Positions 1-64,000 of a stretch of 64,000 bases of DNA are shown piece after piece. This stretch comes from Alphaproteobacteria bacterium (lineage in GTDB: Bacteria; Pseudomonadota; Alphaproteobacteria; UBA8366; GCA-2717185): the NCBI GenBank assembly GCA_021774435.1, contig JAJFJB010000297.1:1-64000 (forward strand). Reading direction: 5' to 3'. A program made the translations under genes and the position numbers. Below the pieces are notes generated by a model. The model was given only the letters and a program-made list of their open reading frames with translations, was not told the origin of the DNA and did no database searches. Each line of letters begins with the position of its first letter. Position 1 is the stretch's first letter.

Positions 1-36
1 CAGGAGATTTCGGTCACAACAAGGAGTTGCAATGCG

Positions 37-2058
37 TCATGCCGCGAGAGGCCTCGTTGCAGCTTCAAGCCATCGCCGCGTATCGTCATCTAATCCGTCG
101 GACAGTTTTGCAAGAACCTCGCGGTGATAATCATCAAGCCAGGTAATTTCCGTTCCGTCCATCAGCGACAAATCGACTAATTCGCGATCAATGGGGGCGA
201 AGGTCAGTGTTTCAAATTCAAACATTTTCCGTTCGGCTCCAGCAAGCGCCTGGCAAGGCACAACGGTCACCAAATTTTCAATGCGAATGCCATAATCATC
301 CGTCTTGTAATACCCCGGTTCGTTCGAAACGATCATCCCTTCGCGCAACGCAACCGAATTCGGCGCCTTGGATATCCGATGCGGCCCTTCATGCACGCTG
401 AGATAGCTTCCTACGCCGTGGCCCGTGCCATGATCAAAATCGAGGCCTGCCTGCCAAAGCGCATGCCGGGCTAACGTGTCCAACTGCGACCCCGATGTTC
501 CCTCCGGAAAGCGTGCCGTCGCGATAGCGATATGTCCTTTAAGTACGCGGGTAAAACGATCTTTCATTTCCGCGGTCGGCGTTCCCACCGCGATGGTCCG
601 TGTCACATCGGTCGTCCCATCGAGATATTGCGCACCGGAGTCGACCAGATAAAGCTCTCCCCGTTTCATATGGCGATCGGTTTTAGACGAAACCTTGTAA
701 TGAACGATCGCACCGTTCGGTCCCGAGCCGGAGATCGTATCAAAACTGAGATCACGAATTAGCTCTCCTTCATTGCGGAACGCCGCCAGCTTGTCAGCCG
801 CTTCGATCTCCGTCAGCGCACCGGACGGCGCCGTCTCCTCAAACCAGGCGAGAAACCGCGTGAGCGCGGCACCATCGCGCTGATGCGCGTTGCGGGCACC
901 GGCAATTTCCACGGCGTTCTTGCAGGCTTTCGGTAATGCGCAAGGATCCCCGGCAGTCGAAATGCGCGCGCCGCCAGCTTGCAGCCTATCGAACACCAAA
1001 GCGGCCGCACTCGAAGAGTCGACCCGAACCGTTTGCCCTTCCAGTTGCTCAAGCGCATCGGGAAACGCATCGACATTCTCAACAGAAACGCCATTGCCTA
1101 AATGCGCCCCCAACCCAGGTGATAATTTTCGCGGATCGACAAACCAGTCGACCGCACCTGATTTGTGCACGATGACGAAGGAAAGCGGCATCGGCGCACG
1201 CGGCACATCGCCACCGCGCACATTGAGCAGCCACGCGACGGAATCTGGCGCCGTTATAACGGCCGCATCACAGCCGTCGGTTCGCAATATCGCGCCGATT
1301 TGCTCCCGCTTATCGGCTGCGGATTTTCCGGCAAATTCGAGCGAATGCGGCACGATGGGTGAAATCGGTGCTGCGGGCTGGCCAGCCCAAACCGCATCGA
1401 CAGGGTTGTCGTCCACGGCGACAAGACTACCGCCCGCCTTCTCCACCGCTTTACGCAGCGCCACAACGGCGTTCTCCGCGTGCAGCCACGAATCATAGCC
1501 AAGCTTGCCGCCTTTTGGCAAAGCTTCGGCAATCCACTTTGTCGCCGGCGTATCGATCAAATGTTTTGGTTCGAGCAAATTAGTGTCGACCTGCGTACGT
1601 ACCTGCAGCGTATAGCGGCCATCGACGAAGATGGCCGCCCGGTCGGCCAGAATGACGGCAAGACCCGCCGAACCGGAAAACCCGGTCAGCCAACGCAGGC
1701 GGTCGTCACGGGGCGGCACATATTCACCCTGATGTGCATCCGTTCTGGGCACGATGAAGCCATCCAAACCGCGGCTGTCGAGTTCCTCGCGCAAGGCGCC
1801 GACCCTATCGGGCAAAGGCGGATCCTCGGGCACTTCGGCCACAATTACGGCCTTCAGCGCCAATAACTGGTCGCGCAGGGACGCCGGCAAATCAGGTGCG
1901 ATCAATTCAATCCACACATCCGGTTGTTTGCCCTGTGGGGCACCTGCGACGCCCGCGACAAGCGCGCGCACCGCATCGATACCAATCGAAACGCCGGCTG
2001 CCTTTAGCTGCTGCGCGAGTGCTTCGTCCCCGCCATAGGCCGATACCTCAACCACCAT
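37..2058 (-). CDS. pepP: Xaa-Pro aminopeptidase (M24 family aminopeptidase P)
   Basis: 673 aa ORF; M24B signatures such as GTGHGVGSYLSVHEGP and EPGYYKTDDYGIRIENL. Confidence 0.93.
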   Translation of the reverse strand: MVVEVSAYGGDEALAQQLKAAGVSIGIDAVRALVAGVAGAPQGKQPDVWIELIAPDLPASLRDQLLALKAVIVAEVPEDPPLPDRVGALREELDSRGLDGFIVPRTDAHQGEYVPPRDDRLRWLTGFSGSAGLAVILADRAAIFVDGRYTLQVRTQVDTNLLEPKHLIDTPATKWIAEALPKGGKLGYDSWLHAENAVVALRKAVEKAGGSLVAVDDNPVDAVWAGQPAAPISPIVPHSLEFAGKSAADKREQIGAILRTDGCDAAVITAPDSVAWLLNVRGGDVPRAPMPLSFVIVHKSGAVDWFVDPRKLSPGLGAHLGNGVSVENVDAFPDALEQLEGQTVRVDSSSAAALVFDRLQAGGARISTAGDPCALPKACKNAVEIAGARNAHQRDGAALTRFLAWFEETAPSGALTEIEAADKLAAFRNEGELIRDLSFDTISGSGPNGAIVHYKVSSKTDRHMKRGELYLVDSGAQYLDGTTDVTRTIAVGTPTAEMKDRFTRVLKGHIAIATARFPEGTSGSQLDTLARHALWQAGLDFDHGTGHGVGSYLSVHEGPHRISKAPNSVALREGMIVSNEPGYYKTDDYGIRIENLVTVVPCQALAGAERKMFEFETLTFAPIDRELVDLSLMDGTEITWLDDYHREVLAKLSDGLDDDTRRWLEAATRPLAA

Positions 2059-2166
2059 GCAACCTCTCCCTTACAACGCAAAATTGCCCGTAAGCTCTTA
2101 TCACAGCCCCGCATCCGAGACAGCGGTTTTGATGCCCCGACAAAACTGGGCCCATGCGCGCATAAC

Positions 2167-2279
2167 AATGCTGCACTGCAATAAAAACAGCAGACGTTTT
2201 TCGATCGCAAACATATATAGGCTACAAGCGACAAGCCAATGGCTTGTTAAGAGATTGTTAATAAAAATGAAAATGGAGC
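2167..2279 (+). repeat. Upstream copy of a duplicated ~110-nt leader (second copy ~2461..2572)
   Basis: Shared blocks aatgctgcactgca, cgcaaacatatat.gg.tacaag, gacttgt/ggcttgt, ttgttaataaa, aaaatggag, at ~294-nt offset. Confidence 0.75.
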
Positions 2280-2285
2280 GATCTA

Positions 2286-2426
2286 ATGACTGGATTATCC
2301 GCACGAAATGGCAGAAAACACGTGTCGACCGGATTATTCCGCACGATCGGGCACACAATTAGTGAAATGCTCGTCCGCTATCAGCGGCGCGAAATTGAGG
2401 CCGCGCGTTCAAGGCAATGGTTTTAA
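2286..2426 (+). CDS. 46-aa truncated paralogue of the downstream DUF1127 protein (below ORF-track cutoff)
   Basis: ATG..TAA reads MTGLSARNGRKHVSTGLFRTIGHTISEMLVRYQRREIEAARSRQWF; 20 of first 36 residues identical to the 2579..2827 protein; similar 5' leader. Confidence 0.6.
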   Translation: MTGLSARNGRKHVSTGLFRTIGHTISEMLVRYQRREIEAARSRQWF

Positions 2427-2578
2427 GCCATAAGAGCAAAGACGCTCATGAGCCTCATGCAATGCTGCACTGCATTAAACGCAACTGGCGTTTACCGAAC
2501 GCAAACATATATCGGTTACAAGTTGCAAGGACATGACTTGTACCCAATTGTTAATAAACGTTAAAATGGAGTAAACTG

Positions 2579-2827
2579 ATGACCGCGATATCGGCGCAAA
2601 CCGGCGCAAAACCTGCATCGACGGGAGTTTTTCGCGCGGTTGGACACGCAATCAGCGAATTGTTTGTCGCCTATCGGCGGCGGCAGACGATGCATGAATT
2701 ATCGGCGCTCGACGACCACCTGCTCGAAGATATCGGCGTTCGCCGCACCGAGCTCTCCGCGGTGTCAATGTCGGCAGACGGCAAGGTGCAAAACGACTTG
2801 CATGTGCCCCGTCACCAGATCGGTTGA
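2579..2827 (+). CDS. DUF1127 (YjiS-like) small protein
   Basis: 82 aa; R-rich helix followed by ELSALDDHLLEDIGVRRTEL, typical of DUF1127. Confidence 0.85.
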   Translation: MTAISAQTGAKPASTGVFRAVGHAISELFVAYRRRQTMHELSALDDHLLEDIGVRRTELSAVSMSADGKVQNDLHVPRHQIG

Positions 2828-2870
2828 TTTAACACGTCGTGGCGAGCGGCTGGTTAGGGCATATTTCACT

Positions 2871-3743
2871 CTAAACCCGCCGCCGCGCCATGATGAGTGT
2901 GTGCCATCCCTCGACGGGAATTCGGCGTATCAAGGCTAACCCCTGGCGGCCGTAAGCGTTGCGAACGGCATTCTCCTGATGCGCTAACAAGCCGGACAGA
3001 ACAACCACACCACCTGGGGCGACCTGTTGGCACAATGGCCGCGACAGCGCGACCAGAGGCTTGGCGAGAATATTTGCGGCAATCAGGTCATAAGGTCCCG
3101 TGCGATGAATTTCGCGATCCGAAAAACCGTTGCTGCACCGGGTCTGAACGTACAGTGAAAGCCGGTTTATCTGGGCATTTTCACGTGCCACCGCCACGGA
3201 CTGCGGATCGATATCGGCTGCAAGCACAGTACGGCGCCATGTTGCAGCCATTGCCAGCGCCAAGACCCCCGATCCACAGCCCAGATCCAGCGGCTTTTCA
3301 AAGCGACGGCACCTTGCCAGCCAATCCAAGGCCAAAAGGCAGCTTTTTGTCGTTGCGTGCTCTCCAGTGCCAAAGGCTGCACCGGCATCAAGCGTCAAAC
3401 CAATCGCGCCAAACGGTGTCGGGCCCTCGAAATGCGACGGCCGTATGAAATACCGCCCGGCCCGCAAAGGCTGAAATGTCCGCTGGTTCTCCGCAACCCA
3501 ATCGATATTGGGTAAAGGAACGCACGAAAATTCAGGTTCTGGAACACCTGCCTGTACCGCCGCGATGGCCAAGATGGCTGCGCAGTCGGCGTGGGACGGC
3601 ATGTCCGGCGCGTAACCTTCGACCCGCCAAAGCGAGCTGTCGGGAATTTCGAACGACGCGACGGCGGCACAAAGCGACTCAATGGCCTCCGCAAAAAGCT
3701 CTGCAGCAGACGCTGGGACAATGACTTCCAGTTTCCAGCTCAC
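2871..3743 (-). CDS. prmA: 50S ribosomal protein L11 methyltransferase
   Basis: 290 aa; GTGEHATTKSCLLAL and LDLGCGSGVLALA motifs. Confidence 0.92.
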   Translation of the reverse strand: MSWKLEVIVPASAAELFAEAIESLCAAVASFEIPDSSLWRVEGYAPDMPSHADCAAILAIAAVQAGVPEPEFSCVPLPNIDWVAENQRTFQPLRAGRYFIRPSHFEGPTPFGAIGLTLDAGAAFGTGEHATTKSCLLALDWLARCRRFEKPLDLGCGSGVLALAMAATWRRTVLAADIDPQSVAVARENAQINRLSLYVQTRCSNGFSDREIHRTGPYDLIAANILAKPLVALSRPLCQQVAPGGVVVLSGLLAHQENAVRNAYGRQGLALIRRIPVEGWHTLIMARRRV

Positions 3744-3755
3744 GGCAAGCCTGTA

Positions 3756-6047
3756 TCAGGGCTTCGAGACAAAGGCCGCGATGACCCGCTTTTCACCGGC
3801 CTTGTCAAAATCGATGGTGAGCTTGTCGCCGTCGATGGTTCGAATGCGGCCCATACCGAATTTCTGATGAAAACAACGATCACCGCGTGCAAACGGAACT
3901 TCCGATTCCGATAGCGGCTCCGCCGTTGCCTCTATGAATTTGACGCCCGGCCCGCGTTCCTGATAACGCCGCCACCCCGGGCCACCTTCCGTGCGCCTGG
4001 AGCCACCATCAAATCCGAAAGCCGACTGCCGCTCGGACAGGCCGCCCGATCCGCCGCCGAACAGGCCCGGGTCGGTCGTAACCTCGATACTGTCTGCTGG
4101 AAGCTCGCTCACAAAGCGCGACGGAATCGCACTTACCCACTGGTTATAAATCCGCCGGCTCGCGGCGTGCGTAATGGTCACATGCCTGCGGGCGCGCGTG
4201 ATGCCGACATAGGCGAGCCGCCGCTCCTCCTCCAAACCGGCGGCACCGCTTTGATCGATTGCGCGCTGATGCGGGAAAAGCTCCTCCTCCCATCCCGGCA
4301 GGAACACCGTATCGAATTCCGCGCCCTTGGCACTGTGCAAGGTCATGAGGTTGACCATGTCCTGGCCCGCCGCCTCGGTGTTTTCCATCACAAGGCTAAC
4401 ATGTTCGAGAAACCCACCAAGGCTTTCGAACTCCGCCATGGCGGGGATCAGTTCCTTCAGATTTTCCAACTTCCCAGGGGCTTCGGGTTTCTTGCTCAAC
4501 ATCCACATTTCCGTATAGCCGGATTCGTCAAGGACGGTTTCCGCCAGCTCCGTATGCGGCAAACCATCCGACATGCGCTGCCAGCGTTGAAAATCCGCCA
4601 GAATATCGCCCAGCTTCCGGCGTGCTTGCGGCCGTAACTCATCAGTTTCCACAATCCGCAGACCTGCGGAAAACAAGGAACACCCTTCGATACGGGCAAG
4701 ACCGTGCAGCGCCTGCAAGGTGGTCTTGCCGACCCCGCGCGCCGGTTTGTTGATGATCCTCTCGAAGGCGAGATCGTCTTCAGACTGATGGATCAATCGA
4801 AAATAGGCCAGCGCATCGCGAATTTCCTCACGCTCGTAAAATCGCGGACCGCCGATGACGCGGTAGGGAACCCCCAAGGTGATGAAGCGTTCTTCGAATT
4901 CGCGGGTTTGAAACCCGGCCCGCACCAGAATCGCAATCTCATCGAGCCTGTGCTTCTGGCGATGCAGCGCCTCGACCTCCTCGCCGATGAAGCGGGCCTC
5001 TTCTTCGCCATCCCAAACGCCGCGCACAATGACCTTGTCGCCCTCATTGGTATCGGTCCACAGCGTCTTACCGAAACGCCCTTCGTTATGCGCGATAAGG
5101 CCGGAGGCGGCGGCAAGAATATGCGGCGTCGAACGGTAGTTGCGTTCCAGCCGGATCACCTTGGCACCAGGGAAATCCGTCTCGAAACGAAGGATGTTGC
5201 CGACTTCCGCACCGCGCCAGCCATAGATCGACTGATCGTCATCGCCAACACAGCAGATATTGCGGTGATGTTGGGCGAGAAGGCGCAGCCAGAGATATTG
5301 TGCGACGTTGGCATCCTGGTATTCGTCGACCAGGATGTAGCGGAACAGCCGCTGGAAGTCGGCAAGGACGTCCGCGTTTTCCATGAACAGCGTCAGACAG
5401 TGCAGCAACAAATCGCCAAAGTCGGCCGCATTAAGCGCTTTCAGCCGCTCTTGATATTGCACGTACAGGGCAACGGCCCGGCCATTGGCAAACTCACCGC
5501 CATCATCCGCCGGCACCTTATCTGGCGTCAGCCCCTTATCCTTCCAGCGCTGAATAATCCCCGACAGTACACGCGCCGGCCAGCGCTTCTCGTCTATGTG
5601 TTCCGCCTCGAGAAGCTGTTTCAGCAACCGGACCTGATCGTCCGTATCGAGGATCGTAAAATTCGACTTCAACCCCACCAATTCCGCATGGCGGCGCAAG
5701 ATACGAACACCCAATGAATGGAAGGTGCCGAGCCATAAACCTTCCGTCGCCGGGCCGACAAAGTTTGCGACCCGATCCCGCATCTCATGCGCCGCCCGGT
5801 TGGTGAAGGTAACCGACAAAATCTGATAAGGCTTGGCACGGCCGGTATAGAGCAGTTGGGCCAGCCGCGTCGTCAGAACGCGGGTCTTCCCGGTTCCCGC
5901 ACCGGCCAACACCAGGACAGGACCGTCCAGCGCATCGACCGCTTCACGCTGTGCCTCGTTAAGCGCATCCAGCCACGGCGCCGGCCGGGCTACGGGCGGC
6001 GGCGGTGCATCAAACTCCAGCGGGTCGCCGGCAAAGGGATCAGTCAT
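3756..6047 (-). CDS. uvrD: UvrD/PcrA-type superfamily I DNA helicase
   Basis: LNEAQREAVDALDGPVLVLAGAGTGKT, VDEYQDAN, VGDDDQSIYGWRGA; start set at MTDPFAGD (6047) because the longer ORF overlaps the divergent gene. Confidence 0.9.
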   Translation of the reverse strand: MTDPFAGDPLEFDAPPPPVARPAPWLDALNEAQREAVDALDGPVLVLAGAGTGKTRVLTTRLAQLLYTGRAKPYQILSVTFTNRAAHEMRDRVANFVGPATEGLWLGTFHSLGVRILRRHAELVGLKSNFTILDTDDQVRLLKQLLEAEHIDEKRWPARVLSGIIQRWKDKGLTPDKVPADDGGEFANGRAVALYVQYQERLKALNAADFGDLLLHCLTLFMENADVLADFQRLFRYILVDEYQDANVAQYLWLRLLAQHHRNICCVGDDDQSIYGWRGAEVGNILRFETDFPGAKVIRLERNYRSTPHILAAASGLIAHNEGRFGKTLWTDTNEGDKVIVRGVWDGEEEARFIGEEVEALHRQKHRLDEIAILVRAGFQTREFEERFITLGVPYRVIGGPRFYEREEIRDALAYFRLIHQSEDDLAFERIINKPARGVGKTTLQALHGLARIEGCSLFSAGLRIVETDELRPQARRKLGDILADFQRWQRMSDGLPHTELAETVLDESGYTEMWMLSKKPEAPGKLENLKELIPAMAEFESLGGFLEHVSLVMENTEAAGQDMVNLMTLHSAKGAEFDTVFLPGWEEELFPHQRAIDQSGAAGLEEERRLAYVGITRARRHVTITHAASRRIYNQWVSAIPSRFVSELPADSIEVTTDPGLFGGGSGGLSERQSAFGFDGGSRRTEGGPGWRRYQERGPGVKFIEATAEPLSESEVPFARGDRCFHQKFGMGRIRTIDGDKLTIDFDKAGEKRVIAAFVSKP

Positions 6048-6225
6048 GGCATGGTCATCAATTCGACATGGAATATTGAATATAGGGGAGAGTCGGCTTT
6101 CAGGAAATGGCAACACCACCAAGCCATCTTCCATACCCCGCAATTTTCCATAGCATTGGGGATCGCCCAAAGAACGTGCTAGCTTACTAAGCGGGGGGAG
6201 TGAGTCATTTAACGATGGAGGCTGC

Positions 6226-7245
6226 ATGAATTTGCGCACCATAGGAACTCGAATCACCCGGAAAACACTTGCCATTACGGCGACATGCTTGGCGTTCCTG
6301 TTTACCGTCGGCGCCGCTAATGCCCAAAACACGGTCGAAGACATACTAAGCGCCGTCGTCCGGGTTCAGACGGAAATCGACGCCACCGCACGGACGGCCG
6401 GAACACTAGGCTCGGAGCGCGATGGCCACGGCGTCGTCATCGATTCGAGCGGCTTGGTGTTGACAATCGGCTATCTGATTCTGGAATCTTCGTCGGTTCT
6501 GGTGACCGGACCCGATGGTGTGGCTCTGCCCGCAAGCGTAGTTGCCTATGACAGTGAAACCGGCTTTGGTCTTGTCAGAACGCAGCAGCCGATCCGCGTC
6601 CGTCCGATGCGCCTCGGCGATTCAGCGCAGTTAAACGAAGGGACCGGGGTCATTGTTGCCGGCTTCGGGGGACGGCGAAACACCATTCGCGCGAAGGTCG
6701 TCGCGCGTCGCGAATTCGCGGGATACTGGGAATACCTTCTGCCGAATGCCATCTTCACGCAGCCTCCATTTCCTGTGTTCGGCGGTGCGGCGCTTATCAA
6801 TCATGAAGGTCAGCTCGTCGGCATCGGCTCCTTGGTTGTCGGCGATGCGAAACAAGGCGCCGGCGTGAACCCCGGCAATATGTTCATCCCGATTAACGCG
6901 TTGAAACCGATCCTTGGCGGATTAATTGACAGCGGGCGAGCGGACAGACCGGCACGGCCATGGATTGGCGTCTACACCGAAGAAGTCCGCCGGCGCATTT
7001 TCGTGACACGCTTGGCTTCCGAGGGACCTGGTGCCGCGGCGGGCGTTAGGATCGGTGATATCATCGTATCGGTTGGCGGCAAATCCGTGTCGAGCATGCC
7101 GGACTTTTATCGCAAGTTATGGTCGCTCGGGGCTCCAGGTGTCGAGGTTCCAGTGACGGTGTTACGGCAATCGGGCGGCATCGAAACGCTGACACTGTAT
7201 TCGCGTGACCGGTACGGATGGTACCGAACGGGCAAGGGAAACTAA
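6226..7245 (+). CDS. HtrA/DegP-like (S1C fold) protein with signal peptide and PDZ domain; probably catalytically inactive
   Basis: Hydrophobic leader ending GAANAQN; GHGVVIDSSGLVLTIGYLI; FGGAALINHEGQLVGI; PDZ-like GPGAAAGVRIGDIIVSVGGKSV. Confidence 0.8.
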   Translation: MNLRTIGTRITRKTLAITATCLAFLFTVGAANAQNTVEDILSAVVRVQTEIDATARTAGTLGSERDGHGVVIDSSGLVLTIGYLILESSSVLVTGPDGVALPASVVAYDSETGFGLVRTQQPIRVRPMRLGDSAQLNEGTGVIVAGFGGRRNTIRAKVVARREFAGYWEYLLPNAIFTQPPFPVFGGAALINHEGQLVGIGSLVVGDAKQGAGVNPGNMFIPINALKPILGGLIDSGRADRPARPWIGVYTEEVRRRIFVTRLASEGPGAAAGVRIGDIIVSVGGKSVSSMPDFYRKLWSLGAPGVEVPVTVLRQSGGIETLTLYSRDRYGWYRTGKGN

Positions 7246-7254
7246 GGCTGCGGT

Positions 7255-8706
7255 CTATTCGGCTTGGTACTCATCCGGAAGAAATTCGGGTACGGGAAGC
7301 TCTAGTATCTTTTCGACATGCGTGTCGGCATCGGCGCGGACCAAATCACGGCAAAGTGCGCGAACCAAGCGGGGTACGCCATGGCTCAAACTTGTCGTTT
7401 CCGATGACCCTCGTCCATTGCTCACGGATCCAGCCCAATTATAAAGATGGATATCCGCCAGATAGGGCGCCGCTCCGGGCGTCTTTTCGATCAATTGGAA
7501 ATCGCTGCCGAGGTAGGGAAATGCGCCAGCAGCATTACTTTCCTGACCCGCCGGCGGTGTATATCGATCTCGCCACAACGCAATTTGATCCGCGAAGCTT
7601 GAAAGTTCCGGCCGTGCTGCCGCCACCATCTCAAACCCGGCACCGATAAGGGCATAATCCGCGCGGTATTGCCGATCCGCGGTTTCGATCACGATTTCAT
7701 CGCCCGCCATACCGACCGATTGCCAGGCCGCATTGAGGTGGATCGAAAAGTTCTTGTGCCGCGTGGAACGCTGCAACGTTTCACGAATGATCGATACAGA
7801 GCGTTTCATCAGCTCTGCCATAACGCGCCACTTATCAGCATCGTCCAGGTCGACGTAATGATGCAAGACACCCGGGTAATTGATCTGCTTGAAGCGGTTA
7901 TAGCGATACAATTCGGAGCCGCGGCAAAACAAGTCGACTTTCCCGGCGCCCGCTTCCAACGCGGTCCCCGCATAATCAAACGCCGACGAAGCCGCCCCCA
8001 ACACAGCCACGTGCTTGCCCTTCAGCGAATCAAAATCTACTACTTCAGCACAGTGTGCATAACGCTCCGGTGGCAAACCCTCGCGGACCATTTCCGGGAT
8101 GAATGCGTGCCCGAACCCATCCATACCGGTCGCCAGAACCAATTTTCGAGTCGTCAAAAAACCCGAACTTCCGGCCCGATCAAGGTGGAGCCGGAAACCA
8201 CCATCGCACGGTTCGACCCGTGTGATCTGAACGTCATTCTCAATCGGCAAATCGACCTGTTCGCGATACCACAACAAGTAACCCATCCACAGGCCTGTGG
8301 GGATTTTATAGATCGCCTGATATGCCTCTTCACCATAGGCCGCCTCGTGCCACGCCCGGAACGTCAGATCGGCTATTCCACCCTCGGGACCAGGAACATC
8401 TTTGGGTGACCGCAATGTTTCCATGCGGGCAAAGGTCCGCCAAGGTCCTTCCTGTCCCTTCGGTGCCGCGTCGAGCAGCGAAATATTGGTGACACCGTCC
8501 CGCTTCAACGCGAATCCAATGGCGAGACCTGCTTGCCCCGCCCCCGCGATCACAATATCGCGGTCGATCCCGTCGCGTGGCGGCACCCAATCGGCCGGAC
8601 AGTCACCCAAATATTCCAGCGCTCGGGAAACACAGGCTTCCAACGCCGCGAGACGTTCAGCAGCGTCGGGCAATAACTGATTTGGCATTCTGTGAGTTCC
8701 GCTCAT
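7255..8706 (-). CDS. FAD/NAD(P)-binding oxidoreductase (flavin-containing monooxygenase-like)
   Basis: GAGQAGLAIG dinucleotide motif; VAVLGAASSAFDYAGTALEAGA second Rossmann motif. Confidence 0.83.
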   Translation of the reverse strand: MSGTHRMPNQLLPDAAERLAALEACVSRALEYLGDCPADWVPPRDGIDRDIVIAGAGQAGLAIGFALKRDGVTNISLLDAAPKGQEGPWRTFARMETLRSPKDVPGPEGGIADLTFRAWHEAAYGEEAYQAIYKIPTGLWMGYLLWYREQVDLPIENDVQITRVEPCDGGFRLHLDRAGSSGFLTTRKLVLATGMDGFGHAFIPEMVREGLPPERYAHCAEVVDFDSLKGKHVAVLGAASSAFDYAGTALEAGAGKVDLFCRGSELYRYNRFKQINYPGVLHHYVDLDDADKWRVMAELMKRSVSIIRETLQRSTRHKNFSIHLNAAWQSVGMAGDEIVIETADRQYRADYALIGAGFEMVAAARPELSSFADQIALWRDRYTPPAGQESNAAGAFPYLGSDFQLIEKTPGAAPYLADIHLYNWAGSVSNGRGSSETTSLSHGVPRLVRALCRDLVRADADTHVEKILELPVPEFLPDEYQAE

Positions 8707-8788
8707 TCGAACCGAAGCGCGGCAGCATAAAGGTAATCATATAGGGGCGCCAACGCTCGAGAGCGAAAACAGATGATACAAATCGTCG

Positions 8789-9940
8789 CTAATCAGCCAA
8801 AATTTGTTCTACGATCCAGCGATCAACGGCATTCACGCCACGCTCGCGCCGAGCCAGCCGTCCCGGCAGCGCAAGCGGCGAATTCACGCCAATCTGCTGC
8901 TGTTCGCAGATGCGATTATCTTCATCGTGGCTGGTATCCCAGCGCTTATAATAACGTTGGACAACGTCGTCGAAGTCGTCCCGCGCTATGGTCTCTTTCG
9001 GAAACCCGGAGCCAACGACCAACTCAATCCGCGCCGGTCCACGAGGCTTGATTTCCATCCACCAGAAACAATCCGTCGTCGCCACAAGATAAATGTTGGG
9101 GTACAGGCCGAGAAAGTGGCTCGCCTCCCGCTCGGTTTCCGTTAGCGACGCGATCGGGGGGAAGGGTGTTGTATCGTCTTTTAGAATCGCCGCAGTTTGT
9201 TCAACACCAATCAGGGAACCGGACCAGGCGCCATTCACATCCAGCGGTGTGGCGATCTGATCGCCCAGCGATTCCCGATGAACCGTCGGTATGTGGTAGG
9301 ATTCCCGTTGGTTCTCCAGATAAATCTTCCAGTTGCACGCGACGTCCCAGACCTTACGGCGTGTTGTCACCAAATTCGGAAAATCATAAGCCACGACATG
9401 GTCAGGCAAATCGCCGAGATAGTCCAAGAGACTTCCCGCATCGGCATCAAAATTGACGAACAGAAAACCCGCCCAACTTTCCAGGCGCAGAGGCACCAGC
9501 GCATGGTCCTTCTTATCGAATCCTACGGTTTCTTCCATGCCGGCGGCACTGACTAGCGCGCCATCAAGATCGAAGGCCCAATTGTGATAGGGGCAAACTA
9601 TCGCCCGGCAATTGCCTTCGCCCGTGAGCAATTGCGTGCCGCGATGCCGGCAGCTATTGGCGAAGGCCCGCACGGCGCCTTCTCGGTCACGAATGATAAT
9701 GATCGGGATGCCCGCAACATCGGTCGCCAAATAGTCACCGGGGTTGGCCATTAAATCGGCGCGTCCGACGAAATTCCAAACCTTCATGAAAACGCGCTCT
9801 ATCTCGAGTCGATAAAACCCGTCATCGGTATAGCACCAGGGCGGCAGGTTCTCCGCCTCGAGCGGCGGCTTTAGCACATTGGCGTAGTGTTTCGGATCGC
9901 GTAACTGATCGATGGATAGCATGGCGCAATCCTTTCCCAA
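8789..9940 (-). CDS. Aromatic ring-hydroxylating (Rieske) oxygenase alpha subunit
   Basis: Rieske motif CRHRGTQLLTGEGNCRAIVCPYH; mononuclear iron region ENQRESYHIPTVH. Confidence 0.92.
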   Translation of the reverse strand: MGKDCAMLSIDQLRDPKHYANVLKPPLEAENLPPWCYTDDGFYRLEIERVFMKVWNFVGRADLMANPGDYLATDVAGIPIIIIRDREGAVRAFANSCRHRGTQLLTGEGNCRAIVCPYHNWAFDLDGALVSAAGMEETVGFDKKDHALVPLRLESWAGFLFVNFDADAGSLLDYLGDLPDHVVAYDFPNLVTTRRKVWDVACNWKIYLENQRESYHIPTVHRESLGDQIATPLDVNGAWSGSLIGVEQTAAILKDDTTPFPPIASLTETEREASHFLGLYPNIYLVATTDCFWWMEIKPRGPARIELVVGSGFPKETIARDDFDDVVQRYYKRWDTSHDEDNRICEQQQIGVNSPLALPGRLARRERGVNAVDRWIVEQILAD

Positions 9941-9954
9941 AGGCGGCAGTTTCG

Positions 9955-10557
9955 TTAATTTGCGATTCTGAAATGGGCTTCTGTCGGCTCGCCTTCCTGA
10001 CCATTGATCGGGAGCAAGTCCATGGGGCAGGCTGAAAACACGACGATGCAGTCCATCTCCGCTCGTAGGCTTATCGTATCGCCTGGCCGGCTGACCGGCG
10101 GCCGCCAGTCCAGCTTACCTTCCTCAAGAATTGCAATGTTCATAAAGAGATTCAGCGGACAGGGCGTCTCCGAAGCCGTAACGTCCAGTACCTTCAAGGC
10201 CGCGTGAAGGTTCTCCGTGCAGTTCTCATGATAACCCTCATGTCCCAGCTGTTCATAACGATGCGGATCGCACGCGGCAATCAAGGTGTCATGCACGCCG
10301 GGACTCGTGTCGCCGATAATTGTGAGGATTGGACGACGGCGGTTCGTAACATAGGTGTCGCCAATATCCGGAATGGCTTTGCGAAACGATGCGCGGCTAT
10401 GTTCCATCGACATGAACTCGGTTGGATCGTTTGTCGAAAAGGCCCAGCTATCGACAACTTGCTGACCGTGCGTGTTGACAACCTCGACGATCTGGCCCTG
10501 TCGCACTCCTGCAGCTGCGCCGCTGCGTGCGGGAACCGTTTGCAGGGCAGTATTCAT
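9955..10557 (-). CDS. DUF1989 / urea carboxylase-associated family protein
   Basis: QGQIVEVVNTHGQQVVDSWAF, MSMEHSRASF, CDPHRYEQLG, ENLHAAL. Confidence 0.8.
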   Translation of the reverse strand: MNTALQTVPARSGAAAGVRQGQIVEVVNTHGQQVVDSWAFSTNDPTEFMSMEHSRASFRKAIPDIGDTYVTNRRRPILTIIGDTSPGVHDTLIAACDPHRYEQLGHEGYHENCTENLHAALKVLDVTASETPCPLNLFMNIAILEEGKLDWRPPVSRPGDTISLRAEMDCIVVFSACPMDLLPINGQEGEPTEAHFRIAN

Positions 10558-11414
10558 GCGGCCTTCTCGCCAACAAAGGCGTCCGTGATAATGCGTGCCG
10601 AATGCATCAGCCGGATATGATTCACATCATCGTAAGGTGTCGCGAAATGCATCGTTGCCCGGTTATCCCAGAACATCATGTCACCGACTTGCCAGCGGTG
10701 CCGATAGATCAAGTCATCCTGCGTTGCATGGGCGTTGAGTTCGTCCAGCAGGGCCTGACTTTCCTCAAACGTCATGCCGACAAACTGCTTGATGATTTGT
10801 TCGCTGACATAAAGGACCTTGCGGCGGGTGGTAGGATGCGTCCGCACCACGGGGTGCACCAGGTCCGGAACGCGCGCCTTCTGCTCTTCGGTCAATGGCG
10901 GCCGGTCGGGGTATTTGTTGGCATAGACATATTTGTAACTGTGTACCGCTTTTAGATCTTCGACCCGCGCCTTCATCTCGTCCGACAGCCTGTCGTAAGC
11001 AGTGGTCAGGCTGGTGAAGAGAGTGTCACCCCCTTCGGGTGGCAGTTCGATGGCGTAGAGCAATGACCCCAGGCTCGCGCGCGGCATGTAGGTGTTGTCT
11101 ATATGCCAGTGCCATCCGGTCTTGTGCGCTCCCGCCGGCTTTCCGTCCTTCTGCTTATTGGTCAGGACGAAGACTTCAGGGTGACCGGAAAGGGTAAATT
11201 GCTGCAACACGTGATGCTCCAGCTCTCCCCAACGGCGGCCGAACGCGACTTGCTGCTCCGGTGTGAGATTCTGATTCCGAAACAGAACCAAAGAGTGCTG
11301 ATTGAAAGCAGCATCGAGTTCGAGGAACGTTTCTTCCGTCAAGGGTTCGGCAAGGTCTATATCTTGAACCTCAACACCGAAATGACCGGTGAGGTTTCGG
11401 GTTTTAATGCCCAT
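10554..11414 (-). CDS. TauD/TfdA-type Fe(II)/2-oxoglutarate dioxygenase
   Basis: LVLFRNQNLTPEQQVAFGRRWG; WHIDNTYMPRASLGSLLYA; MFWDNRATMHFA; start taken as MGIKTRNL. Confidence 0.87.
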   Translation of the reverse strand: MGIKTRNLTGHFGVEVQDIDLAEPLTEETFLELDAAFNQHSLVLFRNQNLTPEQQVAFGRRWGELEHHVLQQFTLSGHPEVFVLTNKQKDGKPAGAHKTGWHWHIDNTYMPRASLGSLLYAIELPPEGGDTLFTSLTTAYDRLSDEMKARVEDLKAVHSYKYVYANKYPDRPPLTEEQKARVPDLVHPVVRTHPTTRRKVLYVSEQIIKQFVGMTFEESQALLDELNAHATQDDLIYRHRWQVGDMMFWDNRATMHFATPYDDVNHIRLMHSARIITDAFVGEKAA

Positions 11415-11551
11415 GGACCGCCCTCCAACAGCTGACACAAGTGATTTTGGTAGCACAACGGGAACACATCACCAAATTCCAGCACCGATGCTTGCCAATG
11501 GCGGCGCAACCGGCAATGGTAAGCCTAAATGGATATGGCAGGGAGTTAACG

Positions 11552-12277
11552 ATGATCGAAAACCAGTTCGTCCTCAATACAAAGGACGGTGCGATGGCCA
11601 CCTTTACAGCCCATCCGGAAGGCCCAGGCCCCTTTCCCGCTGTTGTCTTCTACATGGACGCGCCGGGGATCCGCGAAGAACTGTACGGCATGGCGCGGCA
11701 CATTGCGGCGCAGGGCTACTACGTGATTCTGCCGGATTTGTTTTACCGCTTTGGCGTCATCCGCTTTCCGTTCCGCGATGACAATACGCGCAAGATCTGG
11801 CAGACCGCGATGGCAAACCTGTCGAATGCTCAGGTCATGGATGATACGCGTTCGATGCTCGATTATCTCGAAGCCCAGGATGCCGCGAAGACCAACGCTA
11901 TTGGTTCAATCGGATATTGCATGAGCGGGCGGTTCATCGCGGCCGCGGCCGGCACCTTCCCCGATCAGTTCAAGGCGAATGCGTCGCTCTATGGCGTTGG
12001 GATCGTCACGGACAAAGACGACTCCTCACATTTCCTGGTGAAGAATATCAAGGGTGAGATGTATTTCGGCTTTGCCGAAACCGACGGAACCGTGCCCGCC
12101 TTTGTCATTCCGACCCTCACCGCGGAGCTCGAAGAACACGGCACGAACTATACCCTTGAAATTCACCCTGGCACCAATCACGGCTTCTGCTTCGCGGAAC
12201 GCGAGGTCTACAACGAGGCCGCAGCAAACAAGGTCTGGGACGTCTTTTTCGACATGTGCAAACGCAATCTGCACTAA
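11552..12277 (+). CDS. Dienelactone hydrolase family protein
   Basis: Nucleophile context IGSIGYCMSGRF; C-terminal HPGTNHGFCF; start taken as MIENQFVLN. Confidence 0.88.
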   Translation: MIENQFVLNTKDGAMATFTAHPEGPGPFPAVVFYMDAPGIREELYGMARHIAAQGYYVILPDLFYRFGVIRFPFRDDNTRKIWQTAMANLSNAQVMDDTRSMLDYLEAQDAAKTNAIGSIGYCMSGRFIAAAAGTFPDQFKANASLYGVGIVTDKDDSSHFLVKNIKGEMYFGFAETDGTVPAFVIPTLTAELEEHGTNYTLEIHPGTNHGFCFAEREVYNEAAANKVWDVFFDMCKRNLH

Positions 12278-12309
12278 CCCGGTCTACAAATCAGGCGCGA
12301 GGACACAGC

Positions 12310-13542
12310 ATGCAGGTACTCTATAGAGGCGGCGCACTCTTCGATGGCGAAAACGAACCGGTACCCGATCATGGCGTCCTGGTCGACGATGATAAAGTCA
12401 CGAAGGTCGCTGCAGTTGGCACATTCGACGGTTTCGACGGCACAACAGTGGACACGAGTGGCGGCACGCTAATGCCGGGCCTGATCGATTGTCACGTGCA
12501 TCTCTGCCTCGGCGCAGAAGGCGACCCAGGCACCGCGGCGGAAAAACTGCTGCCTGGGCAGACCGTTATGAAGGCCTTGGCGCGAGCGCAAGCCACTTTG
12601 GCCAGCGGTGTCACCGGCATCCGAGATTGTGGCGGGCGCGATTATCTGGAATTCGCTGTCCGCGATTCGTGCAACGCCGGTGATCTGATGGGCCCCTCAA
12701 TCCGGGCCTCGGGCAAGATGATTTGCATGACCGGCGGACACGGCAACAGGCATGGCCGAGTCGCCGACGGGATCGACGAAGTGGTCAAGGCGGTACGGGA
12801 ACAGATTCATGCCGGCAGCGATCTCGTGAAAATCATGGCCACTGGCGGTGTGATGACGCCGGGCGTCAATCCTGAAGACGCTCATTATTCAGCAGAAGAA
12901 ATGGCAGCAGGTATTCACGAGGCGAATCGCTTCCACCGCCGTACCGCCAGCCATGCACAAGGCACCGAAGGCATCCTTAACGCCGTGCGCGGCGGCATTT
13001 CGTCGATTGAACACGGTATTTTCATGACCGAAAAATGTGTCCAGGAGATGATCGAGCGCGGAACGTTCCTCGTACCAACCTTGGCGGCGCTGCACAATAT
13101 CGTCAGCATGAAGGATAGTGGCATTCCCGCTTACGTGATGGAAAAGGCCGAACGGATTGCGGAATTCCACGTACGCTCGATCAAGATGTTCTATGACGCC
13201 GGCGGCAAGATCGCGATGGGTACCGACGCTGGAACCCCCTTCAACAAACACGGTTCCAACGCGGATGAGCTGGCGCTGATGGTCGGAATTGGCATCGCGC
13301 CCCTCGACGCCATGCGGATTTCGACGAGCGCAGCATCGGATTTGGTCGACTTGCCCGGGGAAGGCCGCATCGCCGAAGGCACCTTCGCCGATTTCCTACT
13401 GGTTGACGGCGATCCAGCAACAAACATCGATCAAGTGGCGAAGCGCGAGAACCACCGCATGGTCGTGAAGCGGGGCGCAGCTGTCACAAGAAACGCCATG
13501 GCGCTTGGTAAAACGCCCTTCCAATCATTGGCGGCATTTTAA
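12310..13542 (+). CDS. Amidohydrolase family protein (imidazolonepropionase-like)
   Basis: GTLMPGLIDCHVHLC, DLVKIMATGGV, MGTDAGTPF. Confidence 0.88.
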   Translation: MQVLYRGGALFDGENEPVPDHGVLVDDDKVTKVAAVGTFDGFDGTTVDTSGGTLMPGLIDCHVHLCLGAEGDPGTAAEKLLPGQTVMKALARAQATLASGVTGIRDCGGRDYLEFAVRDSCNAGDLMGPSIRASGKMICMTGGHGNRHGRVADGIDEVVKAVREQIHAGSDLVKIMATGGVMTPGVNPEDAHYSAEEMAAGIHEANRFHRRTASHAQGTEGILNAVRGGISSIEHGIFMTEKCVQEMIERGTFLVPTLAALHNIVSMKDSGIPAYVMEKAERIAEFHVRSIKMFYDAGGKIAMGTDAGTPFNKHGSNADELALMVGIGIAPLDAMRISTSAASDLVDLPGEGRIAEGTFADFLLVDGDPATNIDQVAKRENHRMVVKRGAAVTRNAMALGKTPFQSLAAF

Positions 13543-13545
13543 GTT

Positions 13546-14310
13546 ATGTTGCGCTTGCGTCAGATTTGTCTCGTCGCTTCTGAGTTGGAACCCGCTGTCG
13601 CCGACCTTGAGGCGGTGTTCGGAATTAAGACTTGCTACCACGATTCAGGCGTCGAAAAATATGGTCTCGTCAATGCCTTGCTACCCGTCGGCAATAATTT
13701 TCTCGAAGTCGTCGCGCCGTTCCGGGATGGCACAGCGGCAGGACGTTATCTCGAACGGCGCGGCGGTGATGGCGGCTATATCGTCATCCTGCAATGCGAC
13801 GACATCACCGAACGCGTGGCCCGCTGCGAATCCCTGGGTGTTCGCATCGCCAACCACATGGATTATGGCAGCTATAAAGGTCTGCAATTGCATCCGCGCG
13901 ATACGGGCGGCTCGATGCTGGAAACGAGTTGGAGCGCAGGCGATGGTGCTCCCGATGGCCCTTGGCATCCTGCCGGAGAAACCTGGCAGGATGCCGTAAG
14001 AACCGACCGCGTAAGTGCCATGACTGCGGCTGAATTGCAGAGTGACGACCCCGATGCTCTCGCTGCTCGTTGGGGCAAAATCCTCGACATCACGCCCGAA
14101 CCGATTACCGACGGTGTCACCCTCTTGCCACTTGAAAACGCCGTTCTGCGTTTCGTATTGGCGACCGATGGCCGCGGTGAAGGTTTAGGTGAAGTCGATC
14201 TTCACGTTTCAAACCGGGATGCCGTTTTAGAAGCGGCAGGGTCCCGTAATTGCCCGATCGACGGAGACGTCGTCATTGTCTGCGGCACACGATTTAGGTT
14301 GATTTCATGA
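13546..14310 (+). CDS. VOC / glyoxalase-like domain protein
   Basis: MLRLRQICLVASELEPAVADLEAVFGI start and NNFLEVVAPFRDGTAAGRYLERRGGDGGYIVILQ. Confidence 0.8.
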   Translation: MLRLRQICLVASELEPAVADLEAVFGIKTCYHDSGVEKYGLVNALLPVGNNFLEVVAPFRDGTAAGRYLERRGGDGGYIVILQCDDITERVARCESLGVRIANHMDYGSYKGLQLHPRDTGGSMLETSWSAGDGAPDGPWHPAGETWQDAVRTDRVSAMTAAELQSDDPDALAARWGKILDITPEPITDGVTLLPLENAVLRFVLATDGRGEGLGEVDLHVSNRDAVLEAAGSRNCPIDGDVVIVCGTRFRLIS

Positions 14311-15050
14311 GCGAAGAATTAGACGTCGTCCGCGACGGCGCAGTAACGCACCTCACTTTGAACCGGCCCGACATCGCCAATGCGCTTGGCCCCGTTTTAA
14401 CGGAAGCCATGCTGGATGCGGTGAATACCGCCGCGCAGGACGGCACTCGTCTGCTCGTCATCCAGGGAACGGGAAAATCATTCTGTTCCGGGTTCGACCT
14501 GTCGGGTTTTGACGCGCTCAGCGACGGCGATCTGGTTCTCAGGCTTCTTCGCATCGAAACCTTGCTGCAGACGGTCTATCACGCGCCCTTTCCAACCCTG
14601 GCAATGGGGCATGGTCGAATTTTCGGCGCCGGCGCGGATCTGTTCAGCGCCTGCAGTCAGCGCGTCGCCGCGCCGGGCACCCAGTTTCGCATGCCGGGCT
14701 TGGCCTTTGGAATCGTCCTGGGTACCCGGCGGTTGATGGCGAGAATTGGTCAGGACGCGGCGCGCAACATCCAGAACGAGACGCGCACATTCGACGCGGA
14801 AGAGGCGAACCGCTACAATTTTGCCAGTGATATTGCAGATCAGTCCGAATGGCCCGGAGTCATTGAGGCTGCCGCACAGGCAGCGCAAACTTTGAAAACC
14901 GAGGCGTCTGCCGCATTATTCGAGGTAACCGCCCCGGACACGAGAGCAGTGGATATGGCGGATTTGGTTAAATCGGCCACTATTCCCGGGCTAAAGGATC
15001 GGATCGGGCAATATCGGGACGACATGCGCCGTACGGCAGGCAAAGCCTGA
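14307..15050 (+). CDS. Enoyl-CoA hydratase/isomerase (crotonase) superfamily protein
   Basis: VTHLTLNRPDIANALGPVLTEAM; GKSFCSGFDLSGFD; FGAGADLFSACSQRVAAPGTQFRMPGLAFGI. Confidence 0.85.
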   Translation: MSEELDVVRDGAVTHLTLNRPDIANALGPVLTEAMLDAVNTAAQDGTRLLVIQGTGKSFCSGFDLSGFDALSDGDLVLRLLRIETLLQTVYHAPFPTLAMGHGRIFGAGADLFSACSQRVAAPGTQFRMPGLAFGIVLGTRRLMARIGQDAARNIQNETRTFDAEEANRYNFASDIADQSEWPGVIEAAAQAAQTLKTEASAALFEVTAPDTRAVDMADLVKSATIPGLKDRIGQYRDDMRRTAGKA

Positions 15051-15085
15051 CAGGGTACCGTCGGCTTAGGAGGTAGACAGAACAC

Positions 15086-16285
15086 ATGGCAACCATCGCA
15101 TCACCCGTTGCAGTCGAACGAACGGATAGGGATATCTATCTTGATCGCGTGCGCAATCTGGCGCCGTTGATCAATGAGTCAGCGGATCAAATCGAAAGAG
15201 ATCGGCGCCTGCCAGAGAAATTGCGCAACGGCCTTTACGACGCCGGACTATTCCGCCTGTTGTTGGAAAAGCGGTTCAACGGTGCGGAAGTCGTCCCGTC
15301 GGATTTTTCGCGCATCATCGAAGAAGTGGCTAAGCACGATGCCAGCACGGCCTGGTGCCTGTGCCAAGCGAATGGCTGCGCGATGTCCGCCTCCTTCATG
15401 GAAGATCATGCCGCCAACGCGATTTGGGGCGACGACCCGAAAGGTGTGCTGGCCTGGGGTCCCGGAAAGTCGGAAGCGGTCCGCGAGGGCGATGGCTATC
15501 GCGTCAATGCCAAATGCGCGTTCGCCAGCGGCGGCCGTCATGCGACCTATATCGGCACGCACGCTACGATGCTGAACCAGAACGGCGAGCCTGAACTCAA
15601 CGAGAACGGACGCAAAATCATCCGGACCATGCTGATTCCCGCCGAGCAGATTGTCTGGGAGGATATCTGGAATGTCGTCGGGCTGCGCGGCACGGCAAGC
15701 GATGGATATGAAGTGAAGAATATCTTCGTTCCTGAGGCTTTCTCCTTGTTGCGGGACAATGCCAAAGAGCGTCGCACAGACCACCCTCTCTACCTGTTCC
15801 GTCAGACCAACCTCTATGCGAGTGGATTTTCCGGCGTGGCGATGGGCATCGCGCAATCCATGATCGATGCCTTCGCCAAATTGACCACGGAAAAAACACC
15901 GCGCATGCAGAAGAACCCGTTAAGCCAAAATGCTGTCGTGCAATCGGAATTCGCGAGGGCCTCGATTCGTCTTGATGCCGCGCGGACTTTCCTGCGCAGC
16001 GAACTCGACGACATCTGGGCAGCTGTGCTCTCTACCGGCGAACTCACGGTCGAGCAGCGGATGCGCATCCGGTTGGCGACGACGCATGGCATTCACGAAG
16101 CCAAGGGTGCCGCGGACACGGTCTATGACGCCACCGGTGCCACGGCCATATTTGCCAGCGGTCCCTATGAACGCCGCTTCCGAGATTTGCACACGGTCAC
16201 GCAGCAGATGCAGGGCCGGCGCGCGCATTACGAAACCGTTGGCGCTTTCATGCTCGGCAATCCGCCGGATTTGTCCTCGGTGTGA
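15086..16285 (+). CDS. Acyl-CoA dehydrogenase-fold flavoprotein (group D monooxygenase-like)
   Basis: DRRLPEKLRNGLYDAGLFRLLLEKRFNGAEV, VVGLRGTASDGYEVKNIFVPE. Confidence 0.83.
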   Translation: MATIASPVAVERTDRDIYLDRVRNLAPLINESADQIERDRRLPEKLRNGLYDAGLFRLLLEKRFNGAEVVPSDFSRIIEEVAKHDASTAWCLCQANGCAMSASFMEDHAANAIWGDDPKGVLAWGPGKSEAVREGDGYRVNAKCAFASGGRHATYIGTHATMLNQNGEPELNENGRKIIRTMLIPAEQIVWEDIWNVVGLRGTASDGYEVKNIFVPEAFSLLRDNAKERRTDHPLYLFRQTNLYASGFSGVAMGIAQSMIDAFAKLTTEKTPRMQKNPLSQNAVVQSEFARASIRLDAARTFLRSELDDIWAAVLSTGELTVEQRMRIRLATTHGIHEAKGAADTVYDATGATAIFASGPYERRFRDLHTVTQQMQGRRAHYETVGAFMLGNPPDLSSV

Positions 16286-17196
16286 CCGACTTCGAATACG
16301 TCACGGTCGACGTCTTCACCGCGCAACGGTTTGGCGGAAATCCGCTTGCCGTAGTTCTGGACGCGCGGGGCATGACCGATGCGCAGATGCAGCAGGTTGC
16401 CGCGGAATTCAATTACGCGGAATCCACGTTCGTTCTACCACCGCGGAATCCTAAGAATACGGCGCAGGTTCGCATCTTCACCCGCGCGCAGGAAGTGCCC
16501 TTTGCCGGGCATCCCAATGTCGGCACGGGTTTCGTCCTCGCACAACAGAAAGAAATTTTCGGCGAAGCACCCGGATCGTCGATGCGTTTTGAAGAAAAAG
16601 CGGGTCTCGTCACGGTCGATATCATCCGAGAAGCCGCGACGGTTGTCGGCGCCCGGATCAAGGCACCGCGCGCATTGGAAACGGGTTCGACAATGGACTC
16701 CGCGGCCTTCGGTGCCTGTGCCTCTGTGCCGACCGAGGCGATCATTACGGAACGGCATTTGCCGACGCTGGCGTCGGTTGGCCTGCCATTTTACGTGGCT
16801 GAAACGAACATCGAATCGCTCGCAAAAGCGCACGCCAACCTCGATGCCTTTCGCAGTGCTGCGGAAAAGTATGGCCTTGCCGATCTTAGCGGGCGGCTTT
16901 CAGTGTTTATTTATGCCAGGCACGGTGATGGCATTGAGGCCCTGCGTGCCCGGATGTTCGCGCCGCTCAGCAACAATTGGGAGGATCCGGCCACCGGCAG
17001 CGCATCGGCCGCCCTCGGCGCCTTCCTCTTATCTCTCGAAAACCAGACGTCGGCACGTATCGAAATCGAGCAAGGAGTCGAAATGGGCCGGCCCAGCAAA
17101 ATTATTATCCACGCACAAAAATCGAATGACGTCGTCGACAATGTCGCGATCGAAGGCCGTTGCGTCGCAATGATGCACGGCGAGCTTTCGCTCTAG
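16282..17196 (+). CDS. PhzF family isomerase/epimerase-like protein
   Basis: TVDVFTAQRFGGNPLAVVLDA; FAGHPNVGTGFVL; EDPATGSASAALGAFL; GTG start overlaps the previous stop. Confidence 0.92.
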   Translation: MTDFEYVTVDVFTAQRFGGNPLAVVLDARGMTDAQMQQVAAEFNYAESTFVLPPRNPKNTAQVRIFTRAQEVPFAGHPNVGTGFVLAQQKEIFGEAPGSSMRFEEKAGLVTVDIIREAATVVGARIKAPRALETGSTMDSAAFGACASVPTEAIITERHLPTLASVGLPFYVAETNIESLAKAHANLDAFRSAAEKYGLADLSGRLSVFIYARHGDGIEALRARMFAPLSNNWEDPATGSASAALGAFLLSLENQTSARIEIEQGVEMGRPSKIIIHAQKSNDVVDNVAIEGRCVAMMHGELSL

Positions 17197-17199
17197 AGA

Positions 17200-17910
17200 T
17201 CAGTCGAACGCGGGGCCTAACGCTTTCTCCGGATCCGGCGGGCCGACGCCCGTCGCAACGGCCATGTCGGATACGAAGGGGTTATCCTCCCGCTCCTGGC
17301 CAAAGGTCGACAAACGGCCATGCCCCGGCAGGAAAAGAACTTCATCGCCGAGTGGCCAGAGTTGTTCGGTGATCGAGCGCACCAGTTGCTCGTAATCGCC
17401 TCGCGGCAAATCGGTGCGGCCGACAGTCCGCCGGAACAGCACGTCGCCGACGATGGCAAGCTGCGAGGCGGCGTGAAAAAAGATCACATGGCCTGGCGTG
17501 TGGCCCGGGCAATGTCGAACTTCGAGCGTCTGTTCGCCAACACTCACCGTATCATTATTTTCCAACCAGCGATCCGGCACAAAAACGCGCGGCGTATCGA
17601 AGCCCGGCTTTTCTTCCGCGTCGGCCAGCTTGTCGATCCAGAACTGATCGTCGCGATGCGGTCCCTCGATTGGAATGCCCCGTTGTTCGGAAAACTCCGC
17701 CGCGGCACCAGCATGATCGCGATGCGCATGGGTAATGAGGATTTTCTCCAAGGTCACCCCGGCGCGCTCAACGGCGGTCATAATCCGGTCCAGATGCCCA
17801 CCGGGATCGATCACCGCCCCTTTCATCGTCTTGGTGCACCAGAGCACGGTCGCGTTCTGCTGGAACGGCGTGACAGGCACGACCGCAGTTTCAAGCGGTT
17901 TATCGAACAT
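17200..17910 (-). CDS. MBL-fold metallo-hydrolase (glyoxalase II-like)
   Basis: ITHAHRDHAGAAAEF; HCPGHTPGHVIFF; PGHG. Confidence 0.9.
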   Translation of the reverse strand: MFDKPLETAVVPVTPFQQNATVLWCTKTMKGAVIDPGGHLDRIMTAVERAGVTLEKILITHAHRDHAGAAAEFSEQRGIPIEGPHRDDQFWIDKLADAEEKPGFDTPRVFVPDRWLENNDTVSVGEQTLEVRHCPGHTPGHVIFFHAASQLAIVGDVLFRRTVGRTDLPRGDYEQLVRSITEQLWPLGDEVLFLPGHGRLSTFGQEREDNPFVSDMAVATGVGPPDPEKALGPAFD

Positions 17911-17992
17911 GTTGCGGATCTCTTTCCGTGGCGCCTTTCACTAGACTAAGCCAGCCGACCCCTACGGAGCAACGGAACCAGCAATTCGGTGG

Positions 17993-18544
17993 TTAGGTGG
18001 GCAGATACGAAATCTCGACGACTTCAAGCTCCACCTCACCGGTCGGCGAACGCATCGTCACGATGTCGCCCAACTCGGCCTTCAACAACGCCCGTGCGAC
18101 AGGCGACACCCAGCTGATCTCGCCATGCTCGGGACGCGATTCATCGATGCCGACAATCCGCACCGTGCGCTCGTGATCCTCTTCATCGCTATAGGTGACC
18201 GTCGCACCAAAGAAAACCTGATCCGCATTCTTCTGCAAAGAGGGATCGACAATTTCCGCGATTTCCATTCGCTTTAGCAGAAACCGAATTCTGCGGTCGA
18301 TTTCGCGCAGCCGTTTTTTGCCGTAAATATAGTCGCCATTCTCAGACCGGTCGCCATTCCCCGCGGCCCAGGACACAACATCGACGACCTTGGGGCGCTC
18401 GACCGTCCGCAATTGTTTCAGCTCGTCGCGGAGCCGCGCCATGCCTTCCGGTGTGATGTAGTTCTTCACGCCTGCCGGCAGGGCCGGGGCCTCTTCCGGC
18501 TCCAGCTCTTCGGGTTCACTCTCCTTGGTGAACGCCTTGCTCAC
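17993..18544 (-). CDS. greB: Transcription elongation factor GreB
   Basis: NYITPEGMARLRDELKQL; NGDRSENGDYIYGKKRLREIDRRIRFL. Confidence 0.92.
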   Translation of the reverse strand: MSKAFTKESEPEELEPEEAPALPAGVKNYITPEGMARLRDELKQLRTVERPKVVDVVSWAAGNGDRSENGDYIYGKKRLREIDRRIRFLLKRMEIAEIVDPSLQKNADQVFFGATVTYSDEEDHERTVRIVGIDESRPEHGEISWVSPVARALLKAELGDIVTMRSPTGEVELEVVEISYLPT

Positions 18545-18698
18545 CGGTTTCTCCTCTAACTTTTAGACCGCCGAAGCTAGCGCAGCTTTGTTCACTGAAC
18601 AACGACAGCTTGCAGCACGGTATCCTCCTGTCGCACTATTAAGCAGCTTAACCAACATCGCCGCACATCGCCGGCCACATATCGGGAAGGTTGTTCGC

Positions 18699-19577
18699 AT
18701 GAAAAATACATACAATCGGAGCGCAGAGGATCTTGCCAATGTTGTAGGGCTCGAGCACATGAATGTGACAGTGCCCGATCAAAAAATCGCGACGCTGTTT
18801 TACATCGTCGGCATGGGATTCACGCGCGACCCGTACCTACAGACCGGCGTCGTGAATATGTGGGTGAATATCGGCCGCAGTCAGTTCCATCTTCCGATCG
18901 GAAAACCGCAAGTCATCCGTGGCCGCACCGGCATTGTCGTACCGGATTTGAAAACCCTGTCCGAAAGCTTGAAATCCGTCCGCACGGCTCTGAAAGGAAC
19001 AAAGTTCGCTTTCAAGGCAGGGCCGGGCTACATCGACGTTACCTGCCCCTGGGGGAATAAATTCCGCTGCCACAAACCCGCTGTTAAATTTGGCGCCACA
19101 CTGCTGGGCATGCCTTATGTCATGCTCGACATTCCAAGCGGCACCGCCAAGGGCATAGCGGCGTTTTATCGCGACGTCATGGAAACGGATGCCAAAGTTA
19201 AGCCATTCGAAAAAGCACCGGCAGCTCATGTGCTGGTAGGACAGGACCAAACGCTTGTCTTCCGTGAAAAGAAGGGGAAACTACCCAAATATGATGGCCA
19301 TCATTTGGCGCTCTATGTCGCCAATTTTTCGCGCCCTCATGCGAAAATGGCCGACCTCGGCCTGATTTCAGAGGAAAGCAATCAGCACCAATATCGGTTT
19401 ATGGACCTTGTCGATCCGGAGAGCGGCAAGAAACTCTATAAAATTGAGCATGAAATTCGCTCGATGACCCATCCGCTTTTTGCCCGGCCGATGATCAATC
19501 GCAACCCAGCGCAGACGAACAATGCCTTCGCGCCGGGATACGATGACCGTCCCTGGGCCGCGCCGTTCTCAGCGTAG
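18699..19577 (+). CDS. VOC family protein
   Basis: Two VOC-like halves (VVGLEHMNVTVPDQKIATLFYIVGMGF; YDGHHLALYVANFSRP); start taken as MKNTYNRS. Confidence 0.7.
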   Translation: MKNTYNRSAEDLANVVGLEHMNVTVPDQKIATLFYIVGMGFTRDPYLQTGVVNMWVNIGRSQFHLPIGKPQVIRGRTGIVVPDLKTLSESLKSVRTALKGTKFAFKAGPGYIDVTCPWGNKFRCHKPAVKFGATLLGMPYVMLDIPSGTAKGIAAFYRDVMETDAKVKPFEKAPAAHVLVGQDQTLVFREKKGKLPKYDGHHLALYVANFSRPHAKMADLGLISEESNQHQYRFMDLVDPESGKKLYKIEHEIRSMTHPLFARPMINRNPAQTNNAFAPGYDDRPWAAPFSA

Positions 19578-19580
19578 AAC

Positions 19581-20567
19581 TTAAGGTGAAACGGGGGTTG
19601 GCTTCGGCAAAGGCAACCCCCGCTGCGCCATCACAGCGCGCAGACGATCCGGGTAATCGGAAATAATGCCATCAACACCCAAATCCAGCAGGGCGCCCAT
19701 ACGGGCCGAATCATTCACCGTCCAGACCACTACTTTGAGCCCAAGCTCGTGAGCCTCGCGAAGCTGCCCGGCATCGATTTCCTTATGGTAAGGCGACCAA
19801 ACAGCGCCGCCAGCCGCCTTTACGAGACGCGGCACACTGCCCCCGTATTCGTCGACATCGAACCCCGCAGTCCAAGGCGACGGCCCTTCTTGGCCCTTCT
19901 TTATATTGTTAAGCCAGCGTTGTTGTGCGCTTAAATAAACCGTCGGAATGCCCGGCGCCAGGCGTTGAAAGGCCTGTAACGTCCGCCAATCGAAGGATTG
20001 GATTGTAACGCGTGCCGCCGCCTTTTCCTGCCGCACCACATCAAGCAATGCCTTCGCAAACGCGGCTGGCCGTCGCGTTGCTGTCGGCTCGCCCGGTTTT
20101 AATTTTGTTTCAATGTTAAAGCGTACCGTATCATTGCCAGCCCGGCGCGCCAGGTCGAAGACAGACGCAAGTGACGGGATCTGTGTCCCATCCGCAGGCC
20201 TCTGGTTCGGATAGCGGCTCGCATAACGATGGTCGGGATTAAGGCGGCCAACGTCGTAGCGGCTAAGCTCGTCAAAGGTGAGACTGGAAATCGCCGGACC
20301 GCGGTTAGAGAGCCAGGCACCCTCCCCGTCACGCGTCAACGCCGGGCTAAGCGCTGGATCATGGCTCACGACAACCACCCCATCCGCCGTAACTCCCACA
20401 TCGAGTTCCAAGGTCGTCACCCCTAGCGTTAGCGCATGCGCAAAAGCCGGCAGCGTATTTTCAGGCATCAACCCGCGTGCGCCGCGATGTCCTTGCAAAT
20501 CAATTTGGGCCCATGCAGGAAGAGCACAGAGCACGATAAAAATTGTGACGAGCGTTTGCTTAACCAA
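19581..20567 (-). CDS. Glycerophosphodiester phosphodiesterase with signal peptide
   Basis: [43 protein letters not shown] start with leader [20 protein letters not shown] overlapping the ugpC stop. Confidence 0.88.
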
Positions 20568-21636
20568 GACGCTTTCCCGTTTCCTGATCGAATAGGTGTA
20601 AATGATCTGGTGACACCGATAGCGGCAGTTTCGCCCCCAATTCAAGAGACACGACTCCGCGAAGGCGAACTGTAACGGCAACGCCATTTGAACCCAAATT
20701 ACCGTGAACGATCGTATCCGCGCCCAACTGTTCGACGAGATCGACTGTTAACACAACGGATCCTTTATCCGAGATTTCGAAATGCTCTGGTCGGATACCC
20801 AGTGTTACCGGACGACCTGCCAGGTTCTGCGGCTGTCCATTGCCTAATCTAAATGCGGCCTGCTCGTTTATCGCGGCGGTTGCGCCAGTATCGCCAATCC
20901 GTGCCGGCAAAAGATTCATTGCGGGTGACCCAATAAACCCGGCAACAAAAGTACTGGCCGGTTCTTCGTAAAGCGTAATCGGTGTTCCCAACTGCTCCAC
21001 ATTGCCGCCATTGAGCACGAGGAGCCGGTGCCCCAATGTCATCGCTTCGACTTGATCATGGGTCACGTAGATGCTGGTGATGCCGAGTGATTCCTGCAGC
21101 TTCTTTATTTCTATCCGCATCTGCACGCGTAGCTTCGCGTCCAGATTGGAGAGCGGCTCGTCAAATAGAAAGACACTGGGTTCCCGTACGATGGCACGCC
21201 CCATCGCGACCCGTTGGCGTTGCCCGCCACTCAATTGCCGCGGCTTACGATGCAGCATGTCGTCATCAAGTTCGAGAATTACCGCCGCCTTCCGCACCCG
21301 CGATTCGATCTCCGTCTTGGGAATTTTACGGATCTTCAAGCCGTAGGCCATGTTGTCGAAAACCGACATATGCGGATAGAGCGCATAGTTCTGAAAAACC
21401 ATGGCGATGTCCCGTTCAGCCGGTTCCAGCGCATTGACGACACGGTTGCCGATTGCGACCTCGCCGCCGCTTATCGTCTCCAGACCGGCGATCATCCGCA
21501 ATAATGTCGATTTCCCGCAGCCGCTCGGGCCGACGATCACCAAAAACTCGCCGTCGTCGATATCGCACTCAACGCCATGAATGACCGGCGTGTCACCATA
21601 GGATTTCCGAATATCGCGAAGGCTTACCTCGGCCAT
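20560..21636 (-). CDS. ugpC: sn-glycerol-3-phosphate ABC transporter ATP-binding protein
   Basis: Walker [25 protein letters not shown]; MalK-like C-terminus; operon context. Confidence 0.9.
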
Positions 21637-21646
21637 CTCTCCGCTC

Positions 21647-22492
21647 CTATTTCTCGGTCTCGATCAGGCCTTTAACGAACTGCCGCTGCATGACGACGAC
21701 AACGATGACGGGCGGCAGCAACGCCAGGATTGCCGTTGCCATAGTCAAATTCCATTCCGGCACCGAATCCGCCACGAACAACATTCGCTGAATGCCCATG
21801 ACGATTGTCGTCATATCGGCTTCGGTCGTAATCAACAGCGGCCACAAATATTGGTTCCAACCGAAAATGAAGAGGATGACAAAGAGGGCCGCCAAATTAG
21901 TCCGCGACAGCGGCAACAGAATATCAATGAAAAATCGTATCGGCCCCGCACCATCGACACGTGCCGCCTCTGCCAACTCTTCCGGCACCGTGAGAAAAAA
22001 CTGACGGAACAGAAACGTCGCTGTTGCGGACGCAATCAAGGGCAAAGTCAGGCCCGCATAGGAATCGAGCAGGCCTAAATCCGCGACGACTTTGTATGTT
22101 GGCAGAATCCGTACTTCGACTGGCAGCATCAGGGTCAGGAAGATGATCCAGAAAAAGAACATCCGGAACCGGAACTGAAAATAGACAATGGCAAACGCGG
22201 ATATGATTGAGATCGCAATTTTCCCAATCGTGATACCAAGCGCCATAATCAGGCTGTTCCATATCATGATGCCGACAGGCACGCCGCCGGCGTTTTCCTT
22301 TCCCGAACGCAACACTGTGCCGTAATTCTCGACGAGTTGATCGCCGAACCAGGGCTGCACCGAACTGATGACATCCTCCGTCAAATGGGTCGACGCGACA
22401 AAGGCAATGTAGAGCGGGAAAAGGACGATAATCAGGCCCGCCACCAGGATCACGTGGGTGATGATCGTCAGGTAGGGGCGGTTTTCGACCAT
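21647..22492 (-). CDS. ugpE: sn-glycerol-3-phosphate ABC transporter permease
   Basis: [36 protein letters not shown] loop; start at MVENRPYL, the longer ORF being an artefact. Confidence 0.88.
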
Positions 22493-23373
22493 CAGTATTC
22501 GACCTTCCGCTCGATATAACGAAACTGAAAAATCGTTAGCGCAATTACAATCGCCATCAGCACGACGGATTGCGCCGCCGACCCGCCCAGATCGAGGCCA
22601 ACAAAACCATCCGAATAAACTTTGTAGACCAATATTTCCGTCGCCTGGTAGGGACCGCCGCCGGTAACGGCATGAATGATCCCGAATGTATCGAAGAATG
22701 CGTAGACGATATTCACGACAAGCAGAAAAAACGTGGTCGGTGTCAGCAATGGAAAGACAATTGTCCAAAATCGCTTCGCGGGGGCCGCACCGTCTATCGC
22801 CGCCGCTTCGATCAAAGATTTTGGGATCGCCTGCAGCCCGGCAAGAAAGAACAGAAAGTTATAGGCTATCTGTTTCCAGGCCGCGGCAATAACGACGAGC
22901 AGCATCGCCTCGCCACCATTCAGTATATGGTTCCAGTCATAGCCCAACCCTTTCAGGGTCAGAGCGAGAACACCATTCGCCGGGTTGAACATGAACAGCC
23001 ACAAAACCCCGGCAACTGCCGGTGCGACCGCGTAGGGCAGCAAAAGCGCCATTTTGTAACCGGATGCACCTTTGATCACACGATCGGCCATTACCGCCAA
23101 AAGCAACGCGGTAGAAAGGCTGAGCACGGTCGTGGCGATGCTGAAAATCGCCGTTGTATGGAGCGAAGCCAGATAAGAGGGGTCGCTGAAAACTTCGGCG
23201 AAGTTGTCCAGCCAGACAAATTCAGTCGACAGCCCGAATGCGTCTTCAATCAGAACCGATTGGAATAACGCCTGGCTCGCCGGCCAGATAAAAAAGATCA
23301 GCGTGATGACAATCTGCGGCGCGACCAGAAGATAAGGCAGCCAGCTATTTCGGAACGTAACCCGTTTATGCAT
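22492..23373 (-). CDS. ugpA: sn-glycerol-3-phosphate ABC transporter permease
   Basis: [37 protein letters not shown] loop; operon position. Confidence 0.88.
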
Positions 23374-23427
23374 GACAGCGTACCGCGAGTGCGGAGGGTC
23401 TACCCCAACCGCATTCGCCGGCCCGGC

Positions 23428-24747
23428 CTACTTATTCGCCCTTTCGAACTTCCGCAGCAACTTGTTGCCGCGATTGGTTGCATCGTCGAGACCCTTCTTC
23501 GCAGTCTTCTTGCCGGCCCAGATAGCTTCCAGTTCCTGATTGATGATGTCGCGAATCTGAACGAAGTTTCCGAGACGGAGCCCTTTGGAATTCGCCGTCG
23601 GCACACCGCTCATCTGCTCGATCGCAACATCGCGGCCTTCGTTCTGCTCATAGTAGCCGATCCGCTTGGTCAGTTTGTACGCATCGCTGGTGATCGGAAC
23701 ATAGCCGGTGTTCTGATGCCAGAAAGCCTGCACAAAAGTGTCCGACAGGTAACTCATGAACCTCGCGACACCGACATAATCTTCCTTATGCTGACCTTTC
23801 AGCACCCAGAGTGTCGCGCCGCCGATGATGCTGTTACGTGGGGCCCCCTTCACATCCGACCAGTAGGGTAGCTTCGCCGTGCCGAATTCGAATTTCGAGC
23901 TCTTCTTCAGTCCGCTGTAATAAGCGGATGAATTGATCAGCATCGCACACTTACCTTCGGCGAAGAGTGGATTGCCGTCGCCGCGCCGCCCGCCATAGGT
24001 AAAGACTTTATCTTTCTGCCAATCGGCGAGCTGCTTGATCGTTTTGACATGCAGCGGGCTGTTGAACGCGAATTCGGTATCGAGGCCGGCGAATCCGTTA
24101 TCCTTCGTCGCGAAGGGCACGTCGTGCCAGGCACTGAAATTTTCCAGCATCGACCAGCTTTGCCAGCCGATCGTAAAGCCGCAGGATGCCCCACCTGAGG
24201 CGATGATTTTCTTCGAGGCCTCGCCCATTTCTTCCCAGGTTGTTGGCGCCTTGTCGAGGCCCGCCTTCTTAAAGGCCTCCTTGTTCCAGAACACGACGGG
24301 CGTCGAGCTGTTAAACGGCATCGACAGCAGTTTGCCATCGGTCGACGTGTAATACCCGATGACCGAAGAGAGATACCGCGATTGATCGAAAGGCGTGCCG
24401 GCGTCCTTCATTAATTCATGAACGGGATAAATAGCCCCTTTCGCTGCCATCATGGTCGCGGTACCGACTTCAAACACCTGCATGATGTGCGGTCCCTTGC
24501 CGGACCGGAACGCGGCAATGCCGGCAGTCATCGTCTCGGTATAGTTTCCTTTGTAGACCGGTTTGACGACATAATGAGACTGACTGCGATTGAAGCCCGC
24601 GGCGATGTCATTCACGGTTTCGCCGAGCGCACCACCCATCGCGTGCCACCATTGAATTTCGGTTGCCGCCGACGCTGTGCCAACCGCGCCGCCGATCGCT
24701 ATAGCTGCCGTAGCGGCAAGCAATTTTCTGAATCGCACCATGCCCAT
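23428..24747 (-). CDS. ugpB: sn-glycerol-3-phosphate ABC transporter substrate-binding protein
   Basis: Signal peptide; TEIQWWHAMGGALGETVNDIAAGFN; operon position. Confidence 0.9.
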   Translation of the reverse strand: MGMVRFRKLLAATAAIAIGGAVGTASAATEIQWWHAMGGALGETVNDIAAGFNRSQSHYVVKPVYKGNYTETMTAGIAAFRSGKGPHIMQVFEVGTATMMAAKGAIYPVHELMKDAGTPFDQSRYLSSVIGYYTSTDGKLLSMPFNSSTPVVFWNKEAFKKAGLDKAPTTWEEMGEASKKIIASGGASCGFTIGWQSWSMLENFSAWHDVPFATKDNGFAGLDTEFAFNSPLHVKTIKQLADWQKDKVFTYGGRRGDGNPLFAEGKCAMLINSSAYYSGLKKSSKFEFGTAKLPYWSDVKGAPRNSIIGGATLWVLKGQHKEDYVGVARFMSYLSDTFVQAFWHQNTGYVPITSDAYKLTKRIGYYEQNEGRDVAIEQMSGVPTANSKGLRLGNFVQIRDIINQELEAIWAGKKTAKKGLDDATNRGNKLLRKFERANK

Positions 24748-24883
24748 TCTCCCTTATTTGCGAGCGTGCATTGTATTGCCGCTCTTGCACCAAGAATATT
24801 GAAACGAGTAGGAGAAAATGTCTAACGGAATTGCGTTACATCACGAAGACATGAGCGTTGGGTATGGAGAGGAAGGTGCAGGC

Positions 24884-26059
24884 TTAGCGTGGTAAATTGC
24901 GCCGTAACTCATCTTCATCCCAGTGCACGAAATCGGGGCCGAGCTGATTTAGCGCCGTACAGCCGATCTGAGCCATGACAAGATCGATTTCATTTCGGAG
25001 AATACCTACCGCTTTCGTCGCCCCGGGTACGCCACCGGCGACGACGCCGTATAATGTCGGCCGCCCCAGAAACACGAATTTCGCCCCCATGCAAAGCGCA
25101 ATTAATACATCGGAACCACGCCGCACACCGCCGTCGAGCATCAAGGTCATGCGGTCGCCAACCGCCGCGTTGATAGACGGCAAGACATCAAGCGGCGACG
25201 GCGCACGGTCAAGCTGACGCGCGCCATGGTTCGATACCATCAAGCCGTCGACACCGATTTCCGCCGCCCGAATCGCATCGTCGGTGCGCATCACACCCTT
25301 CAGAACCATTTTGCGTGGCCATAGTTTGCGGAAGTTTTCGATATCGGCCCAAGTCAGCGAGCCCCGGATTTGGCTAGAGACGAAATCGCCCAGCCCATTG
25401 GCGTCGACACCGGCAGGCGCATAAGGCTCCCAATTCGGCAGTTTGGCGATACCGTGCGTCATATAATCTTTGAACCAATAGGGCCGGCGCAGAGCATCGA
25501 GCTTCGACGCCAAGGACAATTTTAGAGGCCGCCCAAATCCGTTGCGGCGGTTTCGTTCTCGGTTGGAGCCCGAAGGAACGTCGACTGTCACGACGAGCGT
25601 CGACAGACCAAGATCGTCTGCACGGCGGATCATGTCTTCGGAAATCGACCGGTCCCGCGCGACATAGAGCTGGTACCAGCCATGTTCGGGCGCAATCTTG
25701 GCCAAATCTTCCATCGACGCGGTTGCCGCGCCGGACATGATAAAAGGAACATTCGCTTCGCGCGCCGCTTCCGCGAGCATGAGATCGCCACCCCAGCGGT
25801 AATTGCTGATACCGCCCGTCGGCGCGATGCCAAAGGGGCTGGAATATTGCCTACCGAATAGCGCCTGGGACTGGTCGCGCGTCGTTATATCGACCATATA
25901 GCGCGGCATGAGGGGACGACGGCGAAAAGCATCCTCATTGCGGTCTAGCCCATCTTCATCGTCGACGCCGCCTTCTATGAAATCATAGATGATCTTGGGC
26001 AGGCGCTTCTTGGCCAGCAGGCGAAGGTCGTCGAAATTGATCGCGTCGTCTACGCTCAT
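24884..26059 (-). CDS. FMN-dependent alpha-hydroxy-acid oxidizing protein
   Basis: FDDLRLLAKKRLPKIIYDFIEGG; VSNHGARQLDRAPSPLDVLP; DGGVRRGSDVL. Confidence 0.92.
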   Translation of the reverse strand: MSVDDAINFDDLRLLAKKRLPKIIYDFIEGGVDDEDGLDRNEDAFRRRPLMPRYMVDITTRDQSQALFGRQYSSPFGIAPTGGISNYRWGGDLMLAEAAREANVPFIMSGAATASMEDLAKIAPEHGWYQLYVARDRSISEDMIRRADDLGLSTLVVTVDVPSGSNRERNRRNGFGRPLKLSLASKLDALRRPYWFKDYMTHGIAKLPNWEPYAPAGVDANGLGDFVSSQIRGSLTWADIENFRKLWPRKMVLKGVMRTDDAIRAAEIGVDGLMVSNHGARQLDRAPSPLDVLPSINAAVGDRMTLMLDGGVRRGSDVLIALCMGAKFVFLGRPTLYGVVAGGVPGATKAVGILRNEIDLVMAQIGCTALNQLGPDFVHWDEDELRRNLPR

Positions 26060-26067
26060 TGGACTGG

Positions 26068-27036
26068 TTACTCCGCGGCGACGGCTTGCCCGTCTTCAAG
26101 GTCGGCAATGAATTTTTCCGCTTCAAGCGCGGCCATGCAACCCCGTCCCGCCGCCGTCACCGCTTGGCGGTAGACCTTATCCACGACATCGCCCGCCGCA
26201 AAAACGCCGGGAATTTTAGTGGCTGTGCTGTCCGGCGCCGTGATGATATAATTTTCATCGTCCATCTCCACATGCCCCTTGAAGATTTCAGTTGCCGGAT
26301 CATGCCCGATGGCAACGAATACGCCGGTTACATCGAGGTCTGTTGTCTCTCCAGTTTTAACGTTGCGCACGCGTGCGCCATTCACGCCCAGCGGATCGGA
26401 ATCGCCCATGACCTCCTCCAGCACGTGATCCCACATGACCTCGACTTTCGGATTGTTGAATAACCGGTCCTGCATGATTTTTTCTGCCCGGAAACTATCG
26501 CGCCGGTGAATGACCGTCACCTTGCTGGCATGGTTGGTTAGATACAGCGCTTCCTCGACCGCCGTATTGCCGCCGCCGACGATTGCGATTTCCTGATCGC
26601 GGAAAAAGAATCCGTCGCATGTGGCACAAGCAGATACACCGAAACCCATAAATTTCTGCTCCGACTCCAAGCCGAGCCAGCGGGCCTGCGCACCGGTGGA
26701 AATGATGACCGAATCGGCGGTGTAGGTATCGCCACTATCGCCAACGCCGACAAAGGGCCGGACACTGAAGTCGACGCTGGTGATGATGTCATGGACCATA
26801 TTGGTGCCGACATGCTCTGCCTGCTTCTGCATCTGTTCCATCAGCCAAGGGCCCTGGATCACGTCGGCAAAGCCGGGATAGTTTTCCACATCCGTGGTGA
26901 TTGTCATTTGACCGCCAGGCTGCAAACCCGCAACCAACGTTGGTTTCAGGTTCGCCCGCGCCGCATAGATCGCCGCCGTATAGCCTGCCGGGCCGGAGCC
27001 AATGATGAGGACTTTGCTGTGATGTCGTTCCGCCAT
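26068..27036 (-). CDS. trxB: Thioredoxin-disulfide reductase
   Basis: GSGPAGYTAAIYAARA; redox motif CATCDGFFF; AAGDVVDKVYRQAVTAAGRGCMAA. Confidence 0.95.
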   Translation of the reverse strand: MAERHHSKVLIIGSGPAGYTAAIYAARANLKPTLVAGLQPGGQMTITTDVENYPGFADVIQGPWLMEQMQKQAEHVGTNMVHDIITSVDFSVRPFVGVGDSGDTYTADSVIISTGAQARWLGLESEQKFMGFGVSACATCDGFFFRDQEIAIVGGGNTAVEEALYLTNHASKVTVIHRRDSFRAEKIMQDRLFNNPKVEVMWDHVLEEVMGDSDPLGVNGARVRNVKTGETTDLDVTGVFVAIGHDPATEIFKGHVEMDDENYIITAPDSTATKIPGVFAAGDVVDKVYRQAVTAAGRGCMAALEAEKFIADLEDGQAVAAE

Positions 27037-27149
27037 GGGACGCGCACCCTTTCGTCTTATCTGGTTTCGCTTGATGATTGCGATTGGACGTAGTCTGCCG
27101 GAAAGGCCAATTCAAGTAAATTGGCCGTTAACCGCATCGTGCGCGCGAA

Positions 27150-27944
27150 TTAACCGCTGGGCTCCACGTCAAGGCGTACAACGATATCCTTCAAATCGTC
27201 GGAAAGTGCCGGATAACGTTCCCGAACTAGCGGATCGTGACCTGGAACGATGTGTTTCGGCGAATCGGCCAACAATGCCATCGTCCGGTAACCATCGATC
27301 ATATCACCGACATTATAAACCAGTGGGAACGGGTTCGGCGCTTCCATATTCTCGTAATAATGCGCCGCGTCCGCTGCCAGGACGACCCAACCGCGCTTCG
27401 TCCAAACGCGGACGACTTGCAAACCATCGGTGTGGCCTCCGACATGATGCACGGAGATCCCTGGTGCCACCTCTTCCATTCCGTCGACGAAAACGACACG
27501 ATTCTCGTAGACCTTACGTAGCACATCGATGACGTACTCGATTGCGAAGGCTTGGTTGAATGTCTCATGCCGCATATTGCGGCCAGTCGCGAACGCCATC
27601 TCACGGTCCTGCAGATAGAATTGCGCCTTGGGAAAATCCGAGACCGTACCGGCGTGATCGTAATGCAGGTGGGAGATGATGACGTCCTCGACTTCCGCCG
27701 CGTCGATGCCGATCAATTTCAGCCCTTCCGCAGGCGTGCGCAATAATGTCCGGCCGCGTTTCTCCGCTTCTACCGCCTCAAACCCGAGGTCGACGACGAA
27801 GGTGCGGCCATTACCGACAATCGCCCAAATGAAGTAATCCATCGGCATTGGCCCGTCATGCGGATCCTGATGCAGCAAATGCTGATTCCGGGTACCGATC
27901 CGTTCGGCGTAACGAATGGCATAGACTTCATACGGGTCGGGCAT
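27150..27944 (-). CDS. MBL-fold hydrolase, N-acyl homoserine lactonase-like
   Basis: HxHxDH in ISHLHYDHAGTVSDFPKAQFYLQDRE; GGHTDGLQVV; AttM/AhlD-like spacing. Confidence 0.78.
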   Translation of the reverse strand: MPDPYEVYAIRYAERIGTRNQHLLHQDPHDGPMPMDYFIWAIVGNGRTFVVDLGFEAVEAEKRGRTLLRTPAEGLKLIGIDAAEVEDVIISHLHYDHAGTVSDFPKAQFYLQDREMAFATGRNMRHETFNQAFAIEYVIDVLRKVYENRVVFVDGMEEVAPGISVHHVGGHTDGLQVVRVWTKRGWVVLAADAAHYYENMEAPNPFPLVYNVGDMIDGYRTMALLADSPKHIVPGHDPLVRERYPALSDDLKDIVVRLDVEPSG

Positions 27945-28048
27945 ATCGCATCTCCAAAAATTACTTGAGAGACCGCCGATAGGCGGCCAGCATGCAGGCT
28001 GTTATTACTACCAATTATCAAGCAGCAAGAATACAGGGAGAGCCGGAA

Positions 28049-28942
28049 ATGTCGGAAATCAAGAAGATCGGGTTTATCGGAACGGGTGTCATGGGCGGGC
28101 GGATGTGCCGCAATCTGGCAACAAAAGGCGATGTCCCCGTGATTGCTTTCGATCTTGACCCGGACAAGGTTGCCGCCCTGGACAATGCCGGCGTCGAAGC
28201 CGCGCCGTCGATCGAAGCCCTTGTCGCGGTTTCCGACCTCATCATCACCTGCGTACCGGGCGAACCGCAGGTCCGCGCCGTATTATTCGAGCCCGGCGGC
28301 GTGCTGGAACATGTCCGTGCGGGCCAGACCGTCGTCGACATGACCACGGCGACGGCTGATGTCGCCCGCGAAGCAGCGGAGAAACTAAGCGCAAAGTCCG
28401 TCGATTTCGCCGACGCGCCGATCGCCCGGGGTGTCTCCTCCGCAGAAGACGGCACGTTGAGCATCATGGTCGGCGGTTCGGCCGGCGTATTCGAGCGCAT
28501 CAAGCCGGCGATGTCCTGCATGGGCACGGAGATCACCCATTGCGGCGGTGTCGGTACCGGTATGGTGATGAAACTGATGAACAATTTCATTGTGTTCCTG
28601 AACACGTCCGCGCTTGCCGAAGCGCTGTTGATCGGCACCCGTGCGGGTGTCGATGGCGAGCTCCTGTTTGAAACACTGTCGCGCGGTTCCGCCGACAGCT
28701 TCGTATTGCGCAAGCACGGCATGCAATATATGGCGAAGGGCGACTTCCCCGACGACGTTTTTCCGGTCACCTATTCGCTCAAGGATTTGAGCTACGCGAT
28801 GAAGCTGGCGGAACAAACCGGCGTAAATGCGGAAACCGGCCATATTGTCGAAAAGCGTTTCAAGGACGCTATCGATGCCGGATACGGCGACCTTTACGGT
28901 CCCGTCGTCTACAAGGTTCTCGAAGAGCAAAATAAGAAGTAA
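28049..28942 (+). CDS. NAD(P)-dependent beta-hydroxyacid dehydrogenase (3-hydroxyisobutyrate dehydrogenase family)
   Basis: IGFIGTGVMGGRMCRNL; DAPIARGVSSAEDGTLSIMVGG; GTGMVMKLMNNF. Confidence 0.92.
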   Translation: MSEIKKIGFIGTGVMGGRMCRNLATKGDVPVIAFDLDPDKVAALDNAGVEAAPSIEALVAVSDLIITCVPGEPQVRAVLFEPGGVLEHVRAGQTVVDMTTATADVAREAAEKLSAKSVDFADAPIARGVSSAEDGTLSIMVGGSAGVFERIKPAMSCMGTEITHCGGVGTGMVMKLMNNFIVFLNTSALAEALLIGTRAGVDGELLFETLSRGSADSFVLRKHGMQYMAKGDFPDDVFPVTYSLKDLSYAMKLAEQTGVNAETGHIVEKRFKDAIDAGYGDLYGPVVYKVLEEQNKK

Positions 28943-28944
28943 TT

Positions 28945-30153
28945 ATGCAATCGAGCCGCGTTGCGTCACTGGCGCTCATTGCGCTATGCGAAGTCGCGGC
29001 AATGGCTGTTTGGTTTTCTGCCTCTGCGGTCGTGCCGGCCTTAACCGCGGAGGTCGGCCTCCCCGCGTCGAATGCATCGCTGTTTACAAGTGCGGTGCAA
29101 GCCGGTTTTGTCGTCGGCACACTGTTCAGCGCCGCGTTCGGCCTTGCGGACCGTTTCGACCCTCGGCGGCTGTTCTTTGCCTCCTGCCTGGTTGCCGCAA
29201 CTGCGAACACATTGATTCTATTTCTCGATCCAACCTCTGCGGCGGTAATCGTCATGCGCTTCTTCACCGGTGCCTGCATGGCGGGCGTCTATCCCGTGGG
29301 CATGAAGCTCGTTTCGACCTGGGCCAAAGCAGATATGGGGTTGATGATCGGGATTTTGGCCGGCGCGCTCACGATCGGATCTGCGAGCCCGCACCTGTTC
29401 AATGCCATAGGCGGCATCGACTGGCGCTTTACACTCGGGGCCGCCTCCGTATCGGCCCTGTTCGCCGGTATACTGATTCTCTGCGCCGGGATCGGACCGA
29501 ATATCGGCAAAGCACCTCCTTTCAACCCGCGTCTTGCGCTCCATGCCTGGACAAGCAAACCAGTGCGTCTCGCGAATTTCGGATATCTTGGCCATATGTG
29601 GGAGTTGTACGCCATGTGGGCCTGGATTGGCGTCTTTCTCTTTGCCAGCTTCAAGCAAGTCATGGACCCGGATGCGGCAGCGGTGAACGCCGCTTTCGCA
29701 ACTTTCGCCGCGATTGCCGCCGGCGGTTTAGGTTGTGTCGTCGGCGGCTTGATCGCAGACCGCACGGGCCGAACATCCTTGGCCATCGCCATGATGGCAA
29801 TAAGTGGCAGTTGCGCGATTGCCGTCGGTTTTCTGTTTGGCGGCGAACCGGCGCTTCTTATCGCTGTCTGCCTCGTCTGGGGGTTCTCTATCGTTGCGGA
29901 TTCAGCGCAGTTTTCCGCCAGTACCGCCGAACTTTCTGACCCTTCGCTCATAGGGACCATGCTAACGGTTCAAACCAGCCTGGGATTTTTGTTAACGCTT
30001 GCGACAATCCATCTGGTACCCGCCTTGGTCGGGGTCGTCGGCTGGCAATACGCGTTCGCCTTCCTGGCACCGGGCCCATTATTTGGGATTTGGGCCATGT
30101 TAAGGCTACGTGCACGCCCCGAGGCGCGGCAATTGGCGGGTGGAAAACGTTAA
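28945..30153 (+). CDS. MFS transporter
   Basis: ~12 hydrophobic segments; ADRFDPRRLFFASCLVAA; GLIADRTGRTSLAIAMM. Confidence 0.88.
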   Translation: MQSSRVASLALIALCEVAAMAVWFSASAVVPALTAEVGLPASNASLFTSAVQAGFVVGTLFSAAFGLADRFDPRRLFFASCLVAATANTLILFLDPTSAAVIVMRFFTGACMAGVYPVGMKLVSTWAKADMGLMIGILAGALTIGSASPHLFNAIGGIDWRFTLGAASVSALFAGILILCAGIGPNIGKAPPFNPRLALHAWTSKPVRLANFGYLGHMWELYAMWAWIGVFLFASFKQVMDPDAAAVNAAFATFAAIAAGGLGCVVGGLIADRTGRTSLAIAMMAISGSCAIAVGFLFGGEPALLIAVCLVWGFSIVADSAQFSASTAELSDPSLIGTMLTVQTSLGFLLTLATIHLVPALVGVVGWQYAFAFLAPGPLFGIWAMLRLRARPEARQLAGGKR

Positions 30154-30199
30154 GAAAAATTTACGAATTGGTAACCATAAGCGCGGATACTAGTGGCCA

Positions 30200-31588
30200 T
30201 TGATCCGAATTACACGGAATCCCGAATTGCACGATCACGATGTCTTCGCAGAAAATGGACCGGCCGTCGCGCGTAAACCGCTGACGCAGCACGAACTCGA
30301 TGAGATCATCGCGCGGCACGGACGGTTCCTACGACATGAAAGAGAAGGCATTTGGGCCAGCTTTAAGCTCATGGACCTGTCGTATCTGGACCTCTCTGAT
30401 CGCGATTTGCGTACCGCCGATTTTACCGGAGCCGACTTACGTCACACGCGTTTGATAGGGTCGAACCTTAACGATACGATCATGTTTGCCGTCGACCTAC
30501 GCGAAGCCAATCTGACGCGCGCAACACTCGATCGTAGCGATTTGCGAGGCTCCAGCCTGCGCCGCGCCAATTTGACCAATGCGAGTTTAATCGAAGCGGA
30601 CTTGCGGGCCGGCCGCCTCTATAATCGGGATAGTCATGGCGAGTATCGCACGGTGCGAGACAAGCGCTCGCTAACCGACCTTGCAGCGGCAATCCTGACC
30701 GGCTCCGATCTTACCCACGCAAAGCTGGGCGATGCTCTCATCGTGGAAACCGATCTGACCGACGCCAATCTATCCGAAGTCAATCTGGAACGGGCGGATA
30801 TGACATCTTCGATCCTGACAGGCGCAAACATGGCAGGATGCAATCTAAGCGAAACAAATATGACAGATGTCATTCTGCATGGGGCGGTGCTGACTGGCGC
30901 TCGGCTCGATCAAACGAACCTGACAGGCGCCGACATGGTCTGCGCGATCCTAGACGGTGTCGATTTTTCGCGGACCGACGTATCCGGTGCTACCGTCCCC
31001 AAAGGCATTGAGGAAATCGAAGCCGATCTGGCGACGATTTTTGAGGAACACCATGTCTGGGTTACGCAAAAGGGCGCTAAAGGCGCGCGCGCGGAGCTTC
31101 CCAGGTTTATTCTGTCCGATCAGGATTTTGCCTCTGTCAATCTCTCGATGGCGAACCTCGCTTACAGCAAATTCCGCAATACGAATTTCTCGCGGGCGCA
31201 CCTCATCATGGCGGATCTGAGTTTTTGCGACCTGCGTGGCGCCGATCTCAGCTACGCCGACTTGCGCGGAGCCGGGCTGACGCGGGCAAATTTGACGGGT
31301 GCCGATCTCACCGGTGCGCTCCTTGGGCCCGTTCCCATGGAAGGCACGGTAAACCGGGAATGGACAACCAATCTCCAGCACTCTCGGCTTAGAGAGGCCC
31401 GCCTTCGCGGCGCGGATCTGCAAGCCGTCAACTTGGAAGGCGCGGATTTGACGGACGCCGCCCTCAACGACAGCGACATGCGACGTGCCCTTCTTACCGA
31501 TGCCATTATGACCGGCACCGATTTGCGTGGCGCCGACCTTACCGGTGCCGATTTGCGGGGCGCCATTGACGTTCGGCGCGTTAACTAG
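30200..31588 (+). CDS. Pentapeptide-repeat protein, two repeat blocks
   Basis: TTG start; long A(D/N)LxxA tandem pentapeptides, e.g. LRGADLSYADLRGAGLTRANLTGADLTGALL. Confidence 0.92.
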   Translation: MIRITRNPELHDHDVFAENGPAVARKPLTQHELDEIIARHGRFLRHEREGIWASFKLMDLSYLDLSDRDLRTADFTGADLRHTRLIGSNLNDTIMFAVDLREANLTRATLDRSDLRGSSLRRANLTNASLIEADLRAGRLYNRDSHGEYRTVRDKRSLTDLAAAILTGSDLTHAKLGDALIVETDLTDANLSEVNLERADMTSSILTGANMAGCNLSETNMTDVILHGAVLTGARLDQTNLTGADMVCAILDGVDFSRTDVSGATVPKGIEEIEADLATIFEEHHVWVTQKGAKGARAELPRFILSDQDFASVNLSMANLAYSKFRNTNFSRAHLIMADLSFCDLRGADLSYADLRGAGLTRANLTGADLTGALLGPVPMEGTVNREWTTNLQHSRLREARLRGADLQAVNLEGADLTDAALNDSDMRRALLTDAIMTGTDLRGADLTGADLRGAIDVRRVN

Positions 31589-31641
31589 CGAACAAATCAA
31601 AACGGCACTTTTGCGTACTGGGCTGGTCATCCTGTCGGTAG

Positions 31642-31674
31642 CGTTGTTTCATGTCCCAGCGGGACGAAACAACG
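31642..31674. promoter_or_regulatory. Bulged perfect inverted repeat just upstream of the SDR start
   Basis: cgttgtttc-at-gtccc-agc-gggac-gaaacaacg: 9+5 bp arms, ends 13 nt before ATG 31688. Confidence 0.6.
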
Positions 31675-31687
31675 AACGAGGAATGTC

Positions 31688-32473
31688 ATGAACAGGGTAG
31701 ATGGCAAGATTGCGCTCGTCACCGGCGGCGCGCGTGGAATTGGTGGTGAAACGGCTAGGCGATTGGCGCAAGGCGGCGCAAGCGTCGCAATTACCGACCT
31801 GTTGGAAACGGAAGGTAAGGCCCTTGCCGGCGAAATAGTAGAGTCCGGCGGCAATGCCATTTTCCTCACGCACGACGTCACCCGGGAGGACGCGTGGCAA
31901 CAGGTCGTGGCTGAAACCGAACAGCGGCTCGGTCAACTTGATATTTTGGTGAACAATGCCGGGGTCTGGTCACGTGGCGTTATTGAGGAAACATCGGTCG
32001 AAGATTTCGACCGGATCTGCGCCGTTAACTTGAAAGGCGTTTTTCTCGGCACCAAACACGCCATTGGCACAATGAAGAATCGGCCTCCCGACGCCGATAG
32101 CGCGTCGATCATAAACCTTTCATCCACAGCCGGTCTGGTCGGATCGGCAACGTCCGCGGTCTACAGTATGACAAAGGGCGGTGTGCGGTTGTTCACGAAG
32201 TCGACGGCCATCGAGGTGCGGGCACGCGGCTACAACATTCGGTGCAATTCCGTGCATCCCGGAGCAACGGAATCACCGATGCAGGACGATATTCTCGCCA
32301 CAAGCAATATGAGTCCTGACGAAATCATTGCCTTTAAGGCGACCCGCAATCTCTTGGGGCGTTACGGCGAACCAATCGATATCGCAAAAGCGATCATGTT
32401 CCTTGCATCGAACGATTCAGCGTTCATGACAGGCTCGGAAGTCGTCGTCGACGGCGGCTATACCGCGCGCTGA
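31688..32473 (+). CDS. SDR family NAD(P)-dependent oxidoreductase
   Basis: ALVTGGARGIGGETARRL; NNAGVW; YSMTKGGVRLFTKS; VVDGGYTAR. Confidence 0.94.
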   Translation: MNRVDGKIALVTGGARGIGGETARRLAQGGASVAITDLLETEGKALAGEIVESGGNAIFLTHDVTREDAWQQVVAETEQRLGQLDILVNNAGVWSRGVIEETSVEDFDRICAVNLKGVFLGTKHAIGTMKNRPPDADSASIINLSSTAGLVGSATSAVYSMTKGGVRLFTKSTAIEVRARGYNIRCNSVHPGATESPMQDDILATSNMSPDEIIAFKATRNLLGRYGEPIDIAKAIMFLASNDSAFMTGSEVVVDGGYTAR

Positions 32474-32481
32474 ACGATAGC

Positions 32482-33183
32482 CTAAACGCCGAGATAGCGA
32501 GCCCGGAGTTCGGACGTGGCGGTCAGTGCCGCACTGTCGCCGGACCACACGATCTGGCCTTTTTCCATGATGTAGTGCCAGTCCGCCAGCCGCATCAGCG
32601 CGTCCAAGTTCTTGTCGATGACCAAGATAGCCAACCCCTCGGATTTCAGTTCCGCCAGGCAACGCCAAATTTCCGCGCGGATCATCGGCGCTAACCCTTC
32701 CGTCGCTTCGTCGAGGATCAAGAGCTGTGGATTGGTTAGAAGGGCACGCCCAATCGCCAACATCTGTTGCTCGCCGCCAGAAAGGGCGTTACCCATATTG
32801 TCGGCACGTTCCGCCAGGGTCGGGAACATCTCGAACACCCGCGCCACCGTCCACGGATTTGCAGACCCGCGCCGGTTGGCCGCCGTCGCGACCAAATTTT
32901 CCCGTAAGGTAAGATTCGGAAAGATGCGCCTGCCTTCCGGCACCAGGGCCAGCCCAGCGCGTGCGATCACATGGCTGGGCAATCCCTGCAAAGATTGATC
33001 GTTGAATCGCACTCGTCCTGTGCGCGGTGGGTTCAAACCCATGATCGAATTGACTGTCGTCGTTTTGCCCATCCCATTACGACCCAGCAACGCGACAACC
33101 TGGCCGCTTCGGACTTCCAGACTCACACCGAACAGTGCCTGGCTCATGCCATAGAAAGATTCGATCGCCTCGACCGCCAGCAT
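32482..33183 (-). CDS. livF: Branched-chain amino acid-type ABC transporter ATP-binding protein
   Basis: LLGRNGMGKTTTVNSIMGL; LSGGEQQMLAIGRALL; LLILDEATEGLAP. Confidence 0.92.
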   Translation of the reverse strand: MLAVEAIESFYGMSQALFGVSLEVRSGQVVALLGRNGMGKTTTVNSIMGLNPPRTGRVRFNDQSLQGLPSHVIARAGLALVPEGRRIFPNLTLRENLVATAANRRGSANPWTVARVFEMFPTLAERADNMGNALSGGEQQMLAIGRALLTNPQLLILDEATEGLAPMIRAEIWRCLAELKSEGLAILVIDKNLDALMRLADWHYIMEKGQIVWSGDSAALTATSELRARYLGV

Positions 33184-33932
33184 TACGCGTCCTCACCCAA
33201 ATAGGCGTGGCGCACCTGGTCGTCGTCGCGGATTTCCGTTGGCGTACCCGTCGCAATGGCGCGCCCTTGAACAAGCACGGTGATCCGGTCCGCAAGCGCA
33301 AATACCGCATCCATATCATGTTCGACCAACAGGATCGCGACGCTGCCTTTAAGCTCCTGCAGCAATTCAACCATACGGGCGGATTCGTCCCCGCCCATGC
33401 CCGCCATTGGTTCATCGAGCAATAGCATCGCAGGACCGGTCGCCATCGCCATCGCCAACTCCAATTGGCGTTGCTCGCCATGCGCCAACTCACCGGCGAT
33501 CACATTGCCACGTGCACCCAAACCGACGCGATCCAGAACTGCACGTGCGGGTTCCCGCAACGACGGATCTTGGCCGGCCTTACGCCAGAAACGAAAACTA
33601 TGCCCATCATGGGCCTGCACGGCCATGGCGACATTGTCCTCCGCCGTAACATCGCGAAAGATGCTGGTGATTTGGAAGGACCGTGCCAGTCCAAGTTGCG
33701 CCCGCTTGGGTGGCGCCAGACGCGTGACGTCGGTTCCCGCAAACCGGATCGTGCCGTCGTCGGGCCGCAAGGCACCGGAAATTTGCGCGATGAATGTCGT
33801 CTTGCCGGCACCGTTCGGGCCGATTACCGCGTGCACCTCGTCTGGGGCAACGTCTAAACTGACGCTATCCGTGGCGACGAGCCCACCGAATGTCTTAATC
33901 AATCCGGATACATTGAGCAGCGGTTCACTCAT
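33183..33932 (-). CDS. livG: Branched-chain amino acid-type ABC transporter ATP-binding protein
   Basis: IGPNGAGKTTFIAQISG; GEQRQLELAMAMA; start taken as MSEPLLNVSG. Confidence 0.92.
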   Translation of the reverse strand: MSEPLLNVSGLIKTFGGLVATDSVSLDVAPDEVHAVIGPNGAGKTTFIAQISGALRPDDGTIRFAGTDVTRLAPPKRAQLGLARSFQITSIFRDVTAEDNVAMAVQAHDGHSFRFWRKAGQDPSLREPARAVLDRVGLGARGNVIAGELAHGEQRQLELAMAMATGPAMLLLDEPMAGMGGDESARMVELLQELKGSVAILLVEHDMDAVFALADRITVLVQGRAIATGTPTEIRDDDQVRHAYLGEDA

Positions 33933-34860
33933 CGGACCGGGTTCCCAGCAGACTATTGATACCGCCGCGCAGGAACAGCACGACAAGGATCAAGAAAGGG
34001 CCAAAGATGATCTGCCAATGATCTGTTAGATCGGAAAGAAATTCTTCCAGCAATAAAAACGCGAAGGCGCCCAAAACCGGACCGAATAGGCTGCCCAGTC
34101 CACCGAGCACGACCATGAAGATCAGCTCGCCTGAGCGCGTCCAATGCATCATGTCGGGGTTGACGAAATTGGTGAAATTTCCGAGCAGCAAGCCGGCCAA
34201 CCCGCAAATGACACCGGCGATCACGAAGGCTGTCAGCTTGTAGCGGTATACGGGATAACCGAGCGCCTGTAATCGCGCTTCGTTGGACTTCGCGCCACGT
34301 ATGACAACGCCAAAACGCGAATTAATCAATCGGTGAACCACGAAGATCGTGAAGAGGAGGCAGACGAAAACCACATAGTACAGGGCGATCCCTTCTTCCA
34401 GGTCGATCAGGCCGGCAAACTCGCTACGGACATCGATCACCAAGCCATCATCCGCACCATATTCATCGACACTAACGCCCAGGAAATAAAGCATCTGGGC
34501 AAGCGCCAGCGTGATCATGATGAAATAGACACCGCGCGTTCGAAGCGAAATCGCGCCGAATATCAACGCCAGAAGCGCAGAAACAACGAGTCCCACCGGC
34601 CATTGGATAAACCCGTCATAAATCTCGTAGTAGGCAAAAATTCCGACCGTGTAGGCACCAACACCGATATACACGGCATGTCCAAAGCTGATCATATTGC
34701 CATAACCGAGCAGCAAATTCAGGCTGATGGCCGCGATGGACAGGATCATCGCCCGCGAAAACAACCCGATATAAAACGGTTGATCCAGCAAAGCGATCGG
34801 CAATAAGGCGACCCCCACCAGGAACAACGTCATTACGACAGTGCGCCGGGAAATCACCAT
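33925..34860 (-). CDS. livM: Branched-chain amino acid-type ABC transporter permease
   Basis: ISLNLLLGYGNMISFGHAVYIGVGAY; N-terminal part of the 507-aa ORF overlaps livH and is spurious; start MVISRRTV. Confidence 0.9.
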   Translation of the reverse strand: MVISRRTVVMTLFLVGVALLPIALLDQPFYIGLFSRAMILSIAAISLNLLLGYGNMISFGHAVYIGVGAYTVGIFAYYEIYDGFIQWPVGLVVSALLALIFGAISLRTRGVYFIMITLALAQMLYFLGVSVDEYGADDGLVIDVRSEFAGLIDLEEGIALYYVVFVCLLFTIFVVHRLINSRFGVVIRGAKSNEARLQALGYPVYRYKLTAFVIAGVICGLAGLLLGNFTNFVNPDMMHWTRSGELIFMVVLGGLGSLFGPVLGAFAFLLLEEFLSDLTDHWQIIFGPFLILVVLFLRGGINSLLGTRSDE

Positions 34861-34865
34861 CGACC

Positions 34866-35789
34866 TCAGCCACTCCGGGGCGCAAAAAGACCTTGCGGCC
34901 GAAAGAACAGTACGACCGCCATCAGAACGTAAACCAGCATCGCCGACAAGGCCGGCGCAGCGGTCTCCGCGGCATTGCCGGAGATCAATGTCTTCAGCAA
35001 CAGGTCGAGAAACGACCGGCCCATCGTATCGATAAGCCCCACGATGAGCGCCGCCACGAAGGCGCCTCGAATTGATCCAATGCCGCCAATCACGATGACG
35101 ACAAAGGCGAGGATGAGGATTTCCTCGCCCATGCCGATATTCACTTCGATGATCGGACCCGCCATCATCCCGGCCAATCCGGCTAGGGCTGCACCGAGCC
35201 CAAATATCAACGTGAAAAGCATCTTCACATTCACACCCAACACGCCCACCATATCGCGGTCCGAAGCGCCGGCACGGATCAGCATGCCGATACGGGTTTT
35301 GGCAACCAAGACGTAAAGCCCCAACGCAACAACAAGTCCAACGGTGATGATCAAAATACGGAATGTCGGATAGAAGACATCCGCCATGATCTCGATATTG
35401 CCGTCGAGCCAACCCGGAAGCGGGATCACCAACCCTTCTGGGCCCCAAACGATCCGGGTCAACTCATTGAAGAACAGGATAATGCCGAACGTCGCGAGCA
35501 CTTGATCCAGATGGTCGCGTGCATAGAGCGTTCGCAGCGCGACCATTTCAACAATGATTCCGAGAACCAATGTCGCTGGCAATGCCAACAGCACGCCAAT
35601 GACAAATGAGTCCGTCCAGTCCGTGAATGTCGCACAGAAAAAAGCGCCGGCCATATACAGCGAGCCATGCGCGAGATTGACCAGATCCATGATTCCAAAG
35701 ACCAGCGTCAAGCCCGCAGCCAGCAGGAAAAGCAGCACGCCGAGCTGAAACCCGTTTAACGTCTGTTCGAGTAGGAGGGCCCAGGTCAT
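34866..35789 (-). CDS. livH: Branched-chain amino acid-type ABC transporter permease
   Basis: VFGIMDLVNLAHGSLYMAGAF; ARTRIGMLIRAGA-like KTRIGMLIRAGASDRDM. Confidence 0.92.
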   Translation of the reverse strand: MTWALLLEQTLNGFQLGVLLFLLAAGLTLVFGIMDLVNLAHGSLYMAGAFFCATFTDWTDSFVIGVLLALPATLVLGIIVEMVALRTLYARDHLDQVLATFGIILFFNELTRIVWGPEGLVIPLPGWLDGNIEIMADVFYPTFRILIITVGLVVALGLYVLVAKTRIGMLIRAGASDRDMVGVLGVNVKMLFTLIFGLGAALAGLAGMMAGPIIEVNIGMGEEILILAFVVIVIGGIGSIRGAFVAALIVGLIDTMGRSFLDLLLKTLISGNAAETAAPALSAMLVYVLMAVVLFFRPQGLFAPRSG

Positions 35790-35835
35790 ATCGTGCGTCT
35801 GAAGTTAGTTACGAAGTCGCGACTTGAGCGGTTTT

Positions 35836-35922
35836 CCCCTCACCCTGCCCTCTCCTGAGAGAGAGGGTTCAATAGGTCATATCCTAATCCCTCTCTCCTT
35901 GGGGAGAGGGCCGGGGTGAGGG
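35836..35922. repeat. Long inverted repeat of the CCCTCACCC...GGGTGAGGG intergenic class
   Basis: ccctcaccctgccctctcc .. ggagagggccggggtgaggg outer arms plus gagagaggg/ccctctctc inner arms. Confidence 0.85.
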
Positions 35923-35956
35923 AACTATCGGTAATTCCGTCTAAAGCCCGAGACCG

Positions 35957-37138
35957 CTACATCTTGCAGTCCTTGGCATAGGTATCGACATGCTCCTTGA
36001 GCACAACCTGCCGAGCCGCCGTCGTCCAGACTCCATCGCTATCCTTCACCACTTCACGCAGATAGAAATTCTGCACCGGGAAGTGGTTCTTGCCATATTT
36101 GAAAGGACCGCGGACGGACGGAAAATTCGCCTTCGCCATCGCCGCACGCATACCGTCCATGTTTTTCAGATCGCCGTTAACCGCTTCCACCGCACTCTTG
36201 ATCAGGAACACCGTGTCATAGGTCTGGGCAGCATAGAAGGAAGGATAACGGCCATATTTCTTCTTGAAGCCTGAAACGAATTTCTTGCTCTGCGGCGTAT
36301 CCAGATCGGGTGCCCAGAACTGCGTCATGAAGCTGCCCATAACGCCGCTGAGATTTACCTTCTGGAATTTCGGCAAGCTAATCGAGTCGACCGTAAAGAC
36401 AGAATAAAGTGGAATCTGTCCACTCAGTCCGGCCTGCTGGTACTGCTTCATGAACGCGCCGCCGGCCTTGCCAGGGTAGAAGATGAAGACGCCATCCGGC
36501 TTAGCAGCACGCGCCTTGGCCAACTCAGCGGAAAAGTCGAGTTGGCCCGGCCATTTCGTCATATCCTTGCCGATGATCTTGCCCTTGAAGGTGCGTTCTA
36601 CGCCCGCGACCATGTTCTTGCCGGCGGCGTAATTCGGCGCGATAACGTAAAGCGATTTGACGCCGCGCTGGTTCAACACCTCGCCCATCGCCATCGGCGT
36701 CTGATCGTTCTGCCATGACGTCGAGAAGAAATTCTTATGACATAGCTTGCCCGCTAATTGTGAGGGGCCGGCGTTAGAGCTGATCAGGAATTTGCCCGCA
36801 CCCAGCACCGATTTGCGAGATGCCAGCAGCACATGAGACCAGATATAGCCAGCAACGAAATCGACATCGTCCTTCTGGACGAGCTTATCGGTTTTCTGTT
36901 TGCCAATTTCTGGTTTGAAACCATCATCCTCATACATGACCTTGACATCGAGACCGCCCATCTTGCGGCCTATATCCTCAAGGCCCAGCTCGAAGGCGTC
37001 CTTCATATCGCGGCCGATCACACCTGCCGGCGTCGTCAGCGTCGTCACAAAACCGATCTTCACTTCAGCAGCCTGGGCGGTCGCCGCAGCGAACGTAGCT
37101 GCCGCGACCAATCCGGCACCGATTGTTCTTAAAAGCAT
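35957..37138 (-). CDS. ABC transporter substrate-binding protein (LivK-like)
   Basis: Signal peptide AAATFAAATAQA; VKIGFVTTLTTPAGVIGRDMKDAFELGLEDIG; Peripla_BP_6-like; adjacent livHMGF. Confidence 0.92.
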   Translation of the reverse strand: MLLRTIGAGLVAAATFAAATAQAAEVKIGFVTTLTTPAGVIGRDMKDAFELGLEDIGRKMGGLDVKVMYEDDGFKPEIGKQKTDKLVQKDDVDFVAGYIWSHVLLASRKSVLGAGKFLISSNAGPSQLAGKLCHKNFFSTSWQNDQTPMAMGEVLNQRGVKSLYVIAPNYAAGKNMVAGVERTFKGKIIGKDMTKWPGQLDFSAELAKARAAKPDGVFIFYPGKAGGAFMKQYQQAGLSGQIPLYSVFTVDSISLPKFQKVNLSGVMGSFMTQFWAPDLDTPQSKKFVSGFKKKYGRYPSFYAAQTYDTVFLIKSAVEAVNGDLKNMDGMRAAMAKANFPSVRGPFKYGKNHFPVQNFYLREVVKDSDGVWTTAARQVVLKEHVDTYAKDCKM

Positions 37139-37354
37139 GACATTCCTCCCTATCGTGACACCGCGCTTGTGCGCGCGCGGCTTTGTAATTTCTATACGGG
37201 TTTTACGCCCGTTTTCTTGAGCAATGTCAAGGTGGCAGCATGGCGCGGCCAGCTACGGGCAAGCACCGATGGCGCTGGTCCGTCGAAGGCTGTGGCACAG
37301 CGCTAACAAACACTTAACGAAACCACCTGTATAGCGATAGTTCAGCGCAACAGA

Positions 37355-37972
37355 TTGACATTAGACCCAATCGGACCTGGCCCGGCATTTCAGAAGCGAA
37401 AAATGGCAGCGCAAACGATCCGTACCCAGAAAGATCTCCGGCTATTGCCGCAGCCACGCCTAATCCTCACGGCGAAACCTTGGGTGCGCAAGCTCACGAC
37501 AATTTTTCTCGCATTTGGCGCTTTGCTGTGTTCGGCCCTCGCATTAGACGTTACAGGTCCCAGCGCCCATCTCTATGCCATCGGCGCTACAATCGCCGCG
37601 ATCGTCTGTTGCTCCGTACTCGTACTTGCGCGGCCTTACGACTGGCGCGCATGGGTCAACGTAGCAGCTACCCTGGACGGCCTGTATGTCACGGCTGCTC
37701 GCACGCGGCTCGTCTTCGTACCCTGGCACGACGTGCTGGATATCGGAGTCGAGCGCATGTTCACCGGAAAAGGCGGGCCACGGAATTTTCCGAGGCTCAA
37801 GCTTCGGCTGTCTGAGGCGGATTGGTCGCTTTTCGGCAACCTGTCCAGCATCAAGGGCACCGGCCCCGTGCGCAGTTACATATTTTCACCGGTCAGCGGT
37901 TCCGCGGAACTGGTGGTGGAGCAGCTCAAGGCCTTTCGCGGCAATAACAAACCGGCCAAATCGGGCACCTGA
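37355..37972 (+). CDS. Hypothetical membrane protein with two TM segments
   Basis: ORF with plausible coding character and no overlapping gene; start possibly MAAQTIRT (37403). Confidence 0.55.
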   Translation: MTLDPIGPGPAFQKRKMAAQTIRTQKDLRLLPQPRLILTAKPWVRKLTTIFLAFGALLCSALALDVTGPSAHLYAIGATIAAIVCCSVLVLARPYDWRAWVNVAATLDGLYVTAARTRLVFVPWHDVLDIGVERMFTGKGGPRNFPRLKLRLSEADWSLFGNLSSIKGTGPVRSYIFSPVSGSAELVVEQLKAFRGNNKPAKSGT

Positions 37973-39439
37973 CTATTCGTACCGCGCGCGCAGTACGTTC
38001 TTGCGCACTTTGCCGACCGCCGTTTTCGGCAATTCCGCCACGAACCGAACGATCCTAGGCACCTTGTATCGCGCAAGACGAGACTCACAATGGTCAATTA
38101 ACTCTCGCGCATCCGCAGTGCCCTCGCCGGCGCGGACCACGTAAGCCACCGGCACCTCGCCAAGCCGGCCATCGGGAATGCCGATGACCGCGCATTCCGC
38201 GACGGCGGGATGACCAAACAGCACGTTTTCGATCTCCACCGGATAGATGTTCTCGCCGCCTCGGATGATCATGTCGCGCAGCCGCTCGACCAGCGTGTAG
38301 AACCCGTCTTCGTCGCAGCGCACCGCATCGCCGGTCGCGATCCACCCGTTGCCGTATTTGTAGAGCGCTTCGGTCGCTTCCGGATCGCCATCGTACCCAA
38401 GTAGGGCATTGGGTCCGCGGCAACACAGTTCGCCGACCTCCCCCGAGGCAAGCGGTCCGCCATCAGGGCCGAGCACCGCCAATTCCACCCCGTCGATCGC
38501 CTGCCCGATGCTGCCCACCTTCGCTGGCAAGTCGGCGCCGCGCCGCACGGTCAGGGCGCCGAGCTCCGACTGGCCGTAATTCTCGATGAACTCGACCCAG
38601 GGTAGGGTTTCCATCAACCGTGCCAGCACTGGCGCCGGCATCGGCGCACCGGCATAGACGACGCGGCGCAACGTCGCCAGCCGCTCGGGCCGGAACGCCT
38701 CGTTTGCCAGCAGGTCGATCAGCTGCGTCGGCACCATGACCGTGGCCGTGACGCCTTGGTTTTCCGCTTGCTCGAGAAACGCGCCAGCCTCCCAGCGCTC
38801 GAGCAGCACACTGGTTGCCCCTGCAGCAACCGCCGGCTGAAAGCAGACGAAGAGGCCCGCGACATGCGACATCGGCGTTGAGACGCAGACCACATCGTTC
38901 TCCGTGAACCCGAACGCCTTGGCGATGGCATGCGCCTGCCCAGCCCGCGCCCGGTGGCTCACCAAAACGCCGCGCGGCTGCCCCGTAGTACCGCCGGTGT
39001 AGGTGATGCAGAATGGGTCGTCGGGGGAGAGGACGATGTTTTCGATGGACGCATTGCCCGACGCGAAGGTTTTAAAATCCTCGCCGAACCGGATCATTTG
39101 GATATCCGTCGCGATTTCCATGCCATCGTGAAACAGCATCTTGGATTGGGATCGCGCAAGCAGATCGCGCACCTCGTCCGTGGTATTGCGCGGCGACAGG
39201 TTCACGAGCACTGTCCCCGCCCGCACCGACCCGAAATATAGGGCTGCGTAATCGCCACAATTTCGGCTCAGCACTGCAATTCGGTCGCCTTTTCCAAGGG
39301 TCGCCGCACGAAGAGCGCGCGCAACCGAATCGGCCGCCGCATCCAGCGTCGCAAAATCCAGTTGGGCGTCAGCAGCAACGATGGCAAGCCGTTTGCGGTT
39401 TTGGTTCGCGCTCTGTTTTAGAAGGCTTCCAGCGAGAAT
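37973..39439 (-). CDS. Class I adenylate-forming enzyme (acyl-CoA synthetase-like); start codon uncertain
   Basis: ITYTGGTTGQPRGVLVSH; GYDGDPEATEALYKYGNGWIATGDAV; DMIIRGGENIYPVEIE; possible ATT start at 39439. Confidence 0.9.
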   Translation of the reverse strand: MLAGSLLKQSANQNRKRLAIVAADAQLDFATLDAAADSVARALRAATLGKGDRIAVLSRNCGDYAALYFGSVRAGTVLVNLSPRNTTDEVRDLLARSQSKMLFHDGMEIATDIQMIRFGEDFKTFASGNASIENIVLSPDDPFCITYTGGTTGQPRGVLVSHRARAGQAHAIAKAFGFTENDVVCVSTPMSHVAGLFVCFQPAVAAGATSVLLERWEAGAFLEQAENQGVTATVMVPTQLIDLLANEAFRPERLATLRRVVYAGAPMPAPVLARLMETLPWVEFIENYGQSELGALTVRRGADLPAKVGSIGQAIDGVELAVLGPDGGPLASGEVGELCCRGPNALLGYDGDPEATEALYKYGNGWIATGDAVRCDEDGFYTLVERLRDMIIRGGENIYPVEIENVLFGHPAVAECAVIGIPDGRLGEVPVAYVVRAGEGTADARELIDHCESRLARYKVPRIVRFVAELPKTAVGKVRKNVLRARYE

Positions 39440-39453
39440 GTTCGTTATTCCTT

Positions 39454-41238
39454 TTACCGCCCCACCGCATAACCCTGCATTCCGCGCGGATTGGCGCCGG
39501 CCTTGAGCACGCCGCCCCCTTGTGCGGCGGCGCACATGCGGCCTTCGGACCAATCGTCACCGACCTCGACTTTGTGACCACGGCGGCGGAGTTCATCGAC
39601 AGTGGCTTGCGGGAAACGGCCTTCGACAACGAGACGACCCGGGGTCGCGGCGCGCGGGTAAAAGGAACTTGGGAAATGCTCGCTGTGCCAGGATGGGGCG
39701 TCGATCGATTCCTGCAAGTTCATACCGAAATGTACGTGCCGCAGGAAGAAATTGGTCTGCCACTGGTCCTGCTGGTCGCCACCTGGCGTACCGAATGCCA
39801 TGTAAGGTTTCCCGTCCTTCAAAGTCATCGAAGGCGACAATGTTGTGCGCGGCCGCTTGCCGGGCTCCAAGGTCGCGGGGCGGCCCTCTTCGAGCCAAAA
39901 CATCTGCGCCCGGCTATTGAGGCAGAAGCCAATCTCCGGAATGATCGGTGAACTTTGCAGCCAGCCACCGCTCGGCATACAGGCAACCATATTGCCCTCT
40001 TTGTCGATGACGTCGACATGACAGGTATCGCCCGCAACCATGCCCTGCTTGCTGACCGTCGGCTCGCCAATGCCAGCACCCAGCGCCATGCCTCCAGCGG
40101 CAACATGGGCGGCGTAGTCGACCACGCCACCGAACCCTTCAACGGTTCCAGGGCGGAACTCCATCGACGCCGCGCCCATATCGATCAGTTTGCGGCGCTC
40201 GGCGTTGTAGGTATCGCTGAGCAATGTCTCCATCGGCACGTCGACGAAGTTGGGGTCACCGTAGAACGCTTCACGGTCAGCGAAGGCCAGCTTCGCTGCC
40301 TCGACGACGACATGCACAAAGTCCGGCCCGACCGGATCCATGGCCGAGAGACCATATCCCTGCAGGAGAGCCAGCATCTGCAGCAGCGCCGGGCCCTGTC
40401 CCCATGGCCCCGTCTTCATCGCCGTATAGTCGCCATACTCATAAGTCTGCGGCGCGTCGTAGCTGGCCCGCCACGCCGCCATGTCCGCACCGTTGAGCAC
40501 ACCGCTATGGCGTCGCCCCGTCACATCCATGACCTCGTTTTCACGGCAAAACTTGTCGATCGCCTCGGCGACGAACCCTTCGTAGAACGCGTCTCGTGCG
40601 GCGTCGATCTGTGCGATCCGGTCGCCGCCGGCTGCTTTGCCCTCGTCGATAAGGCGCTGCCAGGTTTCCGCCAGCTTCGGATTGCCAAGCAGGCTGCCCG
40701 GCGCGGGTATCTTGCCGTTCGGTAAATAGACCGCGGCGGAGGTCGGCCATTCGGTCTCAAACATCTCGCGGACGGTGGAAATCGTCTCGCCGACGCGGCC
40801 AACCATGGGCGCGCCATTAATCGCATACCCCATGGCAGGCGCGAACACCTCTTCCATAGTCATTGTGCCGTGATCACGCAGCATCAGCATCCACGCGTCG
40901 AAGGCGCCCGGCACCACCGTCGCCAACAGACCCGTGCCTGGCACAAGATCAAGACCCAAACCCTTGTAATGCGCGATCGTCGCGCCGCCCGGCGCGGTGC
41001 CCTGACCGCAAATAACGTGGTTTTCGCCGGTATCGGCGCGATGAATCAGCGCCGGCATGTCGCCACCAGCACCGTTCAGGTGCGGTTCCGCAATCTGCAG
41101 CGTCATCCCGGCCGCCACTGCTGCGTCGAAAGCGTTGCCGCCCGCTTCCAGCATGGCCATGCCAGCGGCAGAGGCCAGCCAATGGGTCGATGACACGACC
41201 CCGAAAGTTCCAAGCAATTCCGGACGCGTGGTGAACAT
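39454..41238 (-). CDS. Gamma-glutamyltransferase family protein
   Basis: STHWLASAAGMAMLEAGGNAFDAAVAAG; AGDTCHVDVIDKEGNMVA catalytic Thr region. Confidence 0.92.
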   Translation of the reverse strand: MFTTRPELLGTFGVVSSTHWLASAAGMAMLEAGGNAFDAAVAAGMTLQIAEPHLNGAGGDMPALIHRADTGENHVICGQGTAPGGATIAHYKGLGLDLVPGTGLLATVVPGAFDAWMLMLRDHGTMTMEEVFAPAMGYAINGAPMVGRVGETISTVREMFETEWPTSAAVYLPNGKIPAPGSLLGNPKLAETWQRLIDEGKAAGGDRIAQIDAARDAFYEGFVAEAIDKFCRENEVMDVTGRRHSGVLNGADMAAWRASYDAPQTYEYGDYTAMKTGPWGQGPALLQMLALLQGYGLSAMDPVGPDFVHVVVEAAKLAFADREAFYGDPNFVDVPMETLLSDTYNAERRKLIDMGAASMEFRPGTVEGFGGVVDYAAHVAAGGMALGAGIGEPTVSKQGMVAGDTCHVDVIDKEGNMVACMPSGGWLQSSPIIPEIGFCLNSRAQMFWLEEGRPATLEPGKRPRTTLSPSMTLKDGKPYMAFGTPGGDQQDQWQTNFFLRHVHFGMNLQESIDAPSWHSEHFPSSFYPRAATPGRLVVEGRFPQATVDELRRRGHKVEVGDDWSEGRMCAAAQGGGVLKAGANPRGMQGYAVGR

Positions 41239-41414
41239 CGGGCAGTTCCTTTTATGAAATGTTAAGCGCGATCAATTATGCGAAAGGCACAATCTACCCG
41301 CGCGGCGTGCCGGCAACAACCGGCGCTCACTATTTGGCTCGAATCGTGCCGGGGTTGACGAACGACCAGTCGCGGCACATGTTCGCTGCCATCTTTAAAA
41401 TTCGAGGTACCTCC

Positions 41415-42314
41415 ATGCCGATGCCCGTCCCTTTCGTGAAAGATATCGATTTCGAATACGGCAAAGTCCAGCAAGTGAGCCCGTTGATCCGGCGCATAAT
41501 TGCGCATAATCCGGGGCCGTTTACTTATATGGGCACGGGAACGTACATCATCGGTCAGGGCAATGTCGGCATCGTCGACCCAGGACCCTTGGATGACGAG
41601 CATATTGCAGCCTTGCTTGCAGTCCTGGATGGGGAGACGATCACGCATCAGATCATCACCCATACTCATCGCGACCATTCGCCCGCGGCGGCACCGATGA
41701 AAGAGAAAACGGCAGCGCCGACCTACGGATACGGACCGCATCACGGTAACCAGAAGGCCCCAAAGGTCGAAGAGGGCGGCGATTGGGATTTCCGCCCCGA
41801 TCACGTCGTGCAGGACGGCGATGTCATCGAGGGTAAAGGCTGGACCATGGAAGCGGTGCATACGCCGGGACACACCTCCAACCATCTCTGCTTCGTCTTA
41901 AAAGAAGAGAATGCGCTGTTCTCCGGTGATCACGTCATGGGCTGGTCGACGTCGGTTATTTCACCGCCGGACGGCGATATGGCGCACTACATGCACTCGC
42001 TCCGCAAGGTCCGCGACCGAGAGGAAGAAATTTTCTGGCCGACGCACGGACCGCCGATCCGCGATCCCAAACCCTTCGTTCAGTCCTTCCTTGACCACCG
42101 CGCACGGCGCGAAGAGCAAATTCGCCAGTGCATCAGGGACGGCCAGAACAAGATCACGGACATGGTTCCGATTATCTATGTGAATGCGCACCAGCGACTG
42201 CATAAGGCAGCAGCCCGTTCCGTGCTCTCGCATTTAATCCAAATGCAGGACGAAGGACGAGTGCGTTGCGAAGGCGAGGCAACGGTCGACTCGGTGTATG
42301 AACTCGTAGACTGA
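41415..42314 (+). CDS. MBL-fold metallo-hydrolase (LACTB2-like)
   Basis: ITHTHRDHSPAA; HTPGHTSNHLCFVL; FSGDHVMGWST; start MPMPVPFV. Confidence 0.88.
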   Translation: MPMPVPFVKDIDFEYGKVQQVSPLIRRIIAHNPGPFTYMGTGTYIIGQGNVGIVDPGPLDDEHIAALLAVLDGETITHQIITHTHRDHSPAAAPMKEKTAAPTYGYGPHHGNQKAPKVEEGGDWDFRPDHVVQDGDVIEGKGWTMEAVHTPGHTSNHLCFVLKEENALFSGDHVMGWSTSVISPPDGDMAHYMHSLRKVRDREEEIFWPTHGPPIRDPKPFVQSFLDHRARREEQIRQCIRDGQNKITDMVPIIYVNAHQRLHKAAARSVLSHLIQMQDEGRVRCEGEATVDSVYELVD

Positions 42315-42319
42315 CGCCA

Positions 42320-44965
42320 ATGCCATCGACGCCGAATGCCATCAACCTCGCTGACTACCGGCCAGCAGACTACCGCATAGAGGAAGTGAATCTGCGGTTC
42401 GAACTGGATCCAGCGCGCACCGTAGTAAGGTCTAAACTCGATGTGCGGCGTGCCGATACCGCGAACGGCGCACCGCCACTGATACTTCACGGCCAGGATA
42501 TCGAACTAAAATCCGTCACGCTCGACGGTCAAGGTTTGAGTCCGGAAAAGTACCGGGTCGACGCGAACCAGTTAACGCTGGCGCAACCACCGAAATCGTT
42601 CATTCTCGAAATCGAAACGGTTTGCGCGCCCATAGAAAACACGGCGCTCGAGGGTCTTTACAATTCCAGCGGCAATTTCGTCACCCAATGCGAAGCGGAA
42701 GGGTTCCGCAAAATCACCTATTTCCTGGACCGGCCTGACTGTCTCTCGGTTTATACGACGGAAATCATCGCCGACCGGGCCAAGAACCCCGTACTCCTTT
42801 CCAACGGGAACCTCATCGAAAGCGAAGAGTTGCCGAATGGCCGCCATCGTGCCGTTTGGCATGATCCTTTTCCCAAACCGTCCTATCTTTTTGCTCTGGT
42901 CGCCGGCAATTTCGTCTGCGTCGAAGACCATTTCGTAACGGCGTCCGGTCGCGACGTAACCCTGCGCATCTATGTCGAGCCTGGAAATGAGGATCGCTGC
43001 GATTTTGCCATGGAATCGCTGAAGAAATCGATGCGTTGGGACGAAGAAAAGTTCGGCCTCGAATACGATCTCGACATTTTCATGATCGTTGCCGCCAACG
43101 ACTTCAATATGGGCGCGATGGAGAACAAAGGCTTAAACGTCTTTAACGCCAAATATGTGCTGGCCAAGCCGGAGACGGCAACCGATGCCGACTATGCCAA
43201 TATTGAGGCCATTATCGCGCATGAATATTTGCACAACTGGACCGGCAACCGGGTAACCTGCCGCGACTGGTTTCAACTCAGCCTCAAGGAAGGGCTGACC
43301 GTCTTCCGCGATCAGGAATTCTCCGCCGATATGCGCTCCGCTGCCGTCAAGCGCATCGCCGATGTCCGCATGCTGCGCGCGCGCCAGTTTCCCGAGGACG
43401 CCGGTCCACTCGCCCACCCCGTTCAGCCGAAATCCTATATAGAAATCAATAATTTCTATACCTCGACGGTGTACGAAAAAGGTGCGGAAGTGATCCGCAT
43501 GATCCAAACCCTGATCGGAAAGCAGAAATTCCGCGCCGGCATGGATCTCTATATCGAGCGCCACGATGGTGAGGCCGCGACGATCGAGGATTTCGTCGCC
43601 GCCATGGCCGATGCGAGCGGTGCGGACCTGACACGCTTCCGACGGTGGTATGATCAGGCCGGTACGCCGCGTATCTCAGTCGATGGCGCCTATGACGCCG
43701 CCGGCAAAACCTACGCTTTGACGGTTGCGCAATCCTGTCCATCCACGCCGGGCCAAGCTAACAAGCAGCCAATGGTCGTGCCATTGTCGATCGGGCTTCT
43801 CGGTGCAGACGGAGAAGACCTGCCCCTTCGTATCGTTGGCGGTCCGGACGATAGCGCGCCCACGACCCGCATTCTTGAGATTACCGAAAAAACGCAGACA
43901 TTTGAGTTCTCGGACATTTTCGAAAGACCGACGCCTTCTCTGCTGCGTGGCTTTTCCGCGCCGGTCGTCATCGATCCACCGCTTGACCGGAATGCACACG
44001 GTTTTCTGATGGCGCATGACAGCGATCCGTTCAGCCGCTGGGAGTCAGGGCAGCAATTTGCCGTGGCGCTCCTGCTCGACATGGTCGAAGCGATCCAAAA
44101 CGGCCGGCAGCCCAAGGCCGAGGATGCCTTTATTGAGGCGATCGAAAACGTGCTCAAGGGAGATGCTTCGGATAAGGCCTTCATGGCACAGATGCTGACC
44201 TTGCCGGGGGAAGAATATCTCGGCAATCAAATGAAGGAAGTCGATGTCGATGCGGTTCACCAGGCGCGCGAAACCTTGCGTCGCAGTATTGCGCAACGTC
44301 TGCGCGAACCGCTTACCGCGCTGTACCACAGTAATGCTGGCAATCAGGGTTACAGCCCCGATGCCGCGGAAGCCGGCCGCCGGCGGTTGCGCAATACGGC
44401 ACTGGCATACCTCGCCTCGCTGGAGGAACCGGAAACGACGGCGCTCTGTTCCGCCCAATACGCTAACGCAGACAATATGACCGACCGTATCGCCGCGCTC
44501 GGCATCCTGACCGACCTTGAAGGAACGGAGAGAACGGATGCGCTCGCCGATTTCTACGAAACCTGGCAACAAGACCCGATCGTTACGGACAAATGGCTCT
44601 CTATCCAGGCCATGTCATCGCGCCAGAGCACACTCGATGACGTGATCGCATTGCAGGACCACGATGCCTTCTCGATCCGCAACCCGAACCGGGTCCGCGC
44701 GCTTATCGGCGCCTTCTGCAACAGCAATCAGCTTCGCTTTCATGCCGCCGACGGCAGCGGTTATGCGTTCCTCGCCGATAAAGTCCTGCAACTCGATCCG
44801 TTGAACCCGCAGGTGGCGGCGCGGCTGTTGGCGCCGCTTGGCCCCTGGCGCCGTTTTGACGCCAAACGACAAACGTCCATGAAGGCTCAACTCCAACGTA
44901 TTTTAGACGCGGGCAACCGCCTGTCGATGGACGTCTATGAGATCGCTTCGAAAAGTCTCGCCTGA
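42320..44965 (+). CDS. pepN: Aminopeptidase N
   Basis: GAMENKGLNVFN; HEYLHNWTGNRVTCRDWFQLSLKEGLTVFRDQEF. Confidence 0.96.
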   Translation: MPSTPNAINLADYRPADYRIEEVNLRFELDPARTVVRSKLDVRRADTANGAPPLILHGQDIELKSVTLDGQGLSPEKYRVDANQLTLAQPPKSFILEIETVCAPIENTALEGLYNSSGNFVTQCEAEGFRKITYFLDRPDCLSVYTTEIIADRAKNPVLLSNGNLIESEELPNGRHRAVWHDPFPKPSYLFALVAGNFVCVEDHFVTASGRDVTLRIYVEPGNEDRCDFAMESLKKSMRWDEEKFGLEYDLDIFMIVAANDFNMGAMENKGLNVFNAKYVLAKPETATDADYANIEAIIAHEYLHNWTGNRVTCRDWFQLSLKEGLTVFRDQEFSADMRSAAVKRIADVRMLRARQFPEDAGPLAHPVQPKSYIEINNFYTSTVYEKGAEVIRMIQTLIGKQKFRAGMDLYIERHDGEAATIEDFVAAMADASGADLTRFRRWYDQAGTPRISVDGAYDAAGKTYALTVAQSCPSTPGQANKQPMVVPLSIGLLGADGEDLPLRIVGGPDDSAPTTRILEITEKTQTFEFSDIFERPTPSLLRGFSAPVVIDPPLDRNAHGFLMAHDSDPFSRWESGQQFAVALLLDMVEAIQNGRQPKAEDAFIEAIENVLKGDASDKAFMAQMLTLPGEEYLGNQMKEVDVDAVHQARETLRRSIAQRLREPLTALYHSNAGNQGYSPDAAEAGRRRLRNTALAYLASLEEPETTALCSAQYANADNMTDRIAALGILTDLEGTERTDALADFYETWQQDPIVTDKWLSIQAMSSRQSTLDDVIALQDHDAFSIRNPNRVRALIGAFCNSNQLRFHAADGSGYAFLADKVLQLDPLNPQVAARLLAPLGPWRRFDAKRQTSMKAQLQRILDAGNRLSMDVYEIASKSLA

Positions 44966-45040
44966 CACGCGCCTCACAAAAGGTTCATTTAAACCTGATC
45001 GGACAAATCACCAGCCTATAGGTAACCTTAGGGCCGTATC

Positions 45041-45060
45041 GGTATCAAAGTACTGATACC
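45041..45060. promoter_or_regulatory. Perfect 7-bp inverted repeat upstream of the FAD oxidoreductase
   Basis: ggtatca-aagtac-tgatacc, 22 nt upstream of ATG 45083. Confidence 0.4.
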
Positions 45061-45082
45061 CCGATGTGATAGAGAGGCGCCG

Positions 45083-46507
45083 ATGGCGGAAACAATAACA
45101 GTCGATATCTGCGTCATTGGCGCCGGTTCCGGCGGACTGAGCGTCGCGGCGGGCGCGTCACAGATGGGCGCCGACGTGGCCTTGATCGAGCGCGACAAGA
45201 TGGGCGGCGATTGCCTGAATTATGGTTGCATCCCCTCAAAGGCCCTGATCGCGGCGGGTCATACGGCCCATATCATGCGCCACGCGGACCGGTTCGGCGT
45301 GCAAAGCGTTACCCCTTCGGTTGACTATGTAAAGGTCCGCGATCATGTGCGCGGCGTGATCGCAGCCATCGAACCGAACGATTCCGTGGAACGGTTCACG
45401 GGGCTCGGCGTCAGGGTGATCAAGGGCGCGGCAGAATTTGTCGGGCCCGGCGAGATCGAAGCGGACGGACGCCGGATCAAAGCGAAGCGTTTCGTCATCG
45501 CGACGGGTTCTGCTGCTATGGTTCCGCCAATACCCGGCCTTGATGCTGTGCCGTACCTCACGAATGAAACGGTCTTCGATCTGGATCACCGTCCCGAACA
45601 TCTAATCGTCATCGGCGGCGGACCGATCGGCGCGGAACTGGCGCAAGCGCACCGGCGACTCGGCGCGCACGTGACGGTCGTTGAGATGTTCGACTTTCTC
45701 GGCAAGGACGACCCGGAACTGACCGAAATCGTGCGCCGGCAATTCACTGCCGACGGGATCGATATCCGCGCACAGACCGCGGTAACCGCAATCGAACGGG
45801 ATGGCGACAGCATCGTCGTCGTCACGGAAAAAGATGGTGAGGAAAACCGGGTCAAGGGTTCACATCTTCTAATTGCCGCCGGACGGCAGCCGAATCTCGA
45901 CGGGCTGAACCTGGAATTGGCCGGGGTCGAGTACGAACGCAAAGGAATCGGCGTCGATGCGCGGTTGCGCACTTCAAACAAAAAAATCTTCGCGATAGGC
46001 GACGTCGCCGGCCCGTATCAGTTCACGCATATGGCGGGCTATCACGCGGGCATCGTTATCCGGAACGCCCTGTTCAAATTGCCCGCCAAGGTCGATTACC
46101 GCGCCGTGCCCTGGGTGACCTATACCGATCCCGAACTGGCGCATGTCGGCATGACAGAAACCCAAGCGAAGGCGGATCAACCGGGCGATATGAATGTCCT
46201 GCGCTGGCCCTTTCACGAGAACGACCGGGCCCAAGCGGAACGCGAAACTGAGGGTCTCATCAAGGTGATTACCAGCAAGCGCGGCCGGGTGCTGGGGGCA
46301 ACAATCGTAGGGCCTCGTGCAGGTGAGTTGCTGATGCCCTGGGTTATGGCGGTGTCCGGCAAGCAAAAAATCGGCACCATGGCGGGCCTCATTGCGCCCT
46401 ATCCCACGCTCGGCGAAGTGAGCAAACGAGCGGCAGGCAGCTACTATACACCGTCGTTATTCAGCGAACGGACGAAGAAGATTGTCAAATTTCTGCTTAA
46501 GTTTTGA
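45083..46507 (+). CDS. Pyridine nucleotide-disulfide oxidoreductase (mercuric reductase/dihydrolipoamide dehydrogenase-like)
   Basis: GGDCLNYGCIPSKALI redox motif; FAIGDVAGPYQFTHMAGYHAGIV. Confidence 0.92.
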   Translation: MAETITVDICVIGAGSGGLSVAAGASQMGADVALIERDKMGGDCLNYGCIPSKALIAAGHTAHIMRHADRFGVQSVTPSVDYVKVRDHVRGVIAAIEPNDSVERFTGLGVRVIKGAAEFVGPGEIEADGRRIKAKRFVIATGSAAMVPPIPGLDAVPYLTNETVFDLDHRPEHLIVIGGGPIGAELAQAHRRLGAHVTVVEMFDFLGKDDPELTEIVRRQFTADGIDIRAQTAVTAIERDGDSIVVVTEKDGEENRVKGSHLLIAAGRQPNLDGLNLELAGVEYERKGIGVDARLRTSNKKIFAIGDVAGPYQFTHMAGYHAGIVIRNALFKLPAKVDYRAVPWVTYTDPELAHVGMTETQAKADQPGDMNVLRWPFHENDRAQAERETEGLIKVITSKRGRVLGATIVGPRAGELLMPWVMAVSGKQKIGTMAGLIAPYPTLGEVSKRAAGSYYTPSLFSERTKKIVKFLLKF

Positions 46508-46513
46508 AGAAAC

Positions 46514-47359
46514 TTATTTATTGCCCGCGCGAACGGTAATCATCGTCCCGATGAAAATGACAAACGCGCCGATGCCCAGCCAAATATCGACCGTCTCATC
46601 GTAGAGCAGCCAGCCTAGCCAGGCGATCAGCGGGATTCGGATGTAGTGCAAAGGGATTACGAGAGTTGCATCGGCAAGCGTCAAGCTGCGCGCCGTGCAA
46701 TAATGTGCCGCGATTCCCGTCAGTCCAACCGCAAAAATCCAAATCCACATTTCCGGTGGCGGCACGAAGATCGTTGGTGCTGCAATCGCCGCACTCGCCA
46801 AAAGCTGTAGCAGGAACATCCAAAACAGGATGGTCAGCGGGCCTTCGGTTCGCGTGAGCGCTTTCGTTGCAACATTTGCGGCGCCGAACCCGAACGCACC
46901 GACAAGCACGATGAGCGCCGCCGGATCTATAATGGCCAGGCCTGGCCGCAGAATGATCAGGATCCCTAAAAACCCAAGCACGACGGCACCGGCACGCGGT
47001 ATCGAAAATCGCTCACCGAGAAAAGGGATCGCCAGCAGAACAACCCAGATCGGCAAGGTCGATTCCAGAACGAACACTTCCGCCAAAGGCAGCTGGGCGA
47101 TGCCGTAAAACCAACTTGCCACGCCGATCATATGGACAAAATTTCGCAGCCCATGCATGCCAACGCGCTCCGTCCGCATGATGGCAGTCCCCTGCTTCAG
47201 CATGATCGCAAGGATGACCAAAAAGCCGACGGCATTGCGAACGAGCAGAATTTGTCCGGTGTCATAGACCGCCGAGAGTTCGCGCGCGGCCAGCCCCATC
47301 ATTGACAGAGAAATTAGCGTACCCCCCATCCACAAGGCAGCTCGAAGATGCTGAGGCAA
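46514..47359 (-). CDS. DMT (EamA) family transporter
   Basis: ~10 hydrophobic segments; EVFVLESTLPIWVVLLAIPFLGERFSIPRAGAVVLGFLGI. Confidence 0.88.
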   Translation of the reverse strand: MPQHLRAALWMGGTLISLSMMGLAARELSAVYDTGQILLVRNAVGFLVILAIMLKQGTAIMRTERVGMHGLRNFVHMIGVASWFYGIAQLPLAEVFVLESTLPIWVVLLAIPFLGERFSIPRAGAVVLGFLGILIILRPGLAIIDPAALIVLVGAFGFGAANVATKALTRTEGPLTILFWMFLLQLLASAAIAAPTIFVPPPEMWIWIFAVGLTGIAAHYCTARSLTLADATLVIPLHYIRIPLIAWLGWLLYDETVDIWLGIGAFVIFIGTMITVRAGNK

Positions 47360-47384
47360 ATTTCTGTTCCGCTATTATTGACGG

Positions 47385-48287
47385 TTAAACTGTCTGGCGT
47401 TCGATGGCTTCCGCGATCACCCAATCGCGAAAGGCTTTAATTCTTGGCTGGTCTGCCGTGGACTCTAGGCACACGACATAATAGGCCAGTTCCACATCCA
47501 TCGCGAGGTCGAACGGTCTGACGAGCCGGCCGGCCGCCAGATCGTCCATGACCAGAACGCTACTCGCCAATGCGACACCCTGCCCTTCGATTGCGGCCTG
47601 TACAGGCAAGCCCAGCTGGTTGAATCGCGGCCCTCGTTTCGCGTTTATGCTTTCTAGGCCCGCAACTTTCAGCCAACGCGCCCAATCGGGCCACGCCTCA
47701 ACGTACTCGACGTGAAGCAGAGTATGGTATCTGAGGTCTTCCGGACTCCGGAGCGGATGCAGCCCTTCCATCAGACGCGGACTGCAAACCGGAAAAACCT
47801 GTTCCTTCATCAGCTTCGTGACCCGAAGACCCGGATAGTGCCCCAAGCCGAGCCGAATACCAATTTCGACATCATCATGAGCCAAATCGACGTCGCGGGT
47901 CGACGCCGCTATCCGAATTTCAATATCCGGGTAGGCGTGAAAAAATCCATCCAGCCGCGGGACAAGCCATTTCGATGCGAAGAAGGGCGTCGCCCCAACC
48001 GTCAAAACACCGCCACGATCAAACGATGCGAGCCGGTCCGCCCCCTCCGCCAGCTTATCGAAGCCTTGACGCATTAGCGGCAGGGCAAGCTGCCCCGCCT
48101 CGGTCAGAACCAGGGCGCGGGTCAATCGCCGAAACAGTTGCACATTGTAGAACGCCTCAAGCGATTTGATCTGATTGCTCACAGCGGCGGGCGTGACATG
48201 CAGTTCTTCAGCCGCCTTCGAAAAGCTGAGATGGCGTGCGGCAGCCTCAAAGGCCCGCAATGCGGTGAGTGACGGTAGGTTTCGCAT
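47385..48287 (-). CDS. LysR-type transcriptional regulator (GcvA-like)
   Basis: LPSLTALRAFEAAARHLSFSKAAEELHVTPAAVSNQIKSLE HTH. Confidence 0.95.
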   Translation of the reverse strand: MRNLPSLTALRAFEAAARHLSFSKAAEELHVTPAAVSNQIKSLEAFYNVQLFRRLTRALVLTEAGQLALPLMRQGFDKLAEGADRLASFDRGGVLTVGATPFFASKWLVPRLDGFFHAYPDIEIRIAASTRDVDLAHDDVEIGIRLGLGHYPGLRVTKLMKEQVFPVCSPRLMEGLHPLRSPEDLRYHTLLHVEYVEAWPDWARWLKVAGLESINAKRGPRFNQLGLPVQAAIEGQGVALASSVLVMDDLAAGRLVRPFDLAMDVELAYYVVCLESTADQPRIKAFRDWVIAEAIERQTV

Positions 48288-48427
48288 AAGAATAGCTTAT
48301 AGTTCATTTTTTCTGATGTATAAAGAAGTAAAAATAGGTTGTGACTAACCAATAACACGCCTATTTCAAATGAAAATCAGCCTTGAGTGAGCAGGCGATG
48401 AAACATTTATAATTGAAGGGAATACCC

Positions 48428-48658
48428 ATGGAGCATGCCCATGTCGACGGCGCTCGCCCTATCGGTTTTGACGATATCCACCGAGAGACCAGCCTGATCG
48501 CCCTCTTACAACAACAGGCGGTCACTTTTCTCCGCAGGGTTCTGCATAATCAGGCGAAACGGAAAGTTTTGGCCCCTACGACCACACAAGCCATGCGCCG
48601 CATTCCGGACCCCTATGGCGATGTTCGGTTCGTAAAACAGATGCAAGACAACGGCTGA
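48428..48658 (+). CDS. Small hypothetical protein
   Basis: MEHAHVDGARPIGFDD..; SD-like aaggg upstream; no competing ORF. Confidence 0.35.
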   Translation: MEHAHVDGARPIGFDDIHRETSLIALLQQQAVTFLRRVLHNQAKRKVLAPTTTQAMRRIPDPYGDVRFVKQMQDNG

Positions 48659-48678
48659 ACGAGCCCGGAATTCGGCCT

Positions 48679-49503
48679 TTACGCGTGCCGCATGCAGAAT
48701 TGCAGGAGCGCTTTCGTGCATTCTTTCGGATAAAGCAGATGCACCATGTGATAGGGCGTCGGCAGGTGGATCAATTCGAAATCCGATAGCCCCTCTGCCA
48801 ACAATCGTTCCTGCGCAGCGCTCGTAATCTGTCCAGAGGTCGGGTACAGGCCGAGCACCGGCGCCCTTATCATGGGCAAAAAATCGGACGCGTTCGCGGC
48901 ATTGACCAATTTCGACATCGCGACCTGCACAACAGGGTCGCCTTTCGAAAACTCATCGACGTACCATTCGAAAAGGTCCGGCTCTTCATCCTCCGGAATT
49001 CGCGTGCCGCGCGTCGTCGTCGCCACCCATTCCCGGATGCCAAGTGCCTCCATGGCATCGGTCCGCGAACCATGCCCCAACGCGTAGCGCTGTTTCATCC
49101 CCTCTTCAATGAACACGGGAGAGGCCACCAGTGTCAGCGTTCGAACCCGGGCCGGATGTTGCGCCGCTAGGGCGAGACCTAAAATGCCGCCCATCGACTC
49201 GCCGCAATAATGCACATTGTCAGCGCCGAGTTCGTCCAACAACGCCATCAAATCGCCGACCAGCGCGTCTAGTGTCAAATCCCGGTCGAGATCGAGGTTC
49301 CCGCGAAATTTTCCCAACCCGCGCATATCCGGCCGCACGATTCTAAAATGCCGGGAGAGGTAGGGAATCCAGCGGTACCAGAACTTTCCAGACCGGCCGT
49401 TGCCATGTTGCAAGATCAGAGTGGGCGCATCAGACCAAGGGTCGGTAGAGTCATCAATCTCATAATGGATCGACAGACCGCCAGGACGATCTAGAAAGGG
49501 CAT
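48679..49503 (-). CDS. Alpha/beta hydrolase
   Basis: Nucleophile elbow YCGESMGGILGLALAAQHP; LILQHGNGRSGKFW. Confidence 0.92.
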   Translation of the reverse strand: MPFLDRPGGLSIHYEIDDSTDPWSDAPTLILQHGNGRSGKFWYRWIPYLSRHFRIVRPDMRGLGKFRGNLDLDRDLTLDALVGDLMALLDELGADNVHYCGESMGGILGLALAAQHPARVRTLTLVASPVFIEEGMKQRYALGHGSRTDAMEALGIREWVATTTRGTRIPEDEEPDLFEWYVDEFSKGDPVVQVAMSKLVNAANASDFLPMIRAPVLGLYPTSGQITSAAQERLLAEGLSDFELIHLPTPYHMVHLLYPKECTKALLQFCMRHA

Positions 49504-49513
49504 CAGCTCACAA

Positions 49514-50329
49514 TCACGAAAAGAGCGCCCGCACTGTCGCCAAATGCTCCTCCGTAAAGTCGAACACGGTAACGATCGCGTCGTCGAAGCCGATCTCCGC
49601 CAGCATATTCAAACGCGCCTTGGCCTCTTCGGGACCGCAGCGCAAGTCCAAATGATCATCATCGGTAAGCGATTTGCTGTCTGCCGTTAGATCGACGGGA
49701 ATGTTGGATGCGACCGTCCGGCCGCCGCCTTCCCCTTTGAAGCGTTTATAGCCTTCCTTCAAGGTAGCGATGTTTGTGAAGTGGGCCGATGAGATCCAGC
49801 CGTCATACTGTTTGGCGGCAATCGGAATCCAGCGGCTGCCTGCCCAGCTGCCTATCAAGATCGGTGGTCCGCCTTTCACCGATTCCATCGGCGTCAAATT
49901 GGCGTCGCCTACGGTTTCGCCGCGCCAAAGGCTTTGCATAACAGGTAGCGCTGCTGCCAGGTCTTTGAATCTTCGTTGATAGTCGTTACCCGTCGCCTTG
50001 AAATCAGCTTCCGTGGAGCCCGCGCCAACCCCGAGACGCACACGTCCGCCCGACAAATAATGGGCGCTTAGAATTCGATGTGCGAGTTCGACCGGCCGCC
50101 GCAAGGGAACTTGGAGAATACAGGTGCCAAGATCGATTTTCTCCGTGACCGGGGCTGCTGCAGACATCGCGCTCACCGGGTCGGGCCGGAAGTTGCCGCG
50201 CCCGACCGAATCGAAAAACCAGAGCCCTTCGAATCCAACCTTCTCCGCCAGCCGCATGCCCTCGGTATAGGAGCGGCCGCTCGCAATATCTTCGCCTTGG
50301 ATATTTAAGCTGACGCCCAGTCTCATCAA
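49514..50329 (-). CDS. LLM class flavin-dependent oxidoreductase
   Basis: AEKVGFEGLWFFDSVGRGNFRPDPVSAMSAAA; LAHRILSAHYLSGGRVRLGVGAGS. Confidence 0.9.
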   Translation of the reverse strand: MMRLGVSLNIQGEDIASGRSYTEGMRLAEKVGFEGLWFFDSVGRGNFRPDPVSAMSAAAPVTEKIDLGTCILQVPLRRPVELAHRILSAHYLSGGRVRLGVGAGSTEADFKATGNDYQRRFKDLAAALPVMQSLWRGETVGDANLTPMESVKGGPPILIGSWAGSRWIPIAAKQYDGWISSAHFTNIATLKEGYKRFKGEGGGRTVASNIPVDLTADSKSLTDDDHLDLRCGPEEAKARLNMLAEIGFDDAIVTVFDFTEEHLATVRALFS

Positions 50330-50362
50330 TTTCCCTCCCCTTGTTAGTGTCAGGATACGATG

Positions 50363-51562
50363 TCAGGTCCCGCCCTCATAGAGGCCGTTTCGCGCAACGA
50401 TCTGTCCACCATGAACGACGAGCGATCGTTGTGGATGCCGGACGACCGCTTCCGCAGTGGTTTCAGTCGGAATCGTGAAAAAATCGGCGCGGTTTCCGAC
50501 CGCAAGACCGTAATCGGAGACACCAAGCAAATCAGCACCGGCCTGCGATGCGAAATGATACGCAAGCTCGAGATCCGGATCGGTCCGGAAGTTCGAGCGC
50601 CAACCAATCAGCATGGCGCGCTCCAGCATATCGCCGTCCCCATAGGGGCACCAACTGTCCCGGATGCCATCATTGCCTGCGGCGACGGCAACGCCTCTTT
50701 CGTGCATCTTCTTGACGGGCGGGATCGAAGAGCCACCCGGCGCGTGTGTGACATTGGTGATGCCAGCTTCGGCCATGCCGTCGATTAGCCGGTCCGCGGC
50801 GGCTTCCGCGATATCGCCAAGGCAAAACCCATGGCTAATCGCAACGCGGCCCTGCATGCCATGCGCCTTAGTGCGTTCGATAATCGCGGCGACTTCGGCG
50901 GCCCCGGGTTCGCCGCCGTCATGCAGATGAATGTCGATCCCCACGCCGTATTTCTCGGCAAGCGAAAAGATCGCGTTAAGTTGCCCTTCCACGTCGCCAT
51001 CGATCCCAGCGGGGTCGATTCCGCCAAGCAAATCAGCGCCCGCGCTCAAAGCCGCCTCCATGACGGCCAACGTCCCAGGGCAAGCCAGAACGCCGCTCTG
51101 CGGGAAGGCAATGACTTGAACCGTGATCGCATTTTTGTAGTGATCGCGGGCCTCCAACACACCCTCGACGCTAGAGAGACCCAGTTCCGGATCGACATCG
51201 ACATGGGTCCTGCAGTGACCCGTACCGTGCACGACAAGGCGTTCGATGAGATTGCCGGCGCGCACCGCAACGGATAGCGGCAACCCATCACGTATCGTTT
51301 TCTCGGTGTTGATACGGCTCTGCCGGTCGGGGCCGGCCGCATGCGGGTGCCAAGGCAAACCAACCATCGATTTATCGAGGTGCAGATGACTGTCCACCAG
51401 CGCCGGCAGCACAAGATCCCCGTTGCCGTCCACCTGCGTCATGCCGCCGCCATCCAGCGCCGTGCCGAGCGCCGTGATACGGCCTTCCCGAACCAGAATT
51501 TCGGTTTTTATGCCTGCGGCAGTGCGCACATTGACGAGGTGTAAATCGTTATCAGGCATCAC
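50363..51562 (-). CDS. Amidohydrolase family protein (cytosine deaminase-like)
   Basis: LPALVDSHLHLDKSMVGLPW; VDIHLHDGGEPGAAEV; AAGNDGIRDSWCPYGDGDMLERAML. Confidence 0.88.
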   Translation of the reverse strand: MMPDNDLHLVNVRTAAGIKTEILVREGRITALGTALDGGGMTQVDGNGDLVLPALVDSHLHLDKSMVGLPWHPHAAGPDRQSRINTEKTIRDGLPLSVAVRAGNLIERLVVHGTGHCRTHVDVDPELGLSSVEGVLEARDHYKNAITVQVIAFPQSGVLACPGTLAVMEAALSAGADLLGGIDPAGIDGDVEGQLNAIFSLAEKYGVGIDIHLHDGGEPGAAEVAAIIERTKAHGMQGRVAISHGFCLGDIAEAAADRLIDGMAEAGITNVTHAPGGSSIPPVKKMHERGVAVAAGNDGIRDSWCPYGDGDMLERAMLIGWRSNFRTDPDLELAYHFASQAGADLLGVSDYGLAVGNRADFFTIPTETTAEAVVRHPQRSLVVHGGQIVARNGLYEGGT

Positions 51563-51963
51563 GCACTTCTGTCCGCTTGCCGTGCTGCCCGTGCGTTCTC
51601 CACGACAGATTCAGGCACTGTCACTGTGACCGACAGAGCCACGAAAGAAAGACTCTTGCCATGGCCATCCAGATTGAGACTGCCATTCACGCCGCCCTGC
51701 AAGACATCATCGAGCACAAAATTGAAGGCCCCCAAGACGGGCAGATCATAGCGCACCACCTTGCTCGCGCCGCGATGTGCGAAAGCGGCTTGCATACGGT
51801 CGGCGGTGACCTGTTCGGCAATTTGTTCGTACGCATCCGGCGCGTAGGGAATGATACTGACATTCGACCGGTCGCCCTTGTCCCCGGTACGGCCGTGCGC
51901 GATTTCCCGCAGCGCGACCTCAACAAGTGAACCCGTCATCTCAGGCCTCGACCAAGCGGACAC
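51559..51963 (-). CDS. AtuA C-terminal-like protein encoded as a separate ORF
   Basis: VEVALREIAHGRTGDKGDRSNVSIIPYAPDAYE matches the AtuA ferredoxin-like C-terminal domain; overlaps the next gene. Confidence 0.78.
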   Translation of the reverse strand: MSAWSRPEMTGSLVEVALREIAHGRTGDKGDRSNVSIIPYAPDAYEQIAEQVTADRMQAAFAHRGASKVVRYDLPVLGAFNFVLDDVLQGGVNGSLNLDGHGKSLSFVALSVTVTVPESVVENARAARQADRSA

Positions 51964-53311
51964 GGGGTTGAATCGATTCTCGCGGTATCAGGCACGACGC
52001 CGTCTTGATCCGCGGTGTGACATTGAGCCGGACACCGGCACCACCGGCAGGACCGGCACAATACAGCGTCTCCACTTCACGCGCCGCACGGGCCGCCGTC
52101 TCTTCGTCGTCCGTATTCACCGCAAGCCGGACCCTTACGTCCTGCCATTCCGTTTCGGGCTGGGTTTGAGCCAGGTCACCGCCGTCACCATCCAGCACAC
52201 TGACCAGCCCCAGCACATCCGTCCGTACGGCGATGCCCGGGAATTCGCGCTCGACCCGTTCCTTGGCCGTCTTTGCCGCGAGCCGCGCGCGGGCCGACGC
52301 GCCTGGACCGGCATAGGAAATTTCGCCTTCGCCCAGCCATCCGCCGGCGAAACTGATTGTGACCTTGAGTGTTTCCGGTGCGGGCCGCCCCCGGGCGCCG
52401 GTGATTTTCACACGGTCCAATCCCACTTTCTCCGCCCGGACATCCATGAGATCCAATGTGACGTCAGGGGTCAGGTAATTCGCCGGATCGTGAATTTCGT
52501 AAAGGATCTGTTCTTTCACGGTGCGTTCGTCGACCCGGCCGCCAGTGCCCAAAGGCTTGGTCAGAATGATTTCGCCTTTATCGGTCACCTCGGCGATCGG
52601 GTAACCAATATCCGTCATGCCCGGTACATCCTTGTAGCCGGGATCGGCAAAATAGCCGCCCGTCGCTTGGGCACCGCATTCCAATAAATGCCCTGTCAGG
52701 ACACCCGATGCGATCCGGTCCCAATCGGCACCGTCCCATCCAAAATGGTGCAATAGGGGAGCGAGCGCCAAAGCCGAATCCGTCACCCGGCCGGTGACCA
52801 CAACGTCGGCGCCAAGTGCCAGCGCATCGGCAATCGGGCGCGCGCCCAAATAGGCGTTGGCCGCCACAATGTCACTGCGTCCGACATCGAAGAGCGGTTC
52901 TTCTTCCCAGGCCTGGACCTGCATGGACGGCAACCCCTCTCGCACGTCGTCGCCTTCAACGACGGCGACCTTGATGCCCTCAATCCCGAGTTCTTGGGCG
53001 AGGCGATGAATCGCCTTCGCTGCCCCGGCTGGGTTCGCAGCACCGAAATTCCCCAGAATCGGAATATTATGTGCCACGCAATCCTTCAGCACGGGCGCCA
53101 AAAACCGCTCCAGATCCGGTGTATAGCCCTTTTCCGGATCGCGTAGCCGGTTGCGCTGCGCATAGGCCAGTGTCCGCTCGGCAAGCGTTTCATAAAACAG
53201 AGCCGCCGGCGCGCCGGACTCGATCAGGGCCTTGACGACGGGCACGCCCGCATCGACCCGGTCCGTGGCAAACCCGGCCGCGTTACCGACGTGGAAAATT
53301 GACTCCGCCAT
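51941..53311 (-). CDS. DUF1446 / acyclic terpene utilization AtuA-like protein
   Basis: GCGAQATGGYF-like ECGAQATGGYFADPGYKDVPGMTDIGYPIAEV; VVTGRVTDSALALAPLLHHFGW. Confidence 0.88.
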   Translation of the reverse strand: MAESIFHVGNAAGFATDRVDAGVPVVKALIESGAPAALFYETLAERTLAYAQRNRLRDPEKGYTPDLERFLAPVLKDCVAHNIPILGNFGAANPAGAAKAIHRLAQELGIEGIKVAVVEGDDVREGLPSMQVQAWEEEPLFDVGRSDIVAANAYLGARPIADALALGADVVVTGRVTDSALALAPLLHHFGWDGADWDRIASGVLTGHLLECGAQATGGYFADPGYKDVPGMTDIGYPIAEVTDKGEIILTKPLGTGGRVDERTVKEQILYEIHDPANYLTPDVTLDLMDVRAEKVGLDRVKITGARGRPAPETLKVTISFAGGWLGEGEISYAGPGASARARLAAKTAKERVEREFPGIAVRTDVLGLVSVLDGDGGDLAQTQPETEWQDVRVRLAVNTDDEETAARAAREVETLYCAGPAGGAGVRLNVTPRIKTASCLIPRESIQPRVRLVEA

Positions 53312-53328
53312 GGCTGCTGCCTCCAAAG

Positions 53329-53883
53329 TTACAGGGCGTCGACGCGCCAGGTTCCCGGGTCGCCGCCGGATGCGAAATTCATCGGATGCGCGTTTCGGGC
53401 ACGGTCGGCATATTCCGCCCCCACAAGATGATTATGCAAAACCCGGAACACGCCGGCATGCGCCACCAAAAGCACCGTCGGCGGGGCCGCAATCACATCA
53501 AGACTCTGAATCACCCGGGTCTGGAATGAGTCGACCGGTTCACCGCCTTCCGGGGTCGCGCCCCGGACGAACACGGAAACCGGCTGCCCTTCCCAGGCGC
53601 CCAGATTGCGCTCACGCAGATCTTCATGAATCTCGACCGCAGCGCCGCCCATCGCCTCGGCAACGATCTGTGCCGTATCAAAGGCGCGGCTCAACGGGCT
53701 CGTATAGATCGCTTTGATCTCCTGTCCGCGAAGCCGTTCCCCTGCCATCCGGGCTTGCTCTCGGCCTTGTTCGGTCAGGGCGTAATCGGTCGCGCCACCG
53801 ATCAGTCCTTCCACATTGGATTCGGATTCACCGTGGCGCAGAAACAGAAAACCAGAGTCGATAAGGGCAGACGTACCATGCAT
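53329..53883 (-). CDS. Histidine phosphatase (phosphoglycerate mutase-like) family protein
   Basis: FLFLRHGESESNVEGLIGG; YTSPLSRAFDTAQIVAEAM; VLLVAHAGVFRVL. Confidence 0.92.
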   Translation of the reverse strand: MHGTSALIDSGFLFLRHGESESNVEGLIGGATDYALTEQGREQARMAGERLRGQEIKAIYTSPLSRAFDTAQIVAEAMGGAAVEIHEDLRERNLGAWEGQPVSVFVRGATPEGGEPVDSFQTRVIQSLDVIAAPPTVLLVAHAGVFRVLHNHLVGAEYADRARNAHPMNFASGGDPGTWRVDAL

Positions 53884-54193
53884 GACGGCGTCATCTTATA
53901 CCGGTGAGACGTATCGCCAAATATAAAGAGCAAAACACTGCCCCATTGCCCAATTCATCGCTAACGAAAAGCAGTATGTCCTTAGAAAACACATCTGCCG
54001 CGTGAAACACCGCGCACTTCGGCGGGTTAACCAAGATTCACATGCACGATCGCCTTGCCCAGACTTTTCGCCGCAGGCTGGTAAAATGCGTGTCGAATGA
54101 CGCTATAATGGAAGCGCAGCAGGATCGACGGGCCGCGATGCGGGACCCCGGATTTGAGCGTCGGCCGATCCAAGATAAAGGAGCACGCATAAG

Positions 54194-55726
54194 ATGGCGA
54201 AGCAACAGGCAGCGGCGAATGCCGGTCAGGCACCAACCGAAAATTACGATGTTCTGATCGTCGGCGCGGGTATTTCTGGCGTCGCCGGCGCTTACCATCT
54301 GCGTCAACAATGCCCGGAAACGCGCTTCGTCATCTTGGAAACGGAAGAGAGCTTTGGTGGCACTTGGTGGACGCATCGGTCGCCAGGCATTCGCTCGGAC
54401 AGCGATCTCCATACCTTTGGCTACGGATTCAAACCATGGGTCGGCCCGCCGATCGCCACGGCTGAGGAAATCCTGTCCTACATGGGCGAGGTCATCGAGG
54501 AAAACGACCTGGACCAGCATATCCGCTACCAGCACAAGATCTTGAAAGCCGATTGGTCTTACGAGGACAGCCTTTGGACGATCGAGGCCATCCGCACCGA
54601 CACGAACGAGACCGTCCGCATCAGCGCCAACTTCCTGTGGATGTGCCAAGGCTATTACCGTCACAACGAAGGCTACACACCCGAATGGGAGGGCATGACG
54701 GATTTCAAGGGCCGGATCGCGCATCCGGAAAATTGGCCGGATGATATCGATCATGCCGGAAAAAACGTCGTTGTCATCGGCTCCGGTGCGACGGCGGCGA
54801 CCGTGGTGCCCGCCATGGCGGAGACCGCGGCGCATGTCACCATGCTGCAGCGCTCGCCGACCTTTTTCCGAACCGGCCGCAACGCGATCGAAATCGCCGA
54901 GACCTTACGCGAGTTGCAGATCGACGAAAGCGTGGTGCACGAGATCACGCGGAAAAAAATTATGTTCGATCAGTCCGCCTTCACGGAACGGTGCTTTGCC
55001 GAGCCGGAAGCGGTGAAGGACGAACTGCTCGGCCAGGTCCGCGAACTGCTCGGGCCGGACTACGATGTCGATCAGCACTTCACGCCGTCCTATCGGCCCT
55101 GGCGCCAGCGCATTGCCTTCGTGCCCGATGCCGACCTGTTCAAGGGCATTGCCGCGGGCAGGGCATCGGTCGTCACGGATGAGATCGACCGCTTCACAGA
55201 AGCTGGCATCTTGCTACAGTCCGGCGAGGTTCTGGAGGCCGATATCATCGTGACCGCAACCGGTTTCAACATGAACATCATGGGCGATATCGCCTTCTCC
55301 ATCGACGGCAAGCCGCTCGATTTCCACGATACCGTGACTTTTCGCGGCATGATGTTCACCGGCGTACCCAACCTCGCCTGGGTGTTCGGCTATTTCCGCG
55401 CAAGCTGGACGCTGCGCAGCGAGTTGATTGCTGCCTTCGTTTGCCGTCTGCTCAATCACATGCGCGAAACCGGTGCGACGAGCATCGAGCCGGCCCTCCG
55501 GCCGGAAGATAAAAACATGCCGCTGTCCGACTGGATCGATGAGAACGACTTCAATCCCAACTACCTGCAGCGCGCGTTAGCGATCCTGCCAAGACGAGGC
55601 GACAAACGGGAATGGCAACACACTCAGGATTATTGGCGCGAGAAGGATGAATTCCCGGCGATCGACCTGGAGGATGAGATGTTCGTCTATCGCGGGAAGG
55701 CGCGTTCAACCATGGCGGCCGAATAA
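54194..55726 (+). CDS. Flavin-containing / Baeyer-Villiger-type monooxygenase
   Basis: VGAGISGVAGAYHL; ESFGGTWWTHRSPGIRSDSDLHTFGYGFKPW; VVIGSGATAATVVPAMA. Confidence 0.92.
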   Translation: MAKQQAAANAGQAPTENYDVLIVGAGISGVAGAYHLRQQCPETRFVILETEESFGGTWWTHRSPGIRSDSDLHTFGYGFKPWVGPPIATAEEILSYMGEVIEENDLDQHIRYQHKILKADWSYEDSLWTIEAIRTDTNETVRISANFLWMCQGYYRHNEGYTPEWEGMTDFKGRIAHPENWPDDIDHAGKNVVVIGSGATAATVVPAMAETAAHVTMLQRSPTFFRTGRNAIEIAETLRELQIDESVVHEITRKKIMFDQSAFTERCFAEPEAVKDELLGQVRELLGPDYDVDQHFTPSYRPWRQRIAFVPDADLFKGIAAGRASVVTDEIDRFTEAGILLQSGEVLEADIIVTATGFNMNIMGDIAFSIDGKPLDFHDTVTFRGMMFTGVPNLAWVFGYFRASWTLRSELIAAFVCRLLNHMRETGATSIEPALRPEDKNMPLSDWIDENDFNPNYLQRALAILPRRGDKREWQHTQDYWREKDEFPAIDLEDEMFVYRGKARSTMAAE

Positions 55727-55768
55727 CTGCTTCGTATTCCGATATGCGCTCAGGACCGCTCAAAGGAA

Positions 55769-55807
55769 AGCCCCCGAGGCGGGAATGGCGTCCGCGCATC
55801 GGGGGCT
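55769..55807 (-). terminator. Rho-independent-like hairpin, better oriented on the minus strand
   Basis: agcccccga / tcgggggct 9-bp perfect stem; minus strand continues ..gggggctttccttt. Confidence 0.5.
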
Positions 55808-56031
55808 CGTATCCGAGAAAGAGTAACCAGGGAACTATCGCGGCAATACCTTAAGATTGCGTTAACGTTAATAGAAATTAGCCTTAAAAATCGCGACCAC
55901 CCGCAAACGTGCTGGAAACAAGGGCCTCGACCCTCGCTCAACCTTGCAAATCTTAACTTAATATAGCGCCGTAACACCCGGCGGCGAACGGCGTGCTATG
56001 GAAAATGCTGGCGCGCCCGGGAGAAGAAAGT

Positions 56032-56179
56032 TCGAACCGCTTGTTCGAGATATTCGCTGAATGGAGTGCGATTTTGAGCGAATCTCGCGATGAATTTAAG
56101 GTCTCACCATCGTCATAAGCGGCTTTTCCGCGTTGAGACCCTAAGCGGACATCGTTAACTCGGAATATTTCTTCCGAGT
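56032..56179 (+). promoter_or_regulatory. Structured leader with consecutive hairpins upstream of cyclase 1
   Basis: tcgaac/gttcga; gaga.ttcgct/agcgaa.tctc; ggtctca/tgagacc; actcggaa/ttccgagt. Confidence 0.45.
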
Positions 56180-56255
56180 CTAGCGAAGAGCCGACTTACA
56201 GACCGTCTTCTCGCAGCGCGTAGATTTACCGAACATGCGCCGCTACACTTCCTGC

Positions 56256-58028
56256 ATGGTGGAGGGGACCCAACGCAGACTGGCGGCAATCGTTTCCGCT
56301 GACGTTGTCGGATATTCGCGTCTGATGGGCGCGGACGAGACAGGCACGCACGTTCGCCTCAAGGCCCGTTTCTCGGAATTGGTTGAGCCCAAAATTATCG
56401 AAAACGGCGGTCGCGTGGTGAAACTCATGGGAGACGGTCTGCTAGCTGAATTCCCAAGCGTTACAAACGCCGTCAATTGGGCCGTAATTGTGCAGACGAT
56501 AATTTCCGAGCTCAATACCAATGAACCTGAAGAACGGCGAATTGACTACCGGGTCGGCGTCAATCTCGGCGAAGTAATCATCGACGGGGACGACATTTTC
56601 GGCGACGGCGTGAACGTGGCGGCTCGTCTCCAAGAGATCGCCGAGCCGGGCGGTGTCTGTATCTCGGAAAAGGTCCATGCCGAGGTGCGCGGCAAGCTCG
56701 ACTATGAATTTGCGGATGGCGGTAGCCAATCGGTGAAAAATATCGCCGAGCCGGTCCATGTTTGGCGTTGGCCGTCTGTTGGGCGGGTGTCTGACCGGCA
56801 CTCTGTTGTCGAACAAGTAGATCCGTTACCGCTACCCGACAAACCGTCGATCGCCGTGCTGCCATTCGACAACATGTCGGATGATCCTGAGCAAGAGTAT
56901 TTCGCTGACGGCATTGCCGAGGACGTTATCACGGCGCTATCCCGCTTCCGTTCTCTGTTTGTGATTTCCCGCAATTCTTCGTTCACCTACAAAGAAAGTG
57001 CGGTCGATATTAAACAGGTCGCCAGCGATTTGGGCGTCCGGTATGTGGTGGAAGGCAGTGTCCGAAAAGCCGGCAAACGGGTTCGAATAACGGCACAGTT
57101 GATCGACGCGGCGAGCGGCAACCATCTTTGGGCTGATCGCTTCGACGGCAACTTAGACGATATATTTGAACTACAGGACCAAATCACCGAACGGATCGTG
57201 TTCGCGACGGCGCCTGAGATCGAGGCCCACGAGCGCGAACGTGCCCGGCGCAAGCCGCCGGAAAGCCTGGATGCCTGGGAACTTTATCAGCGTGGCATGT
57301 GGCACCTCTATAGGGTCACAAAAGACGATTTCAAGGCGGCGCGGACACTCTTCGACAAGGCGATAGCGCGCGATCCGGATTTCGCCCTGCCGTACGCGGG
57401 CATCGCGTATGTCTGTTTCTTCGAGGTGTTTCAAGGCTATGCCGTCGCCCATGATGAGGCCCTGGATCAAGGGCTCGCCGCCGGCGAGCGTGCCGTTGCC
57501 CTGGACGACAAGGACGGTTTCGCCCATCTTGCCCTCGGCCGAATGCTGCACCTTACCGGGCAAGGCGAGCGTGCCATTGCTGAACAGGAACGGTCGGTCG
57601 CCCTCAATTCGAGCTTCGCGCTCGGCTACTACGGTCTCGGAGCTTCCTTTGTTTGGTATGGTCGGGCGACGGAAGGCATTGCCGCGCTGGACATGTCCAT
57701 GCGACTAAGTCCGCAGGATCCAATGCTCTGGGCCATGCAGGCGATGCAGGCAGCTTGTTTCTTCAGTATTGAAAAATATGATGAAGCCGAAGAATGGGCT
57801 CGTAAGGCCGTGAATGTGCGTCCCGACATCTTCCAAACTCAGATTTATTTGGCAATGGCGCTTGTTGGGCTCGACCGGCTCAACGAAGCCAGGGCAGCCG
57901 TTGACGCGGCACGGCGAGCGCGACCGGGTCTATCCATTTCTGTTTTTCGCCATATCGTGCGGCACGCCAACACAGAGTTTCTGGAACCGCGCATTGCGGC
58001 CCTGCGCAAGGCAGGACTGCCGGAATAG
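56256..58028 (+). CDS. Class III adenylate/guanylate cyclase with TolB N-terminal-like domain and TPR region (paralogue 1)
   Basis: RRLAAIVSADVVGYSRLMGADE; VVKLMGDGLLAEF; GDGVNVAARL; KPSIAVLPFDNMSDDPEQEYFADGIAEDVITALS. Confidence 0.92.
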   Translation: MVEGTQRRLAAIVSADVVGYSRLMGADETGTHVRLKARFSELVEPKIIENGGRVVKLMGDGLLAEFPSVTNAVNWAVIVQTIISELNTNEPEERRIDYRVGVNLGEVIIDGDDIFGDGVNVAARLQEIAEPGGVCISEKVHAEVRGKLDYEFADGGSQSVKNIAEPVHVWRWPSVGRVSDRHSVVEQVDPLPLPDKPSIAVLPFDNMSDDPEQEYFADGIAEDVITALSRFRSLFVISRNSSFTYKESAVDIKQVASDLGVRYVVEGSVRKAGKRVRITAQLIDAASGNHLWADRFDGNLDDIFELQDQITERIVFATAPEIEAHERERARRKPPESLDAWELYQRGMWHLYRVTKDDFKAARTLFDKAIARDPDFALPYAGIAYVCFFEVFQGYAVAHDEALDQGLAAGERAVALDDKDGFAHLALGRMLHLTGQGERAIAEQERSVALNSSFALGYYGLGASFVWYGRATEGIAALDMSMRLSPQDPMLWAMQAMQAACFFSIEKYDEAEEWARKAVNVRPDIFQTQIYLAMALVGLDRLNEARAAVDAARRARPGLSISVFRHIVRHANTEFLEPRIAALRKAGLPE

Positions 58029-58051
58029 CGAGCGCCAAACAGCCGGAAAAT

Positions 58052-58072
58052 AATGTCACTTAAAGTGACAAT
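58052..58072. promoter_or_regulatory. Palindrome between the two cyclase genes
   Basis: aatgtcactt-a-aagtgacaat: 10-nt arms with one mismatch. Confidence 0.5.
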
Positions 58073-58198
58073 AGGCGGGCGACGGTCGCGATAAGGCGGC
58101 ATCGCCGGCGGTACGTCGAATGTTGAGGGAACAGTGGAAGTCGCACCTTTCCAACATCTGACTAGGACTCCGCACATCGCGACGGCTAAACTTACCTC

Positions 58199-59980
58199 AT
58201 GTCGGAGGTAACCCAACGTAGGCTGGCGGCCATCGTATCCGCTGATGTTGTCGGTTATTCGCGTCTCATGGGTGCGGATGAAACAGGCACCCTTTCTGAT
58301 CTGAATACGCATCGTTCGGAACTGATCGATCCCCTTATCAAGAAACATGGAGGGCGGATCGTCAAAACCACCGGCGACGGGTTGCTTCTCGAATTCCCGT
58401 CGGTCGTCGCGGCCGTGGAATGCAGCGTTGCCGTGCAAGACGGTATGATGGCGCGAAACGCCGCCGTCTCCGACGATGTCGCCATATGCTTCCGGATCGG
58501 CGTGCATCTCGGCGACATCATTGTAGAAGGTGATGATATTTTCGGGGACGGCGTGAACGTCGCCGCGCGCCTGGAAGCCCTGTCGGAGGCAAACGGGTTG
58601 GCTCTGTCCGACGATGCCTATCGACAGGTTCGCGACCGGATGGATATCGGATGGCAGGACGGTGGCGAACACGAGGTCAAGAACATCGCCCGGCCCATCC
58701 ACGTTTGGCGGTGGTCCGGAACGACAACACGAGAAATGTCGGCCACATCCAAGACGGCGGAACGATTACCGCTTCCCGACAAACCATCCATCGTCGTCCT
58801 GCCGTTCGGCAACATGTCGGGTGATCCGGAGCAGGAATATTTCTCCGATGGCATCACCGAAGACATCACCACCGAACTGTCCCGTTTCGACGAGCTCTTC
58901 GTGATCGCGCGCAACACCGCATTTACCTACAAGGATCAGAACCTCAACGTCCGCGAGGTCGCTCGGGAGTTGGGCGTTCATTTCGTCCTGGAAGGAAGCG
59001 TTCGCAAAGCGGGCAACCGGGTCCGTATCAATGTCCAGTTGATCGACGGCCAGAACGGTAATCATCTCTGGGCGGAACGATACGACGGCAGCATTGAGGA
59101 AGTGTTCGATTTACAGGATCAAGTGACCCAACAGGTGGCTAGCGCCACGGTGCCATACATCAAGGAAGCCTCCCTGGCCCGCATCCGGCGGGGCGACCGG
59201 ATCTTCGATGAAGCACATGACCTGGCTTGGCAAGCGTGGGACAATTTTCAAGATAGGTTGCGCGCGCCGCAATCATCTTCAATGCAAGCGGCCAAAGCAA
59301 AGGCGTATCAAGCAATTGCACTCAACGAGCGATGCCTCAATGCATATTCTACGATCTGTATGGCGACTTGGTTGGATCTTTTCCAGCAGTGGTCGGACGA
59401 TACCGAAGGGGGCATGGCGGAATTGAAACAGGCCGCCGAGACATTCGTCAGTTTATCGCCGAATTCCCATATGGCCCATTTTTGCCATGGCCTCTCGAAC
59501 ACGATTGCCGGTCATAGCGAAGCCGCGAGACAGGACTACAAGCACAGCGTCGCCCTCAATCCCAACGATGCCATGGTCCTATCTATGCTTGCTTGCACTG
59601 AGGCGTTGCTGGGCGACTTCGAGAAAGCCAAGGCGGTCGCGGCGAAGGCCATTCGGCTCAACCCAAAAGACTCGTGGACGGGCACCGCTTACCTCGCGCT
59701 GTCCCTTGTCGCTTTTATTGAAGATGACAGCGGGTTTCGTCACTGGACGGAGAAAGCCATTTTGGCCCAACCATATGCACCAATTCGCCGCACATTGATG
59801 ATTGCGCACGCGGCGGAAGTCGGCGACGAGGCGTTGTTGCGGGAACATCTGGAACATCTCAACAAGACCGCACCGCGGTTCCTTTCCCGGTTGCTCAGTG
59901 GAAAGAAAGAAACATTCAAGCTTCCCAAACACCGGGATAAATTATTGGATGCGTTGCGCAAGGTAGGCCCGCCAGAATGA
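58199..59980 (+). CDS. Class III adenylate/guanylate cyclase with TolB N-terminal-like domain and TPR region (paralogue 2)
   Basis: RRLAAIVSADVVGYSRLMGADETGT; KTTGDGLLLEF; GDGVNVAARLEAL; KPSIVVLPFGNMSGDPEQEYFSDGITEDITTELS. Confidence 0.92.
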   Translation: MSEVTQRRLAAIVSADVVGYSRLMGADETGTLSDLNTHRSELIDPLIKKHGGRIVKTTGDGLLLEFPSVVAAVECSVAVQDGMMARNAAVSDDVAICFRIGVHLGDIIVEGDDIFGDGVNVAARLEALSEANGLALSDDAYRQVRDRMDIGWQDGGEHEVKNIARPIHVWRWSGTTTREMSATSKTAERLPLPDKPSIVVLPFGNMSGDPEQEYFSDGITEDITTELSRFDELFVIARNTAFTYKDQNLNVREVARELGVHFVLEGSVRKAGNRVRINVQLIDGQNGNHLWAERYDGSIEEVFDLQDQVTQQVASATVPYIKEASLARIRRGDRIFDEAHDLAWQAWDNFQDRLRAPQSSSMQAAKAKAYQAIALNERCLNAYSTICMATWLDLFQQWSDDTEGGMAELKQAAETFVSLSPNSHMAHFCHGLSNTIAGHSEAARQDYKHSVALNPNDAMVLSMLACTEALLGDFEKAKAVAAKAIRLNPKDSWTGTAYLALSLVAFIEDDSGFRHWTEKAILAQPYAPIRRTLMIAHAAEVGDEALLREHLEHLNKTAPRFLSRLLSGKKETFKLPKHRDKLLDALRKVGPPE

Positions 59981-60214
59981 CCGGTTAGGGACATCTTGGG
60001 AACTTGGCCGATGCTGCCGCGCACATCTGAAGCTGGGGAAATCCAGACGTTTTACCGCTGAAAGCTGATATCACCGCGCCGATGTCAGATGTTGAAGGAA
60101 TTGCGGAAGTCGATTTGGATCGGCGCGAGTTTGTTTTTTTGGGTGATTGTGTGTTTGCCGAGGATGCGCCGGCGACGTCATTTTAGCCGCAGGGTCAAGG
60201 CAGAGGAGTGGGTG

Positions 60215-61096
60215 ATGAATTCCGAGACACCGCAACGAACGGTTATTTACAAAATCGGGATGACCGACAGCGCGCGTTGGGATCATTTCGTGGGGCGGGA
60301 CGGCGACGTCTTCGTCTGCACCCCGCCTAAAAGCGGCACGACGTGGATGCAAACCCTGTGCGCCCTGCTACTGGTGGGATGGGAGGATTTCGACATCAGC
60401 CCTAGTGCGGCGTCGCCCTGGTACGACGCAATTTTCGCAACGGTCGAAGAGGTGAACGCCGTACTGGCGGAGCAGTCCCACAGGCGTTTCATCAAAACCC
60501 ATACGCCGTTGGACGGCATCCCCTATGGCGCGGCCCATACCTATGTGGTGGTGCACCGGGACCCGCGCGACGTCTTCTTTTCCTTGCGCAACCATTCAGA
60601 AAATTTCATGCAGGAGGCCAACGTCCACATCCTCGGCGACGATATCGACGACGCCTTCCGGCGCTGGCTCGATCCGCCGGTGAACGAAGACGGAACGCCG
60701 AAATATTCACTACAATCGGTGATCCATCACTACCGCACATTTCGCCAATTCGAACATCTGCCCAATATCCATCTGTTTCACTATGCGGAAATGAAGCGCG
60801 ATCCCGCCTATTCCATTTCCCGGCTTGCGGCGATCCTGAATGTCGCGATCGAAGACAGCGACCTTCAAACAATCCAGCAGATCTCCAATTTCGGAAATAT
60901 GCGAAACAACGCGGATCAATTCGCGCCCCATGCGCATCACGGATTGTGGAAAAACAACAAACAGTTTTTCGCCACCGGCGACAGCGCGCAATGGCGCGAT
61001 ATTCTGAGCGAGGAATCCCTGAACTTATACGATAGCCGCGTCGAGGCTGCGTTGACGCCGACGGAAATATCCTGGCTCAACGACGGGCGGCGTTGA
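60215..61096 (+). CDS. Sulfotransferase family protein (copy 1)
   Basis: PAPS-binding motif VCTPPKSGTTWMQTL; VVVHRDPRDVFFSLRNH. Confidence 0.92.
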   Translation: MNSETPQRTVIYKIGMTDSARWDHFVGRDGDVFVCTPPKSGTTWMQTLCALLLVGWEDFDISPSAASPWYDAIFATVEEVNAVLAEQSHRRFIKTHTPLDGIPYGAAHTYVVVHRDPRDVFFSLRNHSENFMQEANVHILGDDIDDAFRRWLDPPVNEDGTPKYSLQSVIHHYRTFRQFEHLPNIHLFHYAEMKRDPAYSISRLAAILNVAIEDSDLQTIQQISNFGNMRNNADQFAPHAHHGLWKNNKQFFATGDSAQWRDILSEESLNLYDSRVEAALTPTEISWLNDGRR

Positions 61097-61212
61097 CATA
61101 ACTATGCCGATGCTACTTCACGCCCAAGGCAATGCCCAGCAACTGCGCCCGCGAATTCTGGTTTGGGTCACAAGCGAACCCTTGCACTGCAGCATTTTGC
61201 TGAGCTCTCAAC

Positions 61213-61279
61213 CTACGAAAGATCGTCAAGGAAAGCCTTGGCGTCCTGCAAATCAAGCGTGTCGAAGCTCTCGGTGACC
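61213..61279 (-). pseudogene. Candidate C-terminal remnant of a cyclase/ATPase-TPR family gene
   Basis: Minus strand reads VTESFDTLDLQDAKAFLDDLS*, resembling the terminal ..FTEGFDTxDLKEAKALLxEL of that family. Confidence 0.4.
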
Positions 61280-61442
61280 CTAACCTCAATCTGAGGACTT
61301 TCCGGGGGCAACGTCAAAAACGCTCTGGAGCGCCTCAAGGATCACCGCGCATATTGAGCGACATCAATTTGGCTATGACGAACTGACGCTAGAGTGCAAA
61401 CGCCGATGCAGTAATAATTCAAACGATTTTAGGGGATGGTTC

Positions 61443-61856
61443 ATGTTTAAAGTCATTGGGGTTCCGATCGATTTAGCCCATGCGGATCAGCTAAAACGGG
61501 GCATTGAAGTTGCGGTCGACTTGGCAAAGCATTATGGCGCCGCATTGAACCTCGTCGGCGTTACGCCCGTCACGCCGGGGTCTGTCGCACATAATCCCGA
61601 AGAGTTCGAAACAAAGCTCCGAGAATTCTCCAGTCAGCTTAGCGCCGAGCACGGGATAGAGGTCGGGTGCAAAGCAGTGATTTCGCATGATCCCGCGGTC
61701 GATCTAGAGGAAAAGATCGGACAAGCCTCAAAAGCCCTGGGGTCGGACTTGATCGTTATGTCGTCGCACAAACCGGGCCTGCTTGAATACATTTTCACTT
61801 CTCACGCCGGTCACTTCGCTTCACACACAGAATTATCCGTGTTCATCGTCCGATGA
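61443..61856 (+). CDS. Universal stress protein family
   Basis: ~137 aa; VAVDLAKHYGAALNLVGVTP; SDLIVMSSHKPGLLEYIFTSHAGHFASHTELSVFIVR. Confidence 0.85.
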   Translation: MFKVIGVPIDLAHADQLKRGIEVAVDLAKHYGAALNLVGVTPVTPGSVAHNPEEFETKLREFSSQLSAEHGIEVGCKAVISHDPAVDLEEKIGQASKALGSDLIVMSSHKPGLLEYIFTSHAGHFASHTELSVFIVR

Positions 61857-62202
61857 CGGAAGGTTGTACTCGATAGCCCAGCACTGCGGCCTTGGCGCGG
61901 CAAAATTCCGCTCGACGAATTTCCTGTGTCGCGTCGGAAGCACGGCGGGCACGTCCGGCAAGCGGCGAAAACGGAAACAACCAAGCTGAGGTCTAAAACG
62001 GCGCCAAACCGGGCCTGCGACGGCAGCCGCCGGGAGGGCGAGGGTTAGCCAAAAGTGGAAGTCCGACCACACTATTGTCGTGGCCGCGGCCGGGAGGCCG
62101 TCAACCCGACGAAGGGAAGGCAATTGCTATGGCAGCCGATTTGCAGGACAGGGGATACGGCAGATACCTTCATGGTCAACGTTGGCAGATGAAGGAGACG
62201 GC

Positions 62203-62844
62203 ATGCGCGACCAAGATGACCACGGTTGGTTGAAACAGGGCAGCACGTCCAGTGCTGAAGTCCAACAGAGCTACGAAAATTGGGCCAGCTCGTACGACAA
62301 AGATCTCGCGGAATGGGACTATCGAGCCCCCTTGGACGCAGCATCGCTTCTCAAGCCTTCCGTTTATGCATTGAGTACGATCCTGGATGCCGGCTGCGGG
62401 ACCGGCCTGGTTGGCGCGGCATTGCGGCATGTCGGGTTCACGGGCGACATCGACGGTATCGACCTGTCACCGTCTTCGCTCGAAAAGGCTAGGGAACGGG
62501 GGACATACCGCAGTTTACGTCCCGTCGATTTCCAGGAATTACCGCTCGCTCTCGCCGATGACGCCTACGACGCCCTGACTTGCGTTGGCGTGCTGACCTA
62601 TGTGCCGGACAGCGAAGCCATACTGAGAGAGTTCGCTCGCGTCGTGCGGCCGGGAGGCGTCGCCGTCGTGACCCAGCGAGATGATCTATTCGAGGAGCGA
62701 GCATTCGACCGGGCCATCCAGGGATTGGTGGATGCGCAGGTTTTTGTGGACGCCACCATCACGGAACCGAAGCTTTATCTCCCGGCCAATCCCGATTTCG
62801 GCTCAGACATCCGAGTCATCTACGTCATGCTGACCGTGTCATGA
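62203..62844 (+). CDS. Class I SAM-dependent methyltransferase
   Basis: ILDAGCGTGLVGAALRHVGF; DGIDLSPSSLEKARERG; start MRDQDDHGW. Confidence 0.88.
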   Translation: MRDQDDHGWLKQGSTSSAEVQQSYENWASSYDKDLAEWDYRAPLDAASLLKPSVYALSTILDAGCGTGLVGAALRHVGFTGDIDGIDLSPSSLEKARERGTYRSLRPVDFQELPLALADDAYDALTCVGVLTYVPDSEAILREFARVVRPGGVAVVTQRDDLFEERAFDRAIQGLVDAQVFVDATITEPKLYLPANPDFGSDIRVIYVMLTVS

Positions 62845-63030
62845 CCTGACACAGGCGGGCAAACCGAATGTCGGCAGCCTGAAGTTTGGAATCAGGGGGT
62901 AGACCCGGCGTGAGATCGTCAGGCTCACGAATAGCATTCATAGCCAATACGCGACATGCCGGTAGTGTAGGCATTGCTCCGAAACAGGGAAGCGTATTGA
63001 GTGGCTATTATTTGATAATGAGCAGCGGGT

Positions 63031-63279
63031 TTAATCCTTCTTGTCTGGGAACTTCGCGTCCCGAACCACTTCGCTTACATAGGATGAAAATTCTTCATAC
63101 AATTTATCGCGCCCAAATTTCTGTATCTCACGATGCTCGGGGTGGTCGCAAAACGAGCAGAGTTGTTCCTCCGATTCCCAATAATGGATCGAAACGCGCC
63201 CCCCATCGCCGGCGACGTATCCCTTATGCGTGATATAGCCAGACATCGACCGCGGAGTTGAGGGAATAGCGGAACTCAT
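63031..63279 (-). CDS. Short antibiotic-biosynthesis-monooxygenase-like (ABM) protein, possibly N-terminally truncated
   Basis: GGRVSIHYWESEEQLCSFCDHPEHREIQKFGRDKLYEEFSSYVSEVVRD resembles the C-terminal half of ABM proteins. Confidence 0.5.
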   Translation of the reverse strand: MSSAIPSTPRSMSGYITHKGYVAGDGGRVSIHYWESEEQLCSFCDHPEHREIQKFGRDKLYEEFSSYVSEVVRDAKFPDKKD

Positions 63280-63379
63280 CCGCGAGCGCCGCGAGTTCGC
63301 TATTTAGCATTAAGCAGTCCTGCAGCTTTGTCATTGGCGCGCATGTATTATTTGAACGGGAGACGTTAAACTCGGCGCC

Positions 63380-63454
63380 ATGGTGGAGAGAATTCAGCGT
63401 GGATTGGCGGCAATCGCGTCTGCTGACGTTGTCGATAAGGGGAGAGAGGAATGA
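63380..63454 (+). pseudogene. Remnant of a cyclase N-terminus, now a 24-codon minicistron overlapping the next start (ATGA)
   Basis: Reads MVERIQRGLAAIASADVVDKGREE*; compare MVEGTQRRLAAIVSADVVGYSRL of cyclase 1; 44/55 nt identical. Confidence 0.75.
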
Positions 63455-64000
63455 CGGAGGAACGACCTCGTCGAGAAACCCATTATTATAGCCAAATATC
63501 CGATTCCGCGCGGTGGGACCATTTTGCGGGCCGTGACACTGATGTTTTTGTCTGTACGCCTCCGAAGGCCGGCACCACTTGGACTCAAACCCTGTGCTGT
63601 CTGTTGCTGTTCGGCTGGCGTGAATTCGACATCAGGCCCTCCGATATCTCGCCCTGGTATGATGCGACTTTCGAGCCGGTCGAAGAAATAAATGCGTTGA
63701 TTGAAGCGCAGGATCATCGCCGCCTCCTTAAGACCCATACGCCCCTGGATGGTATTCCTTACAATTCCCAACGGACATACGTGACCGTCTACCGCGATCC
63801 GCGCGATGTGTATTTTTCCGCGCTCAATCATAAGGACAATGTCACACTGAACGACTTTTCGATCGGTCCGGAGGACGATATATCGGCGCCATTCAGGGAA
63901 TGGGTGCATGCACCGGCCGGAAATGGCGGCTCTGCCAGCGGCTCACTGGAGCGGTTCATCGTTCACTTCAAGAGCTTCAAACGGTTCGGCCATTTGGCGA
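63451..64000 (+). CDS. Sulfotransferase family protein (copy 2), truncated by window edge
   Basis: Reads MTEERPRRETHYYSQISDSARWDHFAGRDTDVFVCTPPKAGTTWTQTLCCLLLFGW..YRDPRDVYFSALNH; open to the end; close to copy 1. Confidence 0.9.
   Translation, partial: MTEERPRRETHYYSQISDSARWDHFAGRDTDVFVCTPPKAGTTWTQTLCCLLLFGWREFDIRPSDISPWYDATFEPVEEINALIEAQDHRRLLKTHTPLDGIPYNSQRTYVTVYRDPRDVYFSALNHKDNVTLNDFSIGPEDDISAPFREWVHAPAGNGGSASGSLERFIVHFKSFKRFGHLA

Follow-up and report, generated by a model that had tools for sequence, protein, structure and literature searches.

The window, the whole stretch of 64,000 nucleotides that was analysed here, carries on its forward strand two intact class III cyclase genes of the leaderless type. 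Cyclase 1 (56256..58028) matches PF00211 and has a TPR region, with the hexamer TACACT 6 nt before its ATG; cyclase 2 (58199..59980) also matches PF00211 and has TAAACT 6 nt before its ATG. Downstream, on the same strand, lies sulfotransferase 1 (ST1, 60215..61096, PF00685), a paralogue (53% identity) of sulfotransferase 2 (ST2). The latter, identified as Sulfotransfer_1 (Pfam PF00685, E 3.8e-37), occupies positions 63451..64000 of the forward strand and runs on to contig position 64342; its start at 63451 is backed by alignment to the paralogue from residue 1. ST2 is preceded by a reading frame of 24 codons at 63380..63454 of the forward strand (MVERIQRGLAAIASADVVDKGREE, followed by a stop codon), which we call the minicistron and which is putatively leaderless.

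Two dispersed repeats also occur in this region. One (55978-56187) lies upstream of cyclase 1, with 83-92% copies on several contigs from relatives in the genus and one in contig C453 of the same genome. The other, of the gttgagggaatagcggaag type, is found upstream of cyclase 2 (58116-58150), ST1 (60045-60140) and the minicistron (63257-63308), as well as near other cyclases and cyclase remnants of the family.

A cyclase remnant ahead of ST2

The first-pass annotation had described the minicistron as a relic of a cyclase N-terminus, in which 44 of 55 nucleotides match cyclase 1 before the similarity stops abruptly. Both the count and the abrupt end were reproduced: the segment 63380..63434 of the forward strand (start codon plus first 18 codons) shares 44/55 nt with the beginning of cyclase 1 (ATG at 56256), and homology breaks off after codon 18, at 63434. 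By codon position, identity amounts to 31/36 at positions 1 and 2 and 12/18 at position 3, a pattern close to that between cyclase 1 and cyclase 2. The relic matches cyclase 2 at 40/55 nt, while the two cyclases match each other at 46/55 nt; the relic and cyclase 2 are thus at a similar distance from cyclase 1, and there is no need to derive the relic from a copy of that gene.

The similarity is well beyond chance in a proper alignment, from DNA as well as from a profile. When the entire genome (7.3 Mb) was searched at the DNA level, the match between relic and cyclase 1 (80%, E 1.6e-7) was second only to the query itself, and a profile built from nine cyclases, with the relic left out, found it at 63362-63434 (43 bits, E 2.2e-10). 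The closest intact gene, on contig C91 of genome G008, is 78% identical over 68 nt, beginning about 13 nt 5' of the ATG. The relic carries the N-terminal RRLAAI.SADVVG motif of class III adenylate/guanylate cyclases with a TPR region (PF00211) and differs from these enzymes in being without the rest of the catalytic domain; no complete class III catalytic domain (PF00211) was found in it, and the minicistron gave no Pfam match. Five residues among 19 are altered, and the substitutions look relaxed. Judged from these alignments, the identification of 63380-63434 as the leftover 5' end of a class III cyclase gene is well supported.

Downstream of the homology end lies a non-cyclase junction of 16 nt, ataaggggagagagga (63435..63450, forward strand), which contains the Shine-Dalgarno sequence of ST2, aaggggagagagga, inside the minicistron. 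The TGA of the minicistron overlaps the ATG of ST2 as ATGA on the same strand, at the positions previously described. The relic had also been proposed to supply the ribosome-binding site of ST2. This part is not supported: the cyclases have no Shine-Dalgarno sequence and that of ST2 lies past the end of homology, so that the ribosome-binding site is not cyclase-derived. Since a relic would reach this ATGA in frame without a stop with a chance of about 25% (1/4), the overlap is weak evidence for selected coupling. Translational coupling between the minicistron and ST2 through ATGA is possible.

A predicted leaderless promoter

We aligned nine cyclases from the window's genome and the family, one of them cut by a contig end and one a late pseudogene. 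The sequence CTA[A/C]ACT is invariant 6-7 nt 5' of the ATG in all nine, and no Shine-Dalgarno sequence is present. The relic has the same signature, with the -10-like hexamer TAAACT (63367..63372, forward strand) 7 nt 5' of the minicistron ATG; box, spacing, start codon and reading frame have all been preserved, and no Shine-Dalgarno sequence precedes this ATG. Overall, the signature occurs at a rate of 7e-4 per ATG in the sequences examined. Cyclases of other alphaproteobacterial MAGs (GTDB) show the same arrangement upstream, a few with single-base variants, and it is absent upstream of more distant cyclase relatives from Mesorhizobium, Bradyrhizobium and Phyllobacterium.

Homology among paralogues mostly starts near -20, indicating that, of the promoter, it is the -10 region that is conserved, and the spacing between the -10 box and the ATG predicts a transcription start on the A of the ATG and hence a leaderless mRNA. 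No -35 element was recognised at the relic. The relic may therefore offer a core promoter and a leaderless start codon, not a ribosome-binding site. A candidate degenerate cyclase promoter upstream of ST1 (around 60152-60180, tttgccgaggatgcgccggcgac), which resembles the promoters of cyclase 1 and of the relic on contig C160, fell below the profile threshold and was rejected.

Recurrence of cyclase 5' ends in the family

The profile built from the nine cyclase genes, which spans -26 to +57, was run on 12 family genomes. These are mostly fragmented (the window's genome, G000, consists of 527 contigs with 6% estimated contamination); the window relic sits 1 kb inside its contig. With a cut-off of E<=1e-4 for strong matches, and with relic counts based on the profile search alone, 19 strong matches were obtained, comprising 11 cyclase genes (intact, pseudogene or contig-cut) and 8 orphan N-terminal fragments, 7 of them independent. 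The orphans are the window relic (63362), G000:C517, G000:C160, G003:C1, G002:C31, G006:C187, and G002:C84 with its orthologue G001:C116. Cyclase pseudogenes with stops or frameshifts were also encountered (G000:C526, G001:C232, G001:C233 and G006:C143), which points to ongoing cyclase loss in the family.

Of the seven independent relics, four lie ahead of an unrelated gene in the same orientation, encoding a sulfotransferase, a TPP enzyme, an amidase or an HpcH/HpaI-type aldolase. The other three (C160, C517 and G003) run towards the 3' end of a convergent gene, which indicates that relics persist even where there is no gene for them to drive. The orthologous relic of G001:C116 (L205) and G002:C84 (L204) lies about 100 nt upstream of the TPP enzyme gene.

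Weaker relic matches were found on G000:C73, G000:C87, G001:C94 and G004:C540 (E 0.001 to 0.09, C94 being the least secure); all four retain a correctly spaced -10 box or a close variant, and weaker relics stand before co-oriented genes for an ABC permease, an aldo/keto reductase and a dienelactone hydrolase. On C73 (L208, 2517-2561) the leader frame reads MTDGNQRRLSKISP up to its stop, TACACT lies 8 nt before its ATG, and the ABC permease start follows 20 nt on. Three further weak matches (L211, L212 and L214) have no -10 box and were treated as chance. The start codon is lost in C517, in the relic before the TPP gene and in C94, so that only a promoter role would be possible there. The -10 box was retained exactly in 5/7 relics that have a downstream gene vs 1/3 that have none, a difference that is not significant (p 0.5).

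For comparison, two internal cyclase segments were searched at the same threshold (E<=1e-4). The segment around PDKPSIAVLPF, of equal length, gave 0/45 short orphans and that around GDDIFGDGVNVAARL at most 2/32, one a decayed fragment and one at a contig edge; with the 5' profile, 7/18 were independent orphans (Fisher p 6e-5 and 0.007 against the two segments, respectively). Because related non-cyclase proteins also contain the PDKPSIAVLPF motif, the denominator for that segment is enlarged, so that the absolute counts (7 vs 0 and <=2) are the safer comparison. The three profiles were compared by their similar column identity (81, 85 and 82%); their equal information content is set by the model builder. 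Taken against these controls, the orphan counts indicate that cyclase 5' ends are left behind preferentially.

Origin of the arrangement

The first-pass annotation had further suggested an ancestral order of cyclase then sulfotransferase. No orthologue of ST2 was found in the genus (best match 48% identity), a contig scan with ST2 as query returned no relatives, and among the homologous sulfotransferases that were examined with their flanks, none has a co-oriented cyclase upstream. A cyclase ahead of a sulfotransferase was otherwise seen only at ST1, in the same genome. On G004:C400 an orthologue of cyclase 1 is convergent to a distant sulfotransferase, and the orthologues of the flanking Usp genes in G004 and G003 sit among other genes, with no syntenic locus. 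The ancestral order at ST2 was thus not confirmed.

The explanation that we favour, and consider rather probable, is that a cyclase was deleted and that its promoter and initial 18 codons became fused ahead of ST2, whose transcript they now probably start. A class III cyclase with a leaderless mRNA, starting at the A of its ATG, would once have stood upstream of ST2. The deletion would have run from codon 19 almost up to the ribosome-binding site of ST2, removing the enzyme while sparing the core promoter, the leaderless ATG and the 18 codons. The leftover would now start the ST2 transcript with a leaderless minicistron that stops on the ST2 ATG; ST2 itself would be translated from its own Shine-Dalgarno sequence, possibly helped by ribosomes ending there. 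The relic origin, the kept -10 box and spacing, the frame, the overlap and the recurrence in the family are observed; the deletion event, promoter activity, leaderless translation and coupling are what we infer from them.

The relic could instead be an inert scrap, a decaying cyclase 5' end that by chance lies ahead of ST2 while another promoter drives the gene, and we hold this to be possible, if distinctly less probable. The relaxed look of the substitutions and the relics that face convergent genes fit this reading, as does a single sigma-70-like site upstream (63074-63103), about as many as in shuffled sequence. Against it, orphan 5' ends are far commoner than orphan internal segments, and the window relic keeps its -10 box, spacing, ATG and frame. 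Moreover, the region of the relic before the TPP gene shows 1 difference in 200 nt between G001 and G002, against 97.5% identity overall, which lends weak support to constraint.

Alternatively, cyclase 5' ends, each consisting of the promoter and the first codons, might move by copying as small dispersed units, one of them having inserted before ST2 where a full cyclase never stood. Several relics do occur in one family, dispersed repeats are found close to cyclases and to the relic, and C517 and G004:C540 share 80% over about 100 nt. Breakpoints, however, vary among relics (about codons 5, 10, 19, 26 and 45) and common ends were not seen; a site-specific break at codon 19, where four relics end, was rejected on the same grounds. 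The relic on C87 is an internally deleted cyclase before the aldo/keto reductase gene, with cyclase C-terminal sequence directly behind the promoter. We therefore regard copying as improbable. Still less credible is a functional small peptide or attenuating leader: the 24-codon frame is open with its cyclase start kept, and the 19-codon relic of G003 ends at the same residue, but RNA structure at the minicistron does not exceed that of shuffled sequences (z -0.41), no peptide is conserved among relics beyond the cyclase motif, and there is no Pfam match.

Discussion

Leaderless mRNAs are common in alphaproteobacteria, with 375 in Caulobacter crescentus (PMC4117421) and 171 in S. meliloti, as cited in the same paper. 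The relic resembles these in its predicted start at the A of the ATG and in having no Shine-Dalgarno sequence, and differs in that the start is predicted from the -10 spacing only and lies in a gene remnant. Gene pairs overlapping as ATGA, with termination-reinitiation, are likewise known (PMC6728339); the relic stop and the ST2 start overlap in the same co-directed way, whereas the upstream partner here is a relic of 24 codons and the coupling is putative.

If the deletion that we favour did occur, ST2 would also be a case of promoter capture, in which a gene gains a promoter by deletion or rearrangement through loss of the intervening DNA. Two features would set it apart: a leaderless start codon is part of the captured piece, and one gene family appears to have acted as donor more than once. 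More generally, and more tentatively, we propose that in this alphaproteobacterial family the proliferating cyclases may serve, through their leaderless 5' ends, as a recurrent source of promoters and leader minicistrons: once a cyclase is lost, its promoter and start codon would remain and come to control an unrelated gene downstream.

Most work on promoter capture draws on laboratory selections. The genomes examined here would offer several natural instances with one recognisable donor family in common, which would make the frequency of working promoters left by lost genes measurable. If this proposal is true, a captured cyclase promoter may carry over cyclase regulation to the downstream gene, and where leaderless starts come along, the captured unit would also alter the translation of the next gene.
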